From positions 1 through 64,000 of the forward strand of contig JADLHW010000024.1 in NCBI GenBank assembly GCA_020848615.1: a stretch of 64,000 nt of DNA. Reading direction: 5' to 3'. The position numbers and the translations under genes were made by a program. Positions within the stretch are counted from its first letter, which is position 1. Each line of letters begins with the position of its first letter. This document shows positions 1 to 64,000 of the stretch, piece by piece. The notes beneath the pieces are model-generated. The model ran no database searches, had not been told where the DNA came from, and saw nothing but the letters and a program-made list of their open reading frames with translations. Source of the stretch: Thermoleophilia bacterium. GTDB lineage: Bacteria; Actinomycetota; Thermoleophilia; Miltoncostaeales; Miltoncostaeaceae.

Positions 1-936
1 ATCGACATCGGCGGGACCAAGATCGCGGCGGTGCTGGCCGGCGACGACCTCACGGTGGTCCAGGAGGCGCGCCTGGCGACGCCCGCCACCCAGGAGGAGC
101 TCCTGCAGACCCTCGCCGCCACCATCGGCGGCCTGGCGACGCGTGCCACCGAACCGGTGCTCGCGGTGGGGGTCGGTGTGCCGTCCATGGTGGAGCGCCC
201 CAGCGGCCGGGTCGCGATGAGCGTGAACGTCGACCTCGAGGGCGTCGTGCTGGCCGACGAGCTCGCGCGCCGCACCGGCCGGACGGTGGTGGTGGACAAC
301 GACGCGAACGTCGCGGCCCTCGCCGAGCACCGTGCCGGGGCGGCCCGCGGCACCGACGCGGCGATCATCCTCACCCTCGGCACCGGTGTCGGCGGCGGGG
401 CGATCGTGGACGGCGAGCTGTTCCACGGCGGCACGGGCATGGGCACCGAGCTGGGCCACGTGGTCGTGGACGCGCACGGTCCGCCCTGCCCGGGCAGCTG
501 CCCCGGTTCGGGCTGCCTGGAGGCGTTCGCGGGCGGGATCGCCGTCGGCCGGGCGGCGCAGGCCGCCGCCGTGGACGACCCCCGCGGCGCGCTGGCCGCC
601 GCGATCCGCGAGCACGGCGCCGACGGGCGCGTGGTGACCGACCTGGCCCGCGGCGGGGATGCCGTGGCCGTGCGGCTGCTCACGGACGCCGGCTGGGCCC
701 TGGGGGTGGGCATGGCGGTCCTCGCGAACGTGTTCAACCCCGAGGTGTTCGTGCTGGGCGGCGGGATGGCGGCCGCCGGGTCGCTGGTGCTGGACGCCGC
801 CGAGGCCGAGTACCGGCGCCGTGCCCTGCCGCCGCACGCCGCGGCGCGCATCGTGCCGGCCCACTTCGGGCCGGAGGCCGGGGTGCTGGGCGCCGCGCTG
901 CTCGCCCGGGAGGCGGTGCGGGGCACCGCGTCGTAG
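1..936 (+). CDS. ROK family sugar kinase (glucokinase-like), 5' truncated
   Basis: This is a cytoplasmic ATP-dependent sugar kinase of the ROK family, probably phosphorylating glucose or a related hexose. The reading frame is open from base 1 and begins inside the first phosphate loop (DIGGTK), so the true start lies outside the window; 311 residues are visible. Family marks in order are the acidic VDNDANVAALAEH segment, the glycine-rich LTLGTGVGGG loop, and an ELGHVVVD helix followed by the cysteine cluster C-PGS-C-PGSG-C-LE, which corresponds to the ROK zinc site. No HTH domain is visible, so it is an enzyme and not a ROK repressor as far as can be seen. Substrate is inferred from family only. 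A PAC2 gene starts 11 bases after its stop. Confidence 0.9.
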   Translation: MDIGGTKIAAVLAGDDLTVVQEARLATPATQEELLQTLAATIGGLATRATEPVLAVGVGVPSMVERPSGRVAMSVNVDLEGVVLADELARRTGRTVVVDNDANVAALAEHRAGAARGTDAAIILTLGTGVGGGAIVDGELFHGGTGMGTELGHVVVDAHGPPCPGSCPGSGCLEAFAGGIAVGRAAQAAAVDDPRGALAAAIREHGADGRVVTDLARGGDAVAVRLLTDAGWALGVGMAVLANVFNPEVFVLGGGMAAAGSLVLDAAEAEYRRRALPPHAAARIVPAHFGPEAGVLGAALLAREAVRGTAS

Positions 937-939
937 GCT
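934..939 (+). promoter_or_regulatory. Putative -10 box (TAGGCT) of a leaderless PAC2 transcript
   Basis: TAGGCT overlaps the stop codon of the ROK kinase and lies 7 nt before the ATG at 947. At that distance transcription would start at or next to the ATG. No Shine-Dalgarno sequence precedes the gene. The same arrangement recurs in front of several other genes here. Confidence 0.45.
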
Positions 940-946
940 TGGACCG

Positions 947-1807
947 ATGAGCGGCATCGTCTGGGAAGAGCGCCCGCAGGACCTCCGGGACCCCGTGATC
1001 GTGGTCGCCTTCCGCGGCTGGAACGACGCGGGGGCCGCGGCGAGCACCGCGGTGACGGCCATCACGGGCGAGCTCGGCGCCCGCCGCCTGGGCGCCCTCG
1101 ATGCCGAGGACCACTTCGACCTGCAGGCCACCCGGCCGATGGTCGATCTCACGCTGCCCCAGCCGGAGCTGCGCTGGCCCGAGATCGAGATCCGGCTCGC
1201 CGACGGCGGCGCCCGCGACCTGCTGCTGGTCACCGGCCCCGAGCCCTCCATGCGCTGGCGCACGATGTGCACGGCGCTGCTGGACCAGCTCACCGGCCTG
1301 GGTGCGGCGACCGTGGTGACCCTCGGCGCGTTCCTGGCCGACGTCCCCCACACGCGTGCGGCGCGCCTCACCGGGATGTCCACCGACCCGGGCCTCGCCC
1401 GCCGGCTGGGCCTGCGCGACCCCTCGTACCGCGGTCCCACCGGCATCGTCGGCGTGTTCCACCACATGGCGGCGGCACGCGGGCTGCGGGCCACCTCGCT
1501 GTGGGCGCCCGCGGCCCACTACGCGGCCGGGATCCCGAACGCCAAGGCGGCGCTCGCCCTGGTGGAGACCTTCACGACCGTCACGGGCGCCACGGTGCCC
1601 ACCGGCGCGCTGCGCTCCAGCGCCGAGGCGTTCGAGCGCCAGGTGGACCGGGCGGTGCGCGACGACTCCCGGCTCATGGACCTCGTGCGCCAGCTGGAGG
1701 CGGCCGCCGACGAGGCGGATGCCCCGCGCCATGCCGACCTGCCGTCCGGCGACGAGCTCGCACGGGAGCTGGAGCGCTACCTGCGGGAGCGCGAGGGCGA
1801 CGGCTGA
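947..1807 (+). CDS. PAC2 family protein (paralogue 1)
   Basis: A 286-residue soluble protein of the PAC2 family (proteasome assembly chaperone 2-like fold), whose bacterial function is unsettled. The N-terminus (RDPVIVVAFRGWNDAG) is the typical PAC2 opening. The central stretch with LLLVTGPEPSMRW, a TLGAFLADVPHTR loop and the GVFHHMAAARG region follows the family order, and the C-terminal 50 residues are a charged helix. The ATG at 947 was chosen because homology begins there and a -10-like box precedes it; longer upstream frames lie inside the ROK gene. A second PAC2 gene (12985-13860) shares the architecture, including the charged tail. Function is not assigned. Confidence 0.85.
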   Translation: MSGIVWEERPQDLRDPVIVVAFRGWNDAGAAASTAVTAITGELGARRLGALDAEDHFDLQATRPMVDLTLPQPELRWPEIEIRLADGGARDLLLVTGPEPSMRWRTMCTALLDQLTGLGAATVVTLGAFLADVPHTRAARLTGMSTDPGLARRLGLRDPSYRGPTGIVGVFHHMAAARGLRATSLWAPAAHYAAGIPNAKAALALVETFTTVTGATVPTGALRSSAEAFERQVDRAVRDDSRLMDLVRQLEAAADEADAPRHADLPSGDELARELERYLREREGDG

Positions 1808-2001
1808 GCCCACCGTGGCGCGGGCATCCGCGCCCGCCCGGAGGGCGACGGGGCCCGTCACCGATGCCGCCCACGCACCCCGGGCCGAACATCGTGGGTG
1901 ACGGGGTGCCGTCCCATCGCGACGGTGCGTGACCGCCGGACCGGGAGGTGAAGACCGCCCACCGTCCGGTGTTCACGGCATCGTGGGGCCGTCGCGGAAC
2001 G

Positions 2002-2026
2002 GGCGGCACCCCGTTGCCGTGCCGCC
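2002..2026 (-). terminator. Hairpin terminator after the PAS-LuxR pair
   Basis: GGCGGCAC and GTGCCGCC form a perfect 8-bp stem around a 9-nt loop. The hairpin starts 2 nt past the stop codon of the minus-strand gene ending at 2029. No U-tract follows. The 194 bases between 1808 and 2001 show no gene. Confidence 0.5.
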
Positions 2027-2028
2027 GG

Positions 2029-5000
2029 TCAGTCGTCGCCGATGAGCCCCTCGCGACGGGCGATGTGGACGGCCTCCAGGCGGGACCGCGCCCCCAGGCG
2101 GCGCAGGATCGCGGCCACGTGGTTCGCCACCGTCGTGCGGGTGATCTCCAGTCGCACCGCGATCTCATCGGTGCCCGCCCCCTCGGCGAGCAGGTCGAGC
2201 ACCGCCATCTGGCGCCCGGTGAGCCGCGCCGACGGCCCCTCGCCCCGCGGCCGGGGCGCGGGCGCGACGATCCGCTCGTCGGTGACGTCGCTCATGGTGC
2301 CGGCCACCAGGACGCTCCCGTCGGGCTGCAACCGGGGGCGCCCGGTCGCCCGGATCCAGCGGATCTGCCCGTCGGGCCACAGCACCCGGTAGTCGAGGGA
2401 CAGCGGCACGCCCTCCAGCGTGCGCATCATGCGCGTGCGCACCAGGTCGCGGTCGTCGGGGTGCACCACGGATGTCGGCTCGCCGCCGGGAGGCGCCCCG
2501 TCCAGGCCGTACAGCCGCCACAGCTGCGGGCTGCCGTAGGTCACGCGCGGCTCGCCCTCCTTGGTGACGCGCACCTCGTACACCGCCTCCCCCATCGCGG
2601 CGATCACGCGCATGAGGCGCGCCTGCGCCGCCCGCAGGGCGTCGTCGGCGTCCATGACCTCGGTGACGTCGGTGATCACGCCGCCCACGACGTCCGCGGC
2701 GATCCGCGCCGCGCCGATGCGCAGCCGCAGGGCGCCGCGCGACCCGCGGACGCCGACGACCACCGACGCGGTGCCCCCGTCCTCCCGGACGCTGCGCAGC
2801 GCGTCGAGGAGCGCCCCCCGTTCCCGTTCGTCCGGGATGTGCGCGCACCACACCGCCATGCGCTCGGCGGGATCCTCGGGCATGGGCACGCCCAGCACCG
2901 GGCCGGCGTTCGGCCCGATGTGGCTCAGCACCCACCGTCCGGACCCGCCGATGCGCGCCTCGTAGGCGATCGCGGACGATCCGGACACCAGCCGGTTGAG
3001 GCCTCGCTCGGCGCGGAGCAGCGCCTGCCCGGTCTGCAGGAGCTCCGTGACGTCGGCGACCACCCCCGCCACCGCCGGGCGGCCGGGCGGCGCGTCGCGG
3101 CGCGCCATCGTCGCCCGGATCCAGCGGATCTCGCCGTCCGCGCGGACGATCCGCACGGTCACGCTGCCGCCGCCGCCGCGCCGTGCCAGCGCGAGCAGCT
3201 CGCGGGCCAGGGTCTCGCGGTCGGCCGGGTGGACGGCGTCCTCGAAGGCCCGGCCCCGGGACCGCGGGTCGTCGGGCAGCGCGGTGGCCAGCAGGCGATC
3301 CAGCGGGGCGCTCGCGTACGTGGCGTGCCAGCGCTCGTCGTCGCCCACCTCGCACTCCACGACCACCTCCTCCCGCGTGTCCAGGACACGGCGCAGCCGG
3401 TCGCCCGCCGAGCGCTGGTCGGTGATGTCGGTGAGGATGAGGCTGCGCCGCCCCGGGTCGCCGCCCTCCGCCCGGGCGAGCGTCGCGCGCACCCAGCGGA
3501 CGTCGCCGCCGGGCCGCACGAACCGGTGCTCGAGCGTGAGCATCCCGCCCTCCGCGGTCACGCGCGCCGCGGTGGCGGCCACCTCGTCCCGGTCGTCGGG
3601 ATGGATCGCGCCGGTCACCACGGCGCCGGCGGCCTCCGGGTCGGCCGGCACCGGGCGGTCCAGCAGGCGCTCCAGCTCCGGGCTGGCGCGTTCCACCGCC
3701 CACCGGCCGTCCGGCAGGCTGCGCGCCTCGACGACGATGGCGCCCACGGACGCCAGCACCCGCTGGGCGAACGCCCGGGCCTCCCACTGCTCGGTGAGGT
3801 CGGTCTTCACGCCTGCGAGCCTGGGGCGGCCGTCGTCGCCGATGAACCGCGCCATCGTCGCGCTGACCCGGCGGATCGCGCCGTCCGCCCGCACGTGCCG
3901 GTACTCGGTGATCACGGAACCGCCCTCGTTCCACACCCTCGTCGCGGCACCGGACATGGCCTCGGCGTCATCCACGTGCACGGCGCCCATGAAGACCGCC
4001 GCGCGCTCGACGGGGTCGGCGGGCAGCGGCGCCCCCACCAGGCGGGCGCCCGACGGGGAGACGTACGAGTACGCCCACCGGCCGTCCGGCAGCATCTCCG
4101 ACTCGCAGATGACGGCGTCGACCACCTCCGCGATGCGCCGCAGCCGCGCCTCCACGGCGCGGCGCCCGGTGACGTCGGTGAGCAGGCCCAGCACGCGCGG
4201 CGACTCGCCGGCCACGCGCGTGGACACCAGGGTGCCCTCCAGGCGCACGGTCCCGCCCGCCCGCGTGACGAGCCGCACCTGGATCCGCTCCCTGCTGGCC
4301 CCCGCCCTGAGGCGGCGCATCGCGCCGTCCAGCAGCGGCATGTCGTCGGGATGCAGGCGCCGCTCGAGTTCCGCGCCCAGCTCGGCGGGACCGGCCGGCT
4401 CCACGCCCAGCAGGCCGGCCGCCGACGGGCTGAGGGATCGCACGTACCAGACGCCGGAGGCGTCCCACACGACCTCGACCACCAGGTCCCGCACCATCGC
4501 GAGGACGTGCTCCAGCTCCTGCCGGGTCGCCCGTTCCTCGGTGATGTCGGTCACGATCGCCCACACGCCGAGATCCGGGTACACGCCGCTGTACGGGGCG
4601 ATGGTGGACCGCACCCAGCGCACCGCCCCGTCCGGGGCGATCACCCGGTACTCGTCGGTGCGCGGCGGCGAGTCGGCCCGCACCTCGCCGAAGCGGGCGA
4701 GGGCGGCCTGGCGGTCGTCCGGGTGGATCGCGGCGACCCACTCGTCCATGAGCCGCAGCGGGCTCCACCGGGAGCGCAGGATGTCCGGGAAGCCGCCGGT
4801 CACGAACTCCAGGATCACCCGGCCGCCCACCAGGCGCCCGCCCCACACCATCTGGTCGGGCGCGGCGCCGGCCGGGGCGCCGGTGTCCGCGGGCTCGGGG
4901 ATGTGGAACGACGGGGCCGGCGGGGCGATGTGCACCGCCACCTCCCCGCCCGGCAGGGGCAGCCACCGCAGCCGCTGGCCCTCGCCGCCCGCGGAGAACC

Positions 5001-5262
5001 ACACGCTCACCATGCCGGGGGTCCCCGCCTCCACCGCGGAGGCGATCGCCGCGAGGATGTCGGTTTCGGTGACGTGGGCCCGCAGGAACGCCAGGAGGTC
5101 CTGGCCCTCCGCCGGCGCGGGCGGGGTCCAGTCCGGCCCCACCGAGACCTCGCGCACCGGCAGACGCGGGCCGTCGACGGCGCACACCACGCCGAGCCCG
5201 GCACGGATGCCCGCATCGGCCGGGGCGGCCGCGGACGTGAGCTCCGGGAGATGCTCGGTCAC
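2029..5262 (-). CDS. Multi-PAS sensor with C-terminal LuxR-type HTH (seven PAC units)
   Basis: A 1077-residue cytoplasmic one-component regulator. After an N-terminal region of about 150 residues there are seven consecutive PAS/PAC units, recognised by the recurring (I/V)HPDDR helix, a WVRAT-type strand and a closing (L/V)xDVTE linker. The last 65 residues are a LuxR/GerE HTH (LTGRQMAVLDLLAEGAG, then TRTTVANHVAAILRRLGARS). There is no kinase, receiver or membrane segment, so ligand or redox sensing is probably coupled directly to DNA binding. The GTG at 5262 was chosen because it lies one base after the stop of the upstream paralogue, giving a coupled operon; the open frame continues upstream only in shadow sequence. 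Ligands are unknown. Two such genes in tandem suggest local duplication with gain or loss of PAS units. Confidence 0.85.
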   Translation of the reverse strand: MTEHLPELTSAAAPADAGIRAGLGVVCAVDGPRLPVREVSVGPDWTPPAPAEGQDLLAFLRAHVTETDILAAIASAVEAGTPGMVSVWFSAGGEGQRLRWLPLPGGEVAVHIAPPAPSFHIPEPADTGAPAGAAPDQMVWGGRLVGGRVILEFVTGGFPDILRSRWSPLRLMDEWVAAIHPDDRQAALARFGEVRADSPPRTDEYRVIAPDGAVRWVRSTIAPYSGVYPDLGVWAIVTDITEERATRQELEHVLAMVRDLVVEVVWDASGVWYVRSLSPSAAGLLGVEPAGPAELGAELERRLHPDDMPLLDGAMRRLRAGASRERIQVRLVTRAGGTVRLEGTLVSTRVAGESPRVLGLLTDVTGRRAVEARLRRIAEVVDAVICESEMLPDGRWAYSYVSPSGARLVGAPLPADPVERAAVFMGAVHVDDAEAMSGAATRVWNEGGSVITEYRHVRADGAIRRVSATMARFIGDDGRPRLAGVKTDLTEQWEARAFAQRVLASVGAIVVEARSLPDGRWAVERASPELERLLDRPVPADPEAAGAVVTGAIHPDDRDEVAATAARVTAEGGMLTLEHRFVRPGGDVRWVRATLARAEGGDPGRRSLILTDITDQRSAGDRLRRVLDTREEVVVECEVGDDERWHATYASAPLDRLLATALPDDPRSRGRAFEDAVHPADRETLARELLALARRGGGGSVTVRIVRADGEIRWIRATMARRDAPPGRPAVAGVVADVTELLQTGQALLRAERGLNRLVSGSSAIAYEARIGGSGRWVLSHIGPNAGPVLGVPMPEDPAERMAVWCAHIPDERERGALLDALRSVREDGGTASVVVGVRGSRGALRLRIGAARIAADVVGGVITDVTEVMDADDALRAAQARLMRVIAAMGEAVYEVRVTKEGEPRVTYGSPQLWRLYGLDGAPPGGEPTSVVHPDDRDLVRTRMMRTLEGVPLSLDYRVLWPDGQIRWIRATGRPRLQPDGSVLVAGTMSDVTDERIVAPAPRPRGEGPSARLTGRQMAVLDLLAEGAGTDEIAVRLEITRTTVANHVAAILRRLGARSRLEAVHIARREGLIGDD

Positions 5263-5263
5263 G

Positions 5264-7570
5264 TCACCCCACGGGCCCCGGGACGTCCCGGTCTCCGGGC
5301 CCCGGGACGGCCCCGGAGAGCCAGCGCTCCCCCGTCGCCTGGCCCAGCACCACGGCCACCGCCTCCAGCCGGGAGCGCACCCCCAGCCGGCGTAGCAGCG
5401 CCGCGACGTGATTCGCGACCGTGACCGGACGGATGCCCATCGCACGCGCGATCTCGTCGGTGCTCGCGCCGGAGGCCAGGTGGTCGAGGACCTCCCGTTG
5501 GCGGGCGGTGAGCGGCGGCAGGCCGGCGATGCGCTCGGCCGCCCTCGCCGGCGGTCGCACGATCTCCCCGGTGACGTCGCGGATCGTCCCGACCAGGCGC
5601 ACCACGCCGTCGTCCCCGAACCGCCCGAGCGCGGTCCACCGCACCCACCGCACCGGATCGTCCGGCCGGACGATCCGGTGCTCGGCGACGCTCACGTCCT
5701 CGCGCCGCAGCAGCCGCCTGAACTGGTCACGGCTCAGCGGGCGGTCCTCGGGGGGCACGGCCTCCGCCAGGAGGTCGCCGAGCCGGAACGCCTCGGCCGG
5801 CTCCATCCCCAGGATGTCCCACAGGCGCGCGGAGGCGAAGCTGAACTCGCAGACCCCGGCCGCCGCGTCGTGCACCACGACCTCCCAAAGCCCGTCCGGC
5901 ACCGACGCGACGATCCGGGCGAACCGGCCGCCGTCGGGCACGGTGTCCGGGGCCAGCGCCTCCGCGAGGTCGGTGATGTCGCTCGCGACGCACGTGACGG
6001 CGCCGGGCGCCGCGCGGTGCAGCTCCGTGCGCACCCACCGCACCCCGCCGCCGGCGGTGCGCACCCGCCGGGCGCCGCGCACCACCGCGCCGCGCTCGGC
6101 GGCACGGATGTCGGCCAGCAGCCCGGGACGGTCGCGTGGATCGACGGCCCCCATCCACGCGGCGGCCCGCGCGGCACCGGGCGCCAGGTCCGGCATCCCC
6201 AGCAGGACGGCGGCGGCGCGGCTCGCGTACCGGGGCGTGACGTCTCCGCCGGAGACCGCGAACTCCACCACGACCTCCTCCGGCCCCTCGGCGACCGGTG
6301 CCCGCCGCACCGGATCCCGCAGGCGCCCGGACGCCGGCCCGGGACCCGTTCCCGAGATGTCGGTGATCACGCCGGTCAGCCGGACGGGGGCCCGCGACAC
6401 CCGGACGAAGGTCGTGCGGACGCGGCGGGTCCCGCCGCGGGGCGGCACCACCCGGTACTCGGCCACGGTGGGGCGCCCGGTGACCACCGCCTCGGTGAGC
6501 GCCGCCAGCGCCCGCCGCACGTCGTCGGCGTGCATCCGCTCGATGCAGACGGCGGCCCGGCGGCGCGGGTCGTCGGGGATGTCCCCGCCCAGGATCTCCC
6601 GTGCCACCGGGCTGAGGTGATCGTTCCGCCACTCCCCGTCCACGCCGAGATGCATCTCGTACACCCCGGATGCCGTCTCCGCGGGTGCCCGCCCATCGGT
6701 GACGCCGGTCGAGGACCCCGCCACGTCACGCGGGTCGCGCGAGGACAGCAGCGCCCGGAGCCTGCGGCGCAGATCCTCCGGCAGGGCCGCACCCGGGTGG
6801 TCCAGCAGCTCCGAGACGGCGCGCACCAGCTCCACGAGCCGCAGGTCGCGGAGCTTCTGCTCGGTGATGTCGATGCACACGCCCGTCACCCGCGGGGCGC
6901 CGTCCCCCGAGAACCCCGTGATGCGGTCCCGGACCCATCGGACCTCGCCGTCGCTGCGGATGATGCGGTAGTCGTGGGACAGCGGCTCGCGGCGCGTGGT
7001 GCCGTCCAGGGCGGCGGCGGTGGCGCGACCGATGTCATCGGGGTGGATCGACGCGAGCCAGGCGTCGGAGCGCTCGACCGGGTCGTCCGGGATGGGGCGG
7101 CCGTGCAGGCGCTCCCACCCGGGGCTCACGTACGTGGCTGCCCAGCGTTCGCCCGGCATCCGGCGCAGCTCGTAGCAGACCTCGTCGAGCCGCTCGAGGG
7201 CGCTGCGGAGGTCCGGGACCCGGCCGTCGCCGCGGGACCGGGGGTCCGCCTCCGGCGCGCCGAAGCGCACCGCGACCGCGTGATGGCCGTCCCCCGTCTC
7301 CACGGCGGTGACCGTCAGCGCGCCGCGCACCCCGCCGGGGACGACGACCGCGATGGAGGCCTGCGCCGCGCCGGCCTCCCGCAGTCCGGCCACCCAGGCG
7401 GCGAGGCGGGCGGGGGCGTCGGAGCGCCCCACCGCCCGCAGGGCGGCGATCAGGTCATCGCCCGGGGCGGCCGTGAGCCACGGTGCCACGGTGCCGGCAC
7501 CGGCGACGACCTCGAGGCGGCCGTCCCGGAGCACGCACGTGAAGCGCCTGGCGAGCTCGGTCAGCTCCAC
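5264..7570 (-). CDS. Multi-PAS sensor with C-terminal LuxR-type HTH (four PAC units)
   Basis: A 768-residue paralogue and operon partner of the gene at 2029-5262. An N-terminal domain of about 150 residues is followed by four PAS/PAC units, each with the HPDD-like helix, a RWVR strand and a DIT/DVT exit linker. The C-terminal LuxR HTH (LTARQREVLDHLASGAS; VTVANHVAALLRRLGVRS) is nearly identical in layout to that of the neighbour, so both may bind related sites or heterodimerise. The GTG at 7570 is supported by an AAGGA ribosome-binding site about 6 nt upstream. No enzymatic output domain is visible. The gene is divergent from the GntR gene; the intergenic region holds a palindrome at 7778-7791. 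Confidence 0.85.
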   Translation of the reverse strand: MELTELARRFTCVLRDGRLEVVAGAGTVAPWLTAAPGDDLIAALRAVGRSDAPARLAAWVAGLREAGAAQASIAVVVPGGVRGALTVTAVETGDGHHAVAVRFGAPEADPRSRGDGRVPDLRSALERLDEVCYELRRMPGERWAATYVSPGWERLHGRPIPDDPVERSDAWLASIHPDDIGRATAAALDGTTRREPLSHDYRIIRSDGEVRWVRDRITGFSGDGAPRVTGVCIDITEQKLRDLRLVELVRAVSELLDHPGAALPEDLRRRLRALLSSRDPRDVAGSSTGVTDGRAPAETASGVYEMHLGVDGEWRNDHLSPVAREILGGDIPDDPRRRAAVCIERMHADDVRRALAALTEAVVTGRPTVAEYRVVPPRGGTRRVRTTFVRVSRAPVRLTGVITDISGTGPGPASGRLRDPVRRAPVAEGPEEVVVEFAVSGGDVTPRYASRAAAVLLGMPDLAPGAARAAAWMGAVDPRDRPGLLADIRAAERGAVVRGARRVRTAGGGVRWVRTELHRAAPGAVTCVASDITDLAEALAPDTVPDGGRFARIVASVPDGLWEVVVHDAAAGVCEFSFASARLWDILGMEPAEAFRLGDLLAEAVPPEDRPLSRDQFRRLLRREDVSVAEHRIVRPDDPVRWVRWTALGRFGDDGVVRLVGTIRDVTGEIVRPPARAAERIAGLPPLTARQREVLDHLASGASTDEIARAMGIRPVTVANHVAALLRRLGVRSRLEAVAVVLGQATGERWLSGAVPGPGDRDVPGPVG

Positions 7571-7777
7571 GCGGGTCCTTCGGAGTCGGAACGCGGACCC
7601 CGTGCCCTCGGGGATCCGCGGCGGGCGGCGGCAGGGTACGACGTAAGAATTGGACGGTCAAGGACGGGGTTTCCGCCGCGCGCCGGGGGGACGGCGCACC
7701 CCGCCGCGGACAGCCGGTGGCACACGCCTGATCCGCGCACATCAAATCCGGATTCGTCTTTGCCGATCATCCTGATC

Positions 7778-7791
7778 GAGTGATATCACTC
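7778..7791. promoter_or_regulatory. 14-bp perfect palindrome GAGTGATATCACTC, putative operator
   Basis: The perfect palindrome lies in an AT-rich patch (about 7726-7810) that stands out from its GC-rich surroundings. It sits 54 nt upstream of the first GntR start candidate and between the divergent PAS-LuxR and GntR genes. GntR-family repressors commonly bind short inverted repeats near their own promoters, so autoregulation by the adjacent gene is the simplest reading. Confidence 0.45.
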
Positions 7792-7844
7792 CTAATCAAG
7801 ATCGATCATGCGCGCAGCCGACGCGCCGCACCGGAGCCGCACGA

Positions 7845-8702
7845 ATGACGCACGCGTGGGATGCAGGTCGGATGAGCGCCGCCGCAGACCCTGCCCGCCC
7901 CCGCCGCAAGCCATCGCCGCGGACCGACGCCGCCGAACACGAGATCCGGCAGTGGCTGGTGCAGCGCCAGCACCGCCCCGGGGACCGCCTCCCGGCGGAC
8001 GTCGAGCTGGCCCAGATGCTGGGCGTCGCGCGCAGCACCGTGATCGCCGCCCTCGACCGCCTCGAGGACGACGGCGTCATCATGCGCCGTCAGGGCAGCG
8101 GGACGTTCGTCCGCGAGGTGCCGCTCCCCACCGGCGCCGTGCACGGGCTCGAGGTGTTCGAGGCGTACCCGCGCACCGCCGCCCGGCAGGGACGGCCGCT
8201 GGGCATCGGCGAGATCCGCATCGAGCCGGACGCGCCGCTCCAGGCCGACGTGGCGGGCGTGCTCGGCGTGGGGGCCGGCGCCCCCGCGCCCTGCATCACG
8301 ACCACCCTCGTCACCGACGGCCGCCCGCGGGCCCGCACGAGGGACCACGTGCACCCCGACATCGCCCTCCCGGAACCCGATGCGCTCCGCGACCGCATCC
8401 GCGCCGGCGAGTCCGTGCTGGACGTCCTCATCGCGTCGAGGATCCCCGTCGCCTACGGGCAGACCGAGATCCGCGGCCGGCTGGTGGGCCCGGACACCGA
8501 GCTGGGCGCGGAGCTGGGCGTGGCATCGCCCGTCGCCGCCGTCGAGCTCGTCGAGACCGCGCACCTCGCATCCGGTGCCTGCGTGCGGCACTCGGTCGAC
8601 GTGTTCCTGCCGGGGGCGCTCGACCTGCAGGTGTTCCGGCGCGTCGACCTGCGGCACGCCGCCCGCCCCCGCGCCCTGCCGCGCGGCGGCCGGGCCGTGT
8701 AA
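7845..8702 (+). CDS. GntR family transcriptional regulator with UTRA domain
   Basis: A 285-residue DNA-binding regulator. Residues about 28-100 form the winged helix of the GntR family (EHEIRQWLVQRQHRPGDRLP, then AQMLGVARSTVIAALDRLEDDG and the wing GSGTFVREV). Residues about 130-275 match a UTRA-type effector domain of the HutC subfamily. The ATG at 7845 is the first in frame; ATG 7872 gives a more typical N-terminus (MSAAADPARP) and is equally possible, since neither has a clear Shine-Dalgarno site. The effector is unknown, and no metabolic operon is attached downstream because the next gene is convergent. It probably acts at the 7778-7791 palindrome. Confidence 0.85.
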   Translation: MTHAWDAGRMSAAADPARPRRKPSPRTDAAEHEIRQWLVQRQHRPGDRLPADVELAQMLGVARSTVIAALDRLEDDGVIMRRQGSGTFVREVPLPTGAVHGLEVFEAYPRTAARQGRPLGIGEIRIEPDAPLQADVAGVLGVGAGAPAPCITTTLVTDGRPRARTRDHVHPDIALPEPDALRDRIRAGESVLDVLIASRIPVAYGQTEIRGRLVGPDTELGAELGVASPVAAVELVETAHLASGACVRHSVDVFLPGALDLQVFRRVDLRHAARPRALPRGGRAV

Positions 8703-8737
8703 CCGGAGCCGCCCGCGGGGCCCCGGACCGCACATGC

Positions 8738-9640
8738 TCAGGCGGTGCCCGAGAAGGTGTTGCAGGCCTCGGGTCCGGCGGCCTTGTAGCCCTCCTGGAA
8801 CCAGTGCTGCCGGCGCTCGCTCGAGCCGTGCGTGAAGCTCTCGGGGATCACCCGGCCCTGGAACGTCTCCTGGATGCGGTCGTCGCCCACGGCCGCGGCG
8901 GCGTCCAGCGCGGTGGCGATCTCCCGCTGGGTCACCTCGAAGCCGATCACGCCCCGCCCGGCGTTCGCCGTCCAGGCGCCGGCGAGGCAGTCCGCCTGCA
9001 GCTCCGACCGCACGGCGGCGCTCTGCGGGCCGGTGCGCCGGTCGCCGCTGATCTGGTCGAGGACGCCGAGCAGGTTCTGCACGTGGTGCCCGTACTCGTG
9101 AGCCACCACGTACGCCTCGGCGAAGGGGCCGCCCTGGGCGCCGAACTGGTCCTGCAGCGTCCGGAAGAACCCGAGGTCCAGGTAGATCTTCTTGTCGCCC
9201 GGGCAGTAGAACGGCCCGGTCTGCTCCGTCGCGGTCCCGCACGCGCTGGTGGTGCTGCCCGAGAAGAACACGGTGGTCGCCGGCGTGTACGAGCGGCCGA
9301 GGTTCTTGAACTCATGCCGCCAGTAGGCCTGGATGTCGTTGATGAAGGCCACCATCCGGCAGTCCTCGCGCTCGTCGGCGTCCGCACCCGTCCGGCAGGC
9401 GGTCTGCACCTCGCCCGCGCCCTGGGACGCGCCCGGTCCGAGCGCCTGGTCGTCCAGGCTCGCCCGGCCCCCCAGGCCGGAGCCGCCGCCGCCGACCCCG
9501 AAGATCAGCGCGAGGATCACGCCGATGATCCCGAGTCCGCCGCCGCCCACGGCGATGCCCCCGCGGCCGCCCAGCCGGCCACCGCGCCGGTCCTCGATCT
9601 GTGAGGTGTCGAGCTGTGAGTTGTCGTCGAAGTCGACCAT
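8738..9640 (-). CDS. Neutral zinc metallopeptidase (YpfJ/KPN_02809 family)
   Basis: A 300-residue membrane-anchored zinc metallopeptidase. The N-terminus is a charged segment and a glycine-rich stretch followed by one hydrophobic helix at about residues 30-50 ([13 protein letters not shown]). The catalytic domain carries the zinc motif HEYGHH in [12 protein letters not shown], and the family sequences [23 protein letters not shown] and [12 protein letters not shown]. Four or more cysteines suggest an extracytoplasmic domain. The ATG at 9640 fits the family start (MVDFDDN). The substrate is not known for this family. The gene is convergent with GntR, and a degraded reading frame lies directly upstream. 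Confidence 0.9.
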
Positions 9641-9653
9641 GCGGTCCGGGAGA

Positions 9654-9949
9654 CTATCGCCAACGGCGGATGCGCGTCACCGGACGGCCGTCCAGGGCGC
9701 CGGCACCGGTCCAGCTCCGCGACCGCGCGCTCCAGGTCGGCGAGCACCTCCTCGCGCTCCAGGGGCTCCATGGGGGCGTCCGCGGCGAGGGCGAGGGCGA
9801 CGACGGCGGAGCCGGGCCCGCCCGCCCCCCGGGGCCGCGCGCCGGGCCTCGGCGAGCGCCGCCACCGCCGCGTGCCGGTCGCCCACCGCCGCGGCGATGC
9901 GCAGCAGCTCGTCGTCCGCGGGGACGAGCCGGCGGGCGCGGGCCGTCAC
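9654..9949 (-). pseudogene. Frameshifted small gene remnant between the hydrolase and metallopeptidase
   Basis: No intact gene occupies this gap, but protein-like sequence runs through it in three successive frames. The first, from a GTG at 9949 with GGGAGA upstream, has a helical acidic stretch (VPADDELLRIAAAVGD and AAVAALAEARR). It passes near the C/G homopolymers at about 9820-9845 into a frame with SAVVALALAADAP and LEREEVLADLERAVAELDR, then into a short tail ending at 9654. Two single-base shifts in GC runs would join them into one protein of about 95 residues. It resembles no family I recognise. It could be a decayed gene, assembly error, or coincidence. Confidence 0.3.
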
Positions 9950-9986
9950 CGTCTCCCGCACGGTCCGGGGCAGGCCCGTCCTCCAC

Positions 9987-10024
9987 GCGTTCGCCGAAAC
10001 CAGGCCCACGGTTTCGGCGAACGC
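9987..10024 (-). terminator. 15-bp perfect hairpin downstream of the alpha/beta hydrolase
   Basis: GCGTTCGCCGAAACC at 9987-10001 and its exact complement at 10010-10024 enclose an 8-nt loop. The hairpin begins 15 nt after the stop of the minus-strand hydrolase. No T-run follows on either side. Its position and strength fit a U-less terminator; a protein-binding site is the alternative. Confidence 0.55.
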
Positions 10025-10038
10025 CCATCGAGGGGCGA

Positions 10039-10839
10039 TCAGCGCAGGGCGCCCAGGATCCACTCGGTGGTGGCGGCCGGCGCGTCCATCGACGGCAGGT
10101 GGGCGCTGCCCGGCAGCATGCGCAGCCGCGCGCCGGGGACGCGTGCCGCGATGGCCTCGCACCGCTCCACCACGCCCGGCACGTCGCGCTCGCCGCACAG
10201 CACGTGCACCGGGGGCCGCAGCTCGCCCAGCCGGTTCCAGGCGTCGCCCGGGGCGGGGTCGTCCCCGGCGGGCGCGGCGCGGAGGATGGCGCCGTTCATC
10301 CGGAGGAACAGGTCGCGGGTGGCGCCGCCAACGCGCCCCTCCGGCTCCCCCGGACCGTCGAGCCACAGGTGCGCCTCCAGGGAGTTCACCTCGTCCAGGT
10401 CGCCCGCCGCCTCGGCGGCGTCGATCATGTGCGCCAGGTCACCCACGGCCCCCGGGGTCTCCAGCTCCGGCGCCCCGGACACCGCCGGTGAGATGAGCAG
10501 CAGCGCCGCCACGCGGGAGGGATGCGCGAGCGCCGCGTCGATCGCCACCCGGCCGCCCTGCGAGCACCCCACCAGCACCGCCGGCGGCTTCCGCGCCAGC
10601 GCGTCCAGCACCGCGACGAGGTCGTCCGCGTCGTGGCCGGCCCGCGCGGGGGTCGTCGTCGACCCGAACCCGGGCCGATCGTAGGCCACGGCGTGGTGGC
10701 CGGCCGCCACCGCCGGCAGCTGCGCCGCCCACATGCGGGCGTCCCCCACGCCGGCGTGCAGGAACACCACCGGCCGGCCCCGCCCGCCGTGCACCGCGTG
10801 GATCGTCGCGTCCCCCGTCGTGACCCTCGCGGTCACCAT
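10039..10839 (-). CDS. Alpha/beta-fold hydrolase
   Basis: A 266-residue cytoplasmic hydrolase of the alpha/beta superfamily. The oxyanion-side motif HAGVGDARMW follows the first strand. The nucleophile elbow is GCSQGG, the acid lies in LCGERD near the C-terminal third, and the catalytic histidine is in GSAHLPSMDAP close to the end, so the triad is complete. The start was placed at ATG 10839 because GGAGGG lies immediately upstream and the family fold begins there; GTG 10836 is nearly as good, while ATG 10872 adds 11 unconserved residues. Substrate cannot be inferred. The gene stands alone, ending in the strong hairpin at 9987-10024. Confidence 0.85.
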   Translation of the reverse strand: MVTARVTTGDATIHAVHGGRGRPVVFLHAGVGDARMWAAQLPAVAAGHHAVAYDRPGFGSTTTPARAGHDADDLVAVLDALARKPPAVLVGCSQGGRVAIDAALAHPSRVAALLLISPAVSGAPELETPGAVGDLAHMIDAAEAAGDLDEVNSLEAHLWLDGPGEPEGRVGGATRDLFLRMNGAILRAAPAGDDPAPGDAWNRLGELRPPVHVLCGERDVPGVVERCEAIAARVPGARLRMLPGSAHLPSMDAPAATTEWILGALR

Positions 10840-10955
10840 TCCCTCCGCCGGCCAGTCCTTCACGCAACCCACCCCATTCGTCTCAGCGGCCTCTCAGGCA
10901 CCGACCCTAGCGTCCGTGACGCAGCAGGAAACCCCCCGGACACGGGACGAAATCG

Positions 10956-11270
10956 ATGGACATTCCGCAGCAGTCCCCCCGCGAGCGCAACGACGCCCGG
11001 CTGTCGCGCATCAAGACGGGGATCCTCGTCGCGTCGGCCGCGGCGTTCGCCGCGATCGGGGGTGCCGTGGCCACCTCGGGCGACGGCGGCGACTCCTCCG
11101 CGGCCACCCAGGACGCGGTCCGGCAGCAGCCTCAGCAGGACCAGGGGTCGTTCTTCGGCGACGATCAGAACCAGGGGTTCCAGGACGGCGCCCCGCAGGA
11201 CCAGGGCGGGTTCTTCGCCCCCGGCTCGGACCAGTCCGGCGCGCCGGCGATGCGATCGGGCGCCTCGTGA
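10956..11270 (+). CDS. Small membrane-anchored Q/D/G-rich protein, candidate flavin carrier for ApbE
   Basis: A 104-residue protein with a basic N-terminus, one transmembrane helix at about residues 19-40, and a disordered extracytoplasmic tail rich in Gln, Asp, Gly and Phe. It has no recognised domain. Its tail carries D-Q-S-G-A-P (residues 92-97) and ends in S-G-A-S. ApbE attaches FMN to Thr or Ser in D-x-(S/T)-G-A-(T/S) motifs, so these two SGA sites are candidate flavinylation points, though neither is canonical. The stop overlaps the apbE start (TGATG), and a ferric-reductase-like gene follows, so the three genes should be co-translated. The function is inferred from context. Confidence 0.7.
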   Translation: MDIPQQSPRERNDARLSRIKTGILVASAAAFAAIGGAVATSGDGGDSSAATQDAVRQQPQQDQGSFFGDDQNQGFQDGAPQDQGGFFAPGSDQSGAPAMRSGAS

Positions 11271-12205
11271 TGCCGGGGCGCCTGTCCACCCCCGCGGGGA
11301 TGAGCCGGCTGAGGTTCCCCGCCATGGGCACCGACGTGGAGGTGCTCATCCCCTCGCAGGACGTCGCCGCCGGGCACCGCGTGCGCGAGCTGTTCGAGGA
11401 GTGGGAGTCGGTGCTCAGCCGCTTCCGCCCCGACTCGGAGCTCTCGCGCGTCAACGCGTCGGGCGGCGGCGTGGCGAGCCCCCTGCTGGCGGAGGCGGTG
11501 GGCGCGGCCCTGCTCGCCGCGCACGCCTCCGGGGGCCTGTTCGACCCGGGGCTCGCCGTGCAGCTGTCACAGGCCGGGTACGACCGGCCGTTCACCGAGA
11601 TGGACCCGTCGTCTCCCCTGCCCGCCCCGGCCGCGGCGCGGCCCGGTGGCGACTGGCGGCGGGTCCTGCTGACCGACCGCCGCCTGCTGCGGCTGCCGCC
11701 CGGCATGCACCTCGACCTGGGCGGCATCGCGAAGGGCATGGCGGTGGACGCCGCCGTCACGCTCATGCGCCGCCTGGAGGTGCCCGGCGGCGTGGTGAGC
11801 GCCGGCGGGGATCTGGCGGTGTGGGGCCTGCCGCCGCGCGGCCGATCGTGGGGCATCGACGTCGACGCGCCCGTCCGCACCGCGCGCGTCCCCCTGCGGC
11901 GCGGCGCACTGGCGACCTCCGGCACGCAGCGGCGCAGGTGGGAGACCACCGACGGCCCGGCCCACCACACCATCGACCCCCGCACGGGCCGGCCGGCCGT
12001 CACGGACCTCGTCTCGGCGAGCGTCGTGGCGTCCCGCTGCCGTGAGGCGGAGGTGGCGGCCACGGCCGCCCTCGTCCTCGGCGCCGAGGACGGCGCCGCA
12101 TTCCTGACCGCGCGCGGCCTGCACGGGCTGCTGGTGCGACGCGACGGCCCGCCGGCGACGGTGGGGGCGTGGCCCGCGCGCGACCGAGCCGAGGTGAACC
12201 GATGA
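11270..12205 (+). CDS. apbE: FAD:protein FMN transferase ApbE
   Basis: A 311-residue member of the ApbE family, which covalently links FMN from FAD to Ser/Thr of extracytoplasmic electron-transfer proteins. Visible motifs in order are RFPAMGTDVEV near the start, SRFRPDSELSRVNA, LDLGGIAKGMAVDAA (flavin pocket), VSAGGDLAVWG, HHTIDPRTGRPA and TDLVSASVVA. No obvious signal peptide or lipobox is present, unlike many exported homologues, so location is uncertain. The start ATG at 11270 overlaps the previous stop by one base. The stop overlaps the next start as ATGA, giving a three-gene coupled operon with a small anchored protein and a ferric-reductase-like protein. Confidence 0.9.
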   Translation: MPGRLSTPAGMSRLRFPAMGTDVEVLIPSQDVAAGHRVRELFEEWESVLSRFRPDSELSRVNASGGGVASPLLAEAVGAALLAAHASGGLFDPGLAVQLSQAGYDRPFTEMDPSSPLPAPAAARPGGDWRRVLLTDRRLLRLPPGMHLDLGGIAKGMAVDAAVTLMRRLEVPGGVVSAGGDLAVWGLPPRGRSWGIDVDAPVRTARVPLRRGALATSGTQRRRWETTDGPAHHTIDPRTGRPAVTDLVSASVVASRCREAEVAATAALVLGAEDGAAFLTARGLHGLLVRRDGPPATVGAWPARDRAEVNR

Positions 12206-12909
12206 GCGGCGAGCTCCTCTGGTACTTCGCGCGGGCCGGCGGCTTCGTCGCCTACGGCCTGCTCACGGCCAGCGTGGCGATGGGCCTGCTGGCGAGCCTG
12301 CGCGTCACGGCCCCCGGGTGGACGCGGGCGATGACCACCGAGGTCCATCGCTTCGTCACCATGACCGCCCTGGGCTTCACCGCCCTGCACGTCCTCACCC
12401 TGGTGGCGCACCCCACCGAGGGCTACGGCATCACCGAGGTGCTCATCCCGTTCGCGGCGGCCCGCGAGCCGCTGTGGACCGGGCTCGGCGTGATCGCCAT
12501 GGAGCTGGCGGTGGCCGTGTGGCTCACCACCCACTTCCGGCAGCGGATCGGGTACGGCCGCTGGCGGCAGCTCCACTACCTGGCCTTCGTGAGCTTCGGC
12601 GCGGCGCTGGTGCACGGCATCGCGCAGGGCACGGACACCGCCACCCCGTGGGGACGGGTCGTCTACATGGCGTCGATGGGCCTGGTGGGCGGCCTCCTGG
12701 CCGTCAGGATCTTCGGCGCCCAGCGGCCGGCGGCCGACCCGGAGGCGGCGACGGCGACGCGGCCGGCCCCGGTCGCCGCGCGTGCGGCCCCGGCCCCGGC
12801 CAGGGCCGTGACGACGTCGCTGCCGCCGCTGCCGGAGCGCCCCTCGCCGGCGTCCGGCGGCCTGCCGCCCCTGGGGTCCGCGGCGAACACGGTGCGGCGC
12901 GGCGCCTGA
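12202..12909 (+). CDS. Ferric-reductase-like transmembrane protein (haem b electron-transfer subunit)
   Basis: A 235-residue integral membrane protein with about six helices between residues 7 and 180, then a Pro/Ala-rich cytoplasmic tail. It matches the ferric reductase-like transmembrane domain. Paired histidines suited to haem b ligation are seen in EVHRF, ALHVLTL, WRQLHYLAF and ALVHGIAQGTD. It lacks the FAD/NAD(P)H domains of full ferric reductases, so it probably passes electrons across the membrane to a flavinylated partner. The start ATG at 12202 overlaps the apbE stop (ATGA) and follows GAGGTG. A hairpin at 12894-12917 covers the stop codon. Confidence 0.85.
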   Translation: MSGELLWYFARAGGFVAYGLLTASVAMGLLASLRVTAPGWTRAMTTEVHRFVTMTALGFTALHVLTLVAHPTEGYGITEVLIPFAAAREPLWTGLGVIAMELAVAVWLTTHFRQRIGYGRWRQLHYLAFVSFGAALVHGIAQGTDTATPWGRVVYMASMGLVGGLLAVRIFGAQRPAADPEAATATRPAPVAARAAPAPARAVTTSLPPLPERPSPASGGLPPLGSAANTVRRGA

Positions 12910-12917
12910 CGCGCCGC
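12894..12917 (+). terminator. Hairpin across the stop codon of the ApbE operon
   Basis: GCGGCGCG and CGCGCCGC pair around an 8-nt loop that includes the TGA stop codon. The stem can be extended by a G-T and a G-C pair. It ends the three-gene operon and lacks a U-tract. Confidence 0.4.
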
Positions 12918-12972
12918 GCTCCCGGTGGTCGCGGCGCGCCGGGTACCCCGGCGGGTCGCGGCCGCCGACCCC

Positions 12973-12978
12973 TATGCT
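12973..12978 (+). promoter_or_regulatory. Putative -10 box (TATGCT) of a leaderless PAC2 transcript
   Basis: TATGCT ends 6 nt before the ATG at 12985, with no Shine-Dalgarno sequence between. Initiation six bases downstream would place the start codon at the 5' end of the mRNA. Confidence 0.5.
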
Positions 12979-12984
12979 TGCCCG

Positions 12985-13860
12985 ATGCTCTACGACCTGC
13001 AGCAGGACCTGCCCGCCCTCACCGAGCCGGTGATGGTGGCCGCGCTGGACGGCTGGGTCGACGCCGCGGGCGCGGCCACCGCCGCCGTCGACCGCATCTC
13101 CGGCGGCGGCGCGGTGATCGCCCGGTTCCGGGGGGACGAGCTGTTCGACTACCGCTCGCGCCGGCCGGTGCTGGACGTCGTGGACGGGCACCTGTCGCAG
13201 CTGGTGTGGCCCGAGCTGGCCGTCACGCACGTGCGCCACGGCGAGCGGGACCTCCTGGTCCTCGCCGGCGCGGAGCCCGACATGCGGTGGGAGGCCCTGG
13301 CCCGCGACATGACCGAGCTGTGCCGCACGCTCGGGGTGGCGCAGTGGATCAGCATGGGCGCGGTGCCCGCCGCCGTGCCGCACACCCGCCCGGTGCCGGT
13401 GATGGCGACGGCCTCACGGGAGGGGCTGCTGCACAACGGCGAGACCCCCGGGCCGTCCGGGCTCCTGCGCGTGCCCGCCGCCGCCCTGTCGGTGCTGGAG
13501 ATGGGCGTGAGCGACGGCGGGCTGCCGGCGGTCGGCTTCTTCGCCCAGGTGCCGCCGTACGCGGGCACCGGGTACGCGGCGGCGAGCGTCGCGCTCATCG
13601 AGCACCTGGGCCGCCACCTGGGCGTGAGCCTCCCGGCCGGCAACCTGCGCGCCGCCGCGACGGTCGAGCACCAGCGGTTCGACCAGGTCGTGGAGACCGA
13701 CCCGGAGACCCGGGAGATCGTGGACCGCCTGGAGCTGCTGGGTGAGGGCGAGGGCGGGCAGGAACGCCTGCCGACCGGCGAGGAGCTCGCCTCCGAGCTC
13801 GAGCGGTTCCTCCGTGAGCACGCGGGCGAGGACCCGGACTCCCCCGGCTTCGGGACCTGA
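12985..13860 (+). CDS. PAC2 family protein (paralogue 2)
   Basis: A 291-residue soluble PAC2-family protein, paralogous to the one at 947-1807. The N-terminal EPVMVAALDGWVDAAGAA, central LLVLAGAEPDMRWEAL, the SMGAVPAAVPHTRPVP loop and the C-terminal ELASELERFLREH helix line up with the first copy. The C-terminus is strongly acidic. Bacterial PAC2 proteins have no settled function. The ATG at 12985 is supported by the start of homology and the TATGCT box. The downstream neighbour is convergent. Confidence 0.85.
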   Translation: MLYDLQQDLPALTEPVMVAALDGWVDAAGAATAAVDRISGGGAVIARFRGDELFDYRSRRPVLDVVDGHLSQLVWPELAVTHVRHGERDLLVLAGAEPDMRWEALARDMTELCRTLGVAQWISMGAVPAAVPHTRPVPVMATASREGLLHNGETPGPSGLLRVPAAALSVLEMGVSDGGLPAVGFFAQVPPYAGTGYAAASVALIEHLGRHLGVSLPAGNLRAAATVEHQRFDQVVETDPETREIVDRLELLGEGEGGQERLPTGEELASELERFLREHAGEDPDSPGFGT

Positions 13861-13873
13861 CCCCGCCGCGGCG

Positions 13874-14146
13874 TCAGGCCGGGGTGAGGTACTCCACCCG
13901 GTCCGAGCCGCCCGCGACCCCGGCGCGCTGCAGCGCCGCCGCCCGTGCCGGGTCGGTCTCGAACGCGTGCGCCGCGTCGTGGCCGGGGAAGTCGATGAGC
14001 ACGACGAACCGCGCGGGGTCGCCCTCGGCGCGCAGCAGGCGGGTCGCGGTGGCCCCGTGGGCGCGGCGCGTCGCCTCGAACGCGTCGAACTCGGCCCGGA
14101 ACACCTCCGGGTCGGCGACGGTGTAGTGGATGAGCAGGGTGGTCAC
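13874..14146 (-). CDS. Small dimeric alpha/beta-barrel protein (antibiotic-biosynthesis-monooxygenase-like)
   Basis: A 90-residue protein starting MTTLLIHYTVADPEVFRAEF, with the beta-alpha-beta pattern of the dimeric alpha/beta barrel superfamily (ABM-type monooxygenases, EthD-like and stress-response barrels). Conserved features are the early HYTV strand, a central RLLRAEGDPARFVVLIDF strand pair and a C-terminal YLTPA strand. The GTG at 14146 is preceded by GGAAGGAGG, one of the strongest ribosome-binding sites here. It may degrade or bind a small aromatic, but no catalytic residue can be identified. It lies between a convergent PAC2 gene and the co-directional CDF transporter. Confidence 0.7.
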   Translation of the reverse strand: MTTLLIHYTVADPEVFRAEFDAFEATRRAHGATATRLLRAEGDPARFVVLIDFPGHDAAHAFETDPARAAALQRAGVAGGSDRVEYLTPA

Positions 14147-14243
14147 GGTGCCTCCTTCCCGGGTGCGTGCGGGCGCGTCGCCCGCCGCCCCGAGGGTCCC
14201 GCGGCGGCGCCCGCCGCGCATCCGCGCCGCGACGGGCGTGCGC

Positions 14244-15182
14244 TCAGTGGCAGGCCGAGGTGCAGCCCGCGGCGCCGGCGCCCGGCGTGAGCAGCCGCGC
14301 CTGCCGGTGCTCCATCTGCAGGGTGCTGTGGGAGATCCCGAAGCGGTGCTGCAGGAGCTCCTCCAGCTCCCGCCGCACCCGGTGGCAGTCGCTGTCGTGG
14401 GTGACCACCACGTGCGCGGAGATCGCGGGGAAGTCGCTCGAGACGCTCCAGATGTGCAGGTCGTGGACCTCCACCACGTCCGCGGCACCGGCGAGGGCGG
14501 CGCCCACCGCCTCGGGGTCCATGCCGCGGGGCGCCGCCTCGAGCAGCACCAGCACCGACTCCCTCAGCACGCTCCAGGCGCTCACGGCGATGAGCCCGGC
14601 GATGGCGATGGCGATGACCGGGTCGGCGATGCGCCAGTCGAACGCCAGCACCAGGGCGCCGGCAACCAGGACGCCCACGGACGCCAGCGCGTCGCCCGCC
14701 AGGTGCAGGAACGACGCGCGCAGGTTGAGGTCGTCCCGTCCGCGGGCGGCGCGGTGGACGATCCAGGCGCTCAGGGCGTTCACGGCGATGCCGCCGACGG
14801 CGACCGCCATGAGCCAGCCACCCGGCACCTCGGGCGGGTCGGCGAGCCTCCGGACGGCCTCGAACAGGATGATGCCGCTCACCGCGACGATGGACAGCGC
14901 GTTCGCCAGGGCGGCGAGGATCTCCGCCCTGCGGTACCCGAAGCTGTGCCGGGGCGTCGCCGGGCGCCGCGCGAACCACACGGCCCCCAGGGCGACGGCC
15001 AGGGCCAGGACGTCGGAGAGGTTGTGACCCGCGTCGGCCAGCAGCGCCATCGACCCGAACGCGATGCCCACCACCGCCTGCAGCGCCGTGTACCCGGCGT
15101 TCAGCACCAGCGCCGTGGTGAGCGCCCGGCCGCCGTCCGCGGCGTGGTGGTGATGGTGGTCGTGCCCGTGGCCCACCTCCAC
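14244..15182 (-). CDS. Cation diffusion facilitator (zinc efflux, CzcD/ZnT-like)
   Basis: A 312-residue inner-membrane metal/proton antiporter of the CDF family. The N-terminus is a His-rich loop (GHGHDHHHHH), then six transmembrane helices follow. Helix II carries AGHNLSD and helix V carries HLAGDALAS, giving the HxxxD/HxxxD tetrahedral site typical of zinc-selective members. A C-terminal cytoplasmic domain of about 90 residues has the ferredoxin-like dimer fold (VVEVHDLHIWSVSSDF) and ends in GCTSACH, a possible extra metal site. The GTG at 15182 has GGGAGG about 11 nt upstream; GTG 15257 would add 25 unconserved residues and reach into the divergent promoter region. Confidence 0.9.
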   Translation of the reverse strand: MEVGHGHDHHHHHAADGGRALTTALVLNAGYTALQAVVGIAFGSMALLADAGHNLSDVLALAVALGAVWFARRPATPRHSFGYRRAEILAALANALSIVAVSGIILFEAVRRLADPPEVPGGWLMAVAVGGIAVNALSAWIVHRAARGRDDLNLRASFLHLAGDALASVGVLVAGALVLAFDWRIADPVIAIAIAGLIAVSAWSVLRESVLVLLEAAPRGMDPEAVGAALAGAADVVEVHDLHIWSVSSDFPAISAHVVVTHDSDCHRVRRELEELLQHRFGISHSTLQMEHRQARLLTPGAGAAGCTSACH

Positions 15183-15290
15183 ATCGTGCCATCCCTCCCG
15201 GCCGCGGTCACGGAGCGCGTGATTCCGTCCGATCCGCGTGTCGAAAATGCCGGGCACAGCCGCTCCTCGACCCGACCACCGGGAGTCCCC

Positions 15291-15755
15291 ATGCGCCGCG
15301 CACTCATCGCCTCCGCCGCCCTGCTGCTGCCCGCCGCCCTCGCGGCCGCCCAGGACCCCGTTCCCGGGCAGATCACCGTCCTGGGAACCGGGTCGGCACG
15401 GGTGCTGGCGCCGGAGGACCCCACCGAGACCGAGATCGCCCAGGCCGTCGCCGAGGCCCGCGTGCGGGCCGTCCCCGCCGCGGTGGACCGGTCACGCGAG
15501 ACGGCCGCCGCGGCGGCGTCCGCCGCCGGCCTGCCGCTGGGGCCGATCCTGGGCGTCGCCGAGCAGACCGCGTCCCTGGTCGCCGCGGGCCGGTTCGGCC
15601 CCGGGCGGTACTGCGGCTCGGTGCGGCCCCTCACGACGGTCACCAAGGACGGCCGCACCACGAAGGTGCGCGGGAAGGCCCGCCGGGTGTGCGTGATCCC
15701 GAAGTCGGTGACGGTGGTGGTCGCGGTGGCGTTCCGCACGACGCCCCCGGCCTGA
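15291..15755 (+). CDS. Exported SIMPL-like (DUF541) protein
   Basis: A 154-residue secreted protein. Residues 1-21 are a signal peptide with an LAAAQ-type cleavage region. The mature part opens ITVLGTGSARV, which matches the start of SIMPL/DUF541 domains. It continues with an Ala-rich helix (AVAEARVRAVPAAVDRSRE) and a beta region containing two cysteines (YCGSV and RRVCVIP) that may pair. It is shorter than usual SIMPL proteins (about 200-230 residues), so it may be a reduced form. The ATG at 15291 is the natural start for the signal peptide. It is followed by the hairpin at 15768-15801. Confidence 0.65.
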   Translation: MRRALIASAALLLPAALAAAQDPVPGQITVLGTGSARVLAPEDPTETEIAQAVAEARVRAVPAAVDRSRETAAAAASAAGLPLGPILGVAEQTASLVAAGRFGPGRYCGSVRPLTTVTKDGRTTKVRGKARRVCVIPKSVTVVVAVAFRTTPPA

Positions 15756-15767
15756 CGCACCGCCGGG

Positions 15768-15801
15768 CGGGCGGTGTGTCGCGGACCTGACACACCGCCC
15801 G
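15768..15801 (+). terminator. Long GC hairpin after the SIMPL-like gene
   Basis: CGGGCGGTGTGTC and GACACACCGCCCG form a 13-bp stem with an 8-nt loop, 12 nt after the stop codon at 15755. There is no T-run. The form closely resembles the hairpin at 9987-10024. Confidence 0.6.
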
Positions 15802-15870
15802 TCGCGGCCGGAACGGACCCGCGGGGGGCCGCGGCGGAGCATGGCGGCACACCCTGGAAAGGAGCCCGCC

Positions 15871-17556
15871 ATGTCCCGCCGCACCCGTCTCGCCCTCACC
15901 GCCGCCGCCCTGCTGGTGGCCGCCACCCCGGCCGCGGCGACCACCCGTCACGTCGCTCCCCAGGGCATCGGCGCCGCGCCGTGCACCGATCCCGCCGTGC
16001 CCTGCGGCCCCGGCACCGGCCTCGCGGCGGCCGACGCGGGTGACACCATCGAGTTCGCCGGCGGCGAGTACGGCGCCGGAATGTCCGGGGTGGCCCCGCC
16101 GGTGCCGCTCACGCTCCGGGCCCGCGCGGGTGAGACCCCCGTCGTGCGGTACGCGGGGTCAGCCCCCGCGTGGACCGTCACGGGCCCCGGCAACGTGATC
16201 GACGGCCTCACGATCATCAACACGGGGACGGGCGCCGCCCTCGCTGCCGCCCCCGGCGCGGGGATCGTGGTGCGCCGCGCCACCCTCGAGGGCGACCGCT
16301 GCGCGGACCTCGCGTCCGCGGCGTCCGCCGCGATCGAGGACGGCACGCTCACCGGGCACCTCGGCGGAACCTGCCTCCAACTCGGCGCGACCGGGTTCCT
16401 CACCCGCTCCTCCGTCCGCATGACCGGCCTCAGCCGCGGCACGCCGCCGCCGGCGGTGACGTCCTCCGGGACGGTCGAGGACTCGACGGTGCTCGGCGGG
16501 ATCCTCATGTCCGGCCCCTCCGCGGTGGTCCGCCGCTCCACCGCCGTGGGCGGGTTCGTCCCGGCCATCGCCGGCAACGGGTCGGTGACCGACACGGTCG
16601 CCGTGAACCTCCTGTCCGGCGGTGACGCCATCGCCGCGGACGGGATGTCGTCGCCGGGCGCCGCGCCCGTGCTCCGGCTCACCGCCGTCACCGCGTACGC
16701 CCCCGAGGGCACGGCCGTCCACGCCCGCGCCGGATGCCTGGATGCGGGACCGAAGGCCGACAGCCGCCTGGAGATGGTCGACACCGTCGCGCGGGGCAGG
16801 ACCGACATCGCCGCCGACATCGGCGTGACCTGCGGCCTCGGGCAGATGGCGTACCACGGCCGCCTGTCGACGACGTTCTCGAACTGGACCGTGCGGGAGC
16901 CCGCGGCCACCGGCGCCGGTGCCGCCGCCATCCAGGCGGGCCCCGGCAACGTCGCCGGCGACCCCCGCTTCACCATGACCGCCGGGCGCGACCCGCTCCT
17001 GTTCGACCTGCGCCCCCTCGCCGGCTCGCCCGTCATCGACGCCGGGACCCCGGCGCCGGAGTCGATGCCGTCCGACCGCGACCTGCGGCCGCGGGTGTCG
17101 GGCGCCGCGCAGGACATCGGCGCGTACGAGTTCCAGGTCGCCGTCCCGCCGCCGGGTGGGCCCGGCACCGGCGCCCCGCCGGCCGCCGACACCTCGGCGC
17201 CCCGCGTCTCGGCCGCCCTCCTGCGCCCCGTGGTGCGCCTGGGCCGCGCCGCGGTGGTCACCGCCCGCCTGGGCGAGGCCGCGACGATGCGGGTCGCGGT
17301 GGCCAGGATGGCGCCCGGGCGGCGCCGTGCGGGGCGTTGCGTCGCCCCCGCCGCCGCCGCGGCGACGGCGGGCCGGTGCACCCGGCTGGTCCCCGTCCGC
17401 CCCGTGCTGACGGTCCGCGCCGGGTCGGGCGCGGTGCGCATCCCGCTGGGCCGCCTGCGGCTCGGGCGGGGCGTCTACCGCGTGACGCTCACGGCGGTGG
17501 ACGCCGCCGGCAACACGTCCCGGCCGGTGCGGATGACCCTGCGGGTGGTGCGGTAG
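15871..17556 (+). CDS. Secreted right-handed beta-helix protein
   Basis: A 561-residue exported protein. A signal peptide covers residues 1-24 (cleavage near AAATT). Residues about 40-390 form a parallel beta-helix of the pectin-lyase-like type, with short turns such as NVIDGLTIINTGTG and repeated valine/threonine strands. The stretch ending PVIDAGTP, then DIGAYEFQ near residue 430, is a common closing motif of secreted beta-helix proteins. After a Pro/Gly linker, the last 100 residues form a cysteine-paired module ending in GVYRVTLTAVDAAGN. The ATG at 15871 follows AAAGGAG. No catalytic residues for a polysaccharide lyase are evident; a surface or matrix role is inferred. Confidence 0.8.
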   Translation: MSRRTRLALTAAALLVAATPAAATTRHVAPQGIGAAPCTDPAVPCGPGTGLAAADAGDTIEFAGGEYGAGMSGVAPPVPLTLRARAGETPVVRYAGSAPAWTVTGPGNVIDGLTIINTGTGAALAAAPGAGIVVRRATLEGDRCADLASAASAAIEDGTLTGHLGGTCLQLGATGFLTRSSVRMTGLSRGTPPPAVTSSGTVEDSTVLGGILMSGPSAVVRRSTAVGGFVPAIAGNGSVTDTVAVNLLSGGDAIAADGMSSPGAAPVLRLTAVTAYAPEGTAVHARAGCLDAGPKADSRLEMVDTVARGRTDIAADIGVTCGLGQMAYHGRLSTTFSNWTVREPAATGAGAAAIQAGPGNVAGDPRFTMTAGRDPLLFDLRPLAGSPVIDAGTPAPESMPSDRDLRPRVSGAAQDIGAYEFQVAVPPPGGPGTGAPPAADTSAPRVSAALLRPVVRLGRAAVVTARLGEAATMRVAVARMAPGRRRAGRCVAPAAAAATAGRCTRLVPVRPVLTVRAGSGAVRIPLGRLRLGRGVYRVTLTAVDAAGNTSRPVRMTLRVVR

Positions 17557-17557
17557 C

Positions 17558-17812
17558 TCAGAACGGCAGGTCCGGGTCGGCGTCGTGCGCGGCGCCGACC
17601 GGACCCGCATGGACGAACCGGCCGTCCCGCCAGGTGACCGGGCCCCCGCACACCCGGCAGGGCGGCTCCCCCATCGCCGCGGTGTCCGGCACCGGCGGGT
17701 GGTCGGCGTTCAGGTCGCAGGCCGCGACGACGCGCCCCACGTGCGTGAGGGTCCCCCGCAGGCGCCCCCGCGTGAGGCGCTCCCCGCACTCGGCGCACCG
17801 CAACTCCGGCAC
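17558..17812 (-). CDS. Small zinc-ribbon-like protein
   Basis: An 84-residue protein with two CxxC pairs, RCAECGERL near the N-terminus and PCRVCGGPVTW in the second half, separated by about 45 residues. These could bind one zinc as a ribbon. A further lone cysteine lies between them, and the C-terminus is acidic (HDADPDLPF). No named family is recognised. The GTG at 17812 lies 3 bp after the upstream propeller stop, so the two are probably co-transcribed. Its 3' end is 1 bp from the convergent beta-helix gene. Confidence 0.6.
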   Translation of the reverse strand: MPELRCAECGERLTRGRLRGTLTHVGRVVAACDLNADHPPVPDTAAMGEPPCRVCGGPVTWRDGRFVHAGPVGAAHDADPDLPF

Positions 17813-17815
17813 CGG

Positions 17816-20800
17816 TCAGCGCCGCGGCAGGATCGTGAGGCGCACCGCGCGCCGCTCACCCGAGCCGGCCCCGCCCCCCGCCAGGCGCAGGCCGATCCGG
17901 TAGGCGCCGGGCTTCAGGCGCACCCGGCCCCACCGCGTGGCGATGCGGACCACGTTGACCCCGGGGCGCCCGCGCACGGTGCGATGGGCGATGTCGACCC
18001 ATGCCACGCAGCGGCGGCCGGAGGTGCGGCGCGGCCGGCAGACGCCGCCGGCGACCCGGCCGGGCCGCGCCGTCCGCACCGTGATCGCGACACGGTTGAC
18101 GCCGGCCAGGGTGAACCGCAGGCCCGCATGCCCGCCCTGCCGGATCCGGGCCGGGCGCAGCGACACGCCGCGGAGCGTGGGCCCGGGGTTCCCGGTGCTC
18201 ACCGAGGCGACCCCGCACGTGCCGGCCGCGGCGTTCAGGTAGACGTGCGAGAGGTCCGCCGACCGGTAGCCGTCCGCCACCAGGGCCGGGTTCGTGCTCT
18301 CGAACGCGATGCACGCCAGGTCCGGGGAGCCGCCGGGCGCGCCGCCGGGGCGGGAGCCCAGCAGGAGGCCGCCGCCGTCGGCGCGGCTCACGCCGGTGAT
18401 GGTGCCGGCCGTCGCGTCGCGCAGGAAGACGTCCTCGGTGCCGTCCGCGTCTCCGGGAACCAGGTTCGTGGCGGACGAGGTGAACGCCACGCGGGTGCCG
18501 TCGTCGCTGATCACCGGCAGGCCCGACGGCCCGTCGCCCTTGGTCCCGGAGGCGGCACGGCTCACCAGGACGGTGCGGCCGGTCACCAGGTTCCGCGTGA
18601 AGACGTCCTGCACGGCGTCCGGGTCGTCGGCGGTGAGTCCTGGCGCCTGCGCCGCGAAGGCCACGACGGCGCCGTCGGCGTCCAGTGCCGGCGCCCCGGC
18701 GAGGCCGTCGGCGGCCCCGGCGGTGCCGTCGGGGCGGCTCGCCCACATGGTCATCGACGCCGGCAGGTCCCGCACGTACACGTCGTCCCCGGTGCCCGTG
18801 TCGCCCGAGCCGGGCACCGCGGTGCGGGTCGCGAACGCCACGCGGCTGCCGTTCCCCGAGATGGCCGGGCTGTCGGCCCCGTCGGCCACGGGCGCGCCGG
18901 AGCCGCCGGGAAGGCGCGACGCGAGCTGCGGCGCGGCCGCCGAGCGATTGCGCACCCACACCTGCTCCGTGCCGGCCGGGACCGCCACCCCGAGGTTCGT
19001 GGACGTGCTGGAGAACGCCACCGTGCCGCCGTCGGCGCTCAGCGCGGGCGACCGGCTGGCGCCGTCGCCCACCACCACGCCGGCGGTGCTGGCGACCGTG
19101 AGGGCGCCGGTGTCGCGGCGCCACAGCACCACCTGGGAGTTCACGCCCGCCCCCAGGTTCGCGGCGGTGGTGGTGAACGCGACGGTGCCGCCGTCGGCGC
19201 TGATGACCGGCTCCGAGGAGTTCCCCGTGCCCGGCGCGCCCGACGCGTCGCGGCTGAGGAGCGTGACCTCGCCGGTGGCCACGTCGCGCATGAACACCTG
19301 GCTGTCCGCGCTGCCGGCGCCGGGCAGCAGGCCGTCGCTCTGGGACGCGAACACCGCCCACCGGCCGCCGCGGCTCAGCGTGCGGCCGGCGACACCGCGC
19401 GACCCCTCGGCGGAGTCGGCCAGGGCGATGGAGAGGGTTGCGTTGCCCACCTGCTGCGGCGCGGGGTCGGTGGCGGCGCCGGCGGGCCGGGAGACACGCC
19501 GCGTGACGCCGCCGACGAGGTCCCGCGTGTACACCTGGTTGGCGTCGGTGTCGCCCCCCGGGGCGGTGCCGTGCCCCTCCGCGTCGAACACCGCGGTGAC
19601 GCCGTCGCCGGAGATCCCGGTTTCCGCCTGCACCTTCACCGCCGGCGCGCCCGCGGCGCCGTCGGCGCGCGAGGCGAGGATGGTGCGGCCCGCGGCGACG
19701 TCGCGCACGTGGACGGCGTTCTGGGTGCCGGGCAGGCCGTCGGCGAGGTTGCCGGACCGCGAGGCGAAGGCCACACGGTTGCCGTCGTCGCTGATCGCGA
19801 AGCCGAACACGAAGCCGTTCGCGAGCACCATGCCCGTGCCGTCCGCCACGCTCACGGGCACCGTGGTGGCCGCCAGCGGGCGCCGCAGGTAGATGTTCGT
19901 CGCGGCGGCGCCGGTGCCCGCGCCGCCCAGGTTCGTCGCGCTCGAGGAGAACGCCACCCCGGAGGCGTCCCGGGAGAGCTGCACGCCGGTCACCACGCCG
20001 TTCTGCGCGCCGGAGGCGCCGGTGGGACGCGACACGTACGTGACGGCGCCGGTGGGGAGGTTCTTCACGTAGGCGTCGCGGTCGCCGGGGCCGTCGGCCG
20101 CGTCGAGCCCGGTGTCGGTGAGGAACGCGACGCGCGTGCCGTCCGCCGCCTGGCTGCCGTCCACGCCGCCCGCGGCCGGGGACGCGGGGCCCGCCGCCCG
20201 GCTCACCAGCACCGTCGAGGACGCCGCGGCGGCGATGCGCCGCTGGTAGACGTCCGGCTCGCCGTTGGCGTCCGCGGGGTCGGCGGCCGCCACGGTCGTG
20301 AACGTGACGCGCACCTCGCGGGACGCGCCGGCCCCGGTGACCGTGACGTCCGGGGAGTCCCCGCCCTCGGTGAGCTGCCCGCCCTCCGACACGCTCGCCC
20401 GCAGGGTTGCGGCGCCGTCGCGCACGAACACGTCGGCGGCCCCGTTGGTGTCGCCCGGGACGAGGTTCCCCGCGGCGCTGGTGAACGCCACCGCCGTCCC
20501 GTCGGGGCTGATCGCCGGGTTGGCGCAGTCGGCGTCCGCGACGGGCCCGGCGGCGCCGTCGGCGCGGTCGAGCAGGGTGGTCGCACCCGTGAGCGTGTCG
20601 CGCACGTAGCAGTGGATGCCCGCGTCGTCGGCGGTGCCGGGGTCCAGGCCGTCGGCGCCGGAGGTGAACACCACCAGGCGGCCGTCGGCGCTCACGGCGC
20701 GCCCGGCGCCGAGGTGGGCGCCGGAGACGCCGTCGCCGGGCAGGGCCCCCGCCGGCCGGTCGATGAGGACCGTCGCGCCCTGCGGGACCGCGGCGGCCAG

Positions 20801-20860
20801 GCACGGCGTCGCGGCGAGGGCCGCGGCGGCCATGATTGCGACGGGGGTGCGCACGGCCAC
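17816..20860 (-). CDS. Secreted TolB-like beta-propeller protein
   Basis: A 1014-residue exported protein. Residues 1-24 are a signal peptide. The bulk (about 30-890) is a long series of TolB/PD40-type propeller blades, each with a conserved S-x-DG-xx-VAF(T/S)S strand and a DVFVRD or VYVRDL strand. About 14-16 repeats can be counted, enough for two propellers. The last 110 residues are a separate beta module with two cysteines (GVCRPRR and GRRCVAW) and a KPGAYRIGL strand, similar to the end of the neighbouring beta-helix protein. The function is probably binding or structural at the cell surface. The gene forms a pair with the small zinc-ribbon gene downstream. Confidence 0.85.
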   Translation of the reverse strand: MAVRTPVAIMAAAALAATPCLAAAVPQGATVLIDRPAGALPGDGVSGAHLGAGRAVSADGRLVVFTSGADGLDPGTADDAGIHCYVRDTLTGATTLLDRADGAAGPVADADCANPAISPDGTAVAFTSAAGNLVPGDTNGAADVFVRDGAATLRASVSEGGQLTEGGDSPDVTVTGAGASREVRVTFTTVAAADPADANGEPDVYQRRIAAAASSTVLVSRAAGPASPAAGGVDGSQAADGTRVAFLTDTGLDAADGPGDRDAYVKNLPTGAVTYVSRPTGASGAQNGVVTGVQLSRDASGVAFSSSATNLGGAGTGAAATNIYLRRPLAATTVPVSVADGTGMVLANGFVFGFAISDDGNRVAFASRSGNLADGLPGTQNAVHVRDVAAGRTILASRADGAAGAPAVKVQAETGISGDGVTAVFDAEGHGTAPGGDTDANQVYTRDLVGGVTRRVSRPAGAATDPAPQQVGNATLSIALADSAEGSRGVAGRTLSRGGRWAVFASQSDGLLPGAGSADSQVFMRDVATGEVTLLSRDASGAPGTGNSSEPVISADGGTVAFTTTAANLGAGVNSQVVLWRRDTGALTVASTAGVVVGDGASRSPALSADGGTVAFSSTSTNLGVAVPAGTEQVWVRNRSAAAPQLASRLPGGSGAPVADGADSPAISGNGSRVAFATRTAVPGSGDTGTGDDVYVRDLPASMTMWASRPDGTAGAADGLAGAPALDADGAVVAFAAQAPGLTADDPDAVQDVFTRNLVTGRTVLVSRAASGTKGDGPSGLPVISDDGTRVAFTSSATNLVPGDADGTEDVFLRDATAGTITGVSRADGGGLLLGSRPGGAPGGSPDLACIAFESTNPALVADGYRSADLSHVYLNAAAGTCGVASVSTGNPGPTLRGVSLRPARIRQGGHAGLRFTLAGVNRVAITVRTARPGRVAGGVCRPRRTSGRRCVAWVDIAHRTVRGRPGVNVVRIATRWGRVRLKPGAYRIGLRLAGGGAGSGERRAVRLTILPRR

Positions 20861-20938
20861 AGGTTCCGCCCGCGGCGGCGTGCGGTCAACCGGACGTCCG
20901 GGGGGTCCGGCTGCGGGAAACCCGGGGCGCGCGGGGCC

Positions 20939-22114
20939 TCAGAGGCCCCGCTGGCGCTCCCCGGCGAGCTCGGTGAACACCCCGTAGGAGGGCTTCTGCG
21001 ACCCGTCCTCCCGCAGCAGCCCCGCCGGCCAGTTGGGGTTGTCCTGCAGGTTGAACCACACGACCACGCGCACCCGCGGGTCGCGCACCGCCGGCATCGC
21101 GAGGATGTCCCGCAGGTTCGCGGCCTGGGCCTCCTCGCTCACGAACGTCTTGCGGTACGGGGTCTCGGCCGTGGTGTAGCCCGCCTCGGTGATGGCGATG
21201 CCGAGGTCCGGGCGCCACGTCTCCAGCTCGTCCAGCAGGACGTCGAGGGTCCCCCATGCCGGGACCGCCGGGGTGACCTCCCGCGGCGCGGCCGCCGGGT
21301 AGATGTGCTGCGAGTACACGTCCAGCGGCACGTCCCTGCGGCGCAGCCCCACCAGCCAGTCGCGGGCGCCCACGGCGTTCGCGCCGGTGCGGCTGCGCGG
21401 GCCGGCGGCGCCCACCAGCACGACGGTGCCGGCCCCGCCACCGGCCTTCACCGCCGGGTACGCGGCCTTCACCATGGCCGCGTACGTGTCGATCCACCGC
21501 TGCGTCCCGCCGGCCGGGTGCATGAACAGCTTGAGGTTCGGTTCGTTCCACAGCTCCCAGTGCGTGACCTTCGGCAGCGCGGCGCCGCCGGCGGTGAAGG
21601 TGCCGGAGTAGCGGGTGCTGGCCGCCCGCATGAACTCCGCGAACGCGGCGGGGTCCGGTGGCACCGAGTTGTACGGCGTGAGGGGCCCCACGGTGGTGGT
21701 GCCGCCGGTGGCCCAGGCCGGGGCGTTGAACACGTCGACGATGGGGCTGATGCCCGCCGCGGCGAACCCGGTGAGGATCGCGTCCATGCGGGTCCAGTCG
21801 TAGGCGGGGTCCGCCGGGTCGGTGGGGTCCGCCGGCCGCGCGGGGGCGACGTCCTTCCAGAACAGGTCCACGCGGGTGACCTTCGCGCCGGTCTGCGCGA
21901 CCATCGCGGTGCGCTCCGCCGGGTCGGCGTTGGCGTTCACCAGGCGGTCGTCCTGCACGGCGAGCGCCGGCGGGAGCCCCTCATCGGTGAGGGGCAGCGG
22001 CTGCGGGCCGGTGGCGGTGCTGCGGGGCACCTCCGAGTTGGAGGAGTCCGAGCATCCGGCCACCAGCGGGATGAGGGCGAGGGCCGCCGCGATCGCGGCC
22101 AGGCGCGTCCTCAC
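20939..22114 (-). CDS. Glycoside-hydrolase-like lipoprotein (clan GH-A type barrel)
   Basis: A 391-residue lipoprotein. The N-terminus RLAAIAAALALIPLVAGC contains a lipobox (LVAGC) for membrane attachment. The mature domain has a TIM-barrel layout of the GH-A clan, closest in feel to GH39/GH5 beta-xylosidase-like proteins: HWELWNEPN supplies the acid/base Glu after Asn, and IAITEAGYTT supplies the likely nucleophile Glu, followed by VVWFNLQDNPNW. The GTG at 22114 was chosen because GGAGA precedes it and the signal peptide starts there; ATG 22147 would add 11 residues. The substrate is unknown. It is upstream of the propeller gene on the same strand, 78 bp away. Confidence 0.8.
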   Translation of the reverse strand: MRTRLAAIAAALALIPLVAGCSDSSNSEVPRSTATGPQPLPLTDEGLPPALAVQDDRLVNANADPAERTAMVAQTGAKVTRVDLFWKDVAPARPADPTDPADPAYDWTRMDAILTGFAAAGISPIVDVFNAPAWATGGTTTVGPLTPYNSVPPDPAAFAEFMRAASTRYSGTFTAGGAALPKVTHWELWNEPNLKLFMHPAGGTQRWIDTYAAMVKAAYPAVKAGGGAGTVVLVGAAGPRSRTGANAVGARDWLVGLRRRDVPLDVYSQHIYPAAAPREVTPAVPAWGTLDVLLDELETWRPDLGIAITEAGYTTAETPYRKTFVSEEAQAANLRDILAMPAVRDPRVRVVVWFNLQDNPNWPAGLLREDGSQKPSYGVFTELAGERQRGL

Positions 22115-22229
22115 GCGGTCTCCGGTTCGTGCCGTCGGTCCATGCATTCCCCATATCCGTCGGGAGCCCGCGCTCCCGTCACATCCCCGGCAGCATTCCA
22201 GACGGCGCGGCGCGATGGCGGAATCCGGC

Positions 22230-22260
22230 GGCCCGGGTGTCGCGGTGCGACACGCGGGCC
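22230..22260 (-). terminator. Hairpin after the 57-residue gene
   Basis: GTGTCGC and GCGACAC pair around a 3-nt loop. Beyond one G-G mismatch a further six pairs extend the stem. It starts 6 nt past the stop codon of the minus-strand gene ending at 22267, which supports that gene being real. Confidence 0.45.
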
Positions 22261-22266
22261 ACGGCG

Positions 22267-22440
22267 TCACGGGGTGTCGCACCCCAGGGACGAGGGGTAC
22301 GCCTCCGCCACGGTCATGGCCTTCCCGGCGGGCACGTCGCCGTTGCCCGGCATGGCGTCCGCGAGCTCCCACAGCGCGTCGGGAGAGCCGCCTTGGGCGT
22401 CCATCTCGCGCAGCAGCGCCGTGAGGTGCGCGAGGTCCAT
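22267..22440 (-). CDS. Small hypothetical protein (57 aa)
   Basis: A short frame beginning MDLAHLTALLREMDAQGG and ending in a cysteine-containing SSLGCDTP tail. The amphipathic N-terminal helix and balanced composition differ from the Arg/Pro-rich shadow frames around it. A GGAGGTGATGGGG stretch lies upstream but is more distant than usual from the ATG at 22440. A hairpin follows the stop. No family is recognised. It lies on the chromosome side of attL, so it is not part of the integrated element. Confidence 0.4.
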   Translation of the reverse strand: MDLAHLTALLREMDAQGGSPDALWELADAMPGNGDVPAGKAMTVAEAYPSSLGCDTP

Positions 22441-22520
22441 GGGGCCGGCATCCCCATCACCTCCGCCGGCTTCTTCAAGCCCGCGCCCACGGCCGCCCGT
22501 ATGACAAGGCGCCCCAGAGT

Positions 22521-22636
22521 GGGGACCACTCAGGACAAGACGCCGGGGAGAACAGATGGCCACCCCTGGGGAGATCCGGCGGCCGCCCCCGGGGACTCCC
22601 AATGACCGCCCACGGGGAGATTCCCATGGCCGCCGT
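22521..22636. repeat. Degenerate direct repeats with a 23-bp period (five units)
   Basis: GGGGA recurs at 22521, 22545, 22568, 22591 and 22614, that is at 24, 23, 23 and 23 bp. Units 2-5 also share a second core near position 13-20 of the unit, close to TGGCCGCC. The middle of each unit varies. The region 22441-22832 otherwise shows no convincing gene. The period is about two helical turns, so sites would lie on one face of the DNA. Confidence 0.4.
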
Positions 22637-22832
22637 CAGATGCAGGGCACCCGCGGGCCGCCGGCAGCTGGGTCACGTCACGCCCGACCGCCGTGTACCC
22701 GCGCCTGCCGCGCGGCTCGGTCCAGAGCGGAGGGCGCCTCATCCGGGCACCCCGGGGAGCCGGGCAAGGACATCCGTCCGGGCGATTCCCGCACGGTCCT
22801 CACCGTGCCGCACGGTGTCTCGACGCGTCATG

Positions 22833-22846
22833 CGAACGGCCGTTCG
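22833..22846. promoter_or_regulatory. SOS-box-like palindrome CGAACGGCCGTTCG, left copy
   Basis: A perfect 14-bp palindrome of the form CGAAC-N4-GTTCG, the layout of actinobacterial and Gram-positive LexA boxes. It sits exactly at the outer edge of the att repeat. No promoter or adequately placed start codon was identified for it, so function here is uncertain. Confidence 0.3.
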
Positions 22847-22863
22847 CGGAGCCACAACGCAAG

Positions 22864-22887
22864 AAACCCCCACACGTGCGGGGGTTT
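22864..22887 (-). terminator. Duplicated tRNA terminator hairpin in attL
   Basis: AAACCCCC and GGGGGTTT flank an 8-nt loop. It is the copy of the tRNA-Gly terminator carried by the att repeat, with one loop base changed. It would end minus-strand transcripts leaving the integrase. Confidence 0.6.
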
Positions 22888-22946
22888 CGAGGAGCGGGCG
22901 ACGGGGCTCGAACCCGCGACCTTCGGCATTGGGAAGGGCCGCGCGG

Positions 22947-24331
22947 TCATCGTGAGATCCCCGTGTCCTTCGCGATCTCGGGGATTTCGAGCTGTTCTGC
23001 GCCCGCGGGCCGCTCGGCGTCTGCGGCTTCGAGTGCCGCTTGCATGCGGCGGGCGGCCTCGGCGAGCTGGGCGTCGGCGTCGACCAGGTGGGAGTACGCG
23101 CCGGCGGTGATCTGCACGTCGGCGTGGCCCAGGAACCGGCTCACGACGATGAGCGGGACGCCCTGGGAGAGCAGCAGGGACCCGGCGCCGTGGCGCAGGC
23201 CGTGGAGGCTCACCAGGGGCTTGCCGTCGTGGTCGAGCAGGCCGGCGTCGGTGAGCGCGCGCTCCAGGGCCTGGGTGGGCGTGTCGGCGGCCATGGGCCC
23301 GCCGGTCGTGCCGGGCCACACGTAGCCGAGGGGGTCGGCGCGGTGCGCGACGACGCTCTGCGCGTACCAGTCGGTGAGCGCCCGGGTGAGGGTGTCGGTG
23401 ATGCGGATGGAGCGTGCATTGCGTCCCTTGGTGGGCTTCTCCATGCGCTTTCCGCCGCGGGTGCGGTCCTGCCAGACCGAGCGGCGCACCACGATCGCGC
23501 GGCCGTCCAGGTCGATGTCGCCCCAGCGCAGGCCGATCAGCTCGCCGCGGCGCAGCCCACATTCGGCGGCGGTGCGCAGCAGGCTGTGGATGCGGGGGTT
23601 GGGGGTGGCGGCGAACAGCTGCCGGAGCTCCGCGGGGACAGGACGCGTCGTTCGCCGCGGGGCCCGTCGTGGACGTCGCCGGCCAGGCGGAACCGTGCCG
23701 CCTTGATGCCCATCGCCGGGTTCGCGTCGAGCCTCCCCCACTCCACGGCCGCCGACAGCGCGGCGCGCAACACGGCCAGCGTCTTCTCAACGGTGCGGGT
23801 GGATGTGGCATTGGCGGCGACGCCGTTGACGAACTCCAGCACACGCTCGCGAGTGACCTCCGACAGTGGCAGATCCCCGATGGCCGGGCCGATCCGGAGC
23901 CGATAGGTCTCGTCGATGGTGTAGAGCGTTGATGGCGCGAGGCTGCGTTCCCGCAGTCGCAGGTAGCGCACGAAGAACTCCTGCACGGTCTCGATCTGCT
24001 CGGGTTCCGGGGCCGGTGGCCGGGCCCCGTAGCCGGCGGCCTGCAGGCGCCGTTTCTCGGCTCTGGCGGCGCGCACGGGGCCGGGGTGCTGCACCTGGCG
24101 GGTGCTGCCCGGGAAGTCACCGGGAACGGTCAGGAGGAACGGGCATCCGCAGCGTCGCCCGGGCTGCCGCTCGCTGGATGCGCGACAGCCGACGCGGTGG
24201 TTCTTGTAAAGACCGGGCTCGAGCGGTTCGCGCCATCCGCGGCGCTCCCGGGGTGTGTCCGCGTCGTCTCGGGGTGGGCCCATTGTGTGAGCCTCTCCGC
24301 CCTCCCCGTTCGGTTCGATGACGAGCGTCAT
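22947..24331 (-). pseudogene. Tyrosine integrase, frameshifted in the middle
   Basis: A phage-type tyrosine recombinase for insertion at tRNA-Gly. The N-terminal frame from ATG 24331 holds an arm-binding segment (YKNHRVGC and RRCGC) and a SAM-like core-binding domain (VQEFFVRYLRLRERSLAPST). The C-terminal frame, ending 22947, holds the catalytic domain with the arginine in AAECGLRRGELIGLRW, a lysine in KGRNARS, HGLRH, LGHADVQIT and the nucleophile tyrosine in GAYSHL. The frames join near 23634-23640: adding one C to the minus-strand CCCC run gives RRVLSPAELRQL, the normal linker into the catalytic domain. Restored length is about 460 residues. All catalytic residues survive, so the lesion is recent, an assembly error, or programmed frameshifting. 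The start overlaps the upstream HTH gene as ATGA. Confidence 0.8.
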
Positions 24332-24555
24332 GCCGACTCCCGCCACCAGCCCGGGGCGAGGCCCTCGCCGGGGTGATGGTGCCGGCCCCGTTCCCATGCG
24401 TCCAGCACGTCGGCGCGGATCACCAGGCGGCGGGCCACGTTGAACCCGCCGGCCCGGTACATCAGCCGCCTCGCGGCCCGCGGGTCGCGCATCCCGTAGC
24501 GGCGCTGCACGTCTGCGACGCCCAGCAGCGGCGGCAGGTCCTCCTGGCCGGTCAT
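24328..24555 (-). CDS. Small HTH protein of the integrative element (recombination directionality factor-like)
   Basis: A 75-residue protein beginning MTGQEDLPPLLGVADVQRRYG. The LLGVADVQRRYGMRDPRAARRLM stretch fits a winged-helix/MerR-like DNA-binding head, followed by FNVARRLVIRADVLDAWERGR, the usual last strand and helix of AlpA/excisionase-like proteins. The C-terminus is His/Gly-rich. The start overlaps the upstream small HTH gene and the stop overlaps the integrase start (both ATGA), so all three are co-translated. A role in excision or in controlling the integrase is inferred from context. Confidence 0.65.
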   Translation of the reverse strand: MTGQEDLPPLLGVADVQRRYGMRDPRAARRLMYRAGGFNVARRLVIRADVLDAWERGRHHHPGEGLAPGWWRESA

Positions 24556-24737
24556 GCCGCGCTCCGCTCGTCGGCGTGCCGGTACGCCGGACGCGGGATG
24601 CTCCCGGCGTCCACCAGGTAGCCGCGTCCCACCCTCACCGCGGCCAGGTCGCTGCGGGCGATCATGCGTCGCACGGTTTCCTCGGAGCACCGCAGGCGTC
24701 CGGCGACCTCCCGGACCGTCAGCAGCTCACGTTCCAT
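24552..24737 (-). CDS. Excisionase-like helix-turn-helix protein
   Basis: A 61-residue DNA-binding protein of the excisionase/MerR-like HTH type: LLTVREVAGRLRCSEETVRRM is the recognition helix region, followed by the VRVGRGYLVD wing. The start ATG at 24737 was chosen over 24758 because GGAGGTGGGGGAG directly precedes it. It is the first gene of a three-gene coupled operon with a second HTH protein and the integrase. It probably acts as Xis or as a regulator of the element. Confidence 0.75.
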   Translation of the reverse strand: MERELLTVREVAGRLRCSEETVRRMIARSDLAAVRVGRGYLVDAGSIPRPAYRHADERSAA

Positions 24738-24866
24738 CTCCCCCACCTCCGTTGTCATGGCGCACCCAACTGGCGCCTCTACATGGAGAAATGGGACGAG
24801 GTGACGCGATGAGGGGGTGTGTAGTGGCGATGCCGACGCCGTATCACGGCCGTGCTACGGTTCCGG

Positions 24867-25054
24867 GTGCGTATCGAAGGGCTCCGCTGGGATGACCGGA
24901 GCGTCCGGCGCATCGCTCGTCACCGGGTGACTCCTGGGGAGGTGCAGGAGGTCGTGCTCGAAGCGCCGCGGTGTTCCGTGCACGCGACGGCCGGCATCTG
25001 GCGATGGGCAACATGACGCCCCGCCGAGCGTCGTCGATGTGGAGCAAGAAGTGA
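24867..25054 (+). pseudogene. BrnT-like toxin remnant, frameshifted
   Basis: From GTG 24867 the frame reads VRIEGLRWDDRSVRRIARH then VTPGEVQEVV, the usual N-terminus of BrnT-type ribonuclease toxins (W-D-x-N-xx-KI-xx-H-x-VT-xx-EV). It then runs to a stop at 25014-25016. The expected next strand, RDGRHLAMGN, lies in another frame, whose stop at 25052-25054 overlaps the antitoxin start as GTGA, the normal toxin-antitoxin spacing. The later core of BrnT is missing, so the toxin is very probably dead. TACGGT 5 nt before the GTG could be a -10 box. Confidence 0.5.
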
Positions 25055-25401
25055 GCCGACCCAAGAAGCCACCAGCGTCCGAACGTGAGGCCGCCGCCAC
25101 CCGATGGGAGTCGACCCACGTGGCCGAGATCCCGGAGGAGGAACTCGAGGAGGTTCCGGTGACGGTGGCCAAGGAGCCGACGATCACCTTCTCGGTTCGC
25201 CTCAGCCGTGACGACGTGAACCGGATCCGTGCGGCGGCCCGAGCGCGGGGCGTCGGCCCGACCGAACTCGCCCGGGCGTGGGTGCTGGAGGCGCTCTCGC
25301 AAGAGGTCGCGGACACCCCGAGCCCGGAGAGGGCGCTCGACCGCGTCCGGGCAAGCCTCAATGAGTTGGAGGTCGCGCTCCGCCATGGCGGAGCGGCCTG
25401 A
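25051..25401 (+). CDS. BrnA/CopG-like ribbon-helix-helix antitoxin
   Basis: A 116-residue protein. Residues about 45-90 form a ribbon-helix-helix domain: the strand ITFSVRLSRDDV followed by NRIRAAARARGVGPTELARA. An acidic N-terminal region (HVAEIPEEELEEVP) would be the toxin-binding part, which places the domains in BrnA-like order. It directly follows the BrnT-like remnant, so it is an orphaned antitoxin or still represses the shared promoter. GTG 25051 was preferred over GTG 25039 because it overlaps the toxin-frame stop. The 236 bp after it (25402-25637) show no gene. Confidence 0.65.
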   Translation: MSRPKKPPASEREAAATRWESTHVAEIPEEELEEVPVTVAKEPTITFSVRLSRDDVNRIRAAARARGVGPTELARAWVLEALSQEVADTPSPERALDRVRASLNELEVALRHGGAA

Positions 25402-25637
25402 GACTCGACACCCGCACGGTTCGTCCGACGCGCACGTCAGACGCGCACAGGACGCGCGGCGCGCGCGTCCTCCGCGCATCAGGTCGCGCGTGGCTGTGCG
25501 GCGGTCCGGGGTGAGCGGGCGCTGATATCACGACGGGGAGGCCACCCCCGCATGGCTTGGCCGTGGGCGGTGTTGGGCCGGCGAACGATCTCGATATCGC
25601 CGACGCCCCGTCCTCGGGGATCCTCAGAGCGCGCGGG

Positions 25638-25850
25638 TCAGGCGACCTCGAGCAGCTCAGCGCTTGACGGGGTGGGTTCGGGCACGGCGAGCCCGTCCTC
25701 TTTCATGCCGGCGATGTGCATGAGGACCGCGTCACGCATGTTGGCGCGCAACTCTTCAAGATTGGCACCGGTCGCGACGCAACCGGGGAGGTCCGGCACG
25801 TATGCCGACAGGTTGCCGGGCCCTTCCTCGATGACCATCAGGTACCGCAT
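25638..25850 (-). CDS. hicB: HicB family antitoxin
   Basis: A 70-residue HicB-type antitoxin with the partial RNase-H-like fold: MRYLMVIEEGPGNLSAYVPDLPGC is the family signature, followed by ATGANLEELRANMRDAVLMHI. It ends soon after the fold and lacks a C-terminal HTH or RHH domain, as in minimal HicB proteins. It binds and neutralises HicA. The ATG at 25850 overlaps the hicA stop (TGATG), placing the antitoxin second, the common order for hicAB. Both genes are intact, unlike most of the element. Confidence 0.9.
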   Translation of the reverse strand: MRYLMVIEEGPGNLSAYVPDLPGCVATGANLEELRANMRDAVLMHIAGMKEDGLAVPEPTPSSAELLEVA

Positions 25851-26044
25851 CACTCGTTCTCCCCGATCCCGGCTTGCCGGAGGATGCTCCGGAGGGTCTT
25901 CGGATGCAGGTCGTCGCTGGGGTGACCTGCCACCGTGACCCGCCCGGGTCGTTCCGGATGCTTGAGCTGGCGATGGCTGCCGCGCCTGGCCACCTCGTAC
26001 CAGCCCGCCTCATCGAGCAGCCGGAGCACCTCTCGGACCTTCAC
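25850..26044 (-). CDS. hicA: HicA family toxin (mRNA interferase)
   Basis: A 64-residue HicA-type toxin with a dsRNA-binding-like fold, predicted to cleave mRNA when free of HicB. The motif ARRGSHRQLKHP contains the catalytic histidine in G-S-H, followed by the VTVAGHPSDDLHPKTLRSIL region. The GTG at 26044 was chosen because homology begins there (MKVREVLRLLDEAGW) and a TACGCT box lies 6 nt upstream. It is the first gene of the hicAB pair. Confidence 0.9.
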   Translation of the reverse strand: MKVREVLRLLDEAGWYEVARRGSHRQLKHPERPGRVTVAGHPSDDLHPKTLRSILRQAGIGENE

Positions 26045-26050
26045 CCGCCG

Positions 26051-26056
26051 AGCGTA
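26051..26056 (-). promoter_or_regulatory. Putative -10 box (TACGCT) of leaderless hicAB
   Basis: On the minus strand TACGCT ends 6 nt before the hicA GTG, with no Shine-Dalgarno sequence. The spacing matches other candidate leaderless genes in the window. Confidence 0.4.
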
Positions 26057-26233
26057 GCGCCCCGGCACCCCCCTGGCGAGATCGGCTCAGGACGGCACGG
26101 CTCGAGGACTTCCAACCGGCGGCGGAGTCTTCGAGCGTCACTCGGTCTGGGAATGACGTCGCTCTGGGGCCAGTGCAAACCGTCGCTCTCATCGGTCGGC
26201 GCACGCCCGGGCGGGCGGCGCATCCACCACGAA

Positions 26234-26697
26234 TCAGTCTTCGCGCGCCCGCACAGCGGAGCAGAGCGAGCGGACGCTGCTGGCCCACCACTGGCGCCCG
26301 TCCCGCGCGGTCGGAACCCGGCGGCATTGAGCTGGCGAGCAATCTCCGCGTAGCCCAGACCCTCGCCCCGCATGGCGAGCACCCGGTCGATCACCGCCTG
26401 GTCGGCCTCGGGGGTTCCCTGGGGGCGCCCACGGCGCGGCGGCCGGCGCCTGGCTTCATCCAGGTCATCTTCCGTCATGCCGAGGCCGATCATGTTCCGG
26501 CGGAGTGTCAGCTCTCCCCGCGCCCCGCGACGGCGCAGCGTGGTGGGGTGCACCTTCAGGCGGCGCGCGGCCACGCTGACCGGAATCAGTCGCCCCTGAA
26601 AGGTGATCTGGGGACCGGCGGCGGGCCGATGGGTCGGCTGCTGAGCCGGAGCCGGCGGGGCCTCAACCGAACGGCCGTTCGCGGGGCCACAACGCAA
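26234..26697 (-). pseudogene. Recombinase-like HTH protein, frameshifted
   Basis: The minus-strand frame has an HTH (VSVAARRLKVHPTTLRRRGA), a linker RRGRPQGTPEADQ and AMRGEGLGYAEIARQLNAAG, which resembles the HTH tail of large serine recombinases. After LNAAG the frame changes to nonsense. The alternative frame continues VPTARDGRQWWASSVRSLC to a stop at 26234, exactly the expected LN-x-x-G-VPT-x-x-G-xx-W-x-x-S-V pattern. Adding one G to the GGG run there restores the gene. The N-terminus reaches into attR, so the true start is unclear. It is too short to be a recombinase and is more likely an element regulator. Confidence 0.5.
26668..26681. promoter_or_regulatory. SOS-box-like palindrome CGAACGGCCGTTCG, right copy
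   Basis: An identical copy of the 22833-22846 palindrome at the outer edge of attR. It lies directly upstream of the recombinase-like frame on the minus strand, where LexA control of an element gene would make sense. No clear -10 box was identified. Confidence 0.35.
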
Positions 26698-26698
26698 G

Positions 26699-26722
26699 AA
26701 ACCCCCACGCGTGCGGGGGTTT
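26699..26722 (-). terminator. Terminator of tRNA-Gly
   Basis: AAACCCCC and GGGGGTTT flank the loop, 5 nt past the tRNA 3' end on the minus strand. The hairpin leads into TTTCTTG, the closest thing to a U-tract in this window. Confidence 0.7.
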
Positions 26723-26727
26723 CGAGG

Positions 26728-26800
26728 AGCGGGCGACGGGGCTCGAACCCGCGACCTTCGGCTTGGGAAGCCGACGCTCTACCAGCTGAGCTACACCCGC
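26728..26800 (-). tRNA. tRNA-Gly (anticodon CCC)
   Basis: A complete 73-nt cloverleaf on the minus strand. The acceptor stem GCGGGTG pairs with CGCCCGC (one G-T pair), and the D-arm is GCTC-AGCTGGTA-GAGC. The anticodon stem TCGGC/GCCGA encloses TTCCCAA, giving anticodon CCC. The T-arm is GCGGG-TTCGAGC-CCCGT, and the discriminator is T. CCA is not encoded. The gene is the attachment site of the integrated element and lies downstream of the signal-peptidase-like gene on the same strand. Confidence 0.95.
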
Positions 26801-26838
26801 CCGGGCCGGCTGAGGGTATCAGGCCCGCCGGGAGGCGG

Positions 26839-27876
26839 TCATGCGGTCCAGCAGGCGCCCACCTTCGTCCGCGCCTTGGCGATCGCGCTGTCGATGTTCC
26901 GGGACAGCGCGAGGGACTTCGCGCGGGTGACGCGGCCCCTGCGGGCCCCGCGGGCAAGCCGCTGGAGCTCCGCGCGCAGCGCCTTCGCGGGCGCGGCGCC
27001 GCACTCCGCCCCGAGGGCGCGGGCCGGGGCGGTCATCTTCCCCGCCAGGCCGGCGGCCGCCCGGCCCGCGGCGCGGTGCCTCGCGGTGAGGGACCTGGCG
27101 CACGACGCCTTCTTCGCGCACTTGCGGAGGGCGCCGGACGCGATGTAGGCCGGCGACGCGGAGCGGGTGAGGGTGACGAGGTACTCCGCGCGGGCGCGGG
27201 TGGGCGCGCCGGAGACGTCAAACGGCGTGACGGCCCCCGCGGGGGTGACGAAGCCGACGCGGGCGCGCGGGAACGCGATGGCCTCGGCGCGGCCGTCGAT
27301 CTGGGCGATGGGCACGCCGGGAGACGCCCAACTGTGGGAATCGCACGACGACCCGCGGTTGTCGCCCAGCACGTACACCTGGCCGGCGGGCACGACGACG
27401 GACGCCACGGTGTACGCCGGGGCCGTCGCGCCGGCGACCACGAACTCCGCGCCGTTCACGAGCACCTGGCCTGCGGCGACGTCGACGCGGTCGCCGCCGA
27501 CGGCAACGACGCGCTTGATGAACCGCTCGTCGGCGCCGGTGCCGCACTTCGCGCGCTGGGCGGGCGTGGGCAGGAACACCACCACGTCGCCGCGGGTCAC
27601 CGTCGCGGCGCGCTGCCGGTCGGTGATGACGACGTCGCCCTCCTTGATGGACGGCAGCATGCCGGCGCTGGGGACGTCGAACGCGCCGAAGCGGTCGGCG
27701 GTGGGGGTGCCCGCGACGACCCAGATGTCGCCGCGGAGGATCTGCGCGACGGCGGGATCGGCCGGCGGGGTCTGGGCGCCGGCGGCGCCCGCGCCCAGGA
27801 GGCCGGCGGCGAGGACGAGGGCGGCGGCGGACACGTGGCGCACCGTGCCGCGACGGAGGGGGGTTCGGGTCGTCAT
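26839..27876 (-). CDS. Signal peptidase I-like protein lacking the usual catalytic serine
   Basis: A 345-residue S26-family protein. Residues 10-35 form a hydrophobic segment ending AGAAGAQ, which looks like a cleavable signal and not a membrane anchor. The S26 boxes follow: VPSAGMLP at 68-75, FIKRVVAVGGDRV around Lys121 (general base), and VLGDNRGSSCDSHSW. In box B the serine that normally precedes Met is glycine (Gly72), so the nucleophile is missing; Ser70 two residues earlier is the only near substitute. A C-terminal extension of about 105 residues with CxxxxxC-type cysteines follows, absent from standard LepB. The ATG at 27876 has a TAGCCT box 7 nt upstream. It is either an inactive paralogue or an enzyme with shifted chemistry. 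Confidence 0.75.
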   Translation of the reverse strand: MTTRTPLRRGTVRHVSAAALVLAAGLLGAGAAGAQTPPADPAVAQILRGDIWVVAGTPTADRFGAFDVPSAGMLPSIKEGDVVITDRQRAATVTRGDVVVFLPTPAQRAKCGTGADERFIKRVVAVGGDRVDVAAGQVLVNGAEFVVAGATAPAYTVASVVVPAGQVYVLGDNRGSSCDSHSWASPGVPIAQIDGRAEAIAFPRARVGFVTPAGAVTPFDVSGAPTRARAEYLVTLTRSASPAYIASGALRKCAKKASCARSLTARHRAAGRAAAGLAGKMTAPARALGAECGAAPAKALRAELQRLARGARRGRVTRAKSLALSRNIDSAIAKARTKVGACWTA

Positions 27877-27883
27877 GCCGCGC

Positions 27884-27889
27884 AGGCTA
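27884..27889 (-). promoter_or_regulatory. Putative -10 box (TAGCCT) of the signal-peptidase-like gene
   Basis: TAGCCT on the minus strand ends 7 nt before the ATG at 27876. No ribosome-binding site is visible between them, which fits a leaderless mRNA. Confidence 0.45.
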
Positions 27890-27954
27890 ACGGCGCGCCG
27901 GAAGGGGCCGCCACTAGACGAACGGCCGGTCACGGATCCCTCACAATCCCCGTG

Positions 27955-28329
27955 TTAGCGGCGCTTCTTCCCGCTGGACTCCACGCCCAGCATGGGCTGC
28001 AGCACCGTGTTGACGGCGCCCACGATCACGGCGGCCCACACCCCCGCCCACCCGTCGATGTGGAAGCCGTCGGCGATCGCGGCCATGAGGTGCAGCATGA
28101 GCACGCAGATCGCGAGGTAGGCGACCCCGAGCGTCGCGATGATGAAGGGGATCGCGACGATCGTGAGGACGGGCTTCACCAGCCAATTCACGACCGCCAG
28201 CACGGCGGCGCCCAGCAGCAGCGCGCCGGTCGTGGAGTAGCCGAAGCCGTCCAGCAGCCGGGCCGCCACCCACAGGGCCGCGACGTTGCCGGCCCAGATG
28301 AGCACCAGTCCGCCCAGGCGCTCGCTCAC
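27955..28329 (-). CDS. Phage holin family (mycobacterial 4-TMS, DUF360-like) membrane protein
   Basis: A 124-residue membrane protein with four hydrophobic helices (about 7-24, 32-55, 58-82 and 94-113). The sequence VNWLVKPVLTIVAIPFIIATLG is the hallmark of the DUF360/phage holin family IV found in many bacteria, and AVIVGAVNTVLQPML closes the fold. The C-terminus is basic (GKKRR). The GTG at 28329 follows AGGGACGG. Its role in non-phage genomes is unknown. It lies 13 bp after argS on the same strand, so it is likely co-transcribed. Confidence 0.85.
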   Translation of the reverse strand: MSERLGGLVLIWAGNVAALWVAARLLDGFGYSTTGALLLGAAVLAVVNWLVKPVLTIVAIPFIIATLGVAYLAICVLMLHLMAAIADGFHIDGWAGVWAAVIVGAVNTVLQPMLGVESSGKKRR

Positions 28330-28342
28330 CGCGGCACCGTCC

Positions 28343-30013
28343 CTACATGCGGTCGGGGGCGGTCACCCCGACCAGGTCCAGGCCGCACCGCACGACGTCG
28401 CGGGTCGCGACCGTGAGCTCCATCCGGAACGCCTGCACCTCCCGCGCCTCGCCCACCACGCGGCACCGGTGGTAGAAGGCGTGCAGGTCCCGGGAGAGGT
28501 CCTTCAGGTACGCGACCACCCGGTGCGGCGCCCGCCGCTCGGCGGCGTCGGCCACCGTGCGCGGCCACTCGGCGAGGCGCAGCGCAAGCGCCCGTTCGCT
28601 CGGGTCGAGCACCTGAGGCGGCCCGGCGGCGGGGTCGCGCGTCACGCCCTCGGCGGCGGCCTTGGCGAGGATGCTGCAGCACCGGGCGTGGGCGTACTGC
28701 ACGTAGTAGACCGGGTTCTCCTGGCTCTGCTCGCGGGCGAGGTCCAGGTCCAGCTCGAACGCCGTGTCGTGGCTGCGCTCCACCAGGAAGAACCGGGCCG
28801 CGTCGACGCCGATGTCGTCGATGAGGTCGTCGAGCAGCACGATGGTGCCCGCCCGCTTGCTCATGCGCTTCGCCTCGCCGGACTCGGTGAGGCCCACCAG
28901 CTGCATGATGAGCACCTCGAGGGTGTCCGGGTCGAACCCGCCGGCGGCGAGCACGGCCCGCAGGCGCCCGATGTACCCGTGGTGGTCGGCGCCCAGCACG
29001 TCGATCATCCGGTCGCCCATGCGGGCGGCCTTGTCGAGGTGGTACGCGACGTCGGCGGCGAGGTAGGTGGTCCCCCCGCCGGACCGCACCAGCACCCGGT
29101 CCTTCTCGTCGCCGTAGGCGGTGGTGCGGAACCACACGGCGCCGTCGGCCTCGTACGCGTCGCCGCTGTCCACCAGCCGCCGGACGCCGGCCTCCACCCG
29201 GCCGGTCTGGTGGAGGGTCCGCTCGGAGAAGAACTCGTCGTACGACACCCGGAAGCGCTCCAGCGTCCCGCGGATGACGTCCAGCATGAGCTCGCCGCCG
29301 CGCCGGCCGAACAGCTCCAGGGTCCCGGCGTCCGGCGGCGACACCCGCCCGTCGTACGCGTCGCCCAGTTCCTCCCGCAGCGCCCGGGCGATGCCGATGA
29401 CGTACTCCCCCGGGTACCCGCCCTCCGGCATGTGCGGCTCCGCCCCCACGAGCTCCGCGTAGCGGGCCGCCACGGACGCCGCGAACAGCTCCATCTGCGC
29501 GCCGTGGTCGTTGATGTAGTACTCGCGGGTCACCGCGTGCCCCACGAACGACAGGATGCGGCCCACCGAGTCCCCGTAGGCCGCCCCGCGGGCGTGCCCG
29601 ATGTGGATGGGGCCCGTGGGGTTGGTGGAGACGAACTCCAGCAGGATCCGCTCCGGCCGCGCCACGCCGCCGCGCCCGAACCCGGGGCCCGCCGCGGCGA
29701 CCGTGCGGACGGCGTCCGTGACCCAGGCCGGGGCCAGCCGCAGGTTCAGGAAGCCGGGGCCCGCGACCTCCACGGCCTCCAGCGCCGCGGCGGTGTCCGG
29801 CCGCGCCCGCAGCCGCTCGGCGAGGGCCTCCGCGATCTCGCGGGGGTTCCGCTTCGCCGCCCGGGCGAGGGTCATCGCCACCGGCGTCGCCAGGTCGCCG
29901 TGCTCGGGCCGGGCCGGGGGGCCCAGCTCCACGTGCACGCCGGTGGTCCCGGCCACCGCGGCGGCCTCCGCGGCGATCGCCGCCTGCAGGGAGGTGAGGG
30001 GGGCCGTGGTCAC
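28343..30013 (-). CDS. argS: Arginyl-tRNA synthetase
   Basis: A 556-residue class I aminoacyl-tRNA synthetase charging tRNA-Arg. The N-terminal about 110 residues form the arginyl-specific domain. The HIGH signature is NPTGPIHIGHARG, and the catalytic core contains YYINDHGAQ. The KMSKS-like loop is KRMSKRAGTIV, and the C-terminal anticodon-binding (DALR) domain includes PVYYVQYAHARCCSIL and ends DLVGVTAPDRM. Length is normal. The GTG at 30013 gives the natural start (MTTAPLTSLQ). RlmH lies 30 bp upstream and the holin-family gene 13 bp downstream, all on the minus strand. Confidence 0.97.
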   Translation of the reverse strand: MTTAPLTSLQAAIAAEAAAVAGTTGVHVELGPPARPEHGDLATPVAMTLARAAKRNPREIAEALAERLRARPDTAAALEAVEVAGPGFLNLRLAPAWVTDAVRTVAAAGPGFGRGGVARPERILLEFVSTNPTGPIHIGHARGAAYGDSVGRILSFVGHAVTREYYINDHGAQMELFAASVAARYAELVGAEPHMPEGGYPGEYVIGIARALREELGDAYDGRVSPPDAGTLELFGRRGGELMLDVIRGTLERFRVSYDEFFSERTLHQTGRVEAGVRRLVDSGDAYEADGAVWFRTTAYGDEKDRVLVRSGGGTTYLAADVAYHLDKAARMGDRMIDVLGADHHGYIGRLRAVLAAGGFDPDTLEVLIMQLVGLTESGEAKRMSKRAGTIVLLDDLIDDIGVDAARFFLVERSHDTAFELDLDLAREQSQENPVYYVQYAHARCCSILAKAAAEGVTRDPAAGPPQVLDPSERALALRLAEWPRTVADAAERRAPHRVVAYLKDLSRDLHAFYHRCRVVGEAREVQAFRMELTVATRDVVRCGLDLVGVTAPDRM

Positions 30014-30043
30014 GGCGGGGAACGATATCCGCCCCGCCCGCCG

Positions 30044-30529
30044 TCAGTGGGGATACGGGTGTCCCCGCAGGATGCAGGCGGCCCGGTACAGCTGCTCGGT
30101 GAGCACGACCCGGGCGAGCTGATGCGGCATGGTGAGGGCGCCCAGCGCGAGCCGCTCGTCGCATTCGGCCAGGAGGGCGTTGTCCACGCCGGATGCCCCG
30201 CCCACGATGAACGCCACCGGCCGGCCCGAGGCGAGGTGCTTCTCGAGCCACGTCGCGAACGCCTCGCTGGAGGCCGGCTGACGGCCCTCGGGGTCCAGCG
30301 CGACCCGCCAGGCGCCCCGGGCGATGCGACCCCGGATGCGGTCCGCCTCGGCGGCGCGGGCGCGGGCCTCCCCGCGCTGCAGGGGCTCCGGCTCGACCTC
30401 GTCGGCCCGGAACGGCAGCATCCCGCCCAGGCGTTCCTCGTACAGCCGGCCCGGGGCGTCGTGCGGCGGGCGCAGCCGTCCGACCGCCACCACCTGCACC
30501 CGCGGCGACCGTGGCGCGCGGCCGCTCAC
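30044..30529 (-). CDS. rlmH: 23S rRNA (pseudouridine1915-N3)-methyltransferase RlmH
   Basis: A SPOUT-class methyltransferase that modifies pseudouridine 1915 of 23S rRNA. Key segments are VQVVAVGRLR at the start, the SAM-knot region VAFIVGGASGVDNALL, and the conserved C-terminus MPHQLARVVLTEQLYRA ending GHPYPH. The GTG at 30529 overlaps the stop of the M48 gene (GTGA) and gives 161 residues. GTG 30499 would give 151 residues starting exactly at the family N-terminus and is a good alternative. The gene is cotranscribed with argS. Confidence 0.93.
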   Translation of the reverse strand: MSGRAPRSPRVQVVAVGRLRPPHDAPGRLYEERLGGMLPFRADEVEPEPLQRGEARARAAEADRIRGRIARGAWRVALDPEGRQPASSEAFATWLEKHLASGRPVAFIVGGASGVDNALLAECDERLALGALTMPHQLARVVLTEQLYRAACILRGHPYPH

Positions 30530-31794
30530 CCCGCCGGGTCCGGGTGGCGGGCGGCGTACTCCGCCATTCCGATGCGCTCGATGGGCTCGGGGTGGGTGCC
30601 GAACCACAGCTGCAGCGCGCGCGGGGTGTCCGGCATGCCGAGCGCGGTCCGCACGAAGCCCTGGAACAACCGCACCTGGGCGGACGGGTCATGGGTCGTC
30701 CGGAGGGCCGTCCAGTCGGCCTCCCGCTCATACGTGCGGCTCACGTAGTTGGCGAACGGCGTCGCCAGCGTCCCCGCCACCGACGCCGTCGCCGCCACGA
30801 TCGCCAGACGCCGCACCACCAGGCGGGTCCCCGCACCACCGGGCGTCGCGGCCCTCCCCCACCCGGTGCGCGCGCCCACCAGGGCGAAGCACAGCAGGCA
30901 GCCGGGGATCGCCATGAGCGCGCCGGTCGTCGTGCCCTTCAGCACGTGCCGGTGCTTGACGTGCGCCAGTTCGTGGGCGACCACCGCGAGCACCTCGTCC
31001 CGCGGGAAGTCGCGCAGGAGGGTGTCGTACAGCACGATGCGCCGGCTCGCTCCCAGGCCCGACACGTAGGCGTTCGCGGCCACGGTGCGCCGGGAGGCGT
31101 CGTTCACCAGCACCCGGTCCGCCGGAACCCCCTCCCGGCGGGCGAGATCCAGGATCTGCCGCGACAGGACCGGGTCGTCCAGCGGCCGCGTCCTCTGGAA
31201 CAGCGGGTCGATGACCACCGGCGCCAGCAGCGTCGACAGGTAGACGAACCCGGCGACGCCGCAGGCCAGGCCCGCCCACCACAGGCGGGGCGCCCGCGCG
31301 ATGAGCACCGCGGCACCGCACGCCACCCCCGCCGAGATGACGGCCTCCACCGCCGTGCCCTTCGCGACGTCCAGCAGCCACGCGGGCGGGTTCTGCGTGA
31401 CGATCCCGTACTCCCTGCCCCACCCGTACCGGGCGGCTCCCACCGGCAGCCCCGCCAGCGTCTCGGCCACCGACAGGCCCGCACCGAACAGCAGGCCCGC
31501 GCGCCACGCCCGGCCGCGGGCCAGCCGGGCGAGCGGACCGCCCCAGCGGCCCGAGGTGCCGGCCACCGCCAGCGCCACCGCGGGTGCGATGGGCACGGCC
31601 GCCACCGCCATCGCCCACACCCCGCGGCGGTACTGCCGGTTGCGCGCCAGCTCCCCGGGGTCGAAGTAGTCGCCCACCGGGGGCGTGGGCGCGGACGGCA
31701 CGCCGTGGGACCACAACTTCCAGCGCAGGAGGGCGGTGACCCCGGCGGCACCGGCGACGGCGACGCCCGCGATGCCCAGTGCCCGGCGGTCCAT
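30526..31794 (-). CDS. M48 family membrane zinc protease (Ste24/HtpX-like)
   Basis: A 422-residue integral membrane protease. Several transmembrane helices precede the active site. The zinc motif HELAH occurs in VLAVVAHELAHVKHRHVL, preceded by NAYVSGLGASRRIVLYDTLL, the classical Ste24/M48A layout. The third ligand is probably the Glu in YEREADW near residue 388. It probably acts in membrane protein quality control. The ATG at 31794 was chosen because TACGAT lies 6 nt upstream and the first helix follows at once. The stop overlaps rlmH. Confidence 0.92.
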   Translation of the reverse strand: MDRRALGIAGVAVAGAAGVTALLRWKLWSHGVPSAPTPPVGDYFDPGELARNRQYRRGVWAMAVAAVPIAPAVALAVAGTSGRWGGPLARLARGRAWRAGLLFGAGLSVAETLAGLPVGAARYGWGREYGIVTQNPPAWLLDVAKGTAVEAVISAGVACGAAVLIARAPRLWWAGLACGVAGFVYLSTLLAPVVIDPLFQRTRPLDDPVLSRQILDLARREGVPADRVLVNDASRRTVAANAYVSGLGASRRIVLYDTLLRDFPRDEVLAVVAHELAHVKHRHVLKGTTTGALMAIPGCLLCFALVGARTGWGRAATPGGAGTRLVVRRLAIVAATASVAGTLATPFANYVSRTYEREADWTALRTTHDPSAQVRLFQGFVRTALGMPDTPRALQLWFGTHPEPIERIGMAEYAARHPDPAG

Positions 31795-31800
31795 CGGGCG

Positions 31801-31806
31801 ATCGTA
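31801..31806 (-). promoter_or_regulatory. Putative -10 box (TACGAT) of the M48-rlmH-argS transcript
   Basis: TACGAT on the minus strand ends 6 nt before the ATG at 31794, without a Shine-Dalgarno sequence. It would produce a leaderless M48 mRNA. Confidence 0.5.
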
Positions 31807-31870
31807 GCGGCCCCGCGCCGCGTATCGTGCGGAGTGGGCCGCGGTTTCGAGATGGGGAGAGGAGCCCGCC

Positions 31871-32602
31871 ACGCCGATCGCCGTCCTCAGCGACATCCAC
31901 GGCAACAGCCAGGCGCTGGCCGCCGTCCTGCGCGCCGCCCAGCAGCGCGGCGCGGGCCGCTGGTGGTGCGTCGGTGACGTCGTGGGCTACGGCGCGGACC
32001 CGGTCACCACGCTCGGGCGCGCGCTCACCGAGGCCGAGCGGTGCCTCGCGGGGAACCACGACCTGGGCGCCTCCGGGCGCATCCCGCTGGAGAACTTCAC
32101 CTCCTGGGCGCACGACGCGCTGGTGTGGACCCAGGAGCGGCTGGGCCCCGTCGGCATGGCGAAGCTCGACCGGCTGCAGCCGCTGGACCGCGCCGAGGGC
32201 GTCGCCCCGATGTTCCACGCGAGCCCCCGCGACCCGGTGTGGGAGTACGTGCTGGAGCTGGGCCAGGCCCGCGACGCGCTGGAGGCCGTGCCCGCGCTGG
32301 TCACGTTCATCGGGCACACGCACCTGCCGGCCGTGTGGCAGCTCGGCGAGGACGGCGCGGTGCGCGGGTTCGAGCCGTCCACGGGCCCGTTCGCGCTCAC
32401 CCCGCACCGGTGGCTGGTGAACCCGGGGTCGGTGGGACAGCCGCGGGACGGCGATCCCCGGGCGTCGTGGGCGCTGTACGACCCGGACGCCGGCACGGTC
32501 GAGATCGTCCGCACGCCGTACGACGTGGCGGCCGCCCAGAACCAGATCCTCAACGCCGGCCTGCCCGCCGGCCTCGCCACCCGCCTCGCCGAGGGCCGGT
32601 GA
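31871..32602 (+). CDS. Calcineurin-like metallophosphoesterase (YfcE/PF12850-like), apparent ACG start
   Basis: A cytoplasmic metallophosphoesterase of about 243 residues. All metal-binding motifs are present: LSDIHGN near the start, VGDVVGYGADP, LAGNHDLGA, and FIGHTHLP. The frame carrying LSDIHGN has no ATG or GTG upstream of it; GAGGAG lies 6 nt before an ACG codon at 31871, exactly where a start is expected. GTG 31982 is the first standard start but would remove the first metal motif. The start is therefore an unusual ACG or a base error. The stop overlaps the next gene as GTGA, placing it first in an operon with a desulfurase-like and a TusA-like gene. Confidence 0.8.
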   Translation, partial: TPIAVLSDIHGNSQALAAVLRAAQQRGAGRWWCVGDVVGYGADPVTTLGRALTEAERCLAGNHDLGASGRIPLENFTSWAHDALVWTQERLGPVGMAKLDRLQPLDRAEGVAPMFHASPRDPVWEYVLELGQARDALEAVPALVTFIGHTHLPAVWQLGEDGAVRGFEPSTGPFALTPHRWLVNPGSVGQPRDGDPRASWALYDPDAGTVEIVRTPYDVAAAQNQILNAGLPAGLATRLAEGR

Positions 32603-33765
32603 CCGGGGCGTACCTGGATGCCGCCGCCGCGGTGCCACCCGCCCCGGAGGTGCGCGACGCGATGGCCCGCGCCGTCGCGGAGCTCTGGGCGTCGCCGTCC
32701 GGGCTGCACCCGCACGCCGCGGGACCCGCCGCGGCGCTGGAGGAGGCCCGCGCCGAGGTGGCCGCGCTCATCGGCGCGGCCGACCCCGACGAGGTCGTGT
32801 TCACCTGCGGGACCTCCGAGGCCCGGGCCCTCGCCGTGACCGGGCTGCTGTCCGCCAACCGGCACCTCGGGCGCCACGCCGTTCTCACGGCACTGGAACA
32901 CCCGGCCGTCGCCACGGCCCTCCTGCGCCTCGCCGCCGACGGCGTGACCCACACGACCGTCGGCGTGGATCACGAAGGCCATGCGGATCCCACCGCACTG
33001 GCGACCGCGGCGGGACCCGGGACGGCGCTGGTGTGCCTCCACCACGGCCACCACGAGGTGGGGACCCTGCAGGACCTCGGCGCGCTCATCCCCGCCGCCC
33101 GCGGCGCCGCCCCGGACGCCCGGATCCACGTGGACGCCGCCGAGACCGCGGGGCTGCTGCCCCTGGACGTGCGCGCCCTGGGGGCCGACGCCGTGACGGT
33201 CGGCGGACCGGCGATGGGCGCCCCCGCGTGGAGCGGCGCGCTGTGGGTGCGTCCCGGCGCGGGCCTGCATCCGCTGGTCGGCGGCGGCGCCCAGGAGGGC
33301 GGCAAGCGCGCCGGCCCGCAGGACTTGCCTGGAATCGTGGGCCTGGGCGCCGCGGCACGCCTGGCCCGTGCGTCGATGGGCGCCCGCGCCGCCCACCGCC
33401 GCGCGATGGGCGAGCGCCTCGCCGGGCTGCTCGTGGCGGTGCCCGGCGTCACCCTCAACGGCCCGTCCCCGCACCGCCGCGTGCCGGGCAACGTGCACGT
33501 CTCGGTGCACGGGGTGGAGGGCGAGACCCTCACGGTCGCGCTCGGCACGCGCGGGGTGGCCGTGTCCCCCGGCTCGGCGTGCACCGCCGATGCCGGCAAG
33601 GCCTCCCCCACGCTGCTCGCCATGGGCGCGGACGCCCGTGACGCCCACTCCGGGGTGCTGCTGGGGGCGGGCGACGCCACCACCGCGGGGGAGGTCGACG
33701 CGGCGGCGGCGGTGTTCGCGGAGGTCGTCGCGGCGCTGCGGGCCATGAGCCCGGTGCGGCCGTGA
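32599..33765 (+). CDS. Cysteine desulfurase-like protein (class V aminotransferase fold) lacking the PLP lysine
   Basis: A 388-residue protein with IscS/NifS-like sequence throughout: YLDAAAAVPP at the start, CGTSEARALAV (phosphate loop), LEHPAV (stacking His101), HVDAAETAG with Asp179, and the sulfur-carrying loop SPGSACTADAGKASP with Cys328. Where family members have S-x-HK-x-x-G-P-x-G-x-GALWV, this one reads GGPAMGAPAWSGALWV, so the Schiff-base lysine is Ala205 and its neighbour His is Pro204. The PLP-contacting Asn and Gln equivalents are also changed, to His152 and Glu182. It should not form a normal internal aldimine. The cysteine is kept, suggesting a persulfide carrier or scaffold. 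GTGA overlaps join it to both neighbours. Confidence 0.85.
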   Translation: MTGAYLDAAAAVPPAPEVRDAMARAVAELWASPSGLHPHAAGPAAALEEARAEVAALIGAADPDEVVFTCGTSEARALAVTGLLSANRHLGRHAVLTALEHPAVATALLRLAADGVTHTTVGVDHEGHADPTALATAAGPGTALVCLHHGHHEVGTLQDLGALIPAARGAAPDARIHVDAAETAGLLPLDVRALGADAVTVGGPAMGAPAWSGALWVRPGAGLHPLVGGGAQEGGKRAGPQDLPGIVGLGAAARLARASMGARAAHRRAMGERLAGLLVAVPGVTLNGPSPHRRVPGNVHVSVHGVEGETLTVALGTRGVAVSPGSACTADAGKASPTLLAMGADARDAHSGVLLGAGDATTAGEVDAAAAVFAEVVAALRAMSPVRP

Positions 33766-34034
33766 CCCCGGTGCGCGTGGTGGATGCGCTGGGCGCGCCC
33801 TGCCCCGTGCCCGTCCGGCTCCTCGCCCGGGCCATGGGCCGGGTCGCCCCCGGCCAGGTGGTGGAGCTGCTGGCCGACGACCCGCTCATCGAGGTGGACC
33901 TGCCGGCGTGGTGCCACGCGCGCGGGCACCGCCTGCTGGAGCTCAGCCGCGACGGCGCCCGCTGGCGGGGCCTGGTGCGGCGGGGTCAGCCGGGCGGCGG
34001 CGCGGCGTCCGAGGCGGCGGCGCCCCGGTCGTAG
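33762..34034 (+). CDS. TusA/SirA family sulfur-carrier protein
   Basis: A 90-residue protein with the TusA fold. The signature LGAPCPVPVRLLARAM holds the CPxP motif with the persulfide cysteine Cys14, and the VVELLADDPLIEVDLPAWC strand-helix follows. TusA proteins take sulfur from a cysteine desulfurase and pass it to thiolation or cofactor pathways. The start overlaps the desulfurase-like stop (GTGA), so the pair is tightly coupled. The Ala/Gly-rich last 17 residues overlap the convergent membrane-protein gene by 49 bp. Confidence 0.9.
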   Translation: MTPVRVVDALGAPCPVPVRLLARAMGRVAPGQVVELLADDPLIEVDLPAWCHARGHRLLELSRDGARWRGLVRRGQPGGGAASEAAAPRS

Positions 34035-35146
34035 GCCCACGCGGCCACCACGCCGCGCACCCGCTCCAGCTCGTCCTCGATGAACTCCCGCCGGTTCTGG
34101 GCCTCGCTGACGGCGACCACCGCGAAGTACAGCGCCGCGAACGCCCCCAGCAGGGTCGACACCCGCAGCAGCGGCTCGCTGAGCACCACCGAGCCGCGCA
34201 GGCCGTCGTACTCGGCGAGCACGTGCAGGGCGTCGCCGGTCCGCCCGGTCCAGGCCTCGGTGGTGGGCCGGTCCACGGTGAGGAGCCCGAAGCCCACGAA
34301 GAACACGGCGGTGATGAACCCCACGACCGCCACGCGCGCCACCAGGCCCACGTGCAGCGCCACCGCGACGTTCGCCCGCTGGATCCCGGACATCCGCTCC
34401 ACGCGCGGGGTCACGCCCGACGCCACCAGCCCGGCGGCCGGCGTGGCGATCGCGCGCCCGCGCAGCTCGTCGTCCACCCGCGGCCGGTAGAGGCCCCGGC
34501 GCTCGCCGGAGAGCCCCACCACCAGCGTGAGCACCGCGAGCACGCAGAACAGCAGGAGGACGCTCACGAACCGCCAGCCCTCGATGGTTCCGAGCGTCTG
34601 CCACACCTCCGCGGCGAGGAACAGGAACAGCAGGACGGCGAGCAGCAGCACCAGCGCCCGCCCCGCGATGGAGGCGATGTCACGCAGGGCCGACAACGCC
34701 GAGCGGCCCGTGTGGACCAGCACGGACACCACGCCGAGGCTGATGAGCACGTACAGCACGCCGGCGACCACCGCGCCGCCGGCCAGCACGCCCGCCGCCC
34801 GGACCGGGCCGTCGCCGACGGCGAGGTCCGCCACGGCCGGCACGACGACGAACACCCCGGCCTCCACGAACCCCACGCGTTCCGGCGGTGCCGTCCACGC
34901 GCGGCCCCGCAGCCGGTTCGCAAGCCCCAGGCCGGCGAACGCCGCGAGCAGCGCCCCCGCCGCGGCCGCCGCCCGCGACCACGGCGGCCAGTCGGGCCGC
35001 AGCACCAGGGCGAGCCCCACCACGAACAGCACCAGCAGCGCCGGCCGCAGCCGGGTGAGGACGTCCTCGCGCGGGTCGAAGTCGCGGGCCAGGTGCGGCA
35101 CGCCCTCGCGGCGGAACCAGTCGTCGAGGGAAGGGTCATCTCGCAT
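33986..35146 (-). CDS. Multi-pass membrane protein of unknown function
   Basis: A 386-residue protein with about eight transmembrane helices, including the pairs LRPALLVLFVVGLALVL, VLLLAVLLFLFLAAEVW and FVSVLLLFCVLAVLTLVVGL. A soluble N-terminal segment contains RDDPSLDDWFRREGVPHL. A long extracytoplasmic loop carries AWTGRTGDALHVLAEYDGLRG, followed by a last helix and an acidic helical tail (RREFIEDELERVR). No family is recognised. The ATG at 35146 gives a plausible start. Its 3' end overlaps the convergent TusA gene by 49 bp. It is divergent from the c-di-GMP operon, with a 26-bp palindrome between them. Confidence 0.75.
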   Translation of the reverse strand: MRDDPSLDDWFRREGVPHLARDFDPREDVLTRLRPALLVLFVVGLALVLRPDWPPWSRAAAAAGALLAAFAGLGLANRLRGRAWTAPPERVGFVEAGVFVVVPAVADLAVGDGPVRAAGVLAGGAVVAGVLYVLISLGVVSVLVHTGRSALSALRDIASIAGRALVLLLAVLLFLFLAAEVWQTLGTIEGWRFVSVLLLFCVLAVLTLVVGLSGERRGLYRPRVDDELRGRAIATPAAGLVASGVTPRVERMSGIQRANVAVALHVGLVARVAVVGFITAVFFVGFGLLTVDRPTTEAWTGRTGDALHVLAEYDGLRGSVVLSEPLLRVSTLLGAFAALYFAVVAVSEAQNRREFIEDELERVRGVVAAWAYDRGAAASDAAPPPG

Positions 35147-35220
35147 GGGTGATCCCCGAAGGGTGAAGCATCCCGCCCAGCATCCGATAACGAGGGTACC
35201 GGCACCACCGGCCGGCGGGT

Positions 35221-35246
35221 CGCAACCCCGCCCGGGCGGGGTTGCG
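35221..35246. promoter_or_regulatory. 26-bp perfect palindrome between divergent genes
   Basis: CGCAACCCCGCCC is followed at once by its exact reverse complement. It lies 74 bp upstream of the membrane-protein start (35146, minus) and 45 bp upstream of the GGDEF gene start (35292, plus). No gene ends nearby, so termination is unlikely. A dimeric regulator site or an mRNA-leader hairpin for the c-di-GMP operon would fit. Confidence 0.45.
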
Positions 35247-35291
35247 GTCCGTCACCCCCGCGGCGGCGTCCCGGTTCCACCAACCCCATCG

Positions 35292-37664
35292 GTGAACACC
35301 CCAATCGACCTCCACCAGCTCCATTCGGGCCACGGTCCGGCGTGGCAGCGCGCCGCGCGACGGGTCCGCGTGCTCTCGCACCTGCAGGTCACGACGCTCG
35401 TCGCCGTGGGCCTGCTCATGATCGCGGGCAGCCTCGCGATCGGCCGTCAGATCGTGAGCTCCCAGTCGGCGCACGCGCGGGTCACGCACGCCCAGCTGGA
35501 GCTCATCTCCGCGCGGGAGGTCTTCCAGGCGCTGGAGAACGACGCGTGGTTCGCGGCGGCCAACGACGGGCCCCGCGGGACGGGCCTGCCCACCGGGTGG
35601 ATCCGGCGGGCGGTGAGCCTGAGCGGGCGCTTCACCCGCCTCGCCGAGGACGCCGCCACGATCTCCGGCGGGGCCGGCCGCGCCGCCGGCGAGGCCCGCC
35701 TGCGGCTCGCCCGCGTGGAGGAGGCCACGCGGGTCCCCACCGGCGTGAGCGCCCGGGACGCGCGCGAGGCCGCCCACCGCATCCGCATCCGCAGCACCGA
35801 GTTCAACCAGGCCGTCGACGGGTGGGTGGCCGCCTACTCGCGCGAGCTGCGCCGCATCGACGACGACCAGGAGGCGTTCACCCGCCGCGTCCTGGTGCTG
35901 TTCGCGATCGCGGTCGCGGTGCTGTGCCTGGCGGGCGCGTGCTGCTGGGTGGCGCTCAACCGGTCCCGCGGGCGCGTGGTGCAGGAGATGCGGCGCGCGG
36001 TCTCCGAGCAGAGCGCCCTGCGCCGCGCGGCCACCGAGATCGCCTCGTTGTCGGACACCGGGGAGATCCTGGACGTCATGGCACGCGAGGTCGCCGGCGT
36101 GCTGGGCGTCGAGCGGGCGTCGGTGGTGCGGTTCGCGGGGGCGGAGGGCCGCATCGCGGGGTCGTCGGTGGACGGCGAGGACCGGGGCTCGGTGCTGCCG
36201 GAGGACGGCGCGGACGTCGTCGCGGTGGTCCGCCGCACCGGGGCGGCCGCCACCGTGAGCGACTACGCCGAGGTCGCCGGCGACCCGACCGTGCGCCGGC
36301 TGGTGGAGGCGGGCACGCGGTCCGCGCTGGCCGCGCCCATCCACGTGGACGGAGCGGTGTGGGGCGCCCTGGTCGCCGGGTCGGCCGTGCCCGGGCGGTT
36401 CACCGGCGCCGACGTCGAGCGGCTGGAGCGGTTCTGCAGCCTCGCGGGCCTGGCGGTGACCAGCGCCGAGAACATCGCCCGGCTGTCCGACCAGGCCGCG
36501 AGCGACCCCCTGACGGGCCTCGCCAACCACCGCGTGTTCCGGGAGCGCCTGGCGGTGGAGGCCGAGCGGGCACGGCGCCACGGCCGCGAGCTCGCCCTCG
36601 CCGTGTTCGACATCGACCGCTTCAAGCTCGTGAACGAGGCGCTGGGGCACCGCGGCGGCGACGCCGTGCTGGTCGACCTGGGGCAGCGGCTGGCCGCCGC
36701 ATGCCGCGACGGCGACCTGGTGGCCCGCGTGGGCGGCGAGGAGTTCGCCTGGATCATGCCCGAGACCGACTCGTGGGGCGCCTGGTGCGCCGCCGAGCGG
36801 ATCCGCGTGGAGGTGGCCGGCACGCCGCTGGCGGGGCTGGGCCACCACAGCGTGTCGGCCGGCGTGTGCGACCTCGCCCAGGCCGGCGGGGAGGGCGACC
36901 GGCTGTACGAGCTCGCCGACGGGGCCGTGTACTGGGCGAAGGCCCACGGCCGGGACCTGTGCGTGCGGTACAGCCCCGATGTCGTCGTCGACCTGTCCGC
37001 CGCCGAGCGCGCGACGCGGCTCGAGCAGCGGCGCACCCTCGACGCGGTGCGCCTGCTCGCCCAGGCCGTGGACGCCCGCGACCCGAACACGCAGCGCCAC
37101 TCCGAACGCGTGGCGGAGATCGCCGCCGAGCTCGCCCAGGCCATGGGCTGGGACCACGAGCGCATCGAGCTGCTGCGCGAGGCGGCGCTCGTGCACGACG
37201 TCGGCAAGATCGGCGTGCCCGACTCGGTGCTGCTGAAGGCCGGGCCGCTCACGCCCGACGAGCGCGAGCGGATCCAGGCGCACGCCGCGCTGGGCGCCCA
37301 GATGGTCGCCGACATGCTCTCCGCCGAGCAGGTCGCGTGGGTGCGCGGCCACCACGAGCGGTGGGACGGCGGCGGGTACCCGGACGGCATCGCCGGGGAG
37401 CAGATCTCCGACGGGGCGCAGGTGCTCATCGTCGCGGACGCCTTCGACGCGATGTCCGCCGACCGCCCGTACCGGCGGGGCCTGCCGCTGCCGGACGCCT
37501 ACCGGGAGGTCCTGGACGGGTCCGGGTCGCAGTTCACGCCGGCGGTGGTGACGGCGATGACCGCGGTGATGGACTCCGGGCGCGTCGCGGCGATCCTGGA
37601 GGCGGCCGCCACCACGCAGCCCGCGGCCCGGCCCGGCGACGACCACGGCCCGGCGGCGCGATGA
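35292..37664 (+). CDS. Membrane GAF-GGDEF-HD-GYP cyclic-di-GMP enzyme
   Basis: A 790-residue bifunctional c-di-GMP protein. Two transmembrane helices (about 31-52 and 198-222) enclose an extracytoplasmic sensor of about 145 residues, mainly helical. A GAF domain follows (about 240-400), then a GGDEF domain with an intact GGEEF active site near residue 480 and an upstream RDGD inhibitory I-site. The HD-GYP domain near 590-780 has intact metal and signature residues (HDVGKIGVPD; HHERWDGGGYPDG), so both synthesis and breakdown look possible. The GTG at 35292 gives the natural short cytoplasmic N-terminus. The stop overlaps the next gene as ATGA. Confidence 0.93.
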   Translation: MNTPIDLHQLHSGHGPAWQRAARRVRVLSHLQVTTLVAVGLLMIAGSLAIGRQIVSSQSAHARVTHAQLELISAREVFQALENDAWFAAANDGPRGTGLPTGWIRRAVSLSGRFTRLAEDAATISGGAGRAAGEARLRLARVEEATRVPTGVSARDAREAAHRIRIRSTEFNQAVDGWVAAYSRELRRIDDDQEAFTRRVLVLFAIAVAVLCLAGACCWVALNRSRGRVVQEMRRAVSEQSALRRAATEIASLSDTGEILDVMAREVAGVLGVERASVVRFAGAEGRIAGSSVDGEDRGSVLPEDGADVVAVVRRTGAAATVSDYAEVAGDPTVRRLVEAGTRSALAAPIHVDGAVWGALVAGSAVPGRFTGADVERLERFCSLAGLAVTSAENIARLSDQAASDPLTGLANHRVFRERLAVEAERARRHGRELALAVFDIDRFKLVNEALGHRGGDAVLVDLGQRLAAACRDGDLVARVGGEEFAWIMPETDSWGAWCAAERIRVEVAGTPLAGLGHHSVSAGVCDLAQAGGEGDRLYELADGAVYWAKAHGRDLCVRYSPDVVVDLSAAERATRLEQRRTLDAVRLLAQAVDARDPNTQRHSERVAEIAAELAQAMGWDHERIELLREAALVHDVGKIGVPDSVLLKAGPLTPDERERIQAHAALGAQMVADMLSAEQVAWVRGHHERWDGGGYPDGIAGEQISDGAQVLIVADAFDAMSADRPYRRGLPLPDAYREVLDGSGSQFTPAVVTAMTAVMDSGRVAAILEAAATTQPAARPGDDHGPAAR

Positions 37665-39634
37665 GCGGCGGGGGCGACGGCGGCGTCGCGCGCCTGCACG
37701 AGCTCGTGGCCGGGCAGCTCGCCGAGGGCGAGCGCCTGCGGGCCGCGGAGGCGACGTACCGCGCCCTGGTGGAGAGCTTCACGGACCTGCGCACCCGCCA
37801 CGACGTCTCGGGCCGGATCACCTGGGCGAGCGACGGCGCCGGGGCCGTCCTCGGGTGCTCCCCGCAGGAGCTCGCCGGGATGGCGCCCGCGGACCTGCTG
37901 CACCCCGAGGACGCGGCGCCGTTCGCCTCCGGCCTGGCCGCCGCCCGGCGTGGCGGCGAGGTGGTCACGGTGACCTATCGCGTGCGGCACCGCGAGGGCC
38001 GGTGGCTGTGGTTCAGCAGCGCCCTGCACCCCGACGGGCCGGCGGGCGAGGTCCTCGCCGCCACCAAGGACGTGACGCCGTCGGTGCGCACCCAGTACGG
38101 CCAGGGCGCGTTGCACCGCGTGGCCGCCGCCCTGGTGCGCGAGGTGGGCGAGGAGGAGCTGTTCGCCCTGTGCGCCCTCGAGGTCGCCCGCCTGCTGGAC
38201 GCCGACACCACCCTGCTCGCGCGGTACCAGCCCGAGGGGGCGCTTGTGCTCGCATGCCGGGGCGAGCCGGCCATCGAACCCGGCCAGGTGCTGCCCGGCA
38301 CCGGCGGAGGGGCGATCGACGAGGTGCGCCGCACCGCCGCGCCCGCCCGGGTCGACCACCGCGACCTCCCCGCCGGCGCCCCCCTGCGGACCCCGCCGGG
38401 CATGGATCTCCACGCGGTGGACGCGGCCGTGCCGGTGTTCGTGCGGGGCGGCGTCTGGGGCGCCCTGATGGCCGCGACGCGCGAGGGCAGCCCGCCGCCG
38501 GAGGCCGAGCTGTGGATGGCGCGCATCGCCGAGATGCTCGGCCTGGGGATCGCCGCGGCGGCGCAGCGCACCCAGCTGCGGGCGCAGGCCACCAGCGACC
38601 CGCTCACCGGGCTGGCGAACCACCGGACCTTCCACGAGCGGCTCCACGCCGAGGCGGCGCGGTCCCGGCGGTCCGGGGCGTCCCTGGCGCTGGTGCTGCT
38701 CGACATCGACCGCTTCAAGTCCGTGAACGACCTCCACGGGCACCAGTGCGGCGATGAGGTGCTGCGCACGATCGCGGCGGTCCTGGCCGAGGACGCCCGC
38801 ACCACCGACCTCGCCGCCCGCCTGGGCGGCGAGGAGTTCGCGCTGCTGCTGTCGGACTCCGGGGACGATGGGGCCCTCGCCGTCGCCGAGCGGCTGCGGG
38901 CCGCCATCGCCGCGACCCGCGTGCAGGGCCCGGGGCGGGTGACCGCGTCGTTCGGCGTCGCCTCCCTGGGCCCCGACGGCGACCCGGACGAGCTGGTGCG
39001 CGCCGCCGACCGTGCCCTGTACGCCGCGAAGGGCGCGGGGCGCGACCGGTGCGTCCTGCACGACGCCGACCTGGAGCTGCTGATGCCCGCGCCGGTGGAC
39101 GACACCGGCCACGAGGTCGTGCCGGTGCGCGCCCTGCGGGCCCTCGCGCGCAGCGCCGAGGGGGACGCCGGTCTCGGCCCGGGCCACGGCGAGCGCGTCG
39201 CGAACCTGGCGGCGGCCCTCGCCACCGCGATCGGGTGGGGGTCCCGCGAGGTCATGCGCCTGCACGACGCGGCCCTGGTGCACGACGTGCCGCGGGAGCT
39301 GGTGGCCGAGGTCCTCGCCGGCGAGCAGCTGGACTGGGTGCGCCACCACGCGGCCCGGTGGGACGGCGGCGGCCGTGCCGCCCCGGCCGCCCCGCACGGC
39401 GAGGCGATCCCGGAGGGCGCCAGAATCATCGCGATCGCGGACGCCTGGGACGGCTTCCGCACCGCCCGTGAGGGGGCCCGGCCGGCGTCCACGGCGGACA
39501 CCCTGCGGCGGGTGCGGCGCCGCTCGGGACGCCACCACTGGCCCGCGGGGGTCGAGGCCCTGGCCCGGCTGGTGGAGGTGGGTGCCCTACCGCGCACCGC
39601 AATTCCCGCTCGTAGCGCGACACATTCGATGTGA
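37661..39634 (+). CDS. PAS-GAF-GGDEF protein with a degenerate HD domain
   Basis: A 657-residue cytoplasmic partner of the preceding gene. A PAS domain (about 20-145) is followed by a GAF domain (about 150-300) and a GGDEF domain with GGEEF near residue 388 and an RTTD I-site, so it should make c-di-GMP. The C-terminal region resembles HD-GYP, but HDVGK is replaced by HDVPR and the GYP triplet is lost after WDGGG, so phosphodiesterase activity is not expected. It may bind ligand or dimerise with the active neighbour. The ATG at 37661 overlaps the upstream stop. A hairpin at 39640-39666 ends the operon. Confidence 0.9.
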   Translation: MSGGGDGGVARLHELVAGQLAEGERLRAAEATYRALVESFTDLRTRHDVSGRITWASDGAGAVLGCSPQELAGMAPADLLHPEDAAPFASGLAAARRGGEVVTVTYRVRHREGRWLWFSSALHPDGPAGEVLAATKDVTPSVRTQYGQGALHRVAAALVREVGEEELFALCALEVARLLDADTTLLARYQPEGALVLACRGEPAIEPGQVLPGTGGGAIDEVRRTAAPARVDHRDLPAGAPLRTPPGMDLHAVDAAVPVFVRGGVWGALMAATREGSPPPEAELWMARIAEMLGLGIAAAAQRTQLRAQATSDPLTGLANHRTFHERLHAEAARSRRSGASLALVLLDIDRFKSVNDLHGHQCGDEVLRTIAAVLAEDARTTDLAARLGGEEFALLLSDSGDDGALAVAERLRAAIAATRVQGPGRVTASFGVASLGPDGDPDELVRAADRALYAAKGAGRDRCVLHDADLELLMPAPVDDTGHEVVPVRALRALARSAEGDAGLGPGHGERVANLAAALATAIGWGSREVMRLHDAALVHDVPRELVAEVLAGEQLDWVRHHAARWDGGGRAAPAAPHGEAIPEGARIIAIADAWDGFRTAREGARPASTADTLRRVRRRSGRHHWPAGVEALARLVEVGALPRTAIPARSATHSM

Positions 39635-39639
39635 CACCG

Positions 39640-39666
39640 GCGCGGGCCCTTGACGCGGGCCCGCGC
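39640..39666 (+). terminator. Hairpin after the c-di-GMP operon
   Basis: GCGCGGGCCC and GGGCCCGCGC form a 10-bp stem with a 7-nt loop, 5 nt past the stop at 39634. There is no U-tract. Confidence 0.6.
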
Positions 39667-39755
39667 GAGCACTTCATGCACAGGTTGTGGACAACACTGT
39701 GCAGAACACCGGTTCGCGCCCCCTAGAGCATCGCAAATAGACGATGTAAGGGGTC

Positions 39756-39791
39756 AATTCGCCCGCCTCGCACGCGCGCAACGGGCGAATT
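39756..39791 (-). terminator. Hairpin after the glycolytic operon
   Basis: AATTCGCCCG and CGGGCGAATT pair around a 16-nt loop, 6 nt past the gpmI stop on the minus strand. With the hairpin at 39640-39666 it separates two convergent operons. Confidence 0.55.
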
Positions 39792-39797
39792 CGTGTG

Positions 39798-41294
39798 CTA
39801 CAGGAGGGCCTCGCCGGTCATCTCGGCGGGGACGTCCCATCCCATGAGCCCGCACGCGGTGGGCGCGACGTCGCCGAGCTTGCCGTCGCGCAGCGCGAGG
39901 CCCGGCCGGTCGATCCACAGCGGCACCGGGTTCGTGGTGTGCGCGGTGTTGGGCGTGCCGTCGGGCTCCAGCATCACCTCGCTGTTGCCGTGGTCGGCGG
40001 TGACGACGAGCAGGCCGCCGGCCGCCGCCACCGCCGGCCGGATCGCCCCGAAGCACGCGTCGACCGTCTCGATGGCGGTGACGGCCGCCGGGATGGACCC
40101 GGTGTGTCCCACCATGTCGGCGTTCGCGAAGTTCACGACCAGCAGCTCGTGCCGGCGCTCCGCCAGGCCCCCCACGACGGCGTCGCGGACGCCGGCGGCG
40201 CTCATCTCGGGGGCGTGGTCGTACGTGGGGACGTGCTGCGGGGACTGCACCAGCACCCGGTCCTCGCCGTCGAACGGCTCCTCGCGGCCGCCGTTGAAGA
40301 AGAACGTGACGTGCGCGTACTTCTCGGTCTCGGCGATGTGCAGCTGCCGGCGGCCGGCCGCGCTGGAGGCCTCGGCGAGGCCCTGTCGCACGTCCTCCGC
40401 CCCGAAGATCACGGGGAGGTCCCACTCGCGGTTGTACCGGGTCATGCACACCTGGTGGGGCCGCACGAGCGGGGTGCCGCGGTCGAAGCCGTCGAACGCC
40501 GTGTCGGTGAACGCCTGGGTGAGCTGCCGCGCCCGGTCGGGCCGGAAATTCACGAAGATCAGCGCGTCGCCGTCGGCCACGCGGCCCACGGCCGGGTCGC
40601 CCACCACGGTTGCCTCGATGAACTCGTCGGTGACGCCGCGGTCGTAGGACTGCCGCACCGCGTCGGCGCCGGTGGCCGCGGCGTGCGGGGCCCGGCCGTG
40701 GACGATGGCGTCGTACGCCGCCCGCGTGCGCTGCCAGCGCCGGTCGCGGTCCATCGCGAAGTACCGGCCCACGACGGTGGCGACGGTCGCGCCGGCCGCC
40801 TCGAGCTCCCGCACCGCGGGCAGGCCCGAGTCGGGCCGGGAGTCCCGGCCGTCGGTGAGGGCGTGCAGGTACAGGCGCTGGACGCCGTTGCGGCGGGCGA
40901 TGTCGATGAGCGCCAGGAAGTGCCGCTGCGCGGCGTGCACGCCGCCGTGGCCCACCAGGCCCACCAGGTGCAGGGCCCGGTCGCGGCCGATGGCCAGGGC
41001 CTCCTGCAGCTGCGGGGCGCGCTCCAGCTCGCCGCTGCCGATGGCCTCGTCGATGCGGACGAGCATCTGCGGCACGCGCCGGCCGGCACCGAGGTTGAGG
41101 TGCCCCACCTCGCTGTTGCCCATCTGGCCGTCGGGCAGTCCCACCGGCAGGCCGGAGGCCTGCAGCCGCGACGCCGATCCCTCGCGGGCGAGGGCGTCCA
41201 GGTTGGGGGTGCGGGCCTGGGACACCGCGTTCCCCGGGCCGGCCGGGGCGATGCCGAAGCCGTCGATGACGATGAGGACGAGCGGCCCGCTCAC
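39798..41294 (-). CDS. gpmI: 2,3-bisphosphoglycerate-independent phosphoglycerate mutase
   Basis: A 498-residue manganese-dependent enzyme interconverting 3- and 2-phosphoglycerate. The alkaline-phosphatase-like domain starts LVLIVIDGFGIAP. The phosphoserine site is in PDGQMGNSEVGHLNLGAGR. The substrate-domain markers LHALTDGRDSRP and NFRPDRARQLT follow, and VTADHGNSEVM near the end supplies metal ligands. The GTG at 41294 overlaps the tpiA stop (GTGA). It is the last gene of the gap-pgk-tpiA-gpmI operon. Confidence 0.96.
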   Translation of the reverse strand: MSGPLVLIVIDGFGIAPAGPGNAVSQARTPNLDALAREGSASRLQASGLPVGLPDGQMGNSEVGHLNLGAGRRVPQMLVRIDEAIGSGELERAPQLQEALAIGRDRALHLVGLVGHGGVHAAQRHFLALIDIARRNGVQRLYLHALTDGRDSRPDSGLPAVRELEAAGATVATVVGRYFAMDRDRRWQRTRAAYDAIVHGRAPHAAATGADAVRQSYDRGVTDEFIEATVVGDPAVGRVADGDALIFVNFRPDRARQLTQAFTDTAFDGFDRGTPLVRPHQVCMTRYNREWDLPVIFGAEDVRQGLAEASSAAGRRQLHIAETEKYAHVTFFFNGGREEPFDGEDRVLVQSPQHVPTYDHAPEMSAAGVRDAVVGGLAERRHELLVVNFANADMVGHTGSIPAAVTAIETVDACFGAIRPAVAAAGGLLVVTADHGNSEVMLEPDGTPNTAHTTNPVPLWIDRPGLALRDGKLGDVAPTACGLMGWDVPAEMTGEALL

Positions 41295-42043
41295 CCCGCC
41301 GCCTCGACGATGCTGGCGAAGCCGTCCGCGTCGAGGCTCGCACCGCCCACCAGGGCACCGTCGATGTCCGGCTGGGCCATGAGCTCGGCCGCGTTGCCGG
41401 GCGTCACGCTGCCCCCGTACAGCACCTTCACGCGGTCCGGGTCGAGGCGGCCCCCGGCGGCGGTGCGCACCACCCGGCAGGTGTCCTGCGCGATCTGGGG
41501 GGTCGCGGTGCGGCCGGTGCCGATCGCCCAGATGGGCTCGTACGCGATCGCGATGCGGTCGACCTCGTCGGCCTCGACGTCCTCGAGGGCCTCGTTCACC
41601 TGGGTGCGGACGTGGTCGTCGGTCTCCCCCGCCTCGCGCTGGGCCAGGCTCTCGCCCACGCACAGGATCACCCGCAGCCCGGCGTCGAGGGCGGCGCGGA
41701 GACGGGCGGCGACCATCGCGTCGGTCTCGCCCGCGGCCCGGCGCTCGGAGTGCCCCAGGATGACCCCGGTGGCGCCGGCGCCGAGCACCATGCCGGCCGA
41801 CACCTCGCCGGTGTGGGCCCCCTGCGGCGCGTCGTGGATCGTCTGCGCCGCCACCCATGCCGGGTACCCGTCGAGGGCCGTCGCCACCGCCTCCAGGGAC
41901 GGGAAGGCCGGGCACACGGCCACCTCCACCCCGGGGCCCGGCTGCGGGAGGCGGGCGCGGAACGCCGCGCACCACTCCCGGGCCTCGGACGGCGTGAGGT
42001 TCATCTTCCAGTTGCCCGCGACGAGCGGGATGCGATCGCTCAT
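41291..42043 (-). CDS. tpiA: Triosephosphate isomerase
   Basis: A 250-residue TIM-barrel enzyme interconverting DHAP and glyceraldehyde 3-phosphate. Residues visible are the substrate lysine in LVAGNWKMNL, the catalytic histidine in VILGHSERR, the catalytic glutamate in AYEPIWAIGTGRTA, and the phosphate loop YGGSVTPGN. The length is typical. The ATG at 42043 lies 4 bp after the pgk stop. Confidence 0.97.
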   Translation of the reverse strand: MSDRIPLVAGNWKMNLTPSEAREWCAAFRARLPQPGPGVEVAVCPAFPSLEAVATALDGYPAWVAAQTIHDAPQGAHTGEVSAGMVLGAGATGVILGHSERRAAGETDAMVAARLRAALDAGLRVILCVGESLAQREAGETDDHVRTQVNEALEDVEADEVDRIAIAYEPIWAIGTGRTATPQIAQDTCRVVRTAAGGRLDPDRVKVLYGGSVTPGNAAELMAQPDIDGALVGGASLDADGFASIVEAAG

Positions 42044-42047
42044 GTGC

Positions 42048-43238
42048 TCACCCCTGCGGCAGGGCCGCGACGCCGGGCAGGACCCTGCCCTCCATCATCT
42101 CCAGGCTGGCCCCGCCCCCCGTGGACACGTGCGTGAGCCGGTCGGCGAGGCCGAACGCGGCGAGCGCCGCGCCGGAGTCGCCGCCGCCGGCGACGGTCGC
42201 GCCGGGGCAGGCCGCCATGGCCTCGGCCACCGCGCGGGTGCCGTCGGCGAACGGCGGGATCTCGAACGCCCCCATCGGGCCGTTCCAGAAGACGGTGCCG
42301 GCCTGCTCGATCACCTCGCGGTACGTCGATGACGTGCCGGGGCCGATGTCGACGCCCATCCAGCCGTCCGGGATGCCGTCGCTGGCCACCACCTGCAGCT
42401 CGGCGGAGGCGTCGAACCGGTCGGCGATGAGGATGTCGCCGGGCAGCTGCAGCAGGCAGTTGTACCGCACCGCGGTCCGCTGCAGCTTCCGGGCCATCTC
42501 CTGCGCCTTGGGGCCCTCGTGCAGGCTGGTGCCCACCGGGTCGCCCATCGCGGCCAGGAACGTGAAGCACATCGCCCCGCCGATGAGCACGCGGTCGCAC
42601 TTCTCCAGCAGGGACTCGATGAGCGGCAGCTTGTCGCTCACCTTCGAGCCGCCGAGCACCGCCACGAACGGGGGCCGGGGCGCCCCCAGCAGGCCGCCCA
42701 GCACCCGCACCTCACGGGCCATCAGCAGCCCGGCGCGGGACGGCAGCAGGTGCGCGACGCCCTCGGTGGACGCGTGGGCGCGGTGCGCCGCGCCGAACGC
42801 GTCGTTCACGTAGTGGGTGAAGCCCGCGGCCAGCGACGCGGCGAACGCCGGGTCGTTCGCCTCCTCCTCCGCGTGGAAGCGGAGGTTCTCGAGCATCACG
42901 ATCTCACCGGGCTTCAGGGCCTCCACGCGGGCCCGCACCTCCGGCCCCACGCAGTCGGGCAGCAGCTCCACCCTGCGGGTGAGGAGCTGGCCCAGGCGCT
43001 CGGCGCACGGCGCGAGCGAGAGCTCGGGTCTGCGCTCGCCCTTCGGCCGGCCCAGGTGGCTGCACACCGCCACCGCAGCGCCCTTCCGGAGCAGGTCGCG
43101 GATGGTGTCGAGGGACGCCCGGATGCGGGCGTCGTCGGTGATGCTGCCGTCCTCGAGCGGCACGTTGAGGTCCGCGCGCACCAGGACGCGCGCCCCCCGC
43201 CACTCGATGCCGGGCGCGTCGATCGCCAGCAGGCTCAT
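42048..43238 (-). CDS. pgk: Phosphoglycerate kinase
   Basis: A 396-residue enzyme making ATP from 1,3-bisphosphoglycerate. The N-domain begins VLVRADLNVPLEDG and contains CSHLGRPKGER. The hinge and nucleotide domain include FVAVLGGSKVSDK and FWNGPMGAFE, and the C-terminal GGGDSGAAL and HVSTGGGASLEMMEG close the active site. The length is normal. The gene lies 10 bp downstream of gap. Confidence 0.97.
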   Translation of the reverse strand: MSLLAIDAPGIEWRGARVLVRADLNVPLEDGSITDDARIRASLDTIRDLLRKGAAVAVCSHLGRPKGERRPELSLAPCAERLGQLLTRRVELLPDCVGPEVRARVEALKPGEIVMLENLRFHAEEEANDPAFAASLAAGFTHYVNDAFGAAHRAHASTEGVAHLLPSRAGLLMAREVRVLGGLLGAPRPPFVAVLGGSKVSDKLPLIESLLEKCDRVLIGGAMCFTFLAAMGDPVGTSLHEGPKAQEMARKLQRTAVRYNCLLQLPGDILIADRFDASAELQVVASDGIPDGWMGVDIGPGTSSTYREVIEQAGTVFWNGPMGAFEIPPFADGTRAVAEAMAACPGATVAGGGDSGAALAAFGLADRLTHVSTGGGASLEMMEGRVLPGVAALPQG

Positions 43239-43248
43239 GACGTTCCCC

Positions 43249-44259
<1,011 letters not shown>

Positions 44260-44286
44260 TCAGGAACCTGTGCCGGAACGCGCGCG

Positions 44287-44292
44287 AGCCTA
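44287..44292 (-). promoter_or_regulatory. Extended -10 box (TGCTAGGCT) of the gap operon
   Basis: TAGGCT on the minus strand is preceded by TG and one base, which makes an extended -10 element. No -35 hexamer is obvious. It predicts a leader of about 35 nt before gap. Confidence 0.45.
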
Positions 44293-44337
44293 GCACGGGA
44301 CCCCAATGGCCCCCCGGCCTGTGGCACCATCGTCGTC

Positions 44338-44913
44338 GTGCCCCGGATCCCCGTACTGGCCGCGCTTCTGGCGGTCCCGCTCGCCCTGGCGGCGGGAGGT
44401 TGTGACGGTGGTGACACGTCCGGCGGCGACGCCCTGCCCGGCGCGCTGTCGGCGGCCGCGACGCCGGGCGCGGCGGCCTCCGCGCCGGCCGTCGTGGAGC
44501 GCGTGGTGGACGGCGACACCCTGGTGGCCGACGTGGACGGCGACCGGGCGCGCGTGCGGCTGCTGGGCATCGACACCCCGGAGACGGTGAAGCCCGACGC
44601 ACCGGTGGAGTGCTACGGGCCGCAGGCGTCGGCGCGCACCAAGGCGCTGCTGCCGGAGGGCGTGCGGGTGGTCCTGCAGACCGACCCCGTGGCCGGCGCC
44701 CAGGACGACTTCGGGCGGGTCCTGGCGTACGTCACCCCGCAGGGCGCGCGGCTCACCGTGAACGAGGAACTGCTGCGCGAGGGGTTCGCGACGCTGTTCG
44801 TGTTCGACCGTGCCCACCCGTTCACCCGGGTGGCGGCGTTCCGGGCGGCGGAGCGGTCGGCGCGCGGCGCCCGCCTGGGGCTGTGGGGATCCTGCCCCCT
44901 GCCCGCCCGGTGA
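44338..44913 (+). CDS. Thermonuclease-like (SNase) lipoprotein
   Basis: A 191-residue exported nuclease-like protein. The N-terminus ends in LALAAGGC, a lipobox, so it is probably membrane-anchored outside. The staphylococcal nuclease domain covers about 50-185: VVERVVDGDTLVAD, VRLLGIDTPETV, then DDFGRVLAYV and LREGFATLF. The metal-binding acids and the active-site Arg in RVRLLGIDTPE match the family, so Ca-dependent DNA/RNA cleavage is likely. The GTG at 44338 was chosen from the signal sequence. It is divergent from gap and ends at the hairpin 44934-44962. Confidence 0.88.
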   Translation: MPRIPVLAALLAVPLALAAGGCDGGDTSGGDALPGALSAAATPGAAASAPAVVERVVDGDTLVADVDGDRARVRLLGIDTPETVKPDAPVECYGPQASARTKALLPEGVRVVLQTDPVAGAQDDFGRVLAYVTPQGARLTVNEELLREGFATLFVFDRAHPFTRVAAFRAAERSARGARLGLWGSCPLPAR

Positions 44914-44933
44914 GGCGTCCGTGCCGCAAACGG

Positions 44934-44962
44934 CGCCGGGGGCCCCGATGGGGCCCCCGGCG
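44934..44962. terminator. Strong 13-bp bidirectional hairpin
   Basis: CGCCGGGGGCCCC and GGGGCCCCCGGCG pair perfectly around a 3-nt loop. It lies between the convergent nuclease (ends 44913) and membrane-protein (ends 45005) genes and can serve both. Confidence 0.75.
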
Positions 44963-45004
44963 AGTGCTACGAGGTGCCGGCGTCCGTGCCGGCGGTCAGC
45001 CCGA

Positions 45005-45670
45005 TCAGGCCTCGGCGGCGCGAGGCTTCGGGGTGATGGCGGCGGCCACCTTGGCGGACACGATGCCGAGGATGCAGCCGCAGACCAGGGTCACGAGGGT
45101 GTTCAGCCACACGTAGGCCCAGGGGGTGGAGATGACACCACCGAACGCGCCGGAACCGGCCGTCGTGGGGTCGCCGAGGGCGGCGATGCTGTTGCCCACG
45201 CCACCACCGTTCGTGGCCCAGCCGTCGAGGCCGGTCGCGATCCACCACAGGAACGTCGCTGCGAAGGCCGGGAAGGTGCCGGCCACGTAGTACCAGTCGC
45301 CGGCGATCAGGATCGCGACGAGGATGAACGCGAAGATGCCGACCCAGAGGGCGATGCCCCAGAAGTCGGGCAGGTCCGCGGTCGAGAACGCGAGCGGCAT
45401 GGTGACCAGGGCGGCCACGGTGCCGAAGATGCAGGCCACGAGGACCTTGCCGAAGGCGGCGTTGTCACCACCGGCCATGAAGAACATGCCCCACGAGATG
45501 AACGCGGTGGGGAGGATCAGGTGAAAATTGCTGGGAAGCGCAAGCCCGATGCCGAGGTCGCCGTCGGTGACCCAGTGGAACGTGAAGTTCAGGGAGAACT
45601 CCGTCCAGAGGAACGACAGAACCCCGACGACGAGCGCGAGCGGCAGGATTGCCTGTGCACGAGCACCCAT
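45005..45670 (-). CDS. Multi-pass membrane protein (possibly DUF1097-like)
   Basis: A 221-residue protein with six or seven transmembrane helices. Features are an aromatic-rich extracytoplasmic loop (LWTEFSLNFTFHWVTDGDLG), FHLILPTAFISWGMFFMAGG, KVLVACIFGTVAALV, GDWYYVAGTFPAFAATFLWW and a last helix LVTLVCGCILGIVSAKVAAA. The FISWGMFFMAGG stretch resembles DUF1097 membrane proteins, but I am not sure of the family. The ATG at 45670 follows AGAGGAG. A full -35/-10 promoter lies about 112 nt upstream, leaving an untranslated leader of roughly 105 nt. Transport of a small solute is a guess. Confidence 0.7.
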   Translation of the reverse strand: MGARAQAILPLALVVGVLSFLWTEFSLNFTFHWVTDGDLGIGLALPSNFHLILPTAFISWGMFFMAGGDNAAFGKVLVACIFGTVAALVTMPLAFSTADLPDFWGIALWVGIFAFILVAILIAGDWYYVAGTFPAFAATFLWWIATGLDGWATNGGGVGNSIAALGDPTTAGSGAFGGVISTPWAYVWLNTLVTLVCGCILGIVSAKVAAAITPKPRAAEA

Positions 45671-45781
45671 GAAGGCGACTCCTCTTGGGGAAATGAAAGG
45701 AATCCTTCCGCGCGGCGGGATGAACGACAGTGCCACGCGGCACGCCCCGGCCCCATGCGGGCGACCGGTTTGTGCGGAGTG

Positions 45782-45811
45782 AGCCTAATGGGGCCTCAGG
45801 GGTCGTTGCAA
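45782..45811 (-). promoter_or_regulatory. Sigma-70-type promoter (TTGCAA, 18 bp, TAGGCT)
   Basis: On the minus strand TTGCAA (45811-45806) and TAGGCT (45787-45782) are 18 bp apart. It is the best two-box promoter seen in the window and drives the membrane protein at 45005-45670. Confidence 0.6.
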
Positions 45812-45885
45812 GCGTTACATACCTACGCTTTCGGATGGCTGAAACCTCCGGAAAGCGTCCAGGGCGACGTGTATGTGGAACGCCG

Positions 45886-46695
45886 TCAGGAGGGGGCAGG
45901 AACCCGGGCCGGCAGCTCGAAGAGGGAGGGCCACCACTTGCCCGTCACGAGCACCCGGTCGCGGGCGCGGTCCCAGGCGATCCCGTTCAGCACCTCGGGC
46001 CGGCCGCCCCCCGGAAGGCGGCCCCGCAGTCCGGACAGGTCGAGGCGCACGCGCACACGTCCGGTGGCGGGGTCGATCACCACGATGTCGTCCCGCTGCC
46101 AGACGTTCGCCCAGATCTCGCCGTGCACCGCCTCGAGCTCGTTCAGGCGGGTCACGGGGCGCCCGCCGTCGGTGACCCGCACCCGGCGGACCTCCCGGAA
46201 CGTCGCGGGGTCGAGGAACCGCAGCACGGCGCTGCCGTTGCTCATCACCAGGCGTCCCTCCAGGGTGGCGAGGCCCCATCCCTCCCCGGCGTACCGGAAC
46301 GTGCGCACCCGGCGCAGGGTGCGGCGGTCCCACACGAACGCCGTGTGCTCCCTCCAGGTGAGCTGCACCAGGCGGCTCCCGGCGGCGGCCAGCCCCTCCC
46401 CGAAGTAGGCGCGGGGCAGCGCCCGGGAGCGGATGACCGCGCCCGTGGCCCGCCGCACCTGGCGCAGGGACGACGCGCCGTACATCCCGGTGCTCTCGTA
46501 CAGGGCGCCGCCGGGGAGCCACACCAGCCCCTCGGTATACGCGTCGGTGGCGTGGGGATGCCGGGCGAGCGGCGCCGGGGCGACCACGGGTGCCCGGGCC
46601 GCGGTGGCCGTCTCGTGGCCGCCGCGCGCGGCGATGCCGAGGGCCGCGCCGCCGGCGCAGGCGGTGAGGGCGATGCCGGCGAGGACGCGTCGCAT
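45886..46695 (-). CDS. Glutaminyl-peptide cyclotransferase-like exported protein
   Basis: A 269-residue protein with a hydrophobic N-terminus (LAGIALTACAGGAALGIAA), so it is exported or anchored. The body is a five-bladed propeller of the bacterial/plant glutaminyl cyclase family: DAYTEGLVWLPGGALYESTG, FGEGLAAAGSRLVQLTWRE, GEGWGLATLEGRLVMSNGS, RLNELEAVHGEIWANVW and LNGIAWDRARDRVLVTGKWW all match in order. Such enzymes form N-terminal pyroglutamate on secreted proteins. The ATG at 46695 follows GAGGA. It lies 47 bp downstream of yvcK, where whiA is usually found in Actinomycetota. Confidence 0.88.
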   Translation of the reverse strand: MRRVLAGIALTACAGGAALGIAARGGHETATAARAPVVAPAPLARHPHATDAYTEGLVWLPGGALYESTGMYGASSLRQVRRATGAVIRSRALPRAYFGEGLAAAGSRLVQLTWREHTAFVWDRRTLRRVRTFRYAGEGWGLATLEGRLVMSNGSAVLRFLDPATFREVRRVRVTDGGRPVTRLNELEAVHGEIWANVWQRDDIVVIDPATGRVRVRLDLSGLRGRLPGGGRPEVLNGIAWDRARDRVLVTGKWWPSLFELPARVPAPS

Positions 46696-46742
46696 GGCGG
46701 GATCCTCACACGGCGGCGCGCGGGTGACGAATGCGCCCGGGG

Positions 46743-47708
46743 TCAGGTGGGGCGCGCCGGCCCGGTCGCCGTCATCGCGAGGTCCAGCAGGACGGCGGCG
46801 AGCGCCTCCGGGCGGTGCCGCACCACGCTGCCGGCCTCCGCCAGGTCGGCGGTGACCAGCCGGACCCCCAGGGACTCGATGCGGGCGCGGTCCGGCGCGA
46901 CCGGCTCCTGCCCCATCGCCCGGTAGGCGGCCACGGCGGCCGGGTCGAGCGGGCCCTCGTGGGCGACCACCACGTCCAGGCCGCCGGGGGCCGCCTCCAG
47001 GATCCGCTCCACGTGGTCGCCCACCGAGAAGGCGTCGGTCTCGCCCATCTGGGTCATCACATTGCACACGTAGACGCGCAGACCGGGCGCCGTCGCGACG
47101 GCCTCGGCGATCTCCGGCACGGCGAGGTGCGGCAGCACGCTGGTGAACAGGCTGCCGGGGCCCAGCACGATGATGTCGGCGTTCGCCAGCGCCTCGATCG
47201 CCGGCCGGTGGGCGACCGGCGGCGGGTCGAGCCACACCCGCCGGCACGCACCCACGCCCGAGGCGATGTTCGTCTCGCCGCACACGTGCTGCCCGTCGGC
47301 GCGCTCCGCCCACAGCCGCACGTGCTGCAGGGTGCTGGGCAGCACCGACCCGCGGATCTTCAGCACCCGGGAGCACTCCTGCACCGCCAGGTCGAAGTTA
47401 CCGGTGACCTCCGCGAGGGCGGCGAGGAACAGGTTGCCGAACGGGTGGCCCGACAGGTCGCCGTCGGCGAAGCGGTGCTGGAACAGCCGGCCCATGAGCG
47501 ACTCGTCGTCGGCGAGCGCGACCAGGCAGTTCCGGATGTCGCCCGGCGGCAGCACCCCCAGCTCGCGGCGCAGGCGCCCCGAGGACCCGCCGTCGTCGGC
47601 GACGGTGACGATCGCCGTGAGGTCCACGGGCGCGCGCTTGAGGCCGCGCAGCAGCGATGACAGGCCGGTGCCGCCGCCCAGGGCGGCGATGTGCGGGGGC
47701 ACGGTCAT
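46743..47708 (-). CDS. yvcK: YvcK/CofD-like gluconeogenesis factor
   Basis: A 321-residue protein of the CofD/YvcK family, which binds UDP-GlcNAc and links cell-wall synthesis to carbon supply. Motifs are ALGGGTGLSSLLRGLK at the start, VTVADDGGSSGRLRRE, GDIRNCLVALAD, HPFGNLFLAAL and LGPGSLFTSVLPHL. The ATG at 47708 overlaps the rapZ stop (ATGA). It belongs to the conserved uvrC-rapZ-yvcK block. Confidence 0.94.
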   Translation of the reverse strand: MTVPPHIAALGGGTGLSSLLRGLKRAPVDLTAIVTVADDGGSSGRLRRELGVLPPGDIRNCLVALADDESLMGRLFQHRFADGDLSGHPFGNLFLAALAEVTGNFDLAVQECSRVLKIRGSVLPSTLQHVRLWAERADGQHVCGETNIASGVGACRRVWLDPPPVAHRPAIEALANADIIVLGPGSLFTSVLPHLAVPEIAEAVATAPGLRVYVCNVMTQMGETDAFSVGDHVERILEAAPGGLDVVVAHEGPLDPAAVAAYRAMGQEPVAPDRARIESLGVRLVTADLAEAGSVVRHRPEALAAVLLDLAMTATGPARPT

Positions 47709-48610
47709 GCCGCGCGCTGCGGCGACGGGGAGTCCTCCGGCGACCGCAGGGTCGCGCGCCCGATGTCCCGGTGCGTCACGGCCACCTGGAAGTCCGGGCG
47801 GCCGCGGTACCGGCGGCCCATGGCGTCCGCCATGTACACGCTGCGGTGCCGCCCGCCGGTGCAGCCGAAGCCCACCACAAGGTGGCTCTTGCCCTCCTTG
47901 GCGTAGGCGGGCAGCAGGTAGTCCAGGAGGGACTCGAGCCTGGGGAGGAACCCCACGGTCTCCTCGGCGGCCTCCACGAACGCCGCCACGTCGGGGTCCA
48001 GGCCGGTCTTCGGCGCGAACTCCGGCACGTAGTGCGGGTTGGTGATGAACCGGACGTCGAACAGCAGGTCGGCGTCGGTGGGGGCGCCGTACTTGAACCC
48101 GAAGGACACGAACAGCACCTGCATGCGCGGCTGGGCGTCGGGATCGATCATGGACTCCACGACGGTGCGGCGCAGGTCCCAGATGTTCAGGGCGGTGGTG
48201 TCGATGACCGTGTCGGCCCGTGACCGCAGCGGCGCCAGGAGCTCCCGCTCGCGGCGGATGCCGTCGGTGAGCGGTCCGTCGCCCGCCATGGGGTGCCGGC
48301 GGCGGGTCTCGCGGTAGCGGTTCAGCAGCACCTCGTCGGAGGCCTCCAGGAACAGGATGCGGGGGCGCACGCCGGTGATGGTCTCCATGCGGTCCACCTC
48401 GGCGCCGAGGTCCGCGAAGAACACGCCGCCGCGGATGTCGCACACCACCGCCGCGCGCTCCACCGTGGCGCCGCCGGCGAACAGCTCCGCCAGCGACGGC
48501 AGCAGCTTCGGGGGGAGGTTGTCCACCACGAAGTAGCCGGAGTCCTCGAAGACGCCCATGGCCTGGCTCTTCCCCGCCCCGCTCATGCCCGTGATGACGG
48601 TCAGCTCCAC
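47705..48610 (-). CDS. rapZ: RNase adapter RapZ (YvcJ family nucleotide-binding protein)
   Basis: A 301-residue P-loop protein. The Walker A motif is GMSGAGKSQAMG, followed by the family sequence SGYFVVDNLPPKLL. FLEASDEVLLNRYRETRRRHP marks the second half of the kinase-like domain, and the C-terminal FGCTGGRHRSVYMAD region is the metabolite-binding site in RapZ. In Gram-positives the homologue YvcJ hydrolyses nucleotides and affects competence. It lies 13 bp after uvrC and overlaps yvcK. Confidence 0.94.
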   Translation of the reverse strand: MELTVITGMSGAGKSQAMGVFEDSGYFVVDNLPPKLLPSLAELFAGGATVERAAVVCDIRGGVFFADLGAEVDRMETITGVRPRILFLEASDEVLLNRYRETRRRHPMAGDGPLTDGIRRERELLAPLRSRADTVIDTTALNIWDLRRTVVESMIDPDAQPRMQVLFVSFGFKYGAPTDADLLFDVRFITNPHYVPEFAPKTGLDPDVAAFVEAAEETVGFLPRLESLLDYLLPAYAKEGKSHLVVGFGCTGGRHRSVYMADAMGRRYRGRPDFQVAVTHRDIGRATLRSPEDSPSPQRAA

Positions 48611-48623
48611 GTTTCCCCTTTGG

Positions 48624-50546
48624 TCAGGCGCGCCCCGCCAGCCGCGGCACGTCGTCCGGGTCCGGCGCCCGATGCAGATGGTCCCAGATGTCCCGGGCGA
48701 CCTTCGGCGGCAGCCCGGGCACCGCCTCCAGCTCCTCCCGGGTGGCGTTCACGAAGCGCTCCGCCGTGCCGAAGTGCCGCAGGATCGCCTTCCGCCGCGA
48801 CGGCCCCACCCCGGGCAGGGCGTCGAAGATGCTGGCGGTCATGCCGCGCCCCCGGGACGCGCGGTGGTGGCGCAGGGCGAAGCGGTGCGCCTCGTCCCGG
48901 ATCTGCTGCAGCAGCTTCAGGCCCGCGGATGCCTCGGGCAGGAGCAGCGGGTCGCGGCGCCCCGGCAGGTACACCTCCTCGCGCTGCTTGGCGAGGCTCA
49001 CCACCGGCACGTCGGTGACGCCGGCCTCGGCCATGCCCTCGATCGCGGCGCCCAGCTGGCCCTTGCCGCCGTCGATGATCACCAGGCCCGGCCGCGCGCC
49101 GAACGACATGTCGCCGTCGTCCTGCGCGAGGCGCGCGAACCGGCGCAGCAGCGCCTCGCGCATGTTCGCGAAGTCGTTCTGGCCCCCGTCGAAGCGCATG
49201 GTGAAGGTGCGGTAGTGGGCCTTGCTGGGCGCGCCGCCCTCGAACACCACCATCGAGGCCACCGCGTGGGTGTCGCCGAGGTTGGAGATGTCGTAGCACT
49301 CCATCCGGATCGGCGGGGACGCCAGCCCCAGCCAGCCCTGCAGCTCGGTGAGCGCCTCCCGCCGGCGGGCCCGGGTGCGGTCGTGGCGGCGGCGGTCCTG
49401 GTCGAGGGCCAGCGCGGCGTTGCGCTGGGCGAGCTCGGCGAGCCGCGCCCGGTCCCCGCGCCCGGGCCGCACGTCGGCACGCGCGCCGCGCCGCTCCGAC
49501 AGCAGCGCCGACAGGTCGCCCATGCGGCCGATCTCGCGCGGCACGACCACCACCGGCGGGATCGCCATGGCCACCGAGTAGTACTCGATCGCGAAGCCCT
49601 CCAGCACGTCGGCCGGCACCTCGTCGCCCACGCCCTCCAGGAAGAACGACTGCCGGTCGCTCAGCACCCCGTCGCGCACCTGCATGACCTGCACGTTCGC
49701 GGCGTCCTCCGCCACCGCCACGCCCAGCACGTCCACGGTGCCGAGGTGCTCGCCCGAGGCGACCTGCCGCTCCATGAGGTGCCGCACCGCGGCCAGGCGG
49801 TTGCGGTACACCGCCGCGGACTCGTACTCCTGGCCGGCCGCGGCGTCGCGCATCTGCGCGTCGATCTCCTGCTCCAGGCCCCGGTAGCGGCCCGACAGGA
49901 ACGCGACGATCTGGTCGATGAGCGCCCGGTAGTCGTCGCGGGAGATGTAGTCGACGCACGGCGCCAGGCACCGCTTGATGTGGTAGTCGAGGCAGGGGAT
50001 GCCGCTCGGGCGGCCGGGTTCGGCGCCCTCGCACGGGCGGCTCGGGAAGATCTTCCCGATGAGCGACAGCGTCTCCCGCACCTTGCTGGCCGACGAGAAC
50101 GGCCCGAAGTACAGGCGGTCACGGCGGTGCCGCTCCCGCGTGAAGTACACGCGGGGATAGTCCTCGTCGAGGCTGATCGCGATGTACGGGTAGCTCTTGT
50201 CGTCGCGCAGCTTCACGTTGAACGGCGGCCGGTGACGCTTCACCAGGTTCGCCTCGAGGATGAGCGCCTCCGGCTCGGACGCGGTGACGATGGTCTCGAG
50301 CCGGTGGATGCGCTCCACCATGTCCCCCACCTTGGCGTGCTGCCCGGCGCGCGCGGTCATGGGCGCGGAGGGGTCCAGCGTCCGGTCGGGGCGCAGCGGC
50401 GCCTGGAAGTAGCTGAGCACCCGCTTGCGCAGGGACTTCGCCTTGCCGACGTAGAGCACGCGGTCCCCGGCGTCGCGGTACACGTACACGCCGGGCTGGT
50501 CGGGCAGCTCGGCGAGCTGCTCGCGCAGGAGGGACCGTTCGGGCAT
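48624..50546 (-). CDS. uvrC: Excinuclease ABC subunit C
   Basis: A 640-residue nucleotide-excision-repair endonuclease. The N-terminal GIY-YIG domain is seen in QPGVYVYRDAGDRVLYVGKAKSLRKRV. A UVR motif occurs near residue 205-240 (YRGLEQEIDAQMRDAAAGQ). The RNase-H-like second nuclease has CYDISNLGDTHAVASMV and LVIIDGGKGQL, and the last 60 residues form the helix-hairpin-helix pair (ALPGVGPSRRKAIL; AVPGLPPKVARDIW). Length is normal. The ATG at 50546 is the family start. Confidence 0.97.
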   Translation of the reverse strand: MPERSLLREQLAELPDQPGVYVYRDAGDRVLYVGKAKSLRKRVLSYFQAPLRPDRTLDPSAPMTARAGQHAKVGDMVERIHRLETIVTASEPEALILEANLVKRHRPPFNVKLRDDKSYPYIAISLDEDYPRVYFTRERHRRDRLYFGPFSSASKVRETLSLIGKIFPSRPCEGAEPGRPSGIPCLDYHIKRCLAPCVDYISRDDYRALIDQIVAFLSGRYRGLEQEIDAQMRDAAAGQEYESAAVYRNRLAAVRHLMERQVASGEHLGTVDVLGVAVAEDAANVQVMQVRDGVLSDRQSFFLEGVGDEVPADVLEGFAIEYYSVAMAIPPVVVVPREIGRMGDLSALLSERRGARADVRPGRGDRARLAELAQRNAALALDQDRRRHDRTRARRREALTELQGWLGLASPPIRMECYDISNLGDTHAVASMVVFEGGAPSKAHYRTFTMRFDGGQNDFANMREALLRRFARLAQDDGDMSFGARPGLVIIDGGKGQLGAAIEGMAEAGVTDVPVVSLAKQREEVYLPGRRDPLLLPEASAGLKLLQQIRDEAHRFALRHHRASRGRGMTASIFDALPGVGPSRRKAILRHFGTAERFVNATREELEAVPGLPPKVARDIWDHLHRAPDPDDVPRLAGRA

Positions 50547-50554
50547 CGCCCGAC

Positions 50555-50560
50555 AGGGTA
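50555..50560 (-). promoter_or_regulatory. Possible -10 box (TACCCT) upstream of uvrC
   Basis: TACCCT on the minus strand ends 8 nt before the uvrC ATG. No SOS-box-like sequence was seen here. Evidence is weaker than for the other -10 candidates. Confidence 0.3.
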
Positions 50561-50578
50561 GACCACCCCCGGCGCGCG

Positions 50579-51997
50579 TCAGCCCCGGGTCAGGGACACC
50601 GCCGCGCCCACCGCGGCGACCACCGCGCCCACCGCCATCGCGGCGTGGTACCCGTCCAGGAACCGGAGGGCGTCGAGGGCGGAGGCGTCCTCCCCCAGGA
50701 TCACCCGGCCGCCGCGCTCCCCCAGGCCGGACGCCGCGATGGCGCCCAGCACCGCCACCGAGCTGGACTGGCCCAGGCTGCGCATCGTGGCGAGCACCGC
50801 GGCCGCCACCCCCAGGCTCGCGGGCGGGACGGAGCTCATCGCGGCGGTGGTGTTGGGGCTGCTGAACCCGGCCATCCCCACGCCGACGCACACCAGCGAC
50901 GGGATGAGGTGGGCGGGCGGGATGTCCCGCGGGACGGTGGCGAGCCCGGCGAGGCCCACCGCGATGAGCGCCATGCCGCCGCTGGAGAGCCAGCGGGAGC
51001 CGACGCGGTCCGACATCCGCCCGGCCACCGGGGACAGGGCCACCATGAACGCCGGCTGCACGATCAGCAGGGCGCCGGCCGCGATGGGGCTGCGGCCGCC
51101 CACGACCTGCAGCAGGATCGCGGTGAGGGCGATGGCCCCGAACATCGCCGTGTCGTTCAGGAGCGCCGCCGCGCTCGCCGCGGCGAAGAGGCGGCTGCGC
51201 CGGAACAGCGCGAGGTCGAGCAGCGGGTCGTGCGCGCGGGTCTGCCGCACCAGGCAGGCCGCCAGGCCGGCGGCGCCCAGCGCCATGAGGCCGAGGGTGG
51301 CCGGCGCCGTCCAGCCCCACAGGGGCGCGAACGCCAGGGGCACCATCGCGCAGGCGAGCCCCGCGCCCAGGAGCAGCGCGCCCAGGACGTCCACTCGGGG
51401 GCGGCCACCGCCCGCCGTGGGGTCGTGCAGACCCCGGGAGGCCACCAGCGCCGCGGCGGCGACGGGGAGGTTCACCAGGAACACCCACCGCCAGCCCAGG
51501 CCGTCCACCAGCAGGCCGCCGATGAGCGGGCCGGTGGCGAGGCCCAGGTAGATGGCGGTGACGTTCACGCCGATCGCCCCGCCGCGCTCGCCCGGCGGGA
51601 ACACGGCGCTCACCAGGGCCGTCGCCATGGACGCGAGGATCGCGGCGCCGACGCCCTGGATGCCGCGCAGCGCCAGCAGCACCGTGCTGTCCGGCGCCAT
51701 CGCCAGCAGCAGCGAGGAGGTCGCGAACACCGCCACGCCCAGGCGCCACATGCGCAACCGCCCCCACTGGTCGGCGGTGCGCCCCACCGGCACCAGGGCG
51801 ACCGTGTAGGTGAGCAGGTACGCGGCCGACACCCAGATGCCGGCGGCGAAGCTCAGGTCCAGGTCGCGGCCCATCGCGGGCAGGGCGACGGCCACGCCGG
51901 TGATGTCCACCGGCCCCAGGAAGGAGCCCGCGCACGTGACCGCCAGCATGCGCCGGCGGCGGGCGTGGAGCGGGGAGGTCCCCGCCCCGGTCCCCAT
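50579..51997 (-). CDS. MFS efflux transporter, DHA2-like (second of pair)
   Basis: A 472-residue, about 14-helix drug/proton antiporter of the major facilitator superfamily. Helix 1 region ends DITGVAVALPAMGRDL, the motif A loop is GRTADQWGRLRMW, and motif C is seen in YLGLATGPLIGGLLVDGLGWRWVF. The C-terminal half repeats the fold with ALLIVQPAFMVALSPVAGRMSDRVG. The ATG at 51997 overlaps the upstream MFS stop by one base (TGATG). It is the last gene of a marR-usp-MFS-MFS operon. Substrates are unknown. Confidence 0.9.
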   Translation of the reverse strand: MGTGAGTSPLHARRRRMLAVTCAGSFLGPVDITGVAVALPAMGRDLDLSFAAGIWVSAAYLLTYTVALVPVGRTADQWGRLRMWRLGVAVFATSSLLLAMAPDSTVLLALRGIQGVGAAILASMATALVSAVFPPGERGGAIGVNVTAIYLGLATGPLIGGLLVDGLGWRWVFLVNLPVAAAALVASRGLHDPTAGGGRPRVDVLGALLLGAGLACAMVPLAFAPLWGWTAPATLGLMALGAAGLAACLVRQTRAHDPLLDLALFRRSRLFAAASAAALLNDTAMFGAIALTAILLQVVGGRSPIAAGALLIVQPAFMVALSPVAGRMSDRVGSRWLSSGGMALIAVGLAGLATVPRDIPPAHLIPSLVCVGVGMAGFSSPNTTAAMSSVPPASLGVAAAVLATMRSLGQSSSVAVLGAIAASGLGERGGRVILGEDASALDALRFLDGYHAAMAVGAVVAAVGAAVSLTRG

Positions 51998-53469
51998 CAG
52001 GCGCCCGGGGCGCTCGCCGGGATGACCCGCACGCGGGCCGGCCTCGGCACCCGCCAGACGCCGACGGTCGCCAGCAGCGCCACCGCTCCCGACACCAGGA
52101 ACACCGCGGTGAAGGCGCCCTCCGACGGGATGGGCGTGCCGTCGATCGTGACCGCGCTCAGCACCGCCGCCCCCACCTGGCCGCCCACGACGCCGCCGAT
52201 CGTCCGCATGACCGTGTTCATGCCCATGGCCACGCCGGTCACCTCGGGCGACACCGCGTCGACGATGAGCTTGGCCAGCATCGCATAGGCCAGTCCCACG
52301 CCCGCGCCCACGAGCGTCATGGCGACCACGATCTGCCAGCCGGAGGCGTGCAGCAGGGCGAGCATCACGGCGCCCACCGCGAGCACCGCCAGGCCGGTGG
52401 TGCACACGCGGCGCGCGCCGAGCCGCCGCTCGGCCAGGCCGCCGGCGGGACCCACCAGCAGCATCACCAGCGAGGAGGGCAGCAGGTACAGGCCGGCGAC
52501 GATCACGCTCGCGCCGAAGCCGTAGTGCACGAGCGCCGCCGCCTCGGGCGGCAGGCCGTTCGGCATCTGCACGAAGTTCGGCACCAGCAGGAACGTCCCG
52601 AACATCGCAAAGCCGGCGAGGAACGCCCCCACGTTGGTCCACAGCACGGCCGGGGCCCGCATCATCCCGATGTCCACCATCGGCTCCGCAACGCGCAGCT
52701 CGATCGCGATCCACGCGACGGTGAGGGCGACGGCGCCGGCGAACAGCCCCAGCACGGCCGGCGACAGCCAGCCCCAGGACTCACCCTCGCTGAGGGCCAC
52801 CAGCAGGGCGCCGAGCGCCCCCGACAGCGTGACCGCCCCGGGGATGTCGAGCCTGGCCGGGGTGCGGATGGGCGACTCCGGGATGAGCGGCACCACCAGG
52901 AGCAGGGCCAGGGTCACGGGCACGGCGCCGATCCAGAAGAGCCACTGCCACGACAGGTGCTCGAGGATCACCCCGCTCAGCACCAGGCCGGCGCCGCCGC
53001 CCACGCCGAAGGTGGCGCTCAGGAGGCCCAGCCCCACGCCCACGCGCTCCGGCGGCAGCTCGTCGCGGATGATCCCGAACGACAGCGGGAAGATCGCCCC
53101 GCCGGCGCCCTGCAGCGCGCGGGCGACGATGAGCATCGCGATGGACGTCGAGAGGGCGCACAGCACCGTCGCCGCGGCGAAGATCACCATGGCGATCACC
53201 AGCAGGCGCTTCTTCCCGTACGTGTCGCCGAGCTTGCCCAGCAGCGGGGTGCTGATCGCGGACGTCAGCAGGAACCCCGTGAACACCCAGGTGGCCCACG
53301 TGTTGGTGGTGCCCAGGTCGCGCTGCAGCGAGGGCAGGGCCGGCACCACCAGGGTCTGCTGCAGCACGTAGCTCACCGCGACCACCGCGAGGAGGCCCAG
53401 GGTGAGGTTCGCCCCGGTGCGCCGGGGGGCGCCGCCGGGTGCGGGGCGTCCCGCCTGCGCGGTGCTCAC
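51997..53469 (-). CDS. MFS efflux transporter, DHA2-like (first of pair)
   Basis: A 490-residue, about 14-helix MFS exporter. Features are QQTLVVPALPSLQRDLG in helix 1, motif A GKLGDTYGKKRLL, and motif C around GVGGGAGLVLSGVILEHLSWQW. It differs clearly from the second transporter of the operon, so the two are not a recent duplication. The GTG at 53469 overlaps the usp stop (GTGA). MarR control and export of a toxic compound are inferred from context. Confidence 0.9.
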   Translation of the reverse strand: MSTAQAGRPAPGGAPRRTGANLTLGLLAVVAVSYVLQQTLVVPALPSLQRDLGTTNTWATWVFTGFLLTSAISTPLLGKLGDTYGKKRLLVIAMVIFAAATVLCALSTSIAMLIVARALQGAGGAIFPLSFGIIRDELPPERVGVGLGLLSATFGVGGGAGLVLSGVILEHLSWQWLFWIGAVPVTLALLLVVPLIPESPIRTPARLDIPGAVTLSGALGALLVALSEGESWGWLSPAVLGLFAGAVALTVAWIAIELRVAEPMVDIGMMRAPAVLWTNVGAFLAGFAMFGTFLLVPNFVQMPNGLPPEAAALVHYGFGASVIVAGLYLLPSSLVMLLVGPAGGLAERRLGARRVCTTGLAVLAVGAVMLALLHASGWQIVVAMTLVGAGVGLAYAMLAKLIVDAVSPEVTGVAMGMNTVMRTIGGVVGGQVGAAVLSAVTIDGTPIPSEGAFTAVFLVSGAVALLATVGVWRVPRPARVRVIPASAPGA

Positions 53470-53906
53470 GCGGCGGGGGCCGGCTCGTGGTGGACCACCA
53501 GCACCGGGCAGGGCGCGTGGTAGGCCAGGTACGCCGCGAACGCCCCGCGCAGGGCGCGGCTCAGCCGGCCGCGCACGGCGGCGACGACGATGAGGTCGGG
53601 ACGCGGCTCCCCCTCGGCCCAGGCGCACACGGCCTGCGCGGGATCCTCGCCGGCCAGCAGCACGGGCCGTTCCCCGGATGCCTCGTCGAGCAGTTCGTGC
53701 AGGAACGCGCGGCCGTGCTCGGTGCTCTCCTGCAGGGGCGGCAGGGCCATGGTGGGCGACGCGAGCAGCGCGAGATCGGCGTTGGCGAGCACGTGCACGC
53801 CCATCAGCTCGCCGCCCGGTTCCAGGAGCCGCCGGGCCGCGGCCAGGGCGTCGCGGGACGCGCCGTCGTCGTCGACGCACACCGCGATGCGCCGGAATCC
53901 GGTCAT
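53466..53906 (-). CDS. Universal stress protein (UspA family)
   Basis: A 146-residue UspA-fold protein: FRRIAVCVDDDGASRDALAAA at the start with the conserved Asp, GVHVLANADLALL in the middle, and PDLIVVAAVRGRLSRALRG then CPVLVVHHEP at the end. The G-2x-G-9x-G(S/T) ATP-loop is only partly kept (VRGRLSRALRG), so nucleotide binding is uncertain. The ATG at 53906 is supported by AAGGA about 8 nt upstream; ATG 53915 is an alternative. A 13-bp palindrome precedes it, directly after the marR stop. Confidence 0.85.
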   Translation of the reverse strand: MTGFRRIAVCVDDDGASRDALAAARRLLEPGGELMGVHVLANADLALLASPTMALPPLQESTEHGRAFLHELLDEASGERPVLLAGEDPAQAVCAWAEGEPRPDLIVVAAVRGRLSRALRGAFAAYLAYHAPCPVLVVHHEPAPAA

Positions 53907-53917
53907 TGTGGACATCC

Positions 53918-53930
53918 TTGCATGATGCAA
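53918..53930. promoter_or_regulatory. 13-bp palindrome TTGCATGATGCAA, putative MarR operator
   Basis: The perfect TTGCAT-N-ATGCAA repeat lies 4 bp past the marR stop and 11 bp before the usp start. MarR-family dimers commonly bind short AT-rich palindromes of this type. It would let MarR control usp and both exporters from an internal site. Confidence 0.5.
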
Positions 53931-53934
53931 TCAC

Positions 53935-54435
53935 TCACCGGGGGGCGCAACCCCCGGCCGGGCGGTCGGCCTCCTCGGCGAGGCTCAGGGCGGTGGTGAG
54001 CGCCAGCACGCCCTCCAGCAGGGCGGTGCGGTCGCGGTCGGACAGCGGGGCGATGAGCGCGGCGAACCGCGCGTCGCGCAGGGCGAGGCTCGCGTCCAGG
54101 ATCCGGGTCCCCTGGGCGGTGATCCGCGTGTTGCGGCGCCTGCGGTCCCCGCCGGCGGTCTCCGGCTCCGTGAGCCCCATGCGCGTGAGGCCCTGCAGCA
54201 TCCGGGTGGCGGTGCTCACGGCCACCCCGGTTCCCCGCGCGACCTCGGACACCCCCAGCGGGCCGTCTCGCAGGGTCATGAGGGTGAGCTGCTGCTCCGG
54301 GCTCAGGCGGCCCTCGGGGGTGTCGGCGTTGCGGCGCCGCTCGAGGCGCCCCAGCAGGAGCCGCAGCAGGGCCGGGTACAGCGCGCCGAGCGCGGCGGCG
54401 ACCTCCTGGGGGGTGTCGGTGCGCGGCGTGGCCAT
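53935..54435 (-). CDS. MarR family transcriptional regulator
   Basis: A 166-residue winged-helix repressor. The core reads LSPEQQLTLMTLRDGPLGVSEVAR, with the recognition helix in GVAVSTATRMLQGLTRMGL and the wing GGDRRRRNTRITAQG. Dimerisation helices flank it. It leads an operon with a universal stress protein and two MFS exporters, and probably responds to a substrate of one of them. The ATG at 54435 is preceded by a TACGCT box with no ribosome-binding site. Confidence 0.9.
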   Translation of the reverse strand: MATPRTDTPQEVAAALGALYPALLRLLLGRLERRRNADTPEGRLSPEQQLTLMTLRDGPLGVSEVARGTGVAVSTATRMLQGLTRMGLTEPETAGGDRRRRNTRITAQGTRILDASLALRDARFAALIAPLSDRDRTALLEGVLALTTALSLAEEADRPAGGCAPR

Positions 54436-54443
54436 TTGACGGA

Positions 54444-54449
54444 AGCGTA
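54444..54449 (-). promoter_or_regulatory. Putative -10 box (TACGCT) of marR
   Basis: TACGCT on the minus strand ends 8 nt before the marR ATG. The 13-bp palindrome near usp is not repeated here. Confidence 0.4.
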
Positions 54450-54608
54450 TCGCCGGGGTCCGCGGCCACCCCCCGGGCGGGGCGGGTCGCCGTGCACCCG
54501 GGCGCGCCCGGCCGCGGTGCCCGGGGCCCTACCGTGTGCCATGGGAGGGAACGTGGACGGAGGCCCAGGGGGGTTTCGCGGGGCGTCCCGGGAGGAATCC
54601 ACAGGGGG

Positions 54609-54622
54609 CGAACGAATGTTCT
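54609..54622 (+). promoter_or_regulatory. LexA (SOS) box-like site CGAACGAATGTTCT
   Basis: The site matches the Gram-positive/actinobacterial SOS box CGAAC-RNRY-GTTYG except for the last base. It is followed 15 bp later by TACCGT (54638-54643), a plausible -10 box, and sits 54 bp upstream of the winged-helix gene. The position overlaps where the -35 region would be, suited to repression. Confidence 0.5.
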
Positions 54623-54676
54623 GTCCGAGGCGCCGTCTACCGTCGTCTCCCCCACCACACCGGATCGGAGGTCCCC

Positions 54677-54952
54677 GTGGTTCGTGCGTTCCCAAACCCC
54701 CCGTCCCTGCGCCGCCGTGTCGAGCAGGCCCTCGCCGCCCATCCGGGCGGGTTGGGCTGGCAGGCCCTGGCGGAGGAGGTCGCCCGCCGCGCGGTCGCGT
54801 CCGGCGCCACGGCGCCCCGCCCCGCCCAGGTGGTGCGCGAGCTGGGCTCACTCATCGTCGAGGGCCGGGTGGACGATCGCGGCGGCCGGTTCGTCCTGCT
54901 GGCGTCCACCCGCCACGCGGCGGTGCCGTTCGTCCACGACCGGGCGGCGTGA
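54677..54952 (+). CDS. Small winged-helix-like protein, possibly SOS-regulated
   Basis: A 91-residue protein. RRRVEQALAAHPGGLGWQALAEEVARR followed by PRPAQVVRELGSLIVEGRVDDRGGRFVLL has the helix-turn-helix plus beta-hairpin pattern of a winged-helix domain. No named family is recognised. The GTG at 54677 is preceded by GGAGG at 5 nt, a clear ribosome-binding site. The upstream SOS-like box suggests induction by DNA damage. It is convergent with the Tad-like operon. Confidence 0.6.
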   Translation: MVRAFPNPPSLRRRVEQALAAHPGGLGWQALAEEVARRAVASGATAPRPAQVVRELGSLIVEGRVDDRGGRFVLLASTRHAAVPFVHDRAA

Positions 54953-54974
54953 GGATGACCCGCTCCGGGAGCCG

Positions 54975-56249
54975 TCAGGCGGCGATGGGCAGCAGCACCA
55001 CCGCCCCTGACGGCGACCCCGGGGCGAGCGCCGCCGCGCCGCCGGCGAGCGCCATGATCCGGGCCACGTAGGCCTGGGTCTCCGCGTACGGCGGCACCCC
55101 GCCGTAACGCCGCACCGCGCCGGCCCCCGCGTTGTACGCGGCGAGGGCCAGCGGCACCGACCCGAACGCCCGGATGTGGCCGCCCAGCAGCCGGCCCGCC
55201 GCCGGGATCGCCTGCATGGGGTCGAACGGGTCCCGCAACCCCATGCCCGCGGCGGTGGCCGGCATGAACTGCGCGATGCCGAGCGCCCCGGCGGGACTCA
55301 CCGCATCGGGGCGGTACCCGGACTCCGCCTGCAGCAGAGCCGCGAGCACCGCGGGCGGCACCCCGTTCGCCAGGGCCGACGCCATCACCACGCCGCGATA
55401 ACGCTCCGGCACCCACGCCGGCAGTCCCGCGGCGGGAAGCGCCACGGCGACCGCCCGGCGTGCCCCGTCGCCGTCCCCTCCCGCCGTCGCGGCGCCGCAC
55501 CCCGGCAGGTAGCCGAAGTGCCACGGCTCCCACGAGTACCGCTGGACGAAGCCGAACCGGCCGGCGTGCGCGGCGAGCCACGCCCCGGCCCCGCCACCGG
55601 TGGCGAGGTCCAGCTCGGTGGCGTCGCGGTGGCGGCTGCGGCCGGGCGGCGCGACCCACCGCGGGTCGGGGTGCCGGGCGAACAGCACGGCCTGCTCGGC
55701 GTCCGACCGGAAGCCGCTGACCACCGTCAGGTCGATTCCGTCGCCGTGCGCGGCGGCGTCCATGAGGTCGAAGGCGGCGGCGACCTGCGGGCACGTGGGT
55801 TTGCCGTCCCGGTGCACCAGCGGCCCGTCGTAGCCGCCGCCGGTGGCCATGGTGACGGGCCCGGCGTCCAGCGCGACGCGCACCTCCAGGCCCGCCCGTG
55901 CCCGCGCCGTCGCGACGGTGCCGAGCGGGCCGGGCACCGCGACCTCCACGTCCACCGCCACGGGCGGCCATGGCCCGGGCGCGTTCACGTGCGCGACGCG
56001 GCCACCGGCCGAGACGGCCGCGGGTCCGGCCGCGGCGCGCGCCGCCGCGGCCAGCGCACCCTCGTCGGCGGGGTCCGTGCCGAGCCGGGCCACCAGGGCG
56101 CGGGCGGCGGACAGGGCGGCGAGATCCGCGGCGCGCTGGGCCCGGGCGGCCGCCGCGTGGGCCGCGCCGAGGATCCCGACCATCGCGACGCCGAGGATCA
56201 CGAGGACGCCGAGCGCCATGACCGGGATGACCGCCTGGCCGCGGCTCAC
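54975..56249 (-). CDS. TadG-like anchor fused to VanY-type D,D-carboxypeptidase and lytic transglycosylase
   Basis: A 424-residue three-part protein. Residues 1-50 (SRGQAVIPVMALGVLVILG, then RAQRAADLAALSAARAL) are a TadG/TadE-type pilin-like transmembrane head. Residues about 150-252 match VanY D-Ala-D-Ala carboxypeptidases: SGFRSDAEQAVLF, then His207 and Asp214 in SRHRDATELDL and Glu241/His244 in SWEPWHFGY, a complete zinc site. Residues about 280-405 are an SLT lytic transglycosylase with Glu309 in LLQAESGY, then GALGIAQFMPATA and ALAAYNAGAGAV. The GTG at 56249 overlaps the upstream TadE-like gene (GTGA). It would sit outside the membrane and cut both peptide and glycan of peptidoglycan. 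The fusion is not one I know. Confidence 0.85.
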   Translation of the reverse strand: MSRGQAVIPVMALGVLVILGVAMVGILGAAHAAAARAQRAADLAALSAARALVARLGTDPADEGALAAAARAAAGPAAVSAGGRVAHVNAPGPWPPVAVDVEVAVPGPLGTVATARARAGLEVRVALDAGPVTMATGGGYDGPLVHRDGKPTCPQVAAAFDLMDAAAHGDGIDLTVVSGFRSDAEQAVLFARHPDPRWVAPPGRSRHRDATELDLATGGGAGAWLAAHAGRFGFVQRYSWEPWHFGYLPGCGAATAGGDGDGARRAVAVALPAAGLPAWVPERYRGVVMASALANGVPPAVLAALLQAESGYRPDAVSPAGALGIAQFMPATAAGMGLRDPFDPMQAIPAAGRLLGGHIRAFGSVPLALAAYNAGAGAVRRYGGVPPYAETQAYVARIMALAGGAAALAPGSPSGAVVLLPIAA

Positions 56250-56500
56250 GGGAGCCGCACCGCGCCGGCGGCGGCGGCCCGCACCCCGAACGGGCCGGGC
56301 ACCGGCACCTCCGCGGTGACGGTGACCACCGCGCCCGCCGGGCCGGTGGCGTGCAGGGCGGCGCGCCGCACCCCCTCCTCGGCGTCGATCACCGCGCGGC
56401 ACGCCGCGGCGACCTGCCAGGCCAGCAGGGCGGCGGCCAGGATGACCGGGACCGCGGCCAGCAGTTCCAGCGTCGCCTGCCCGCGCGAGCGGTGGGTCAC
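56246..56500 (-). CDS. TadE-like pseudopilin (second)
   Basis: An 84-residue single-helix protein of TadE type: the short basic leader MTHRSRGQATLELLAAVPV places a Gly-Gln-Ala-Thr-Leu-Glu junction before one hydrophobic helix, as in TadE minor pilins. A small beta region (VVTVTAEVPVPGPFGV) follows. The start overlaps the upstream TadE-like stop and the stop overlaps the TadG fusion gene, so all three are co-translated. It probably assembles with them at the cell surface. Confidence 0.8.
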   Translation of the reverse strand: MTHRSRGQATLELLAAVPVILAAALLAWQVAAACRAVIDAEEGVRRAALHATGPAGAVVTVTAEVPVPGPFGVRAAAAGAVRLP

Positions 56501-56823
56501 CGGGTGACCACCTCGGCCGTGACGGTGAGGGGGACCCGCCCGGCCCAGGGCAGCGGCGGCGAGGGGAGGCGCAGCTCGATGCGGCCGGGCCGGGAGGGGT
56601 CGGTGCGGGCGACGGCCGCCGGGGCGGCGGCGCGGACGAGGGGTGCGGGGTCCTCACCCACGCCGGCGGCGCGGGCGCCCGCCCGGGCCGCGCCGCCGGC
56701 CTGCAGCCACGCGGCCGAGCAGGCCACGAGCCACCATGCGGCGAGGGCCAGGACGGCCATGGCGGGCAGCACCGCGACGAGCTCCACCGTCGCCTGCCCG
56801 CCGTGTCGCGCCGTCCGCCGCAT
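56497..56823 (-). CDS. TadE-like pseudopilin (first)
   Basis: A 108-residue protein opening MRRTARHGGQATVELVAVLP, the TadE-like signal and start of the transmembrane helix, followed by AVLALAAWWLVACSAAWLQ. The C-terminal part is a small strand-rich domain (VPLTVTAEVV), shared with the second copy. No prepilin peptidase, TadA ATPase or Flp pilin is encoded nearby in this window. The ATG at 56823 has TAGCCT 7 nt upstream. Confidence 0.8.
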   Translation of the reverse strand: MRRTARHGGQATVELVAVLPAMAVLALAAWWLVACSAAWLQAGGAARAGARAAGVGEDPAPLVRAAAPAAVARTDPSRPGRIELRLPSPPLPWAGRVPLTVTAEVVTR

Positions 56824-56830
56824 GCATCGC

Positions 56831-56836
56831 AGGCTA
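56831..56836 (-). promoter_or_regulatory. Putative -10 box (TAGCCT) of the Tad-like operon
   Basis: TAGCCT on the minus strand ends 7 nt before the ATG of the first TadE-like gene. No ribosome-binding site is seen, so a leaderless operon mRNA is likely. Confidence 0.45.
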
Positions 56837-56909
56837 GGCCGGGAGGTGTGACGGGTGACGCGCGCTTCGTGCCGCCCGGCGCACGGCGCCGTGACACATC
56901 AGGCACGCC

Positions 56910-57278
56910 TCAGTGCCAGCGGCGGCTCCGCCGGACGATCCACAGGATGGCCAGCGCGCACGCCGCGGCGAGCGCCAGCACCCCGAGCCCCGAGATGTGC
57001 GGGCCCAGCAGCGGGATCCCGAGGACGAGTAGCAGCAGGATCGCGACGCCCAGCGCGATGATCGCCTTGCGCTGCCACGCGGGGATGACCATCCATGCCA
57101 GCTCGTTCTGCCGGAAGTACTGGTAGGCCATGACCGCCAGCCCGGCGACGAACAGCACGAAGATGATCTGGTTGAGGGACACCGCCACGGTCCCGAAGCC
57201 CCGCTGGGACACGAAGACCAGCGCCGCGATCCCCATGACGATCGCGATGTTCCGCACGGCGTTCATGTTCAGCTTCAT
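56910..57278 (-). CDS. Small four-helix membrane protein of unknown function
   Basis: A 122-residue protein with four hydrophobic stretches: NIAIVMGIAALVFVSQ, IIFVLFVAGLAVMAYQYF, AIIALGVAILLLLVLGIP and LGVLALAAACALAILWIV. The N-terminus (MKLNMNAVRN) is short and the C-terminus basic (RRSRRWH). No family is recognised. The ATG at 57278 was chosen from the topology; TACGAT lies 10 nt upstream on the minus strand. It is divergent from tatA. Confidence 0.7.
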   Translation of the reverse strand: MKLNMNAVRNIAIVMGIAALVFVSQRGFGTVAVSLNQIIFVLFVAGLAVMAYQYFRQNELAWMVIPAWQRKAIIALGVAILLLLVLGIPLLGPHISGLGVLALAAACALAILWIVRRSRRWH

Positions 57279-57386
57279 TGCGGGCGCGATCGTAGCGCGG
57301 TCCCCGCCCCCGGGACCGTGATCCGCGTCGCGGCCCGGCCCGTAGGCCATTTCGTACGCCGAATCGCGACTCCCGGGAGGCACGGA

Positions 57387-57665
57387 ATGTTCGACATCTC
57401 GCCCATCCAGATCATGCTGGTGCTGGCGCTCGCGCTGATCGTGTTCGGACCCAGGCGCCTGCCGGAGCTGGGCCGCAACCTCGGGAAGGGCCTGCGGGAC
57501 TTCAAGGGCGGGCTCGCCGGCGAGCCGGTCCACGACCCCGACCCCACCGCCGCGCGGGTCGCCCACGACCAGGACGACGACGCCCAGGACCTTCGCCGCA
57601 TCATCACCGACGGCGCGACCCCGGAGGCCGTGCGGCACGAGGACGCCGCGTCGCGCGCGGCGTGA
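57387..57665 (+). CDS. tatA: Sec-independent protein translocase subunit TatA/E
   Basis: A 92-residue Tat component: the short N-terminal helix SPIQIMLVLALALIVFGP, the hinge RRLPELGRNLG, then the amphipathic helix KGLRDFKGGL and an acidic tail. The FGPRRLPELGR motif is diagnostic; the terminal region (AQDLRRIITDG) is not conserved. It forms the TatA pore with TatC, which is not in this window. The ATG at 57387 follows GGGAGGCACGG. Confidence 0.9.
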   Translation: MFDISPIQIMLVLALALIVFGPRRLPELGRNLGKGLRDFKGGLAGEPVHDPDPTAARVAHDQDDDAQDLRRIITDGATPEAVRHEDAASRAA

Positions 57666-57825
57666 CGCACCGCGGGCGGATCGCATCCGGATCCGCCCGC
57701 CCGCTCAATTCGCCCGCCCTCCGGCCGAAACCGTGGCGGCCGGGTGCCGATCGACCGCGCATGCCGTTGCGTGCACGCGCACCGCCACCCGCGCGACGGC
57801 GACCGACGACGGCACGGGGGCACAC

Positions 57826-60800
57826 GTGACACGCAGGCGAATCGCACTCCTCACGGCGGCCGCCGCGGCCGCCGCCGGCACGGCCATGGCGACCGGCTCC
57901 GCGGCGGGGGCGCTCCCCGAGCACCTCGCGGCCCGGCACACCGCGCCGGCCACCGCATCCAAGGACGTCACCGTGATCCTGCGGCTGGCCGGGCAGCCCG
58001 TGGCCGCCCAGGAGGCCGCCGTGCAGGGCACGGCCCGCGTGGCGACCTGGCGGAGCGCCCGGGTGCGCGCCGGTCTCGTCGCCCGGCAACGGCGGCTGGT
58101 GCCGCGGCTGCGGGCGCGCGGCGCGAGGGTGATCGCCACGTACCGCGACGCCTACAACGGCGTCGCGGTACGCGTGCCGGCGAACCGCGTCGCCGCGCTG
58201 CGCACCCTCCCCGGCGTCGTGGCCGTCCACCGCAGCCACCGCGTGAGCCGGGCCCTCACCTCCGCGGTGCCGTTCACCGGCGTGCCGTCGGCGTGGCAGG
58301 ACCCCGGGTACACGGGCCGCGGCGTCCGCATCGGCATCATCGACAGCGGCGTCGACTTCCACCACGCCGACCTCGGCGGTTCCGGTGACCCGTCGGCGTT
58401 CGCCGCCGATGCCGGCACCGACCCCGCCGCATCGGGATTCCCCACGGCGAAGGTCGCCGGCGGGTACGACTTCGTGGGCGACGCCTACGACCCGTCGGAC
58501 CCCGCCACCGCGACCCCGCGGCCCGACCGCGTGCCCCTGGACTGCGAGGGCCACGGCACCCACGTGGCCGGCATCGCCGCCGGCACCGGCGTGCGTCAGG
58601 ACGGCACCCCCTACACCGGTCCATACACGGAGGGCGCCCTCGCCTCGCAGGGGTTCCGGGTGGGTCCCGGCGTGGCCCCGGAGGCCAGGGTGTACGCGTA
58701 CCGGGTGTTCGGCTGCGGCAGCGGGGACGCCGAGGACACCGTGATCATGGCCGCCATCGACCGTGCCGTGCGGGACCGCGTCGACGTCATCAACATGTCG
58801 CTCAGCGGGGTGTACACCGGGAGCGACGAGCCCCTCGCCGCGGCGGTGCGCACCGCCACCCGGGCCGGCGTGACGGTGGTCGCCGCCACCGGCAACGAGG
58901 GCCCCGGGGCCTACACCGGCGGATCGCCGGCCGCGGCGGACACCGCCATCGCGGTCGGCGCGGCCGACTCGGTCGCCGACTACACGGGCGCCACCCTCCA
59001 GGGCCCGTCCCTGTCCGCCACCGTCGTCCAGGAGACCACCGGGGCGACGATCCCCGGGGGGCTGCAGGGGACGCTCACGGTGACCGGCACCCCGGGGATG
59101 CTGGGCGCCGGATGCGACGCCGCCGACTACGCATCCGTGCCCGCCGGGGGCATCCCGGTGGTGATCCTCGGGATCTGCGACCACCGCACCAAGGCGCTGC
59201 TGGCGCAGGCCGCCGGGGCCCCCGCGGTGATCCTCGTGAGCAACGACACCGGGTACGGGACCACCGATGATGCGCTGCCGGACGTCACGATCCCGGTGCT
59301 GGTCGCCCCGGTGGACGCCCTCGCGGCCCTGCGCGCCGCCGACGGCACCGCGGTGTCGGTGACGCCCGCCCCGCGCCTGGCGAACCCCCTGTTCCGCCGC
59401 GCGGAGGTGTGGACCTCCTCCGGGCCGCGGTGGAACGACTCCGCCCTGAAGCCCGACGTCGTGGCCCCGGGCGTGGACATCGCCTCCGCGGCCGTCGGCA
59501 CCGGCACCGCCGCCGTCCGCCACTCCGGGACCTCGATGGCGTCTCCGTACGCCGCCGGGATCGCGGCACTGGTGCGGCAGGCCCACCCGGGCTGGAGCCC
59601 CGCCGACGTGAAGGCCGCGATCATGGGGACGGCCTCCGCCGACGCGGCGGACCTCGCCGCCGCCGACGTGCTCACCTCCGGGGCCGGGCTCGTGCAGCCG
59701 GCGCGGGCCGTGCGCGCCACGGTGCGGGCCACCACGTCCGACGGCCTCGGCAACCTGTCGTTCGGGTACCGCCCGGCGAACGGCGCGATCTCCGAGACCC
59801 GCCGGTTCCGCATCACCAACGACGGCTCCCGGTCGGTCACGTACACGATCGCGACGGACGCCGGCGGCGACCTCCACGGCGCCCGCCTGTCCCTGTCGGA
59901 CACCCGGGTGACGGTCCCGGCCCGCGGCTCGGTGAACGTGTCGCTCGCCGTGAGCCTCTCCAGGTCGGCCGTGGCGGGCCTGCCCGGCGCCGGCGACGGC
60001 CTCACCACCGTGCGCGGCGCGGTGGTCGCGACGCCGGTGACGGCCCGGGAGGGGGCGTACGCGCTCCGCGTGCCCTTCCTGCTGGTCCCGGCCGGCCGCT
60101 CCGCCGTCTCCACGGGGAACACCCGCCTGCGCACCGTCTCCGGCGGCGCCCGCCGGGTGACCGTGCCGGTGGAGAACTCCGGCGTGCACGGCACCCGCGT
60201 GGGCGTGTTCGCCTGGGGCCTGGCGGACCCGTCCGGGGACGCCGAGGACACCGTCGACATCCGCACCGCCGGGGTGCAGACGGTCGCCGGGACGGACCCG
60301 GCCCTGCTGTTCGCGGTCACCCTGGGCGACGCCCTCGCGAACCCCGCGCGGACGGAGTTCGACGTCTCCATCGACACCGACGGCGACGACTCCGCCGACC
60401 TGCTGCTGGTGGGCGTCGACTCCGGGCTCGCCGACATCGGCTCCCACAACGGCCGCATGCAGGCGTTCGTGATCGACGCGTCCGGCGCCATCATCGACCG
60501 TCTCGAGATGACCGCGCCGCTGAACGGCGGGACGGTGCTCATGCCGCTGCCGCTGCGCCACATCGGCGACGCCACCGCGATCACCTACGGGGTGACCACG
60601 TACGACACCCTCACGGGGGACGAGGACGGCACGGGCACCGCGCGGTACCGGCCGCTCGCGCCCGCGGTGGAGAACGGCGCGACGGTCGCCCTCGCGGCCG
60701 GGCAGGAGCGGACCCTCACCCTGTCCGCGGCCTCGCCGGCCGCCGGGGACCCGCTGGGATGGCTGCTGGTCGCCCTGGACGACCCGTCGGGGATCGGCCA

Positions 60801-60834
60801 GGCCAACCCGGTGCCGATGCCGCGCAAGCGGTGA
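57826..60834 (+). CDS. Secreted subtilisin-like serine protease (S8) with PA domain
   Basis: A 1002-residue exported protease. A signal peptide covers about residues 1-30 and an I9-type propeptide about 45-140. The catalytic triad is complete: Asp173 in IGIIDSGVDF, His243 in EGHGTHVAGIAAG, and Ser570 in SGTSMASPYAAG. A protease-associated (PA) insert lies about 390-515, before the Ser region. The last 370 residues form beta-rich Fn3-like domains resembling the C-terminal part of large subtilases (C5a peptidase-like). The GTG at 57826 follows GGGGGC and begins the signal peptide (MTRRRIALLTAAAA). It probably processes or degrades proteins outside the cell. Confidence 0.93.
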   Translation: MTRRRIALLTAAAAAAAGTAMATGSAAGALPEHLAARHTAPATASKDVTVILRLAGQPVAAQEAAVQGTARVATWRSARVRAGLVARQRRLVPRLRARGARVIATYRDAYNGVAVRVPANRVAALRTLPGVVAVHRSHRVSRALTSAVPFTGVPSAWQDPGYTGRGVRIGIIDSGVDFHHADLGGSGDPSAFAADAGTDPAASGFPTAKVAGGYDFVGDAYDPSDPATATPRPDRVPLDCEGHGTHVAGIAAGTGVRQDGTPYTGPYTEGALASQGFRVGPGVAPEARVYAYRVFGCGSGDAEDTVIMAAIDRAVRDRVDVINMSLSGVYTGSDEPLAAAVRTATRAGVTVVAATGNEGPGAYTGGSPAAADTAIAVGAADSVADYTGATLQGPSLSATVVQETTGATIPGGLQGTLTVTGTPGMLGAGCDAADYASVPAGGIPVVILGICDHRTKALLAQAAGAPAVILVSNDTGYGTTDDALPDVTIPVLVAPVDALAALRAADGTAVSVTPAPRLANPLFRRAEVWTSSGPRWNDSALKPDVVAPGVDIASAAVGTGTAAVRHSGTSMASPYAAGIAALVRQAHPGWSPADVKAAIMGTASADAADLAAADVLTSGAGLVQPARAVRATVRATTSDGLGNLSFGYRPANGAISETRRFRITNDGSRSVTYTIATDAGGDLHGARLSLSDTRVTVPARGSVNVSLAVSLSRSAVAGLPGAGDGLTTVRGAVVATPVTAREGAYALRVPFLLVPAGRSAVSTGNTRLRTVSGGARRVTVPVENSGVHGTRVGVFAWGLADPSGDAEDTVDIRTAGVQTVAGTDPALLFAVTLGDALANPARTEFDVSIDTDGDDSADLLLVGVDSGLADIGSHNGRMQAFVIDASGAIIDRLEMTAPLNGGTVLMPLPLRHIGDATAITYGVTTYDTLTGDEDGTGTARYRPLAPAVENGATVALAAGQERTLTLSAASPAAGDPLGWLLVALDDPSGIGQANPVPMPRKR

Positions 60835-60855
60835 CCGCGGCCCGTCCGACCGATT

Positions 60856-60892
60856 GACCGCGCCGGCGGTCGATCGGCCGGGCGACCGGCCG
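60856..60892. terminator. Tandem hairpins between convergent genes
   Basis: GACCGC/GCGGTC (loop GCCG) is followed by CGGCCGG/CCGGCCG with a GCGA tetraloop. They lie between the protease (ends 60834, plus) and the response regulator (ends 60897, minus). Neither has a U-tract. Confidence 0.55.
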
Positions 60893-60896
60893 GGGG

Positions 60897-61547
60897 TCAG
60901 CCCATCCCGGCATCGTGGACGCAGATCGCGATCTGCACGCGGTTCGCGGCGCCGAGCTTGTCCAGCAGGCGGGACACGTGGGTCTTCACGGTGGGGACCG
61001 ACATGTGGAGCTCCGCCGCGATCTCCGCGTTGGCGAGGCCGCGGCCCACGGCGAGGGCGACCTCGCGCTCCCGGCCGGTGAGCGCGTCCAGGCGCACGCG
61101 GGCGGCGGCGGAGCGGTCGCCGGCGGCGTCCGCCCGCACCCGGGCGACGAGGCTGCGGGTGGCCGACGGGGACAGCATCGCCTCGCCGTCCACGACCCTG
61201 CGGATGGCGTCGATGATCGCCGGGGGCGGGGTGTCCTTCAGCAGGAACCCGTCGGCGCCGGCGGCGACCGCGCGCACGACGTTCTCGTCGGCATCGAAGG
61301 TGGTGAGCACGATCACCCGGGGCGGCGAGGGGTCCCGCAGGAGCCGGCGGGTCGCCTCAAGCCCGTCCATCACCGGCATGCGGATGTCCATGAGCACGAC
61401 GTCCGGCCGCAGCTCCCCGGCGCGCGCCACGCCCGCGGCGCCGTCCGGGGCCTCGCCCACCACCCGCAGGTCCTCCTGCCAGCCGAGCATGAGCGACAGC
61501 GCCGACCGCACCAGGGGGTCGTCGTCCACCAGCAGGACGCGGATCAC
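60897..61547 (-). CDS. NarL/FixJ-type response regulator
   Basis: A 216-residue two-component regulator. The receiver (residues 2-120) has the acidic pocket LLVDDDP, phospho-acceptor Asp54 in VVLMDIRMP, and the LKDT switch lysine. The LuxR-type HTH occupies the last 65 residues (LTGREREVALAVGRGL; MSVPTVKTHVSRLLDKLGAANR). The GTG at 61547 overlaps the kinase stop (GTGA), so the two are a coupled pair. The divergent ABC transporter is a likely target. Confidence 0.95.
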   Translation of the reverse strand: MIRVLLVDDDPLVRSALSLMLGWQEDLRVVGEAPDGAAGVARAGELRPDVVLMDIRMPVMDGLEATRRLLRDPSPPRVIVLTTFDADENVVRAVAAGADGFLLKDTPPPAIIDAIRRVVDGEAMLSPSATRSLVARVRADAAGDRSAAARVRLDALTGREREVALAVGRGLANAEIAAELHMSVPTVKTHVSRLLDKLGAANRVQIAICVHDAGMG

Positions 61548-62704
61548 GCCGGCCAAGGCAGCCACCCGTGCAACGCGAAGGTGCCGTCGACCCGGCGGGT
61601 CTCGAGCGTCCCGCCGCTCAGCTGCGCGCGCTCGGCGAGCCCCACCAGGCCCAGCCCCGCGCCCGGGGTGCCCGACGCCCCGAACCCCAGGGGGTTGCTC
61701 ACCGTGACGTCCAGCCCCCGGTCGGGGTCGCCGTCCAGCCGCACCCGCACCTCCGCCCCGGGAGCGTGCTTGCCGGCGTTCGTGAGCCCCTCCTGGACGA
61801 TGCGGTACGCGGTGCGCCCCAGGGCCTCGGGCACGGCGCCGGCCACCTCGGCGGCGTAGTCGACGGCCATGCCGGCGGCACGGCACTCCTCGACCAGGAC
61901 GGGCACGTCGGCGAAGGTGGGCTGCGGCCGGTCCACCGCGCCCCCGGTGTCCGGGTCGCGCAGCACCCCGAGCACGCCGCGCAGGTCGGTGAGCGCCGCG
62001 TTGGCGCGCTGCTGGATGTCGGCGGCGCCGCGGCGGAGCTCGTGGGCGGGCAGGTCCTCACGGAAGGCCAGCGCGCCGGCGTGCATGGCGATCTGGGAGA
62101 TGCGGTGTGCGAGCACGTCGTGCATCTCCCGCGCGATGCGGGCGCGTTCGTTCGCCCGCGAGCGGTCGGCGCGCAGCGCCTGCTCGGCCTCCGCCCGCTC
62201 CGCCCGGTCGCGCAGTTGCCACAGGAGCTCGCGGCGCGAGCCGATGTACATGCCCCACCCGCTGAGCGCCGCGGTGAACACGACGCCCACGAACAGCGTG
62301 AGCCAGAACGGGTCGCCGTCCTGCTCCGGCACCAGCAGCACGTAGAGGTGGCCCGCCACGATCGCCACCACGCCCACGCTCAGGACCTCGCCCCACCGCC
62401 GCCGAGTGGCGACCGACACCAGGGCGAGCATCGCGGGGCCCGTGCCCGACATCGACACCAGGCCCGTCAGCGCGATGCCCAGCGCCACGGGGACCGGCCA
62501 GCGGCGGCGGCGGGTGACCAGCACGAACGCCGCCGCGCCCAGCAGGAGATCGAGCAGGATCCAGCCCCACCTGCCGTCGTCGGCGAGGGTCACCAGCGGC
62601 TCGCCGGCCACGGCGGCGCTCACGGCCAGCATCACGGCGAGGCGCCACGACCGCCCCCACCGGGTGAGGGGCGGCTGCCACGGCACGGGGTCGGCGCGGG
62701 TCAC
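61544..62704 (-). CDS. Sensor histidine kinase (HisKA_3, NarX/DesK-like)
   Basis: A 386-residue membrane kinase. About five transmembrane helices fill residues 20-155 without a large extracytoplasmic domain, as in DesK-like sensors. A coiled coil leads to the phospho-acceptor His195 in RIAREMHDVLAHRIS, the HisKA_3 motif. The ATPase domain has YRIVQEGLTNAGKHAPGAEV (N box) and PGAGLGLVGLAERAQLSGG (G box). The GTG at 62704 has TAGCCT 6 nt upstream. It is divergent from the ABC transporter. Confidence 0.95.
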   Translation of the reverse strand: MTRADPVPWQPPLTRWGRSWRLAVMLAVSAAVAGEPLVTLADDGRWGWILLDLLLGAAAFVLVTRRRRWPVPVALGIALTGLVSMSGTGPAMLALVSVATRRRWGEVLSVGVVAIVAGHLYVLLVPEQDGDPFWLTLFVGVVFTAALSGWGMYIGSRRELLWQLRDRAERAEAEQALRADRSRANERARIAREMHDVLAHRISQIAMHAGALAFREDLPAHELRRGAADIQQRANAALTDLRGVLGVLRDPDTGGAVDRPQPTFADVPVLVEECRAAGMAVDYAAEVAGAVPEALGRTAYRIVQEGLTNAGKHAPGAEVRVRLDGDPDRGLDVTVSNPLGFGASGTPGAGLGLVGLAERAQLSGGTLETRRVDGTFALHGWLPWPA

Positions 62705-62710
62705 GCACCA

Positions 62711-62716
62711 AGGCTA
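62711..62716 (-). promoter_or_regulatory. Putative -10 box (TAGCCT) of the two-component operon
   Basis: TAGCCT on the minus strand ends 6 nt before the kinase GTG. A leaderless mRNA is likely. Confidence 0.5.
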
Positions 62717-62823
62717 GGGGACCCCGGGTGGGCCGCCCATCCGCCGGCGGTCGCCGCATCGGTACAACTTTCGTCGGACCCCGCTCGCGACGCCCGCCCG
62801 ATGTGCCCGGGCCCATCGCGGAC

Positions 62824-62829
62824 CAGGCT
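62824..62829 (+). promoter_or_regulatory. Possible -10 box (CAGGCT) of the ABC transporter operon
   Basis: CAGGCT ends 6 nt before the ATG at 62836. It differs from the other boxes by having C at the first position, and is weaker evidence. Confidence 0.3.
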
Positions 62830-62835
62830 GGGCAC

Positions 62836-63750
62836 ATGATCACCGTCACCGGACTCACCAAGCGCTACGGCGGCTTCACCGCCGTCGACGACGTCACCTT
62901 CACCTGCACGCCGGGCCGCGTCACCGGCTTCCTGGGCCCCAACGGGGCGGGCAAGACCACCACCATGCGCATGATGGTGGGGCTCACCGCCCCCACCCAC
63001 GGCGAGGTCACCGTGGGCGGCCACGGCTTCACCGACATCCCCAACCCCGCCCGCCACGTGGGCGTCCTGCTGGACGCCTCCGCCCAGCACGCCGGCCGCA
63101 CCGGCCGCGAGGTGCTGGTGCTGGGCGCCCGCACCATGGGCGTGCCCGACACCCGCGTGGACGACATGCTGCACCTCGTCGGCCTCACGGACGCCGAGTC
63201 GGCCCGTCGCGTGCGGGACTACTCCCTGGGCATGCGGCAGCGCCTCGGCATCGCCAACGCCCTGCTGGGCGACCCCTCCGTGCTCATCCTCGACGAGCCC
63301 GCCAACGGCCTCGACCCCGCCGGCATCCGCTGGATCCGCGACCTGCTGCGCGGCTTCGCCGCCCGCGGCGGCACCGTGCTGCTGTCCAGCCACCTGCTGC
63401 ACGAGGTGGAGCAGGTCGCCGACGACATGGTCCTCATCGGCCACGGCCGCATCGTCGCGGCCGGCGACAAGGCCACGCTCCTGGCGCGCGCCCACGACGG
63501 GGTGCTCGTGGAGGCGGCGGACCCGGACGCCCTCGCCGGCGCCCTGCGCGAGGAGGGCCTCGCCCACCGTCCCGCCGGCGCCGGCCTGCACGTCGACGCA
63601 CCCGCGCTCGCCGTCGGCACCCTCGCCGCCCGGCGCGGGCTGGTCCTCACCGGGTTGCGGCCCGACGGCGACGGCCTCGAGGACGTGTTCTTCCAGCTCA
63701 CCGCCGGCACGCAGCGGGACGCCGCGCTCCCGGAGAGGATCGCCGCATGA
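62836..63750 (+). CDS. ABC transporter ATP-binding protein (DrrA/CcmA-like)
   Basis: A 304-residue ABC ATPase. The Walker A is GPNGAGKTTTMRMM, the Q-loop region contains LLDASAQHAGRT, the signature is YSLGMRQRLGIA, and the Walker B is VLILDEPANGLDP followed by the switch HLLHEVEQVAD. The last 80 residues are a regulatory extension typical of DrrA-type exporters. It probably drives an exporter with the permease that follows. The ATG at 62836 starts the homology, and the stop overlaps the permease start (ATGA). Confidence 0.95.
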   Translation: MITVTGLTKRYGGFTAVDDVTFTCTPGRVTGFLGPNGAGKTTTMRMMVGLTAPTHGEVTVGGHGFTDIPNPARHVGVLLDASAQHAGRTGREVLVLGARTMGVPDTRVDDMLHLVGLTDAESARRVRDYSLGMRQRLGIANALLGDPSVLILDEPANGLDPAGIRWIRDLLRGFAARGGTVLLSSHLLHEVEQVADDMVLIGHGRIVAAGDKATLLARAHDGVLVEAADPDALAGALREEGLAHRPAGAGLHVDAPALAVGTLAARRGLVLTGLRPDGDGLEDVFFQLTAGTQRDAALPERIAA

Positions 63751-64000
63751 CCGTCCAGCCCATCGCGTTCCGGCCCTTCGACCTGTCCGCCACGCCCGCG
63801 GTGCCGTTCGGCCGCCTGGTGTCGGTGGAGGTCCGCAAGATGGCCGACACCCGCGCCGGCCGGTGGCTGCTCATCAGCATCGGCCTCATCACCGCCGCGA
63901 TCCTGGGCGTCATGCTCGCCGTGGTCGTGGCGCGGGACATGTCCGTCTCGTTCGGGGACTTCCTGACGGCCGTGAGCATCCCCATGGGGATCCTCCTCCC
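63747..64000 (+). CDS. ABC transporter permease, 3' truncated by the window end
   Basis: The first 84 codons of an ABC-2-type permease. After a 20-residue cytoplasmic segment, LVSVEVRKMADTRAGRW is the amphipathic entry into the first helix (LLISIGLITAAILGVMLAVVV), a form common in ABC-2 exporters coupled to DrrA-like ATPases. An extracytoplasmic loop follows and a second helix begins at the edge. The start overlaps the ATPase stop (ATGA). Confidence 0.85.
   Translation, partial: MTVQPIAFRPFDLSATPAVPFGRLVSVEVRKMADTRAGRWLLISIGLITAAILGVMLAVVVARDMSVSFGDFLTAVSIPMGILL

What the first reader, a model, noticed from the sequence alone, without database searches (positions are those of the whole stretch)
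10956..12909. ApbE operon with a tiny disordered protein in place of the usual FMN-binding domain
A 104-residue anchored protein with a Q/D/G-rich tail is translationally coupled to apbE and a ferric-reductase-like membrane protein. ApbE systems usually include a domain protein with a D-x-(S/T)-G-A-T site. Here the only candidates are D-Q-S-G-A-P and the terminal S-G-A-S of the small protein. A flexible peptide carrying one or two covalent FMN groups would be a minimal extracytosolic electron shuttle. Known: ApbE chemistry and ferric-reductase/ApbE pairing. Inferred: the identity of the flavin acceptor.
Basis: partly seen in the sequence, partly recalled or inferred. Interest (0 to 1): 0.72.

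Follow-up and report, generated by a model that had tools for sequence, protein, structure and literature searches.

The report
Disordered protein ending in flavin-attachment tag
A tiny membrane-anchored, floppy protein whose last residues resemble the site where the enzyme ApbE attaches the redox cofactor FMN sits beside an ApbE and a haem membrane protein, and the same arrangement recurs in many actinobacteria, which suggests a new kind of flavin carrier.

Summary
In detail: ORF 10956-11270 (104 aa, one TM helix, disordered tail ending MRSGAS; 'B') overlaps apbE (11270-12205), which overlaps a four-histidine ferric-reductase-like gene (12202-12909). The genome has two apbE loci and no hit to FMN_bind, DUF2271 or NqrB/RnfD. 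In the class, 230 of 399 genomes have ApbE and 49 have FMN_bind. The tail end is the conserved part of B: in 236 apbE loci examined, an ORF stopping at the apbE start ends in [ST]x[AGSTV][ST] in 87 of 121 (class), 14 of 40 (rest of phylum) and 44 of 75 (named genomes), against 10 of 642, 2 of 211 and 2 of 327 control gene starts. Fusions of such a tail to the ferric-reductase protein, and a canonical DSTSGAS end in Streptomyces, point the same way. Best reading: the C-terminal Ser is the FMN acceptor of the neighbouring leaderless ApbE, a natural counterpart of the engineered Flavin-tag, reduced by the haem protein. The DQSGAP candidate is rejected, so one FMN, not two. Flavinylation, topology, export order and final acceptor are inferred. 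This is a new acceptor class in a known kind of system and a candidate answer to the 'orphan ApbE' question.

The parts
10956..11270 (+). B: 104-aa type II membrane-anchored disordered protein, proposed FMN carrier
   Evidence: ORF with stop overlapping the apbE start; one helix plus coil in the model; recurrent in relatives
11016..11072 (+). predicted TM helix of B (residues 21-39), +3 before and -3 after it
   Evidence: hydropathy and charge count
11229..11246 (+).
   Evidence: Pro at the acceptor position; SGAP seen only in the sister genome L041
11256..11267 (+). C-terminal SGAS (residues 101-104), proposed flavinylation site with Ser104 as acceptor
   Evidence: matches the published [S/T]GA[S/T] motif; conserved tail position in relatives
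11270..12205 (+). apbE, leaderless FAD:protein FMN transferase (311 aa)
   Evidence: PF02424; PDB ApbE matches, best E 1.4e-24; Ser217, His232, His233, Asp236 kept, metal-site Asp is Glu261
12202..12909 (+). ferric-reductase-like (MsrQ-like) membrane protein, proposed di-haem cytochrome that reduces the FMN
   Evidence: PF01794; invariant H49, H63, H125, H138; five helices, mean pLDDT 85; SpNOX Z 15.0, rmsd 3.0, 150 aligned

Best explanation
B is the FMN carrier of a minimal ApbE / di-haem cytochrome system. The neighbouring leaderless ApbE transfers FMN from FAD to the hydroxyl of the C-terminal Ser of a flexible tail: a natural C-terminal flavin tag. The tail is tethered by one TM helix, lies outside the membrane, and lets its FMN collect electrons from the outer haem of the ferric-reductase-like protein and hand them to an extracytoplasmic acceptor. 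SHOWN by computation: gene coupling, recurrence, tail conservation, lack of FMN_bind in most relatives with ApbE, ApbE catalytic residues kept except one metal ligand, four invariant His in the cytochrome, tail-cytochrome fusions. INFERRED: flavinylation of that Ser, tail-out topology, modification before that end is exported (ApbE has no signal peptide), electron direction and final acceptor. Where relatives carry NuoF-like and ferredoxin genes the donor is probably NADH; for this window the donor is unknown.
For: (a) An ORF stopping at the apbE start ends in [ST]x[AGSTV][ST] in 87/121, 14/40, 44/75 loci vs 10/642, 2/211, 2/327 control gene starts; the stricter [ST]G[AGST][ST] gives 56/121, 5/40, 24/75 vs 4/642, 0/211, 0/327. 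(b) In 261 pairs of related B proteins the last four residues are 91% identical, N-terminus plus TM 56%, linker 34% (part of this is imposed by the motif). (c) Endings include DSTSGAS in Streptomyces justiciae and DATTTGS in Curtobacterium, with Asp at the canonical place. (d) Class: 230/399 genomes with ApbE, 49/399 with FMN_bind. (e) Both ApbE loci of this genome have their own B-type protein. (f) Three ferric-reductase ORFs carry an extra TM and a tail ending ATGGS/ATGAS. (g) A ferric-reductase gene lies within 5 kb in 133 of 145 tail-bearing loci vs 45 of 91 others. (h) Published: seven residues suffice for ApbE and terminal tags work best (PMC12052999, passages).
Against: No flavin has been detected. 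The Asp that begins the textbook motif is missing here and in most tails; one report calls it essential for V. cholerae ApbE (PMC10722498), another study found Asp to Ala minor (as told in PMC12052999). Thr is the better acceptor in tests, yet these tails use Ser. The ApbE metal ligand Asp (E. coli D280) is Asn or Glu in 139 of 145 tail-linked ApbEs, so activity is not assured. ApbE is leaderless while the tail looks extracytoplasmic. Strict [ST]GA[ST] ends are few (6/121, 0/40, 6/75). 45 loci with a ferric-reductase gene lack the strict coupled tail, though many have the motif near the end or elsewhere in the locus.
Confidence: 0.72

Rival explanations
1. The tail is flavinylated but lies on the cytoplasmic side with ApbE, and feeds electrons from NADH/ferredoxin into the cytochrome instead of taking them out.
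For: ApbE is leaderless. NuoF-like and ferredoxin-like genes are near 72 and 68 of 145 tail-bearing ApbEs. Some B proteins (SGGS type) are about as positive after the TM as before it.
Against: 68 of 86 B proteins are more positive before the TM than after, the window's by +3 to -3. In the fusions the tail follows an extra TM after the positively charged end of the cytochrome core, which puts it outside.
Confidence: 0.13
2. The tail is a docking or recognition element for ApbE or the cytochrome and is not itself modified; the true ApbE substrate is another protein.
For: Leaderless ApbE could be recruited to the membrane by a tail. The tails vary (SGGS, TRSS, TRTS, SRAS), more than a strict acceptor site would. 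Fifteen frames with D-x-x-[ST]-G-A-[ST] were seen among the 30 of 59 pattern loci read in this genome.
Against: The ends match the acceptor motif, with Ser/Thr kept at the acceptor place even when one to four residues follow. No FMN_bind, DUF2271 or NqrB/RnfD hit. The pattern matches are near what the reversed control pattern gives (59 vs 39). The ferric-reductase protein has no Ser/Thr column conserved over 80%.
Confidence: 0.1
3. Chance or low complexity: Ser-rich tails end in Ser, and coupling to apbE makes it look meaningful.
For: Tails are rich in small residues (mean 79% of A/G/P/S/T/Q/E/D/N after the TM).
Against: The end is far better conserved than the linker and strongly enriched over control gene starts of the same regions.
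Confidence: 0.03

Closest known systems
MsrQ-like flavinylation clusters of Actinobacteria (Meheust et al. 2021, PMC8238504, section 10 read)
   Same: ApbE next to a PF01794 di-haem protein, sometimes with a NuoF-like NADH subunit; proposed outward electron transfer.
   Different: There the carrier is a folded FMN_bind domain; here a disordered tail with the site at its end, a leaderless ApbE and no NAD-binding domain on the cytochrome.
Flavin-tag (Tong et al. 2021, as told in PMC12052999 and PMC10722498; original not held)
   Same: A short peptide with the motif at a protein terminus is enough for ApbE.
   Different: Engineered and built on D-x-x-[ST]-G-A-[ST]; the natural tails mostly lack the Asp and use Ser.
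ApbE-linked FMN_red proteins (PMC11334425, passages)
   Same: Predicted flavinylation sites on an unstructured C-terminal extension.
   Different: That extension reaches back to a folded flavin pocket; B has no folded domain.
DUF2271 and DUF3570 ApbE substrates (PMC8238504, section 7 read)
   Same: Substrates found by looking beside orphan apbE genes.
   Different: Both are folded domains with an internal [ST]GA[ST] site.

Membership tests
ApbE FAD:protein FMN transferase (PF02424) | profile match over the curated cut-off | tested here: met
   194.9 bits, cut-off 25.6
ApbE FAD:protein FMN transferase (PF02424) | catalytic Ser/His and HHxIDP motif | tested here: met
   window S217, H232, H233, D236; the four columns read SHHD in 139 of 145 tail-linked ApbEs
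ApbE FAD:protein FMN transferase (PF02424) | metal-ligand Asp (E. coli D280) and Thr (T284) | tested here: not met
   Asp is Glu261 here, Thr265 kept; Asn 83, Glu 56, Asp 5, gap 1 of 145. Glu can be a ligand, so this lowers certainty of activity rather than membership by fold
ApbE FAD:protein FMN transferase (PF02424) | FMN transferase activity | not testable with these tools
   needs enzyme assay
FMN_bind (PF04205) | profile match of B or of any protein of this genome | tested here: not met
   B: no Pfam family at E 1; genome: 0 matches
ApbE substrates | [S/T]GA[S/T]-like motif | tested here: met
   SGAS is the last four residues of B
ApbE substrates | Asp three residues before the first Ser/Thr of the motif | tested here: not met
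   Ala98 at that place in B; D at -7 in 10 tail-bearing loci only, L054 among them by chance
ApbE substrates | covalent FMN | not testable with these tools
   needs in-gel fluorescence and mass spectrometry
MsrQ-like / ferric reductase domain (PF01794) | profile match and four haem-ligand His | tested here: met
   31.4 bits, cut-off 28; H49, H63, H125, H138 in all 184-185 rows with a residue there
[quoted passage not shown]
   window ApbE shows no hydrophobic leader and there is no FMN_bind gene; no signal-peptide program was run

The most novel reading that the evidence does not exclude
A large share of leaderless actinobacterial ApbEs, with relatives in Chloroflexota and perhaps Bacillus, serve an unrecognised class of substrates: encoded C-terminal flavin tags on disordered, membrane-tethered strings. 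FMN is loaded onto the last residue in the cytoplasm before that end is exported, and the string then works as a fishing line that carries electrons from a NOX/STEAP-like di-haem protein into the cell wall. The Asp to Asn/Glu change at the metal site marks the ApbE subfamily adapted to such tails.
Probability: 0.45. Interest if true: 0.85.

Novelty: new variant of a known kind. Interest (0 to 1): 0.75.

Why it matters
Meheust et al. report that genomes with ApbE but no known substrate remain and that some substrates are unidentified (PMC8238504, section 7). Their cluster filter asked for a signal peptide or lipidation site in a target gene (section 23), which these clusters would probably fail. 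If right, a redox carrier for extracytoplasmic electron transfer needs no folded cofactor site at all, an engineered labelling trick has a natural precedent, and a large set of orphan ApbEs becomes directly testable in cultured genera such as Streptomyces and Curtobacterium.

Tried and rejected
Rejected: DQSGAP as a second site (Pro at the acceptor position). Rejected: the ferric-reductase protein as the substrate (no Ser/Thr column conserved over 80%). Considered and weakened: that the free carboxylate of the terminal Ser stands in for the lost metal-site Asp of ApbE; several relatives have one to four residues after the motif (TRSSR in L235, L237, L248; SGGTGD in L070; TSGSR in L363; TGGSAPPP in L378) while their ApbEs mostly lack the Asp too.

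Uninformative: a genome-wide DNA pattern for D-x-x-[ST]-G-A-[ST] (59 matches, 39 for the control pattern; I read the 30 of 59 that came as loci). Promoter/terminator scan: none found, none expected. Foldseek E-values for the ferric-reductase model were weak (best 7.9e-3); one search is a second look at the same list and lists no MsrQ, which excludes nothing. PDB search with B gave chance matches only. Some B proteins from elsewhere gave weak NCBIfam hits far under the cut-offs.

Paper searches without a description of such tails: ApbE + Thermoleophilia (0 papers); flavinylation/C-terminal/disordered/FMN transferase (14); flavin-tag/ApbE/C-terminus (21); flavinylation + ApbE + substrate since 2024 (8); ApbE + Streptomyces + FMN transferase (1); ApbE + intrinsically disordered (3). 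Listings only, except the papers named as read. Preprints and most subscription papers are not held.

Limits of the counts: ApbE places were fetched from the top of score-ranked lists, not at random. Of 246 ApbE frames 236 were kept; the others had a low score, a late profile start or under 200 nt upstream. L054 matches the tail pattern probably by chance (a lipoprotein). The motif was chosen after seeing the class tails. Starts of small ORFs were taken mechanically. The leader check was a crude pattern; it flagged 13 tail-bearing ApbEs, all on letters that by eye lie before the likely start.

Full report
WHAT IS THERE. Three co-directional, overlapping genes: B (10956-11270, 104 aa), apbE (11270-12205) and a PF01794 ferric-reductase-like gene (12202-12909); a PAC2 gene follows and an alpha/beta hydrolase lies divergently upstream. 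B has a positively charged N-terminus, one TM helix and a Q/D/G-rich tail that ends MRSGAS. It has no Pfam match at E 1 and no NCBIfam match at E 0.1 and models as one helix plus coil. The genome (G000, 96.5% complete) holds two ApbE loci and no hit to FMN_bind, DUF2271 or NQR2/RnfD. The second locus (L040) has its own B-type protein, ending APVAATRSS, beside its own apbE and a short membrane protein of the ferric-reductase kind.

IS IT MORE THAN CHANCE. In 61 genomes (this one and 60 relatives) 30 have ApbE and 2 have FMN_bind; in 399 genomes of the class 230 and 49 (all 49 are among the 230, checked by hand against the lists, which leaves 181); in 396 genomes of the phylum 197 and 125. I fetched 120 class regions, 40 regions elsewhere in the phylum (36 with ApbE E-values from 2.6e-60 to 7.6e-48, and four high-scoring ones) and 80 loci of other genomes with titles (the best 80 of 574). 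Among 236 usable ApbE loci, an ORF that stops between -60 and +45 nt of the start of the ApbE profile ends in [ST]x[AGSTV][ST] in 87 of 121, 14 of 40 and 44 of 75; for other gene starts of the same regions the counts are 10 of 642, 2 of 211 and 2 of 327. An earlier run with slightly different limits gave 86 of 120 against 14 of 729, and about eight of those 14 look like B tails in front of other genes of the same clusters. The motif was chosen after seeing class tails, so the other two sets are the fairer test. In 112 distinct 8-mers the place -4 is Ser 76/Thr 36 (imposed by the motif), -3 Gly 61, Arg 18, Ser 12, -2 Gly 63, Ala 24, Ser 16, and -1 Ser 110/Thr 2. In 261 pairs of related B proteins the last four residues are 91% identical and the linker 34%.

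NEAR-MISSES. Of 45 loci with a ferric-reductase gene but no strict coupled tail, a number show the motif a few residues from the end (SGGT-GD, SSGS-H, TRSS-R, TSGS-R, TGGS-APPP) or have a B-type ORF elsewhere in the locus; others show neither. Two Bacillus loci (L263, L311) have an 82-84 aa ORF ending in TTRR[ST]; whether that is the same thing is open. Most loci with metal-site Asp/Thr ApbEs and no ferric-reductase gene have no ORF of 50 aa or more at that place. ApbEs linked to FMN_bind in the same class look like another subfamily (GTYERGxHIIDP, ADALATA), and their acceptors read xxVSGATYTS.

THE PARTNERS. The ApbE has no visible leader, matches solved ApbEs (best E 1.4e-24) and keeps Ser217 and HHxIDP. 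The metal-ligand Asp (E. coli D280, from a table in PMC4767422, passages seen) is Glu261 here and Asn or Glu in 139 of 145 tail-linked ApbEs. Tail type (Arg/Lys against Gly at -3) is clustered on a quick ApbE tree of 175 rows (five changes; near-copies help clustering). The ferric-reductase protein has four His invariant in 184-185 rows, five helices in the model and the NOX/STEAP/b561 arrangement in a second-look alignment (SpNOX Z 15.0, rmsd 3.0, 150 aligned; STEAP4 Z 13.5, rmsd 3.8, 160 aligned; helical bundles score high in general). Of 189 closed ferric-reductase ORFs four end in the motif; three of these (two in L071, one in L073) carry an extra TM helix and a disordered tail ending ATGGS or ATGAS. 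This links the tail to the cytochrome and, by charge, puts it outside. Near the 145 tail-bearing ApbEs lie NuoF-like frames in 72, ferredoxin-like in 68 and histidine-kinase-like in 84 (one query each, so approximate).

MECHANISM. I read B as a natural C-terminal flavin tag: ApbE links FMN to the terminal Ser, the cytochrome reduces it, and the flexible string carries the electrons outward. A C-terminal site is the last part to cross the membrane, which could let a cytosolic ApbE modify it first; this is inference. Known chemistry fits: the motif is [S/T]GA[S/T]-like (PMC8238504, passages), seven residues suffice and tags at the termini work best (PMC12052999, passages and section 8). The Asp of the textbook motif is missing here; reports differ on its weight.

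WHAT IS KNOWN. MsrQ-like clusters of Actinobacteria with FMN_bind proteins, and the remaining orphan ApbEs, are in PMC8238504 (sections 7, 10, 23 and passages). PMC11334425 (section 5 and passages) adds Flavodoxin_4 and FMN_red substrates, the latter with sites on an unstructured C-terminal extension. I found no description of domain-free tails in the searches listed under Tried and rejected.

Noticed in passing
L040:5872-6285 and L040:8055-8357 (own genome, contig C53); similar in L042, L045, L049, L072: Small TM proteins with Asp/His/Glu-rich tails (for example ...DDDDHGDD) flank the B-apbE-ferric-reductase genes of the TRSS type, often with histidine kinase/response regulator genes nearby; they look like metal-binding tails. 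No Pfam family.
   Followed up: partly
L043, L044, L051, L052, L100, L104, L110, L128: Another group of apbEs without a ferric-reductase gene follows a lipoprotein-like gene of about 180 aa whose tail also ends in S-x-x-S (SKQS, SGQS, SRWS, SDWS, SRHS): perhaps an independent case of a terminal acceptor.
   Followed up: partly
ApbE position of E. coli D280 (Glu261 of the window ApbE): The conserved metal-ligand Asp is Asn in 83 and Glu in 56 of 145 tail-linked ApbEs, and Asp in most ApbEs of loci without a ferric-reductase gene outside the class.
   Followed up: partly
L073:4757-6061 and similar loci: NuoF-like NADH-oxidising subunit (PF01512, PF10589) and a small ferredoxin-like ORF beside SGGS-type clusters.
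   Followed up: partly
window 14244-15257 (-): Protein with a His-rich N-terminal stretch (GHGHDHHHHH) that reads by eye like a cation diffusion facilitator; not searched.
   Followed up: no
window 8738-9640 (-): Protein with an HEYGHHVQ stretch that reads by eye like a neutral zinc metallopeptidase; not searched.
   Followed up: no

What the first reader, a model, noticed from the sequence alone, without database searches (positions are those of the whole stretch)
26839..27876. Signal peptidase I-like protein with glycine at the nucleophile position and a cysteine-containing tail
Box B reads VPSAGMLP. In LepB the nucleophile serine directly precedes the methionine, but here that residue is Gly72, while the general-base Lys121 and the GDNR-DS box are kept. 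The N-terminus looks like a cleavable signal, and about 105 extra residues with cysteines follow. It may be an inactive paralogue, use Ser70, or have a new role.
Basis: partly seen in the sequence, partly recalled or inferred. Interest (0 to 1): 0.62.

Follow-up and report, generated by a model that had tools for sequence, protein, structure and literature searches.

The report
Signal peptidase-like protein lacking its nucleophile
An actinobacterium carries, beside its normal signal-peptide-cutting enzymes, an exported look-alike whose cutting residue is replaced by glycine; it probably binds peptides without cutting them, a kind of protein already known from other bacteria.

Summary
ORF 27876..26839(-), 345 aa, has a clear S26/type I signal peptidase domain (Pfam 86 bits) with box B VPSAGM, so Gly72 sits where LepB has its nucleophile Ser90. 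Lys121 (base), Ser70, Ser177 and GDNRGSSCDS remain. It is not a sequencing error: the only other held genome of the genus has a full-length, 74% identical orthologue with the same GGC codon. The S26 part is under purifying selection (dN/dS 0.26) like the two normal paralogues (0.30, 0.25). Both genomes carry a tandem canonical lepB pair. AlphaFold2 gives a confident SPase fold; the best solved match is SipA of Streptococcus pyogenes, a known non-catalytic SPase-like protein (Z 18.2). The cysteine tail is predicted as four helices and was found only in this genus. Most likely this is a non-proteolytic peptide-binding paralogue, as in the SpsA/SipA precedents, in a new variant: only the nucleophile lost, likely cleavable signal, helical Cys tail. 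Catalysis by Ser70 is not excluded but unlikely. Its client is unknown. Nucleophile-less S26 paralogues recur in the class (5 of 132 domains).

The parts
26839..27876 (-). Signal peptidase I-like protein, 345 aa, with stop codon
27775..27876 (-). Predicted export signal, residues 1-34, A-x-A|Q cleavage-like site kept in the orthologue
   Evidence: sequence and alignment; hydropathy 1.87 at residues 15-33
27259..27699 (-). S26 domain, residues 60-206
   Evidence: Pfam match 63-200; model pLDDT block means 83-97 for residues 61-200
27652..27675 (-). Box B VPSAGMLP (residues 68-75); Gly72 codon GGC at 27661-27663 in place of the nucleophile Ser, Ser70 at the Ser88 position
27514..27516 (-). Lys121, general-base position
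27337..27366 (-). Box E GDNRGSSCDS (residues 171-180)
26842..27198 (-). C-terminal tail, residues 227-345: four predicted helices, Cys253/259/292/342
   Evidence: no Pfam or PDB sequence match

Best explanation
It is an exported, non-proteolytic paralogue of type I signal peptidase. Shown: the S26 sequence profile with the nucleophile Ser replaced by Gly while the Lys base and the rest of the active-site boxes are kept; fixed in both held genomes of the genus; purifying selection at the level of the active paralogues; canonical lepB pair present. Predicted: SPase fold and a four-helix tail. Inferred: the protein is exported, its own signal is cut by the canonical LepB, and its groove binds signal-peptide-like or Ala-x-Ala-containing segments of exported clients without cutting them, with the tail (possibly disulfide-pinned) holding or positioning the client. 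The client is not identified.
For: Gly72 in both orthologues, 74% identical. dN/dS 0.26 [0.16-0.37] in residues 48-232 against 0.30 and 0.25 for the two lepB pairs. The 35 active-site columns are 32 of 35 identical against 218 of 304 elsewhere (Fisher p 0.007; p 0.03 within the S26 domain alone). Canonical tandem lepB in G000 and G001. Top structural match SipA, Z 18.2, rmsd 2.6, 130 residues, a protein reported to lack peptidase activity, to keep the peptide cleft and to be needed for pilus assembly (PMC4049620, abstract and passages). Groove residues around box B and box D retained.
Against: The Lys, Ser177 and the GDNR box are all kept, which a long-dead enzyme might have lost; SipA lost both Ser and Lys. 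Peptide binding was not tested. The active-site columns were chosen by hand. Only two orthologues are known, so the conservation rests on one pair. The N-terminal segment may be an anchor rather than a cleaved signal.
Confidence: 0.62

Rival explanations
1. Displaced-nucleophile protease: Ser70, at the LepB Ser88 position two residues upstream, is activated by Lys121 and gives weak, specialised or self-directed cleavage.
For: Ser70, Lys121 and Ser177 are invariant in both orthologues. All five nucleophile-less S26 proteins of the census have Ser two residues upstream, although Ser is the commonest residue there anyway. Ser88 O-gamma lies at the active site in LepB and is implicated in stabilising the tetrahedral intermediate (PMC2259416 and PMC4704075, passages).
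Against: Recalled, not from a call: E. coli LepB S90A keeps Ser88 and is inactive. Ser88 normally serves the oxyanion hole. One of the five with Ser there (L004) has also lost the Lys.
Confidence: 0.1
2. Decaying, pseudogene-like paralogue of lepB without function.
For: Long branch (0.55) in the S26 tree and lost nucleophile; found only in one genus.
Against: Open frame in both genomes, dN/dS 0.34 [0.24-0.44] over the whole protein and 0.26 in the S26 part.
Confidence: 0.06
3. Water- or cofactor-assisted hydrolase or other new chemistry with Lys121 and the enlarged Gly72 pocket.
For: Lys121 and Ser177 kept with a Gly that opens space at the nucleophile site.
Against: No substrate, and no precedent in the passages of S26 papers read.
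Confidence: 0.05
4. Structural envelope protein in which the S26 domain is a mere scaffold and the helical Cys tail is the working part.
For: Tail under selection (dN/dS 0.37 [0.24-0.57]), three Cys kept.
Against: The S26 part is better conserved than the tail (78% against 67% identity), its active-site columns most of all.
Confidence: 0.12

Closest known systems
Canonical type I signal peptidase (LepB/SpsB, MEROPS S26A)
   Same: S26 profile and predicted fold; Lys base, Ser88-position Ser, GDNR-x2-S-x-D-S box
   Different: Nucleophile Ser replaced by Gly; likely cleavable signal instead of a retained anchor; Cys-bearing helical tail
SipA (LepA) of Streptococcus pyogenes pilus clusters, PDB 4n31 and 4k8w
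   Same: SPase fold without the nucleophile, best structural match
   Different: SipA has Asp and Gly for Ser and Lys; here only Ser is lost. The ten neighbouring ORFs scanned show no pilin or sortase
SpsA of Staphylococcus aureus
   Same: Inactive SPase paralogue beside an active one (PMC12445088 passages)
   Different: SpsA lacks two catalytic residues; this one lacks one and has the tail
Paralogue on G000:C40
   Same: Same genome, S26 domain with Ala at the nucleophile (NESAAM)
   Different: Also lost the Lys (VLRIAG), no long tail, 180-aa ORF

Membership tests
Type I signal peptidase S26A (active enzyme) | S26 sequence profile | tested here: met
   Pfam 86.1 bits, cut-off 22.9; TIGR02227 85 bits, cut-off 47
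Type I signal peptidase S26A (active enzyme) | Nucleophile Ser before Met in box B | tested here: not met
   Gly72 in both orthologues
Type I signal peptidase S26A (active enzyme) | General-base Lys in box D | tested here: met
   Lys121
Type I signal peptidase S26A (active enzyme) | Box E GDNR-x-x-S-x-D-S | tested here: met
   GDNRGSSCDS
Type I signal peptidase S26A (active enzyme) | SPase fold | tested here: met
   Predicted model only: matches to 4wvi Z 15.9 and 1t7d Z 15.2
Type I signal peptidase S26A (active enzyme) | N-terminal membrane anchor | tested here: inconclusive
   Hydropathy 1.87 against 1.96-2.19 in the canonical pair, with an A-x-A|Q site
Type I signal peptidase S26A (active enzyme) | Peptidase activity | not testable with these tools
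   needs an assay
SipA-like SPase pseudo-peptidase | SPase fold lacking the nucleophile Ser | tested here: met
SipA-like SPase pseudo-peptidase | Lys base also lost | tested here: not met
   Lys121 kept
SipA-like SPase pseudo-peptidase | Lies in a pilin/sortase gene cluster | tested here: not met
   Neighbours are a holin-like protein, argS, a SPOUT methyltransferase and an M48 peptidase (10 ORFs scanned); the one sortase found is on another contig, C86
SpsA-like inactive SPase | Two catalytic residues missing | tested here: not met
   one missing

The most novel reading that the evidence does not exclude
A genus-specific exported signal-peptide receptor: an SPase whose nucleophile was removed to turn the cutting groove into a holding groove, joined to a disulfide-pinned four-helix tail that handles the bound client; alternatively the same site works with Ser70 as a displaced nucleophile.
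Probability: 0.2. Interest if true: 0.6.

Novelty: new variant of a known kind. Interest (0 to 1): 0.33.

Why it matters
The non-cutting signal peptidase relatives met in the papers read come from streptococcal pili and staphylococci. This case shows such proteins in an actinobacterial class too, with the nucleophile lost in several paralogues (5 of 132 domains), and one kept under normal selection with everything but the nucleophile. It warns that automatic annotation would name it signal peptidase I (it passes the NCBIfam equivalog cut-off), and it offers a natural Ser-to-Gly variant for binding and trapping experiments.

Tried and rejected
Sequencing error or frameshift: rejected, same codon in an independent genome. 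It being the genome's only signal peptidase: rejected, two canonical genes on C92. Orthologues beyond the genus: in the class search (399 genomes; E cut-off 1e-22, only the best five candidates per genome scored) only G000 and G001 match over residues 1-345; in the phylum draw (396 genomes; cut-off 1e-25, likewise) only the own genome does. Two scans of genome contigs gave nothing and the G001 record; the viral scan with A1 gave none. Tail relatives: in 61 genomes only the two genus members at E 0.001 or better, next 0.0015; no Pfam family at E 10; no PDB sequence at E 10. Structural rows for the tail reach Z 9.5, under the level that the tool gives for chance helical bundles, so no fold kinship is claimed.

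The tools return no coordinates, so the Ser70-Lys121 distance could not be measured. The quick tree places the clade loosely beside other f1 proteins and the long-branched L004; the tool warns that long branches meet there, so no origin is claimed. Nine paper searches listed no Gly-nucleophile SPase and no inactive SPase from this class by title or start of abstract; this covers only the open-access library held and only listed papers. The E. coli S90A result, the numbering of some LepB residues and the names of MEROPS groups are recalled, not from a call.

Full report
What is there. Window 27876..26839 (-) encodes a 345-residue protein. Residues 63-200 match Pfam Peptidase_S26 with 86.1 bits (cut-off 22.9) and residues 64-203 the NCBIfam signal peptidase I equivalog with 85 bits (cut-off 47). 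Box B reads VPSAGM, so Gly72 replaces the nucleophile Ser; Ser70 is at the LepB Ser88 position, Lys121 at Lys145, Ser177 at Ser278 (alignments; E. coli numbering partly recalled). The N-terminus has a basic start, a hydrophobic run and A-x-A|Q. About 119 residues follow the domain.

It is real and kept. The only other held genome of the genus, G001, whose contig is LNFL01000152.1 (MAG Actinobacteria bacterium Ga0077560), has a full-length orthologue, 74% identical, with the same AGC-GCC-GGC-ATG codons for Ser70-Ala-Gly-Met. There too it follows argS and a holin-like gene. NG86 dN/dS is 0.34 [0.24-0.44] for the whole protein, 0.26 [0.16-0.37] for residues 48-232, 0.37 [0.24-0.57] for the tail, and 0.71 [0.34-1.26] for the first 47 residues; the two canonical lepB pairs give 0.30 and 0.25, holin 0.16 and argS 0.22. 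The hand-picked active-site columns are 32 of 35 identical against 218 of 304 elsewhere (p 0.007), and against 85 of 112 in the rest of the S26 domain (p 0.03). So it is not a decaying gene.

The genome has other signal peptidases. G000 holds four S26 genes: a tandem canonical pair on C92 (IPTGSM, FVKRV, GDNR), this one, and a 180-aa protein on C40 with Ala at the nucleophile and Leu at the Lys (NESAAM, VLRIAG). G001 has the canonical pair and this orthologue; only three S26 matches were found there (that genome is 84% complete).

How rare is it. Among distinct S26 domains in the loci fetched from the class (not a random sample: the best matches plus chosen weaker ones), 132 of 135 show box B; 127 have Ser and 5 do not: two Gly (this protein and its orthologue) and three Ala (L004, L104, L105). 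Two of the 127 with Ser have His or Thr in the Lys column. Of 32 S26 pieces from viral contigs, all 25 with the box aligned have Ser. No orthologue of the Gly form appeared in the class (399 genomes) or phylum (396 genomes) draws beyond the genus.

Structure. With 19 rows AlphaFold2 gives block means of 83-97 over residues 61-200. Foldseek ranks SipA of S. pyogenes first (4n31, E 6.9e-08) and the re-alignment gives SipA Z 18.2, SpsB 15.9, E. coli LepB 15.2. SipA's small size may help its rank. The tail is predicted as four helices in both models. A Cys at the Cys178 position and one between boxes C and D occur together in 36 of 129 S26 domains of the class, one alone in 9, neither in 83, with one lacking the box; this suggests a disulfide that is ordinary for these SPases. 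The tail's cysteines are the unusual part.

How it most likely works. SipA keeps the peptide cleft, has no detectable peptidase activity and is needed for pilus assembly (PMC4049620, abstract and passages); SpsA is listed as inactive (PMC12445088, passages). By analogy this protein is exported and binds a peptide segment without cutting. Binding, client and tail role are inferred. Unlike SipA it keeps the Lys base, and no pilus genes are among the 10 neighbouring ORFs scanned, so it is not filed as a SipA.

Ser70 as nucleophile. Ser88 O-gamma in LepB is implicated in stabilising the intermediate (PMC4704075 passage) and is modelled as touching the substrate (PMC2259416 passages). It is close to the site, so the idea is not absurd; but LepB S90A, which keeps Ser88, is inactive (recalled), and no distance could be measured here. 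I give it 0.1.

Verdict. Observation right; interpretation partly right; a new variant of the known non-catalytic SPase relatives, of modest interest until a client or an activity is found.

Noticed in passing
22825-22932 and 26660-26767: 108-nt direct repeats, 94% identical, the second overlapping tRNA-Gly(CCC) at 26726-26800(-); integrase pieces lie between. Looks like a roughly 3.9-kb element integrated at the tRNA gene next to the finding.
   Followed up: partly
22947-24397: Integrase N-terminal and catalytic parts lie in two overlapping ORFs in different frames: the integrase may be frameshifted.
   Followed up: no
L004:1417-1959 (G000:C40): Second S26 paralogue of the same genome that has lost both nucleophile and Lys; the ORF before it reads like an FHA/trypsin-like protease (from sequence).
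   Followed up: partly
L104 (G048:C5:61000-63700): Tandem cluster of S26 genes in another family of the class, one with Ala at the nucleophile (VPSTAM) and Lys kept.
   Followed up: no
L105 (G053:C28:207600-208700): S26 protein with IPSSAM, Ala at the nucleophile and Lys kept.
   Followed up: no

Follow-up and report, generated by a model that had tools for sequence, protein, structure and literature searches.

A lysine-less IscS-like protein encoded beside TusA in a Thermoleophilia bacterium, with a possible role in sulfur relay

Cysteine desulfurases are defined by their PLP chemistry, and members of the IscS family in which this chemistry has been lost have been described previously. IscS of A. 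fulgidus shows no desulfurase activity owing to a Lys to Asp replacement and supplies one cysteine to coordinate the [2Fe-2S] cluster carried by IscU, and IscS1 of M. acetivorans is likewise without the lysine (PMC7585200). Aspartate is the natural residue of A. fulgidus IscS 2, and the D199K mutant is deposited as PDB 4r5f. The other system relevant here is the PLP-dependent IscS of E. coli in complex with TusA (PDB 3lvj, 3lvk), in which Trp45, Glu49, and Asp52 of IscS are needed for TusA binding (PMC2854127).

The window, the whole stretch of 64,000 nucleotides that was analysed from a Thermoleophilia bacterium (contig JADLHW010000024.1), contains three operon genes arranged head to tail on the plus strand, encoding a metallophosphoesterase, an IscS/NifS-like protein without the lysine (hereafter pseudo-IscS), and a TusA-like protein. 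These features, and a further one located elsewhere in the same genome, are the following:

31871..32602, plus strand: calcineurin-like metallophosphoesterase, operon gene 1 (PF12850, E 4.8e-14)
32599..33765, plus strand: pseudo-IscS (pseudo-desulfurase), 388 aa, GTG start (PF00266, E 2.8e-48)
33208..33213, plus strand: Pro204-Ala205 codons (CCG GCG), replacing the PLP-holding His-Lys pair
33580..33582, plus strand: Cys328 codon (TGC), position of the persulfide cysteine, SPGSAC loop
33762..34034, plus strand: TusA-like sulfur carrier, 90 aa, CPVP (PF01206, E 6.9e-17)
33801..33803, plus strand: TusA Cys14 codon, CPVP motif
G000 contig C128:2592-4100 (L115), outside the window: IscU-MnmA fusion of the same genome

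Pseudo-IscS resembles A. fulgidus IscS 2 (PDB 4hvk, 4eb5, 4eb7, 4r5f) in having the IscS fold and the cysteine loop and in lacking the Schiff-base lysine. However, the A. fulgidus protein keeps Asn155 and Ser203, has Ser at the Thr243 site, and has IscU as its partner, whereas pseudo-IscS, which shares an operon with TusA and belongs to a separate branch, has lost Asn155, Ser203, and the Thr243 site and carries an invariant Lys334. With E. coli IscS-TusA it shares the fold (TM ~0.9), the Cys328 loop, and the TusA partner, but it has lost every catalytic residue checked. A lysine-less IscS is a published kind of protein, and the idea is less unprecedented than the original prediction for this DNA implied. 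What is new according to the literature searched is a more degenerate lysine-less IscS that is fixed throughout an order as the sole IscS-type protein detected in it, shares its operon with a metallophosphoesterase and TusA, and is accompanied by an IscU-MnmA fusion devoid of the third IscU cysteine.

Fold and catalytic residues of pseudo-IscS

The class-V aminotransferase fold of pseudo-IscS was recognized through PF00266 and through IscS/NFS1 structures in the PDB (TM ~0.9), with human NFS1 and IscS from bacteria and archaea as the top folds. The score against TIGR03402, the NCBIfam model of NifS/IscS, was 262.7 bits, below the curated cut-off of 530.75. An AlphaFold model built from 27 orthologues reached a mean pLDDT of 91.2 and a pTM of 0.90, with pLDDT values below 50 in only two segments, residues 228-237 and residues 328-332, the latter being the cysteine loop.

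The ungapped alignment places Pro204-Ala205 at the His-Lys pair of IscS, and other exchanges with respect to IscS include Asn155 to His152, Gln183 to Glu182, Ser203 to Gly202, Thr243 to Pro240, and the substrate Arg to Leu354. The roles of the PLP lysine, His205, Gln183, Thr243, and the substrate Arg, as well as the E. coli numbering, are taken here to be those of canonical IscS. These five residues are all present in 73/73 lysine-containing IscS/NifS relatives and all missing in the 18 order members of the same alignment. The residues that replace the PLP and substrate contacts differ from one order member to another, while Asp179 is present in all 18 and His101 in 17. Lys334, located just past the cysteine loop, is invariant in the order clade and occurs in only 3/73 canonical proteins. 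A working PLP desulfurase is therefore ruled out with near certainty.

The original prediction had quoted His101, His152, Asp179, Glu182, Pro204-Ala205, and Cys328, all of which check out, and its statement that the protein cannot work as a normal desulfurase is well supported, given that the lysine and four further residues are missing in every order member aligned. The derivation from a desulfurase that it proposed is equally well founded on the best folds (IscS/NFS1), the alignment, and the tree with lysine-bearing relatives. A check for the lysine is needed when proteins are annotated as cysteine desulfurases.

Conservation, partners, and phylogeny

The order covered by the search of 42 genomes is presumably Miltoncostaeales. 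Orthologues of pseudo-IscS were found in 38 of these genomes (48-75% identity, some of them fragments), leaving four without a match (G005, G026, G039, and G041); some assemblies are incomplete. All 31 orthologues that cover the site lack the lysine, its place being taken by Ala, Ser, Pro, Thr, or Cys, so that, with regard to the fixation of Ala205 raised earlier, the absence of lysine is fixed and the identity of the replacing residue is not. Cys328, whose loop reads SPGS[AT]C or APGS[AT]C, is kept in 30/30 order orthologues covering its site (27/27 of those aligned), and dN/dS values of 0.14-0.36 for eight pairs indicate purifying selection. No lysine-bearing IscS was seen in the protein search of the 42 genomes, which returned, besides SufS and the pseudo-IscS orthologue, a few class-V proteins of SufS-like or other type; judged from these sequences, pseudo-IscS is the sole IscS-type protein found in the order. 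The order thus keeps a PLP-free IscS under selection beside TusA.

The pseudo-IscS and TusA ORFs share 4 bp (GTGA), and the stop of the metallophosphoesterase overlaps the start of pseudo-IscS likewise, in agreement with the earlier description of an overlap with a TusA gene of intact CPxP motif and of an upstream metallophosphoesterase. The TusA domain was confirmed with PF01206 (61.5 bits, cut-off 28.6), and the CPxP cysteine is retained along with two Asp residues discussed in PMC2854127. In most of the order loci read, metallophosphoesterase and TusA genes flank the pseudo-IscS gene, and PF01206 was detected in 36/42 genomes, usually as one copy adjoining pseudo-IscS. The proposed coupling to TusA is thus supported by an operon kept across the order and by a TusA that is usually the only copy of its genome. 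No DsrE-like gene was seen in the operon among the order loci read. At the positions equivalent to the E. coli residues required for TusA binding (PMC2854127), the window protein has Ala for Trp45, Ala for Glu49, and Glu for Asp52, and, in our reading of the alignment, acidic residues are kept at the Glu49 and Asp52 equivalents in most order members.

SufS scored above its curated cut-off in 39/42 order genomes, and that of the source genome carries the lysine motif TGHK, which clearly marks it as the predicted intact, active desulfurase of this bacterium. MnmA was found in nearly all order genomes, fused to an N-terminal IscU domain, and most genomes encode two NifU_N proteins, namely a SufU adjoining SufS and the IscU-MnmA fusion. 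The 19 fusions read keep the first and second IscU cysteines and the NPCxxCN...C motif of MnmA, and all 19 have HG where relatives carry the third IscU cysteine, in the motif KMHCS. The MnmA of the source genome also has a CC pair, and because of this pair and the C-type cysteines it is assigned to the C-type as defined in PMC11784392. No desulfurase gene adjoins mnmA in the order loci read, and mnmA is unlinked to the operon of metallophosphoesterase, pseudo-IscS, and TusA. Other families of the class encode the same protein families in one canonical operon, but there the IscS has the lysine and adjoins IscU and mnmA; in two other families, IscU-MnmA fusions also adjoin a lysine-bearing IscS (L125, L164, and L166). 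The literature search returned nothing direct on the IscU-MnmA fusion. This fusion elsewhere in the genome, the order-wide fixation, and the losses of Ser203, Thr243, and the substrate Arg go beyond what had been noted before.

Further lysine-less IscS groups occur in the class and phylum, characterized by SSND (Lys to Asp), [AG]H[TA]IHGP, ASDL, and SHQ/ANQ at the site. All of them retain Cys328 and most adjoin TusA and IscU, with DsrE-like genes in the loci read. They resemble pseudo-IscS in lacking the lysine, in keeping Cys328, and mostly in adjoining TusA, but differ from it in the replacing residues, in the metallophosphoesterase, which was not seen beside them, and in having a stand-alone IscU whose third cysteine is kept where read. 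A cluster of TusA, in some cases a DsrE-like gene, SSND IscS, and IscU was observed in several families of the phylum (L121, L136, L141, L142, L146, L148, L150, L152-L154, L158, L160, and L170) and is kin to A. fulgidus IscS; the literature search gave nothing direct on a TusA-DsrE-IscS cluster.

In the careful tree, every lysine-less group is recovered as a clade with support. The lysine must have been lost separately two to four times in this tree. One common origin of all these groups was rejected, as a single loss appeared in 0 of 200 bootstrap trees (0%), the starred branches alone being compatible with one origin. A. fulgidus IscS 2 groups with the SSND proteins (100/99), and the pseudo-IscS of the order is a separate clade (100/100), so that the two do not form one lysine-less clade. 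In a quick tree, the pseudo-IscS of the order was sister to the ASDL and SHQ/ANQ proteins (94 SH-aLRT), a relation also suggested by the Lys334 that they share with it; the careful tree neither supports nor contradicts it. The repeated origin of "dead" copies suggests that they probably have a real job other than desulfuration. Taken with the order itself, these repeated losses beside TusA and IscU point to a second, non-catalytic function of IscS able to survive alone, for which providing a cysteine ligand or exchanging persulfide are candidates. Such a function would bear on the disputed route of tRNA thiolation by MnmA, through a persulfide or an Fe-S cluster (PMC11784392).

Candidate functions of a PLP-free IscS

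A persulfide relay, scaffold, or regulator, as suggested in the original prediction, would be compatible with these data. The preferred reading, to which a probability of about 0.5 is given, is that pseudo-IscS is a PLP-free IscS shell whose Cys328 cooperates with TusA in conveying sulfur to MnmA. SufS or another sulfur source would provide persulfide sulfur, which pseudo-IscS would hold or position on Cys328; sulfur would then be exchanged between Cys328 and Cys14 of TusA, and would end on the tRNA thiolase MnmA, fused to the IscU domain without the third cysteine. A persulfide on Cys328, the binding of TusA, and the delivery to MnmA are each inferred. This reading is ranked first because the catalytic residues have been lost while Cys328 and Asp179 are invariant under purifying selection, because the gene order of metallophosphoesterase, pseudo-IscS, and TusA is conserved, and because TusA is usually single and adjoins pseudo-IscS. 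The intact SufS, the retention of MnmA as an IscU fusion with its C-type cysteines, and the location of other lysine-less IscS groups next to TusA, IscU, and DsrE-like genes argue in the same direction. Against a relay count the lack of linkage between mnmA and the operon, the presence in order genomes of SufU, to which SufS normally passes its sulfur, and the apparent change of two of the three E. coli TusA-binding residues in the window protein.

Ranked next is a tentative alternative in which Cys328 would coordinate an Fe-S cluster bound to the IscU part of IscU-MnmA, replacing the third IscU cysteine and helping to load the cluster of C-type MnmA, with TusA supplying the sulfur for thiolation. 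The inactive A. fulgidus IscS, which gives its cysteine to the [2Fe-2S] cluster on IscU (PMC7585200), is a precedent for this role, and the loss of the third cysteine in 19/19 fusions fits it well, as a ligand is missing exactly where it would be needed. In relatives, moreover, the lysine-bearing IscS genes adjoin IscU-MnmA, or IscU and MnmA. However, the tree sets the pseudo-IscS of the order apart from the A. fulgidus group, and its operon partner is TusA and not IscU; the role as a cluster ligand is possible but rather unlikely. A further conceivable scheme is a rewired tRNA thiolation, in which, after the loss of all lysine-bearing IscS in the order, a PLP-free IscS shell would be supplied by another source with sulfur or a cluster and, with TusA, would serve IscU-MnmA, the cysteine of pseudo-IscS replacing the third cysteine of IscU. 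Such a scheme is speculative and, taken as a whole, unlikely.

More doubtful is a scaffold or regulator that binds TusA in another sulfur pathway, such as one of thiosulfate or sulfane sulfur, unrelated to tRNA thiolation, where Cys328 would be structural or redox-active. The lysine-less groups found elsewhere with TusA and DsrE-like proteins point to trafficking of sulfane sulfur, and the unlinked position of mnmA would agree with a separate pathway, but the DsrE-like gene is not seen in the operon of the order, and MnmA is kept in nearly all genomes while lysine-bearing IscS is found in none.

A few enzymes of the PLP fold function without the lysine. With Asp179 invariant and His101 nearly so, pseudo-IscS might be thought still to act on PLP or PMP with another residue as base, but the protein has also lost the phosphate contacts (Ser203, His205, and Thr243), the substrate Arg, Asn155, and Gln183, and the replacements vary between members, so this appears very improbable. 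Least credible of all is a sequence error, which had been considered beforehand in the form of lysine-bearing homologues with an error in this DNA, or a decaying relic; no point in favor of either was found, and both are ruled out by 31 of 31 orthologues without lysine from separate genomes, the invariant Cys328, the dN/dS values, and the conserved operon.

Start of the metallophosphoesterase gene and neighboring genes

The conserved N-terminal part of the metallophosphoesterase has no ATG, GTG, or TTG nearby, the first in-frame GTG being at 31982, and its start is probably the ACG at 31871. Within the start region (31859-31885), the Shine-Dalgarno-like stretch GGAGAGGAG was observed 6 bases upstream of this ACG. 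Among the relatives read, the start position is occupied by ACG in four (L074, L077, L079, and L080), by TCG in two (L076 and L082), and by GTG or ATG in the others; the gene may possess a conserved non-canonical start codon. On the minus strand, adjoining the operon (28343-31905), an arginyl-tRNA synthetase, an RlmH-like SPOUT methyltransferase, and an M48 peptidase are encoded. Downstream, two long GGDEF-type ORFs lie adjacent to each other (34527-39634), the first of which (34527-37664) contains GAF, GGDEF, and HD domains by Pfam, while the translation of the second, judged by eye, resembles that of the first.
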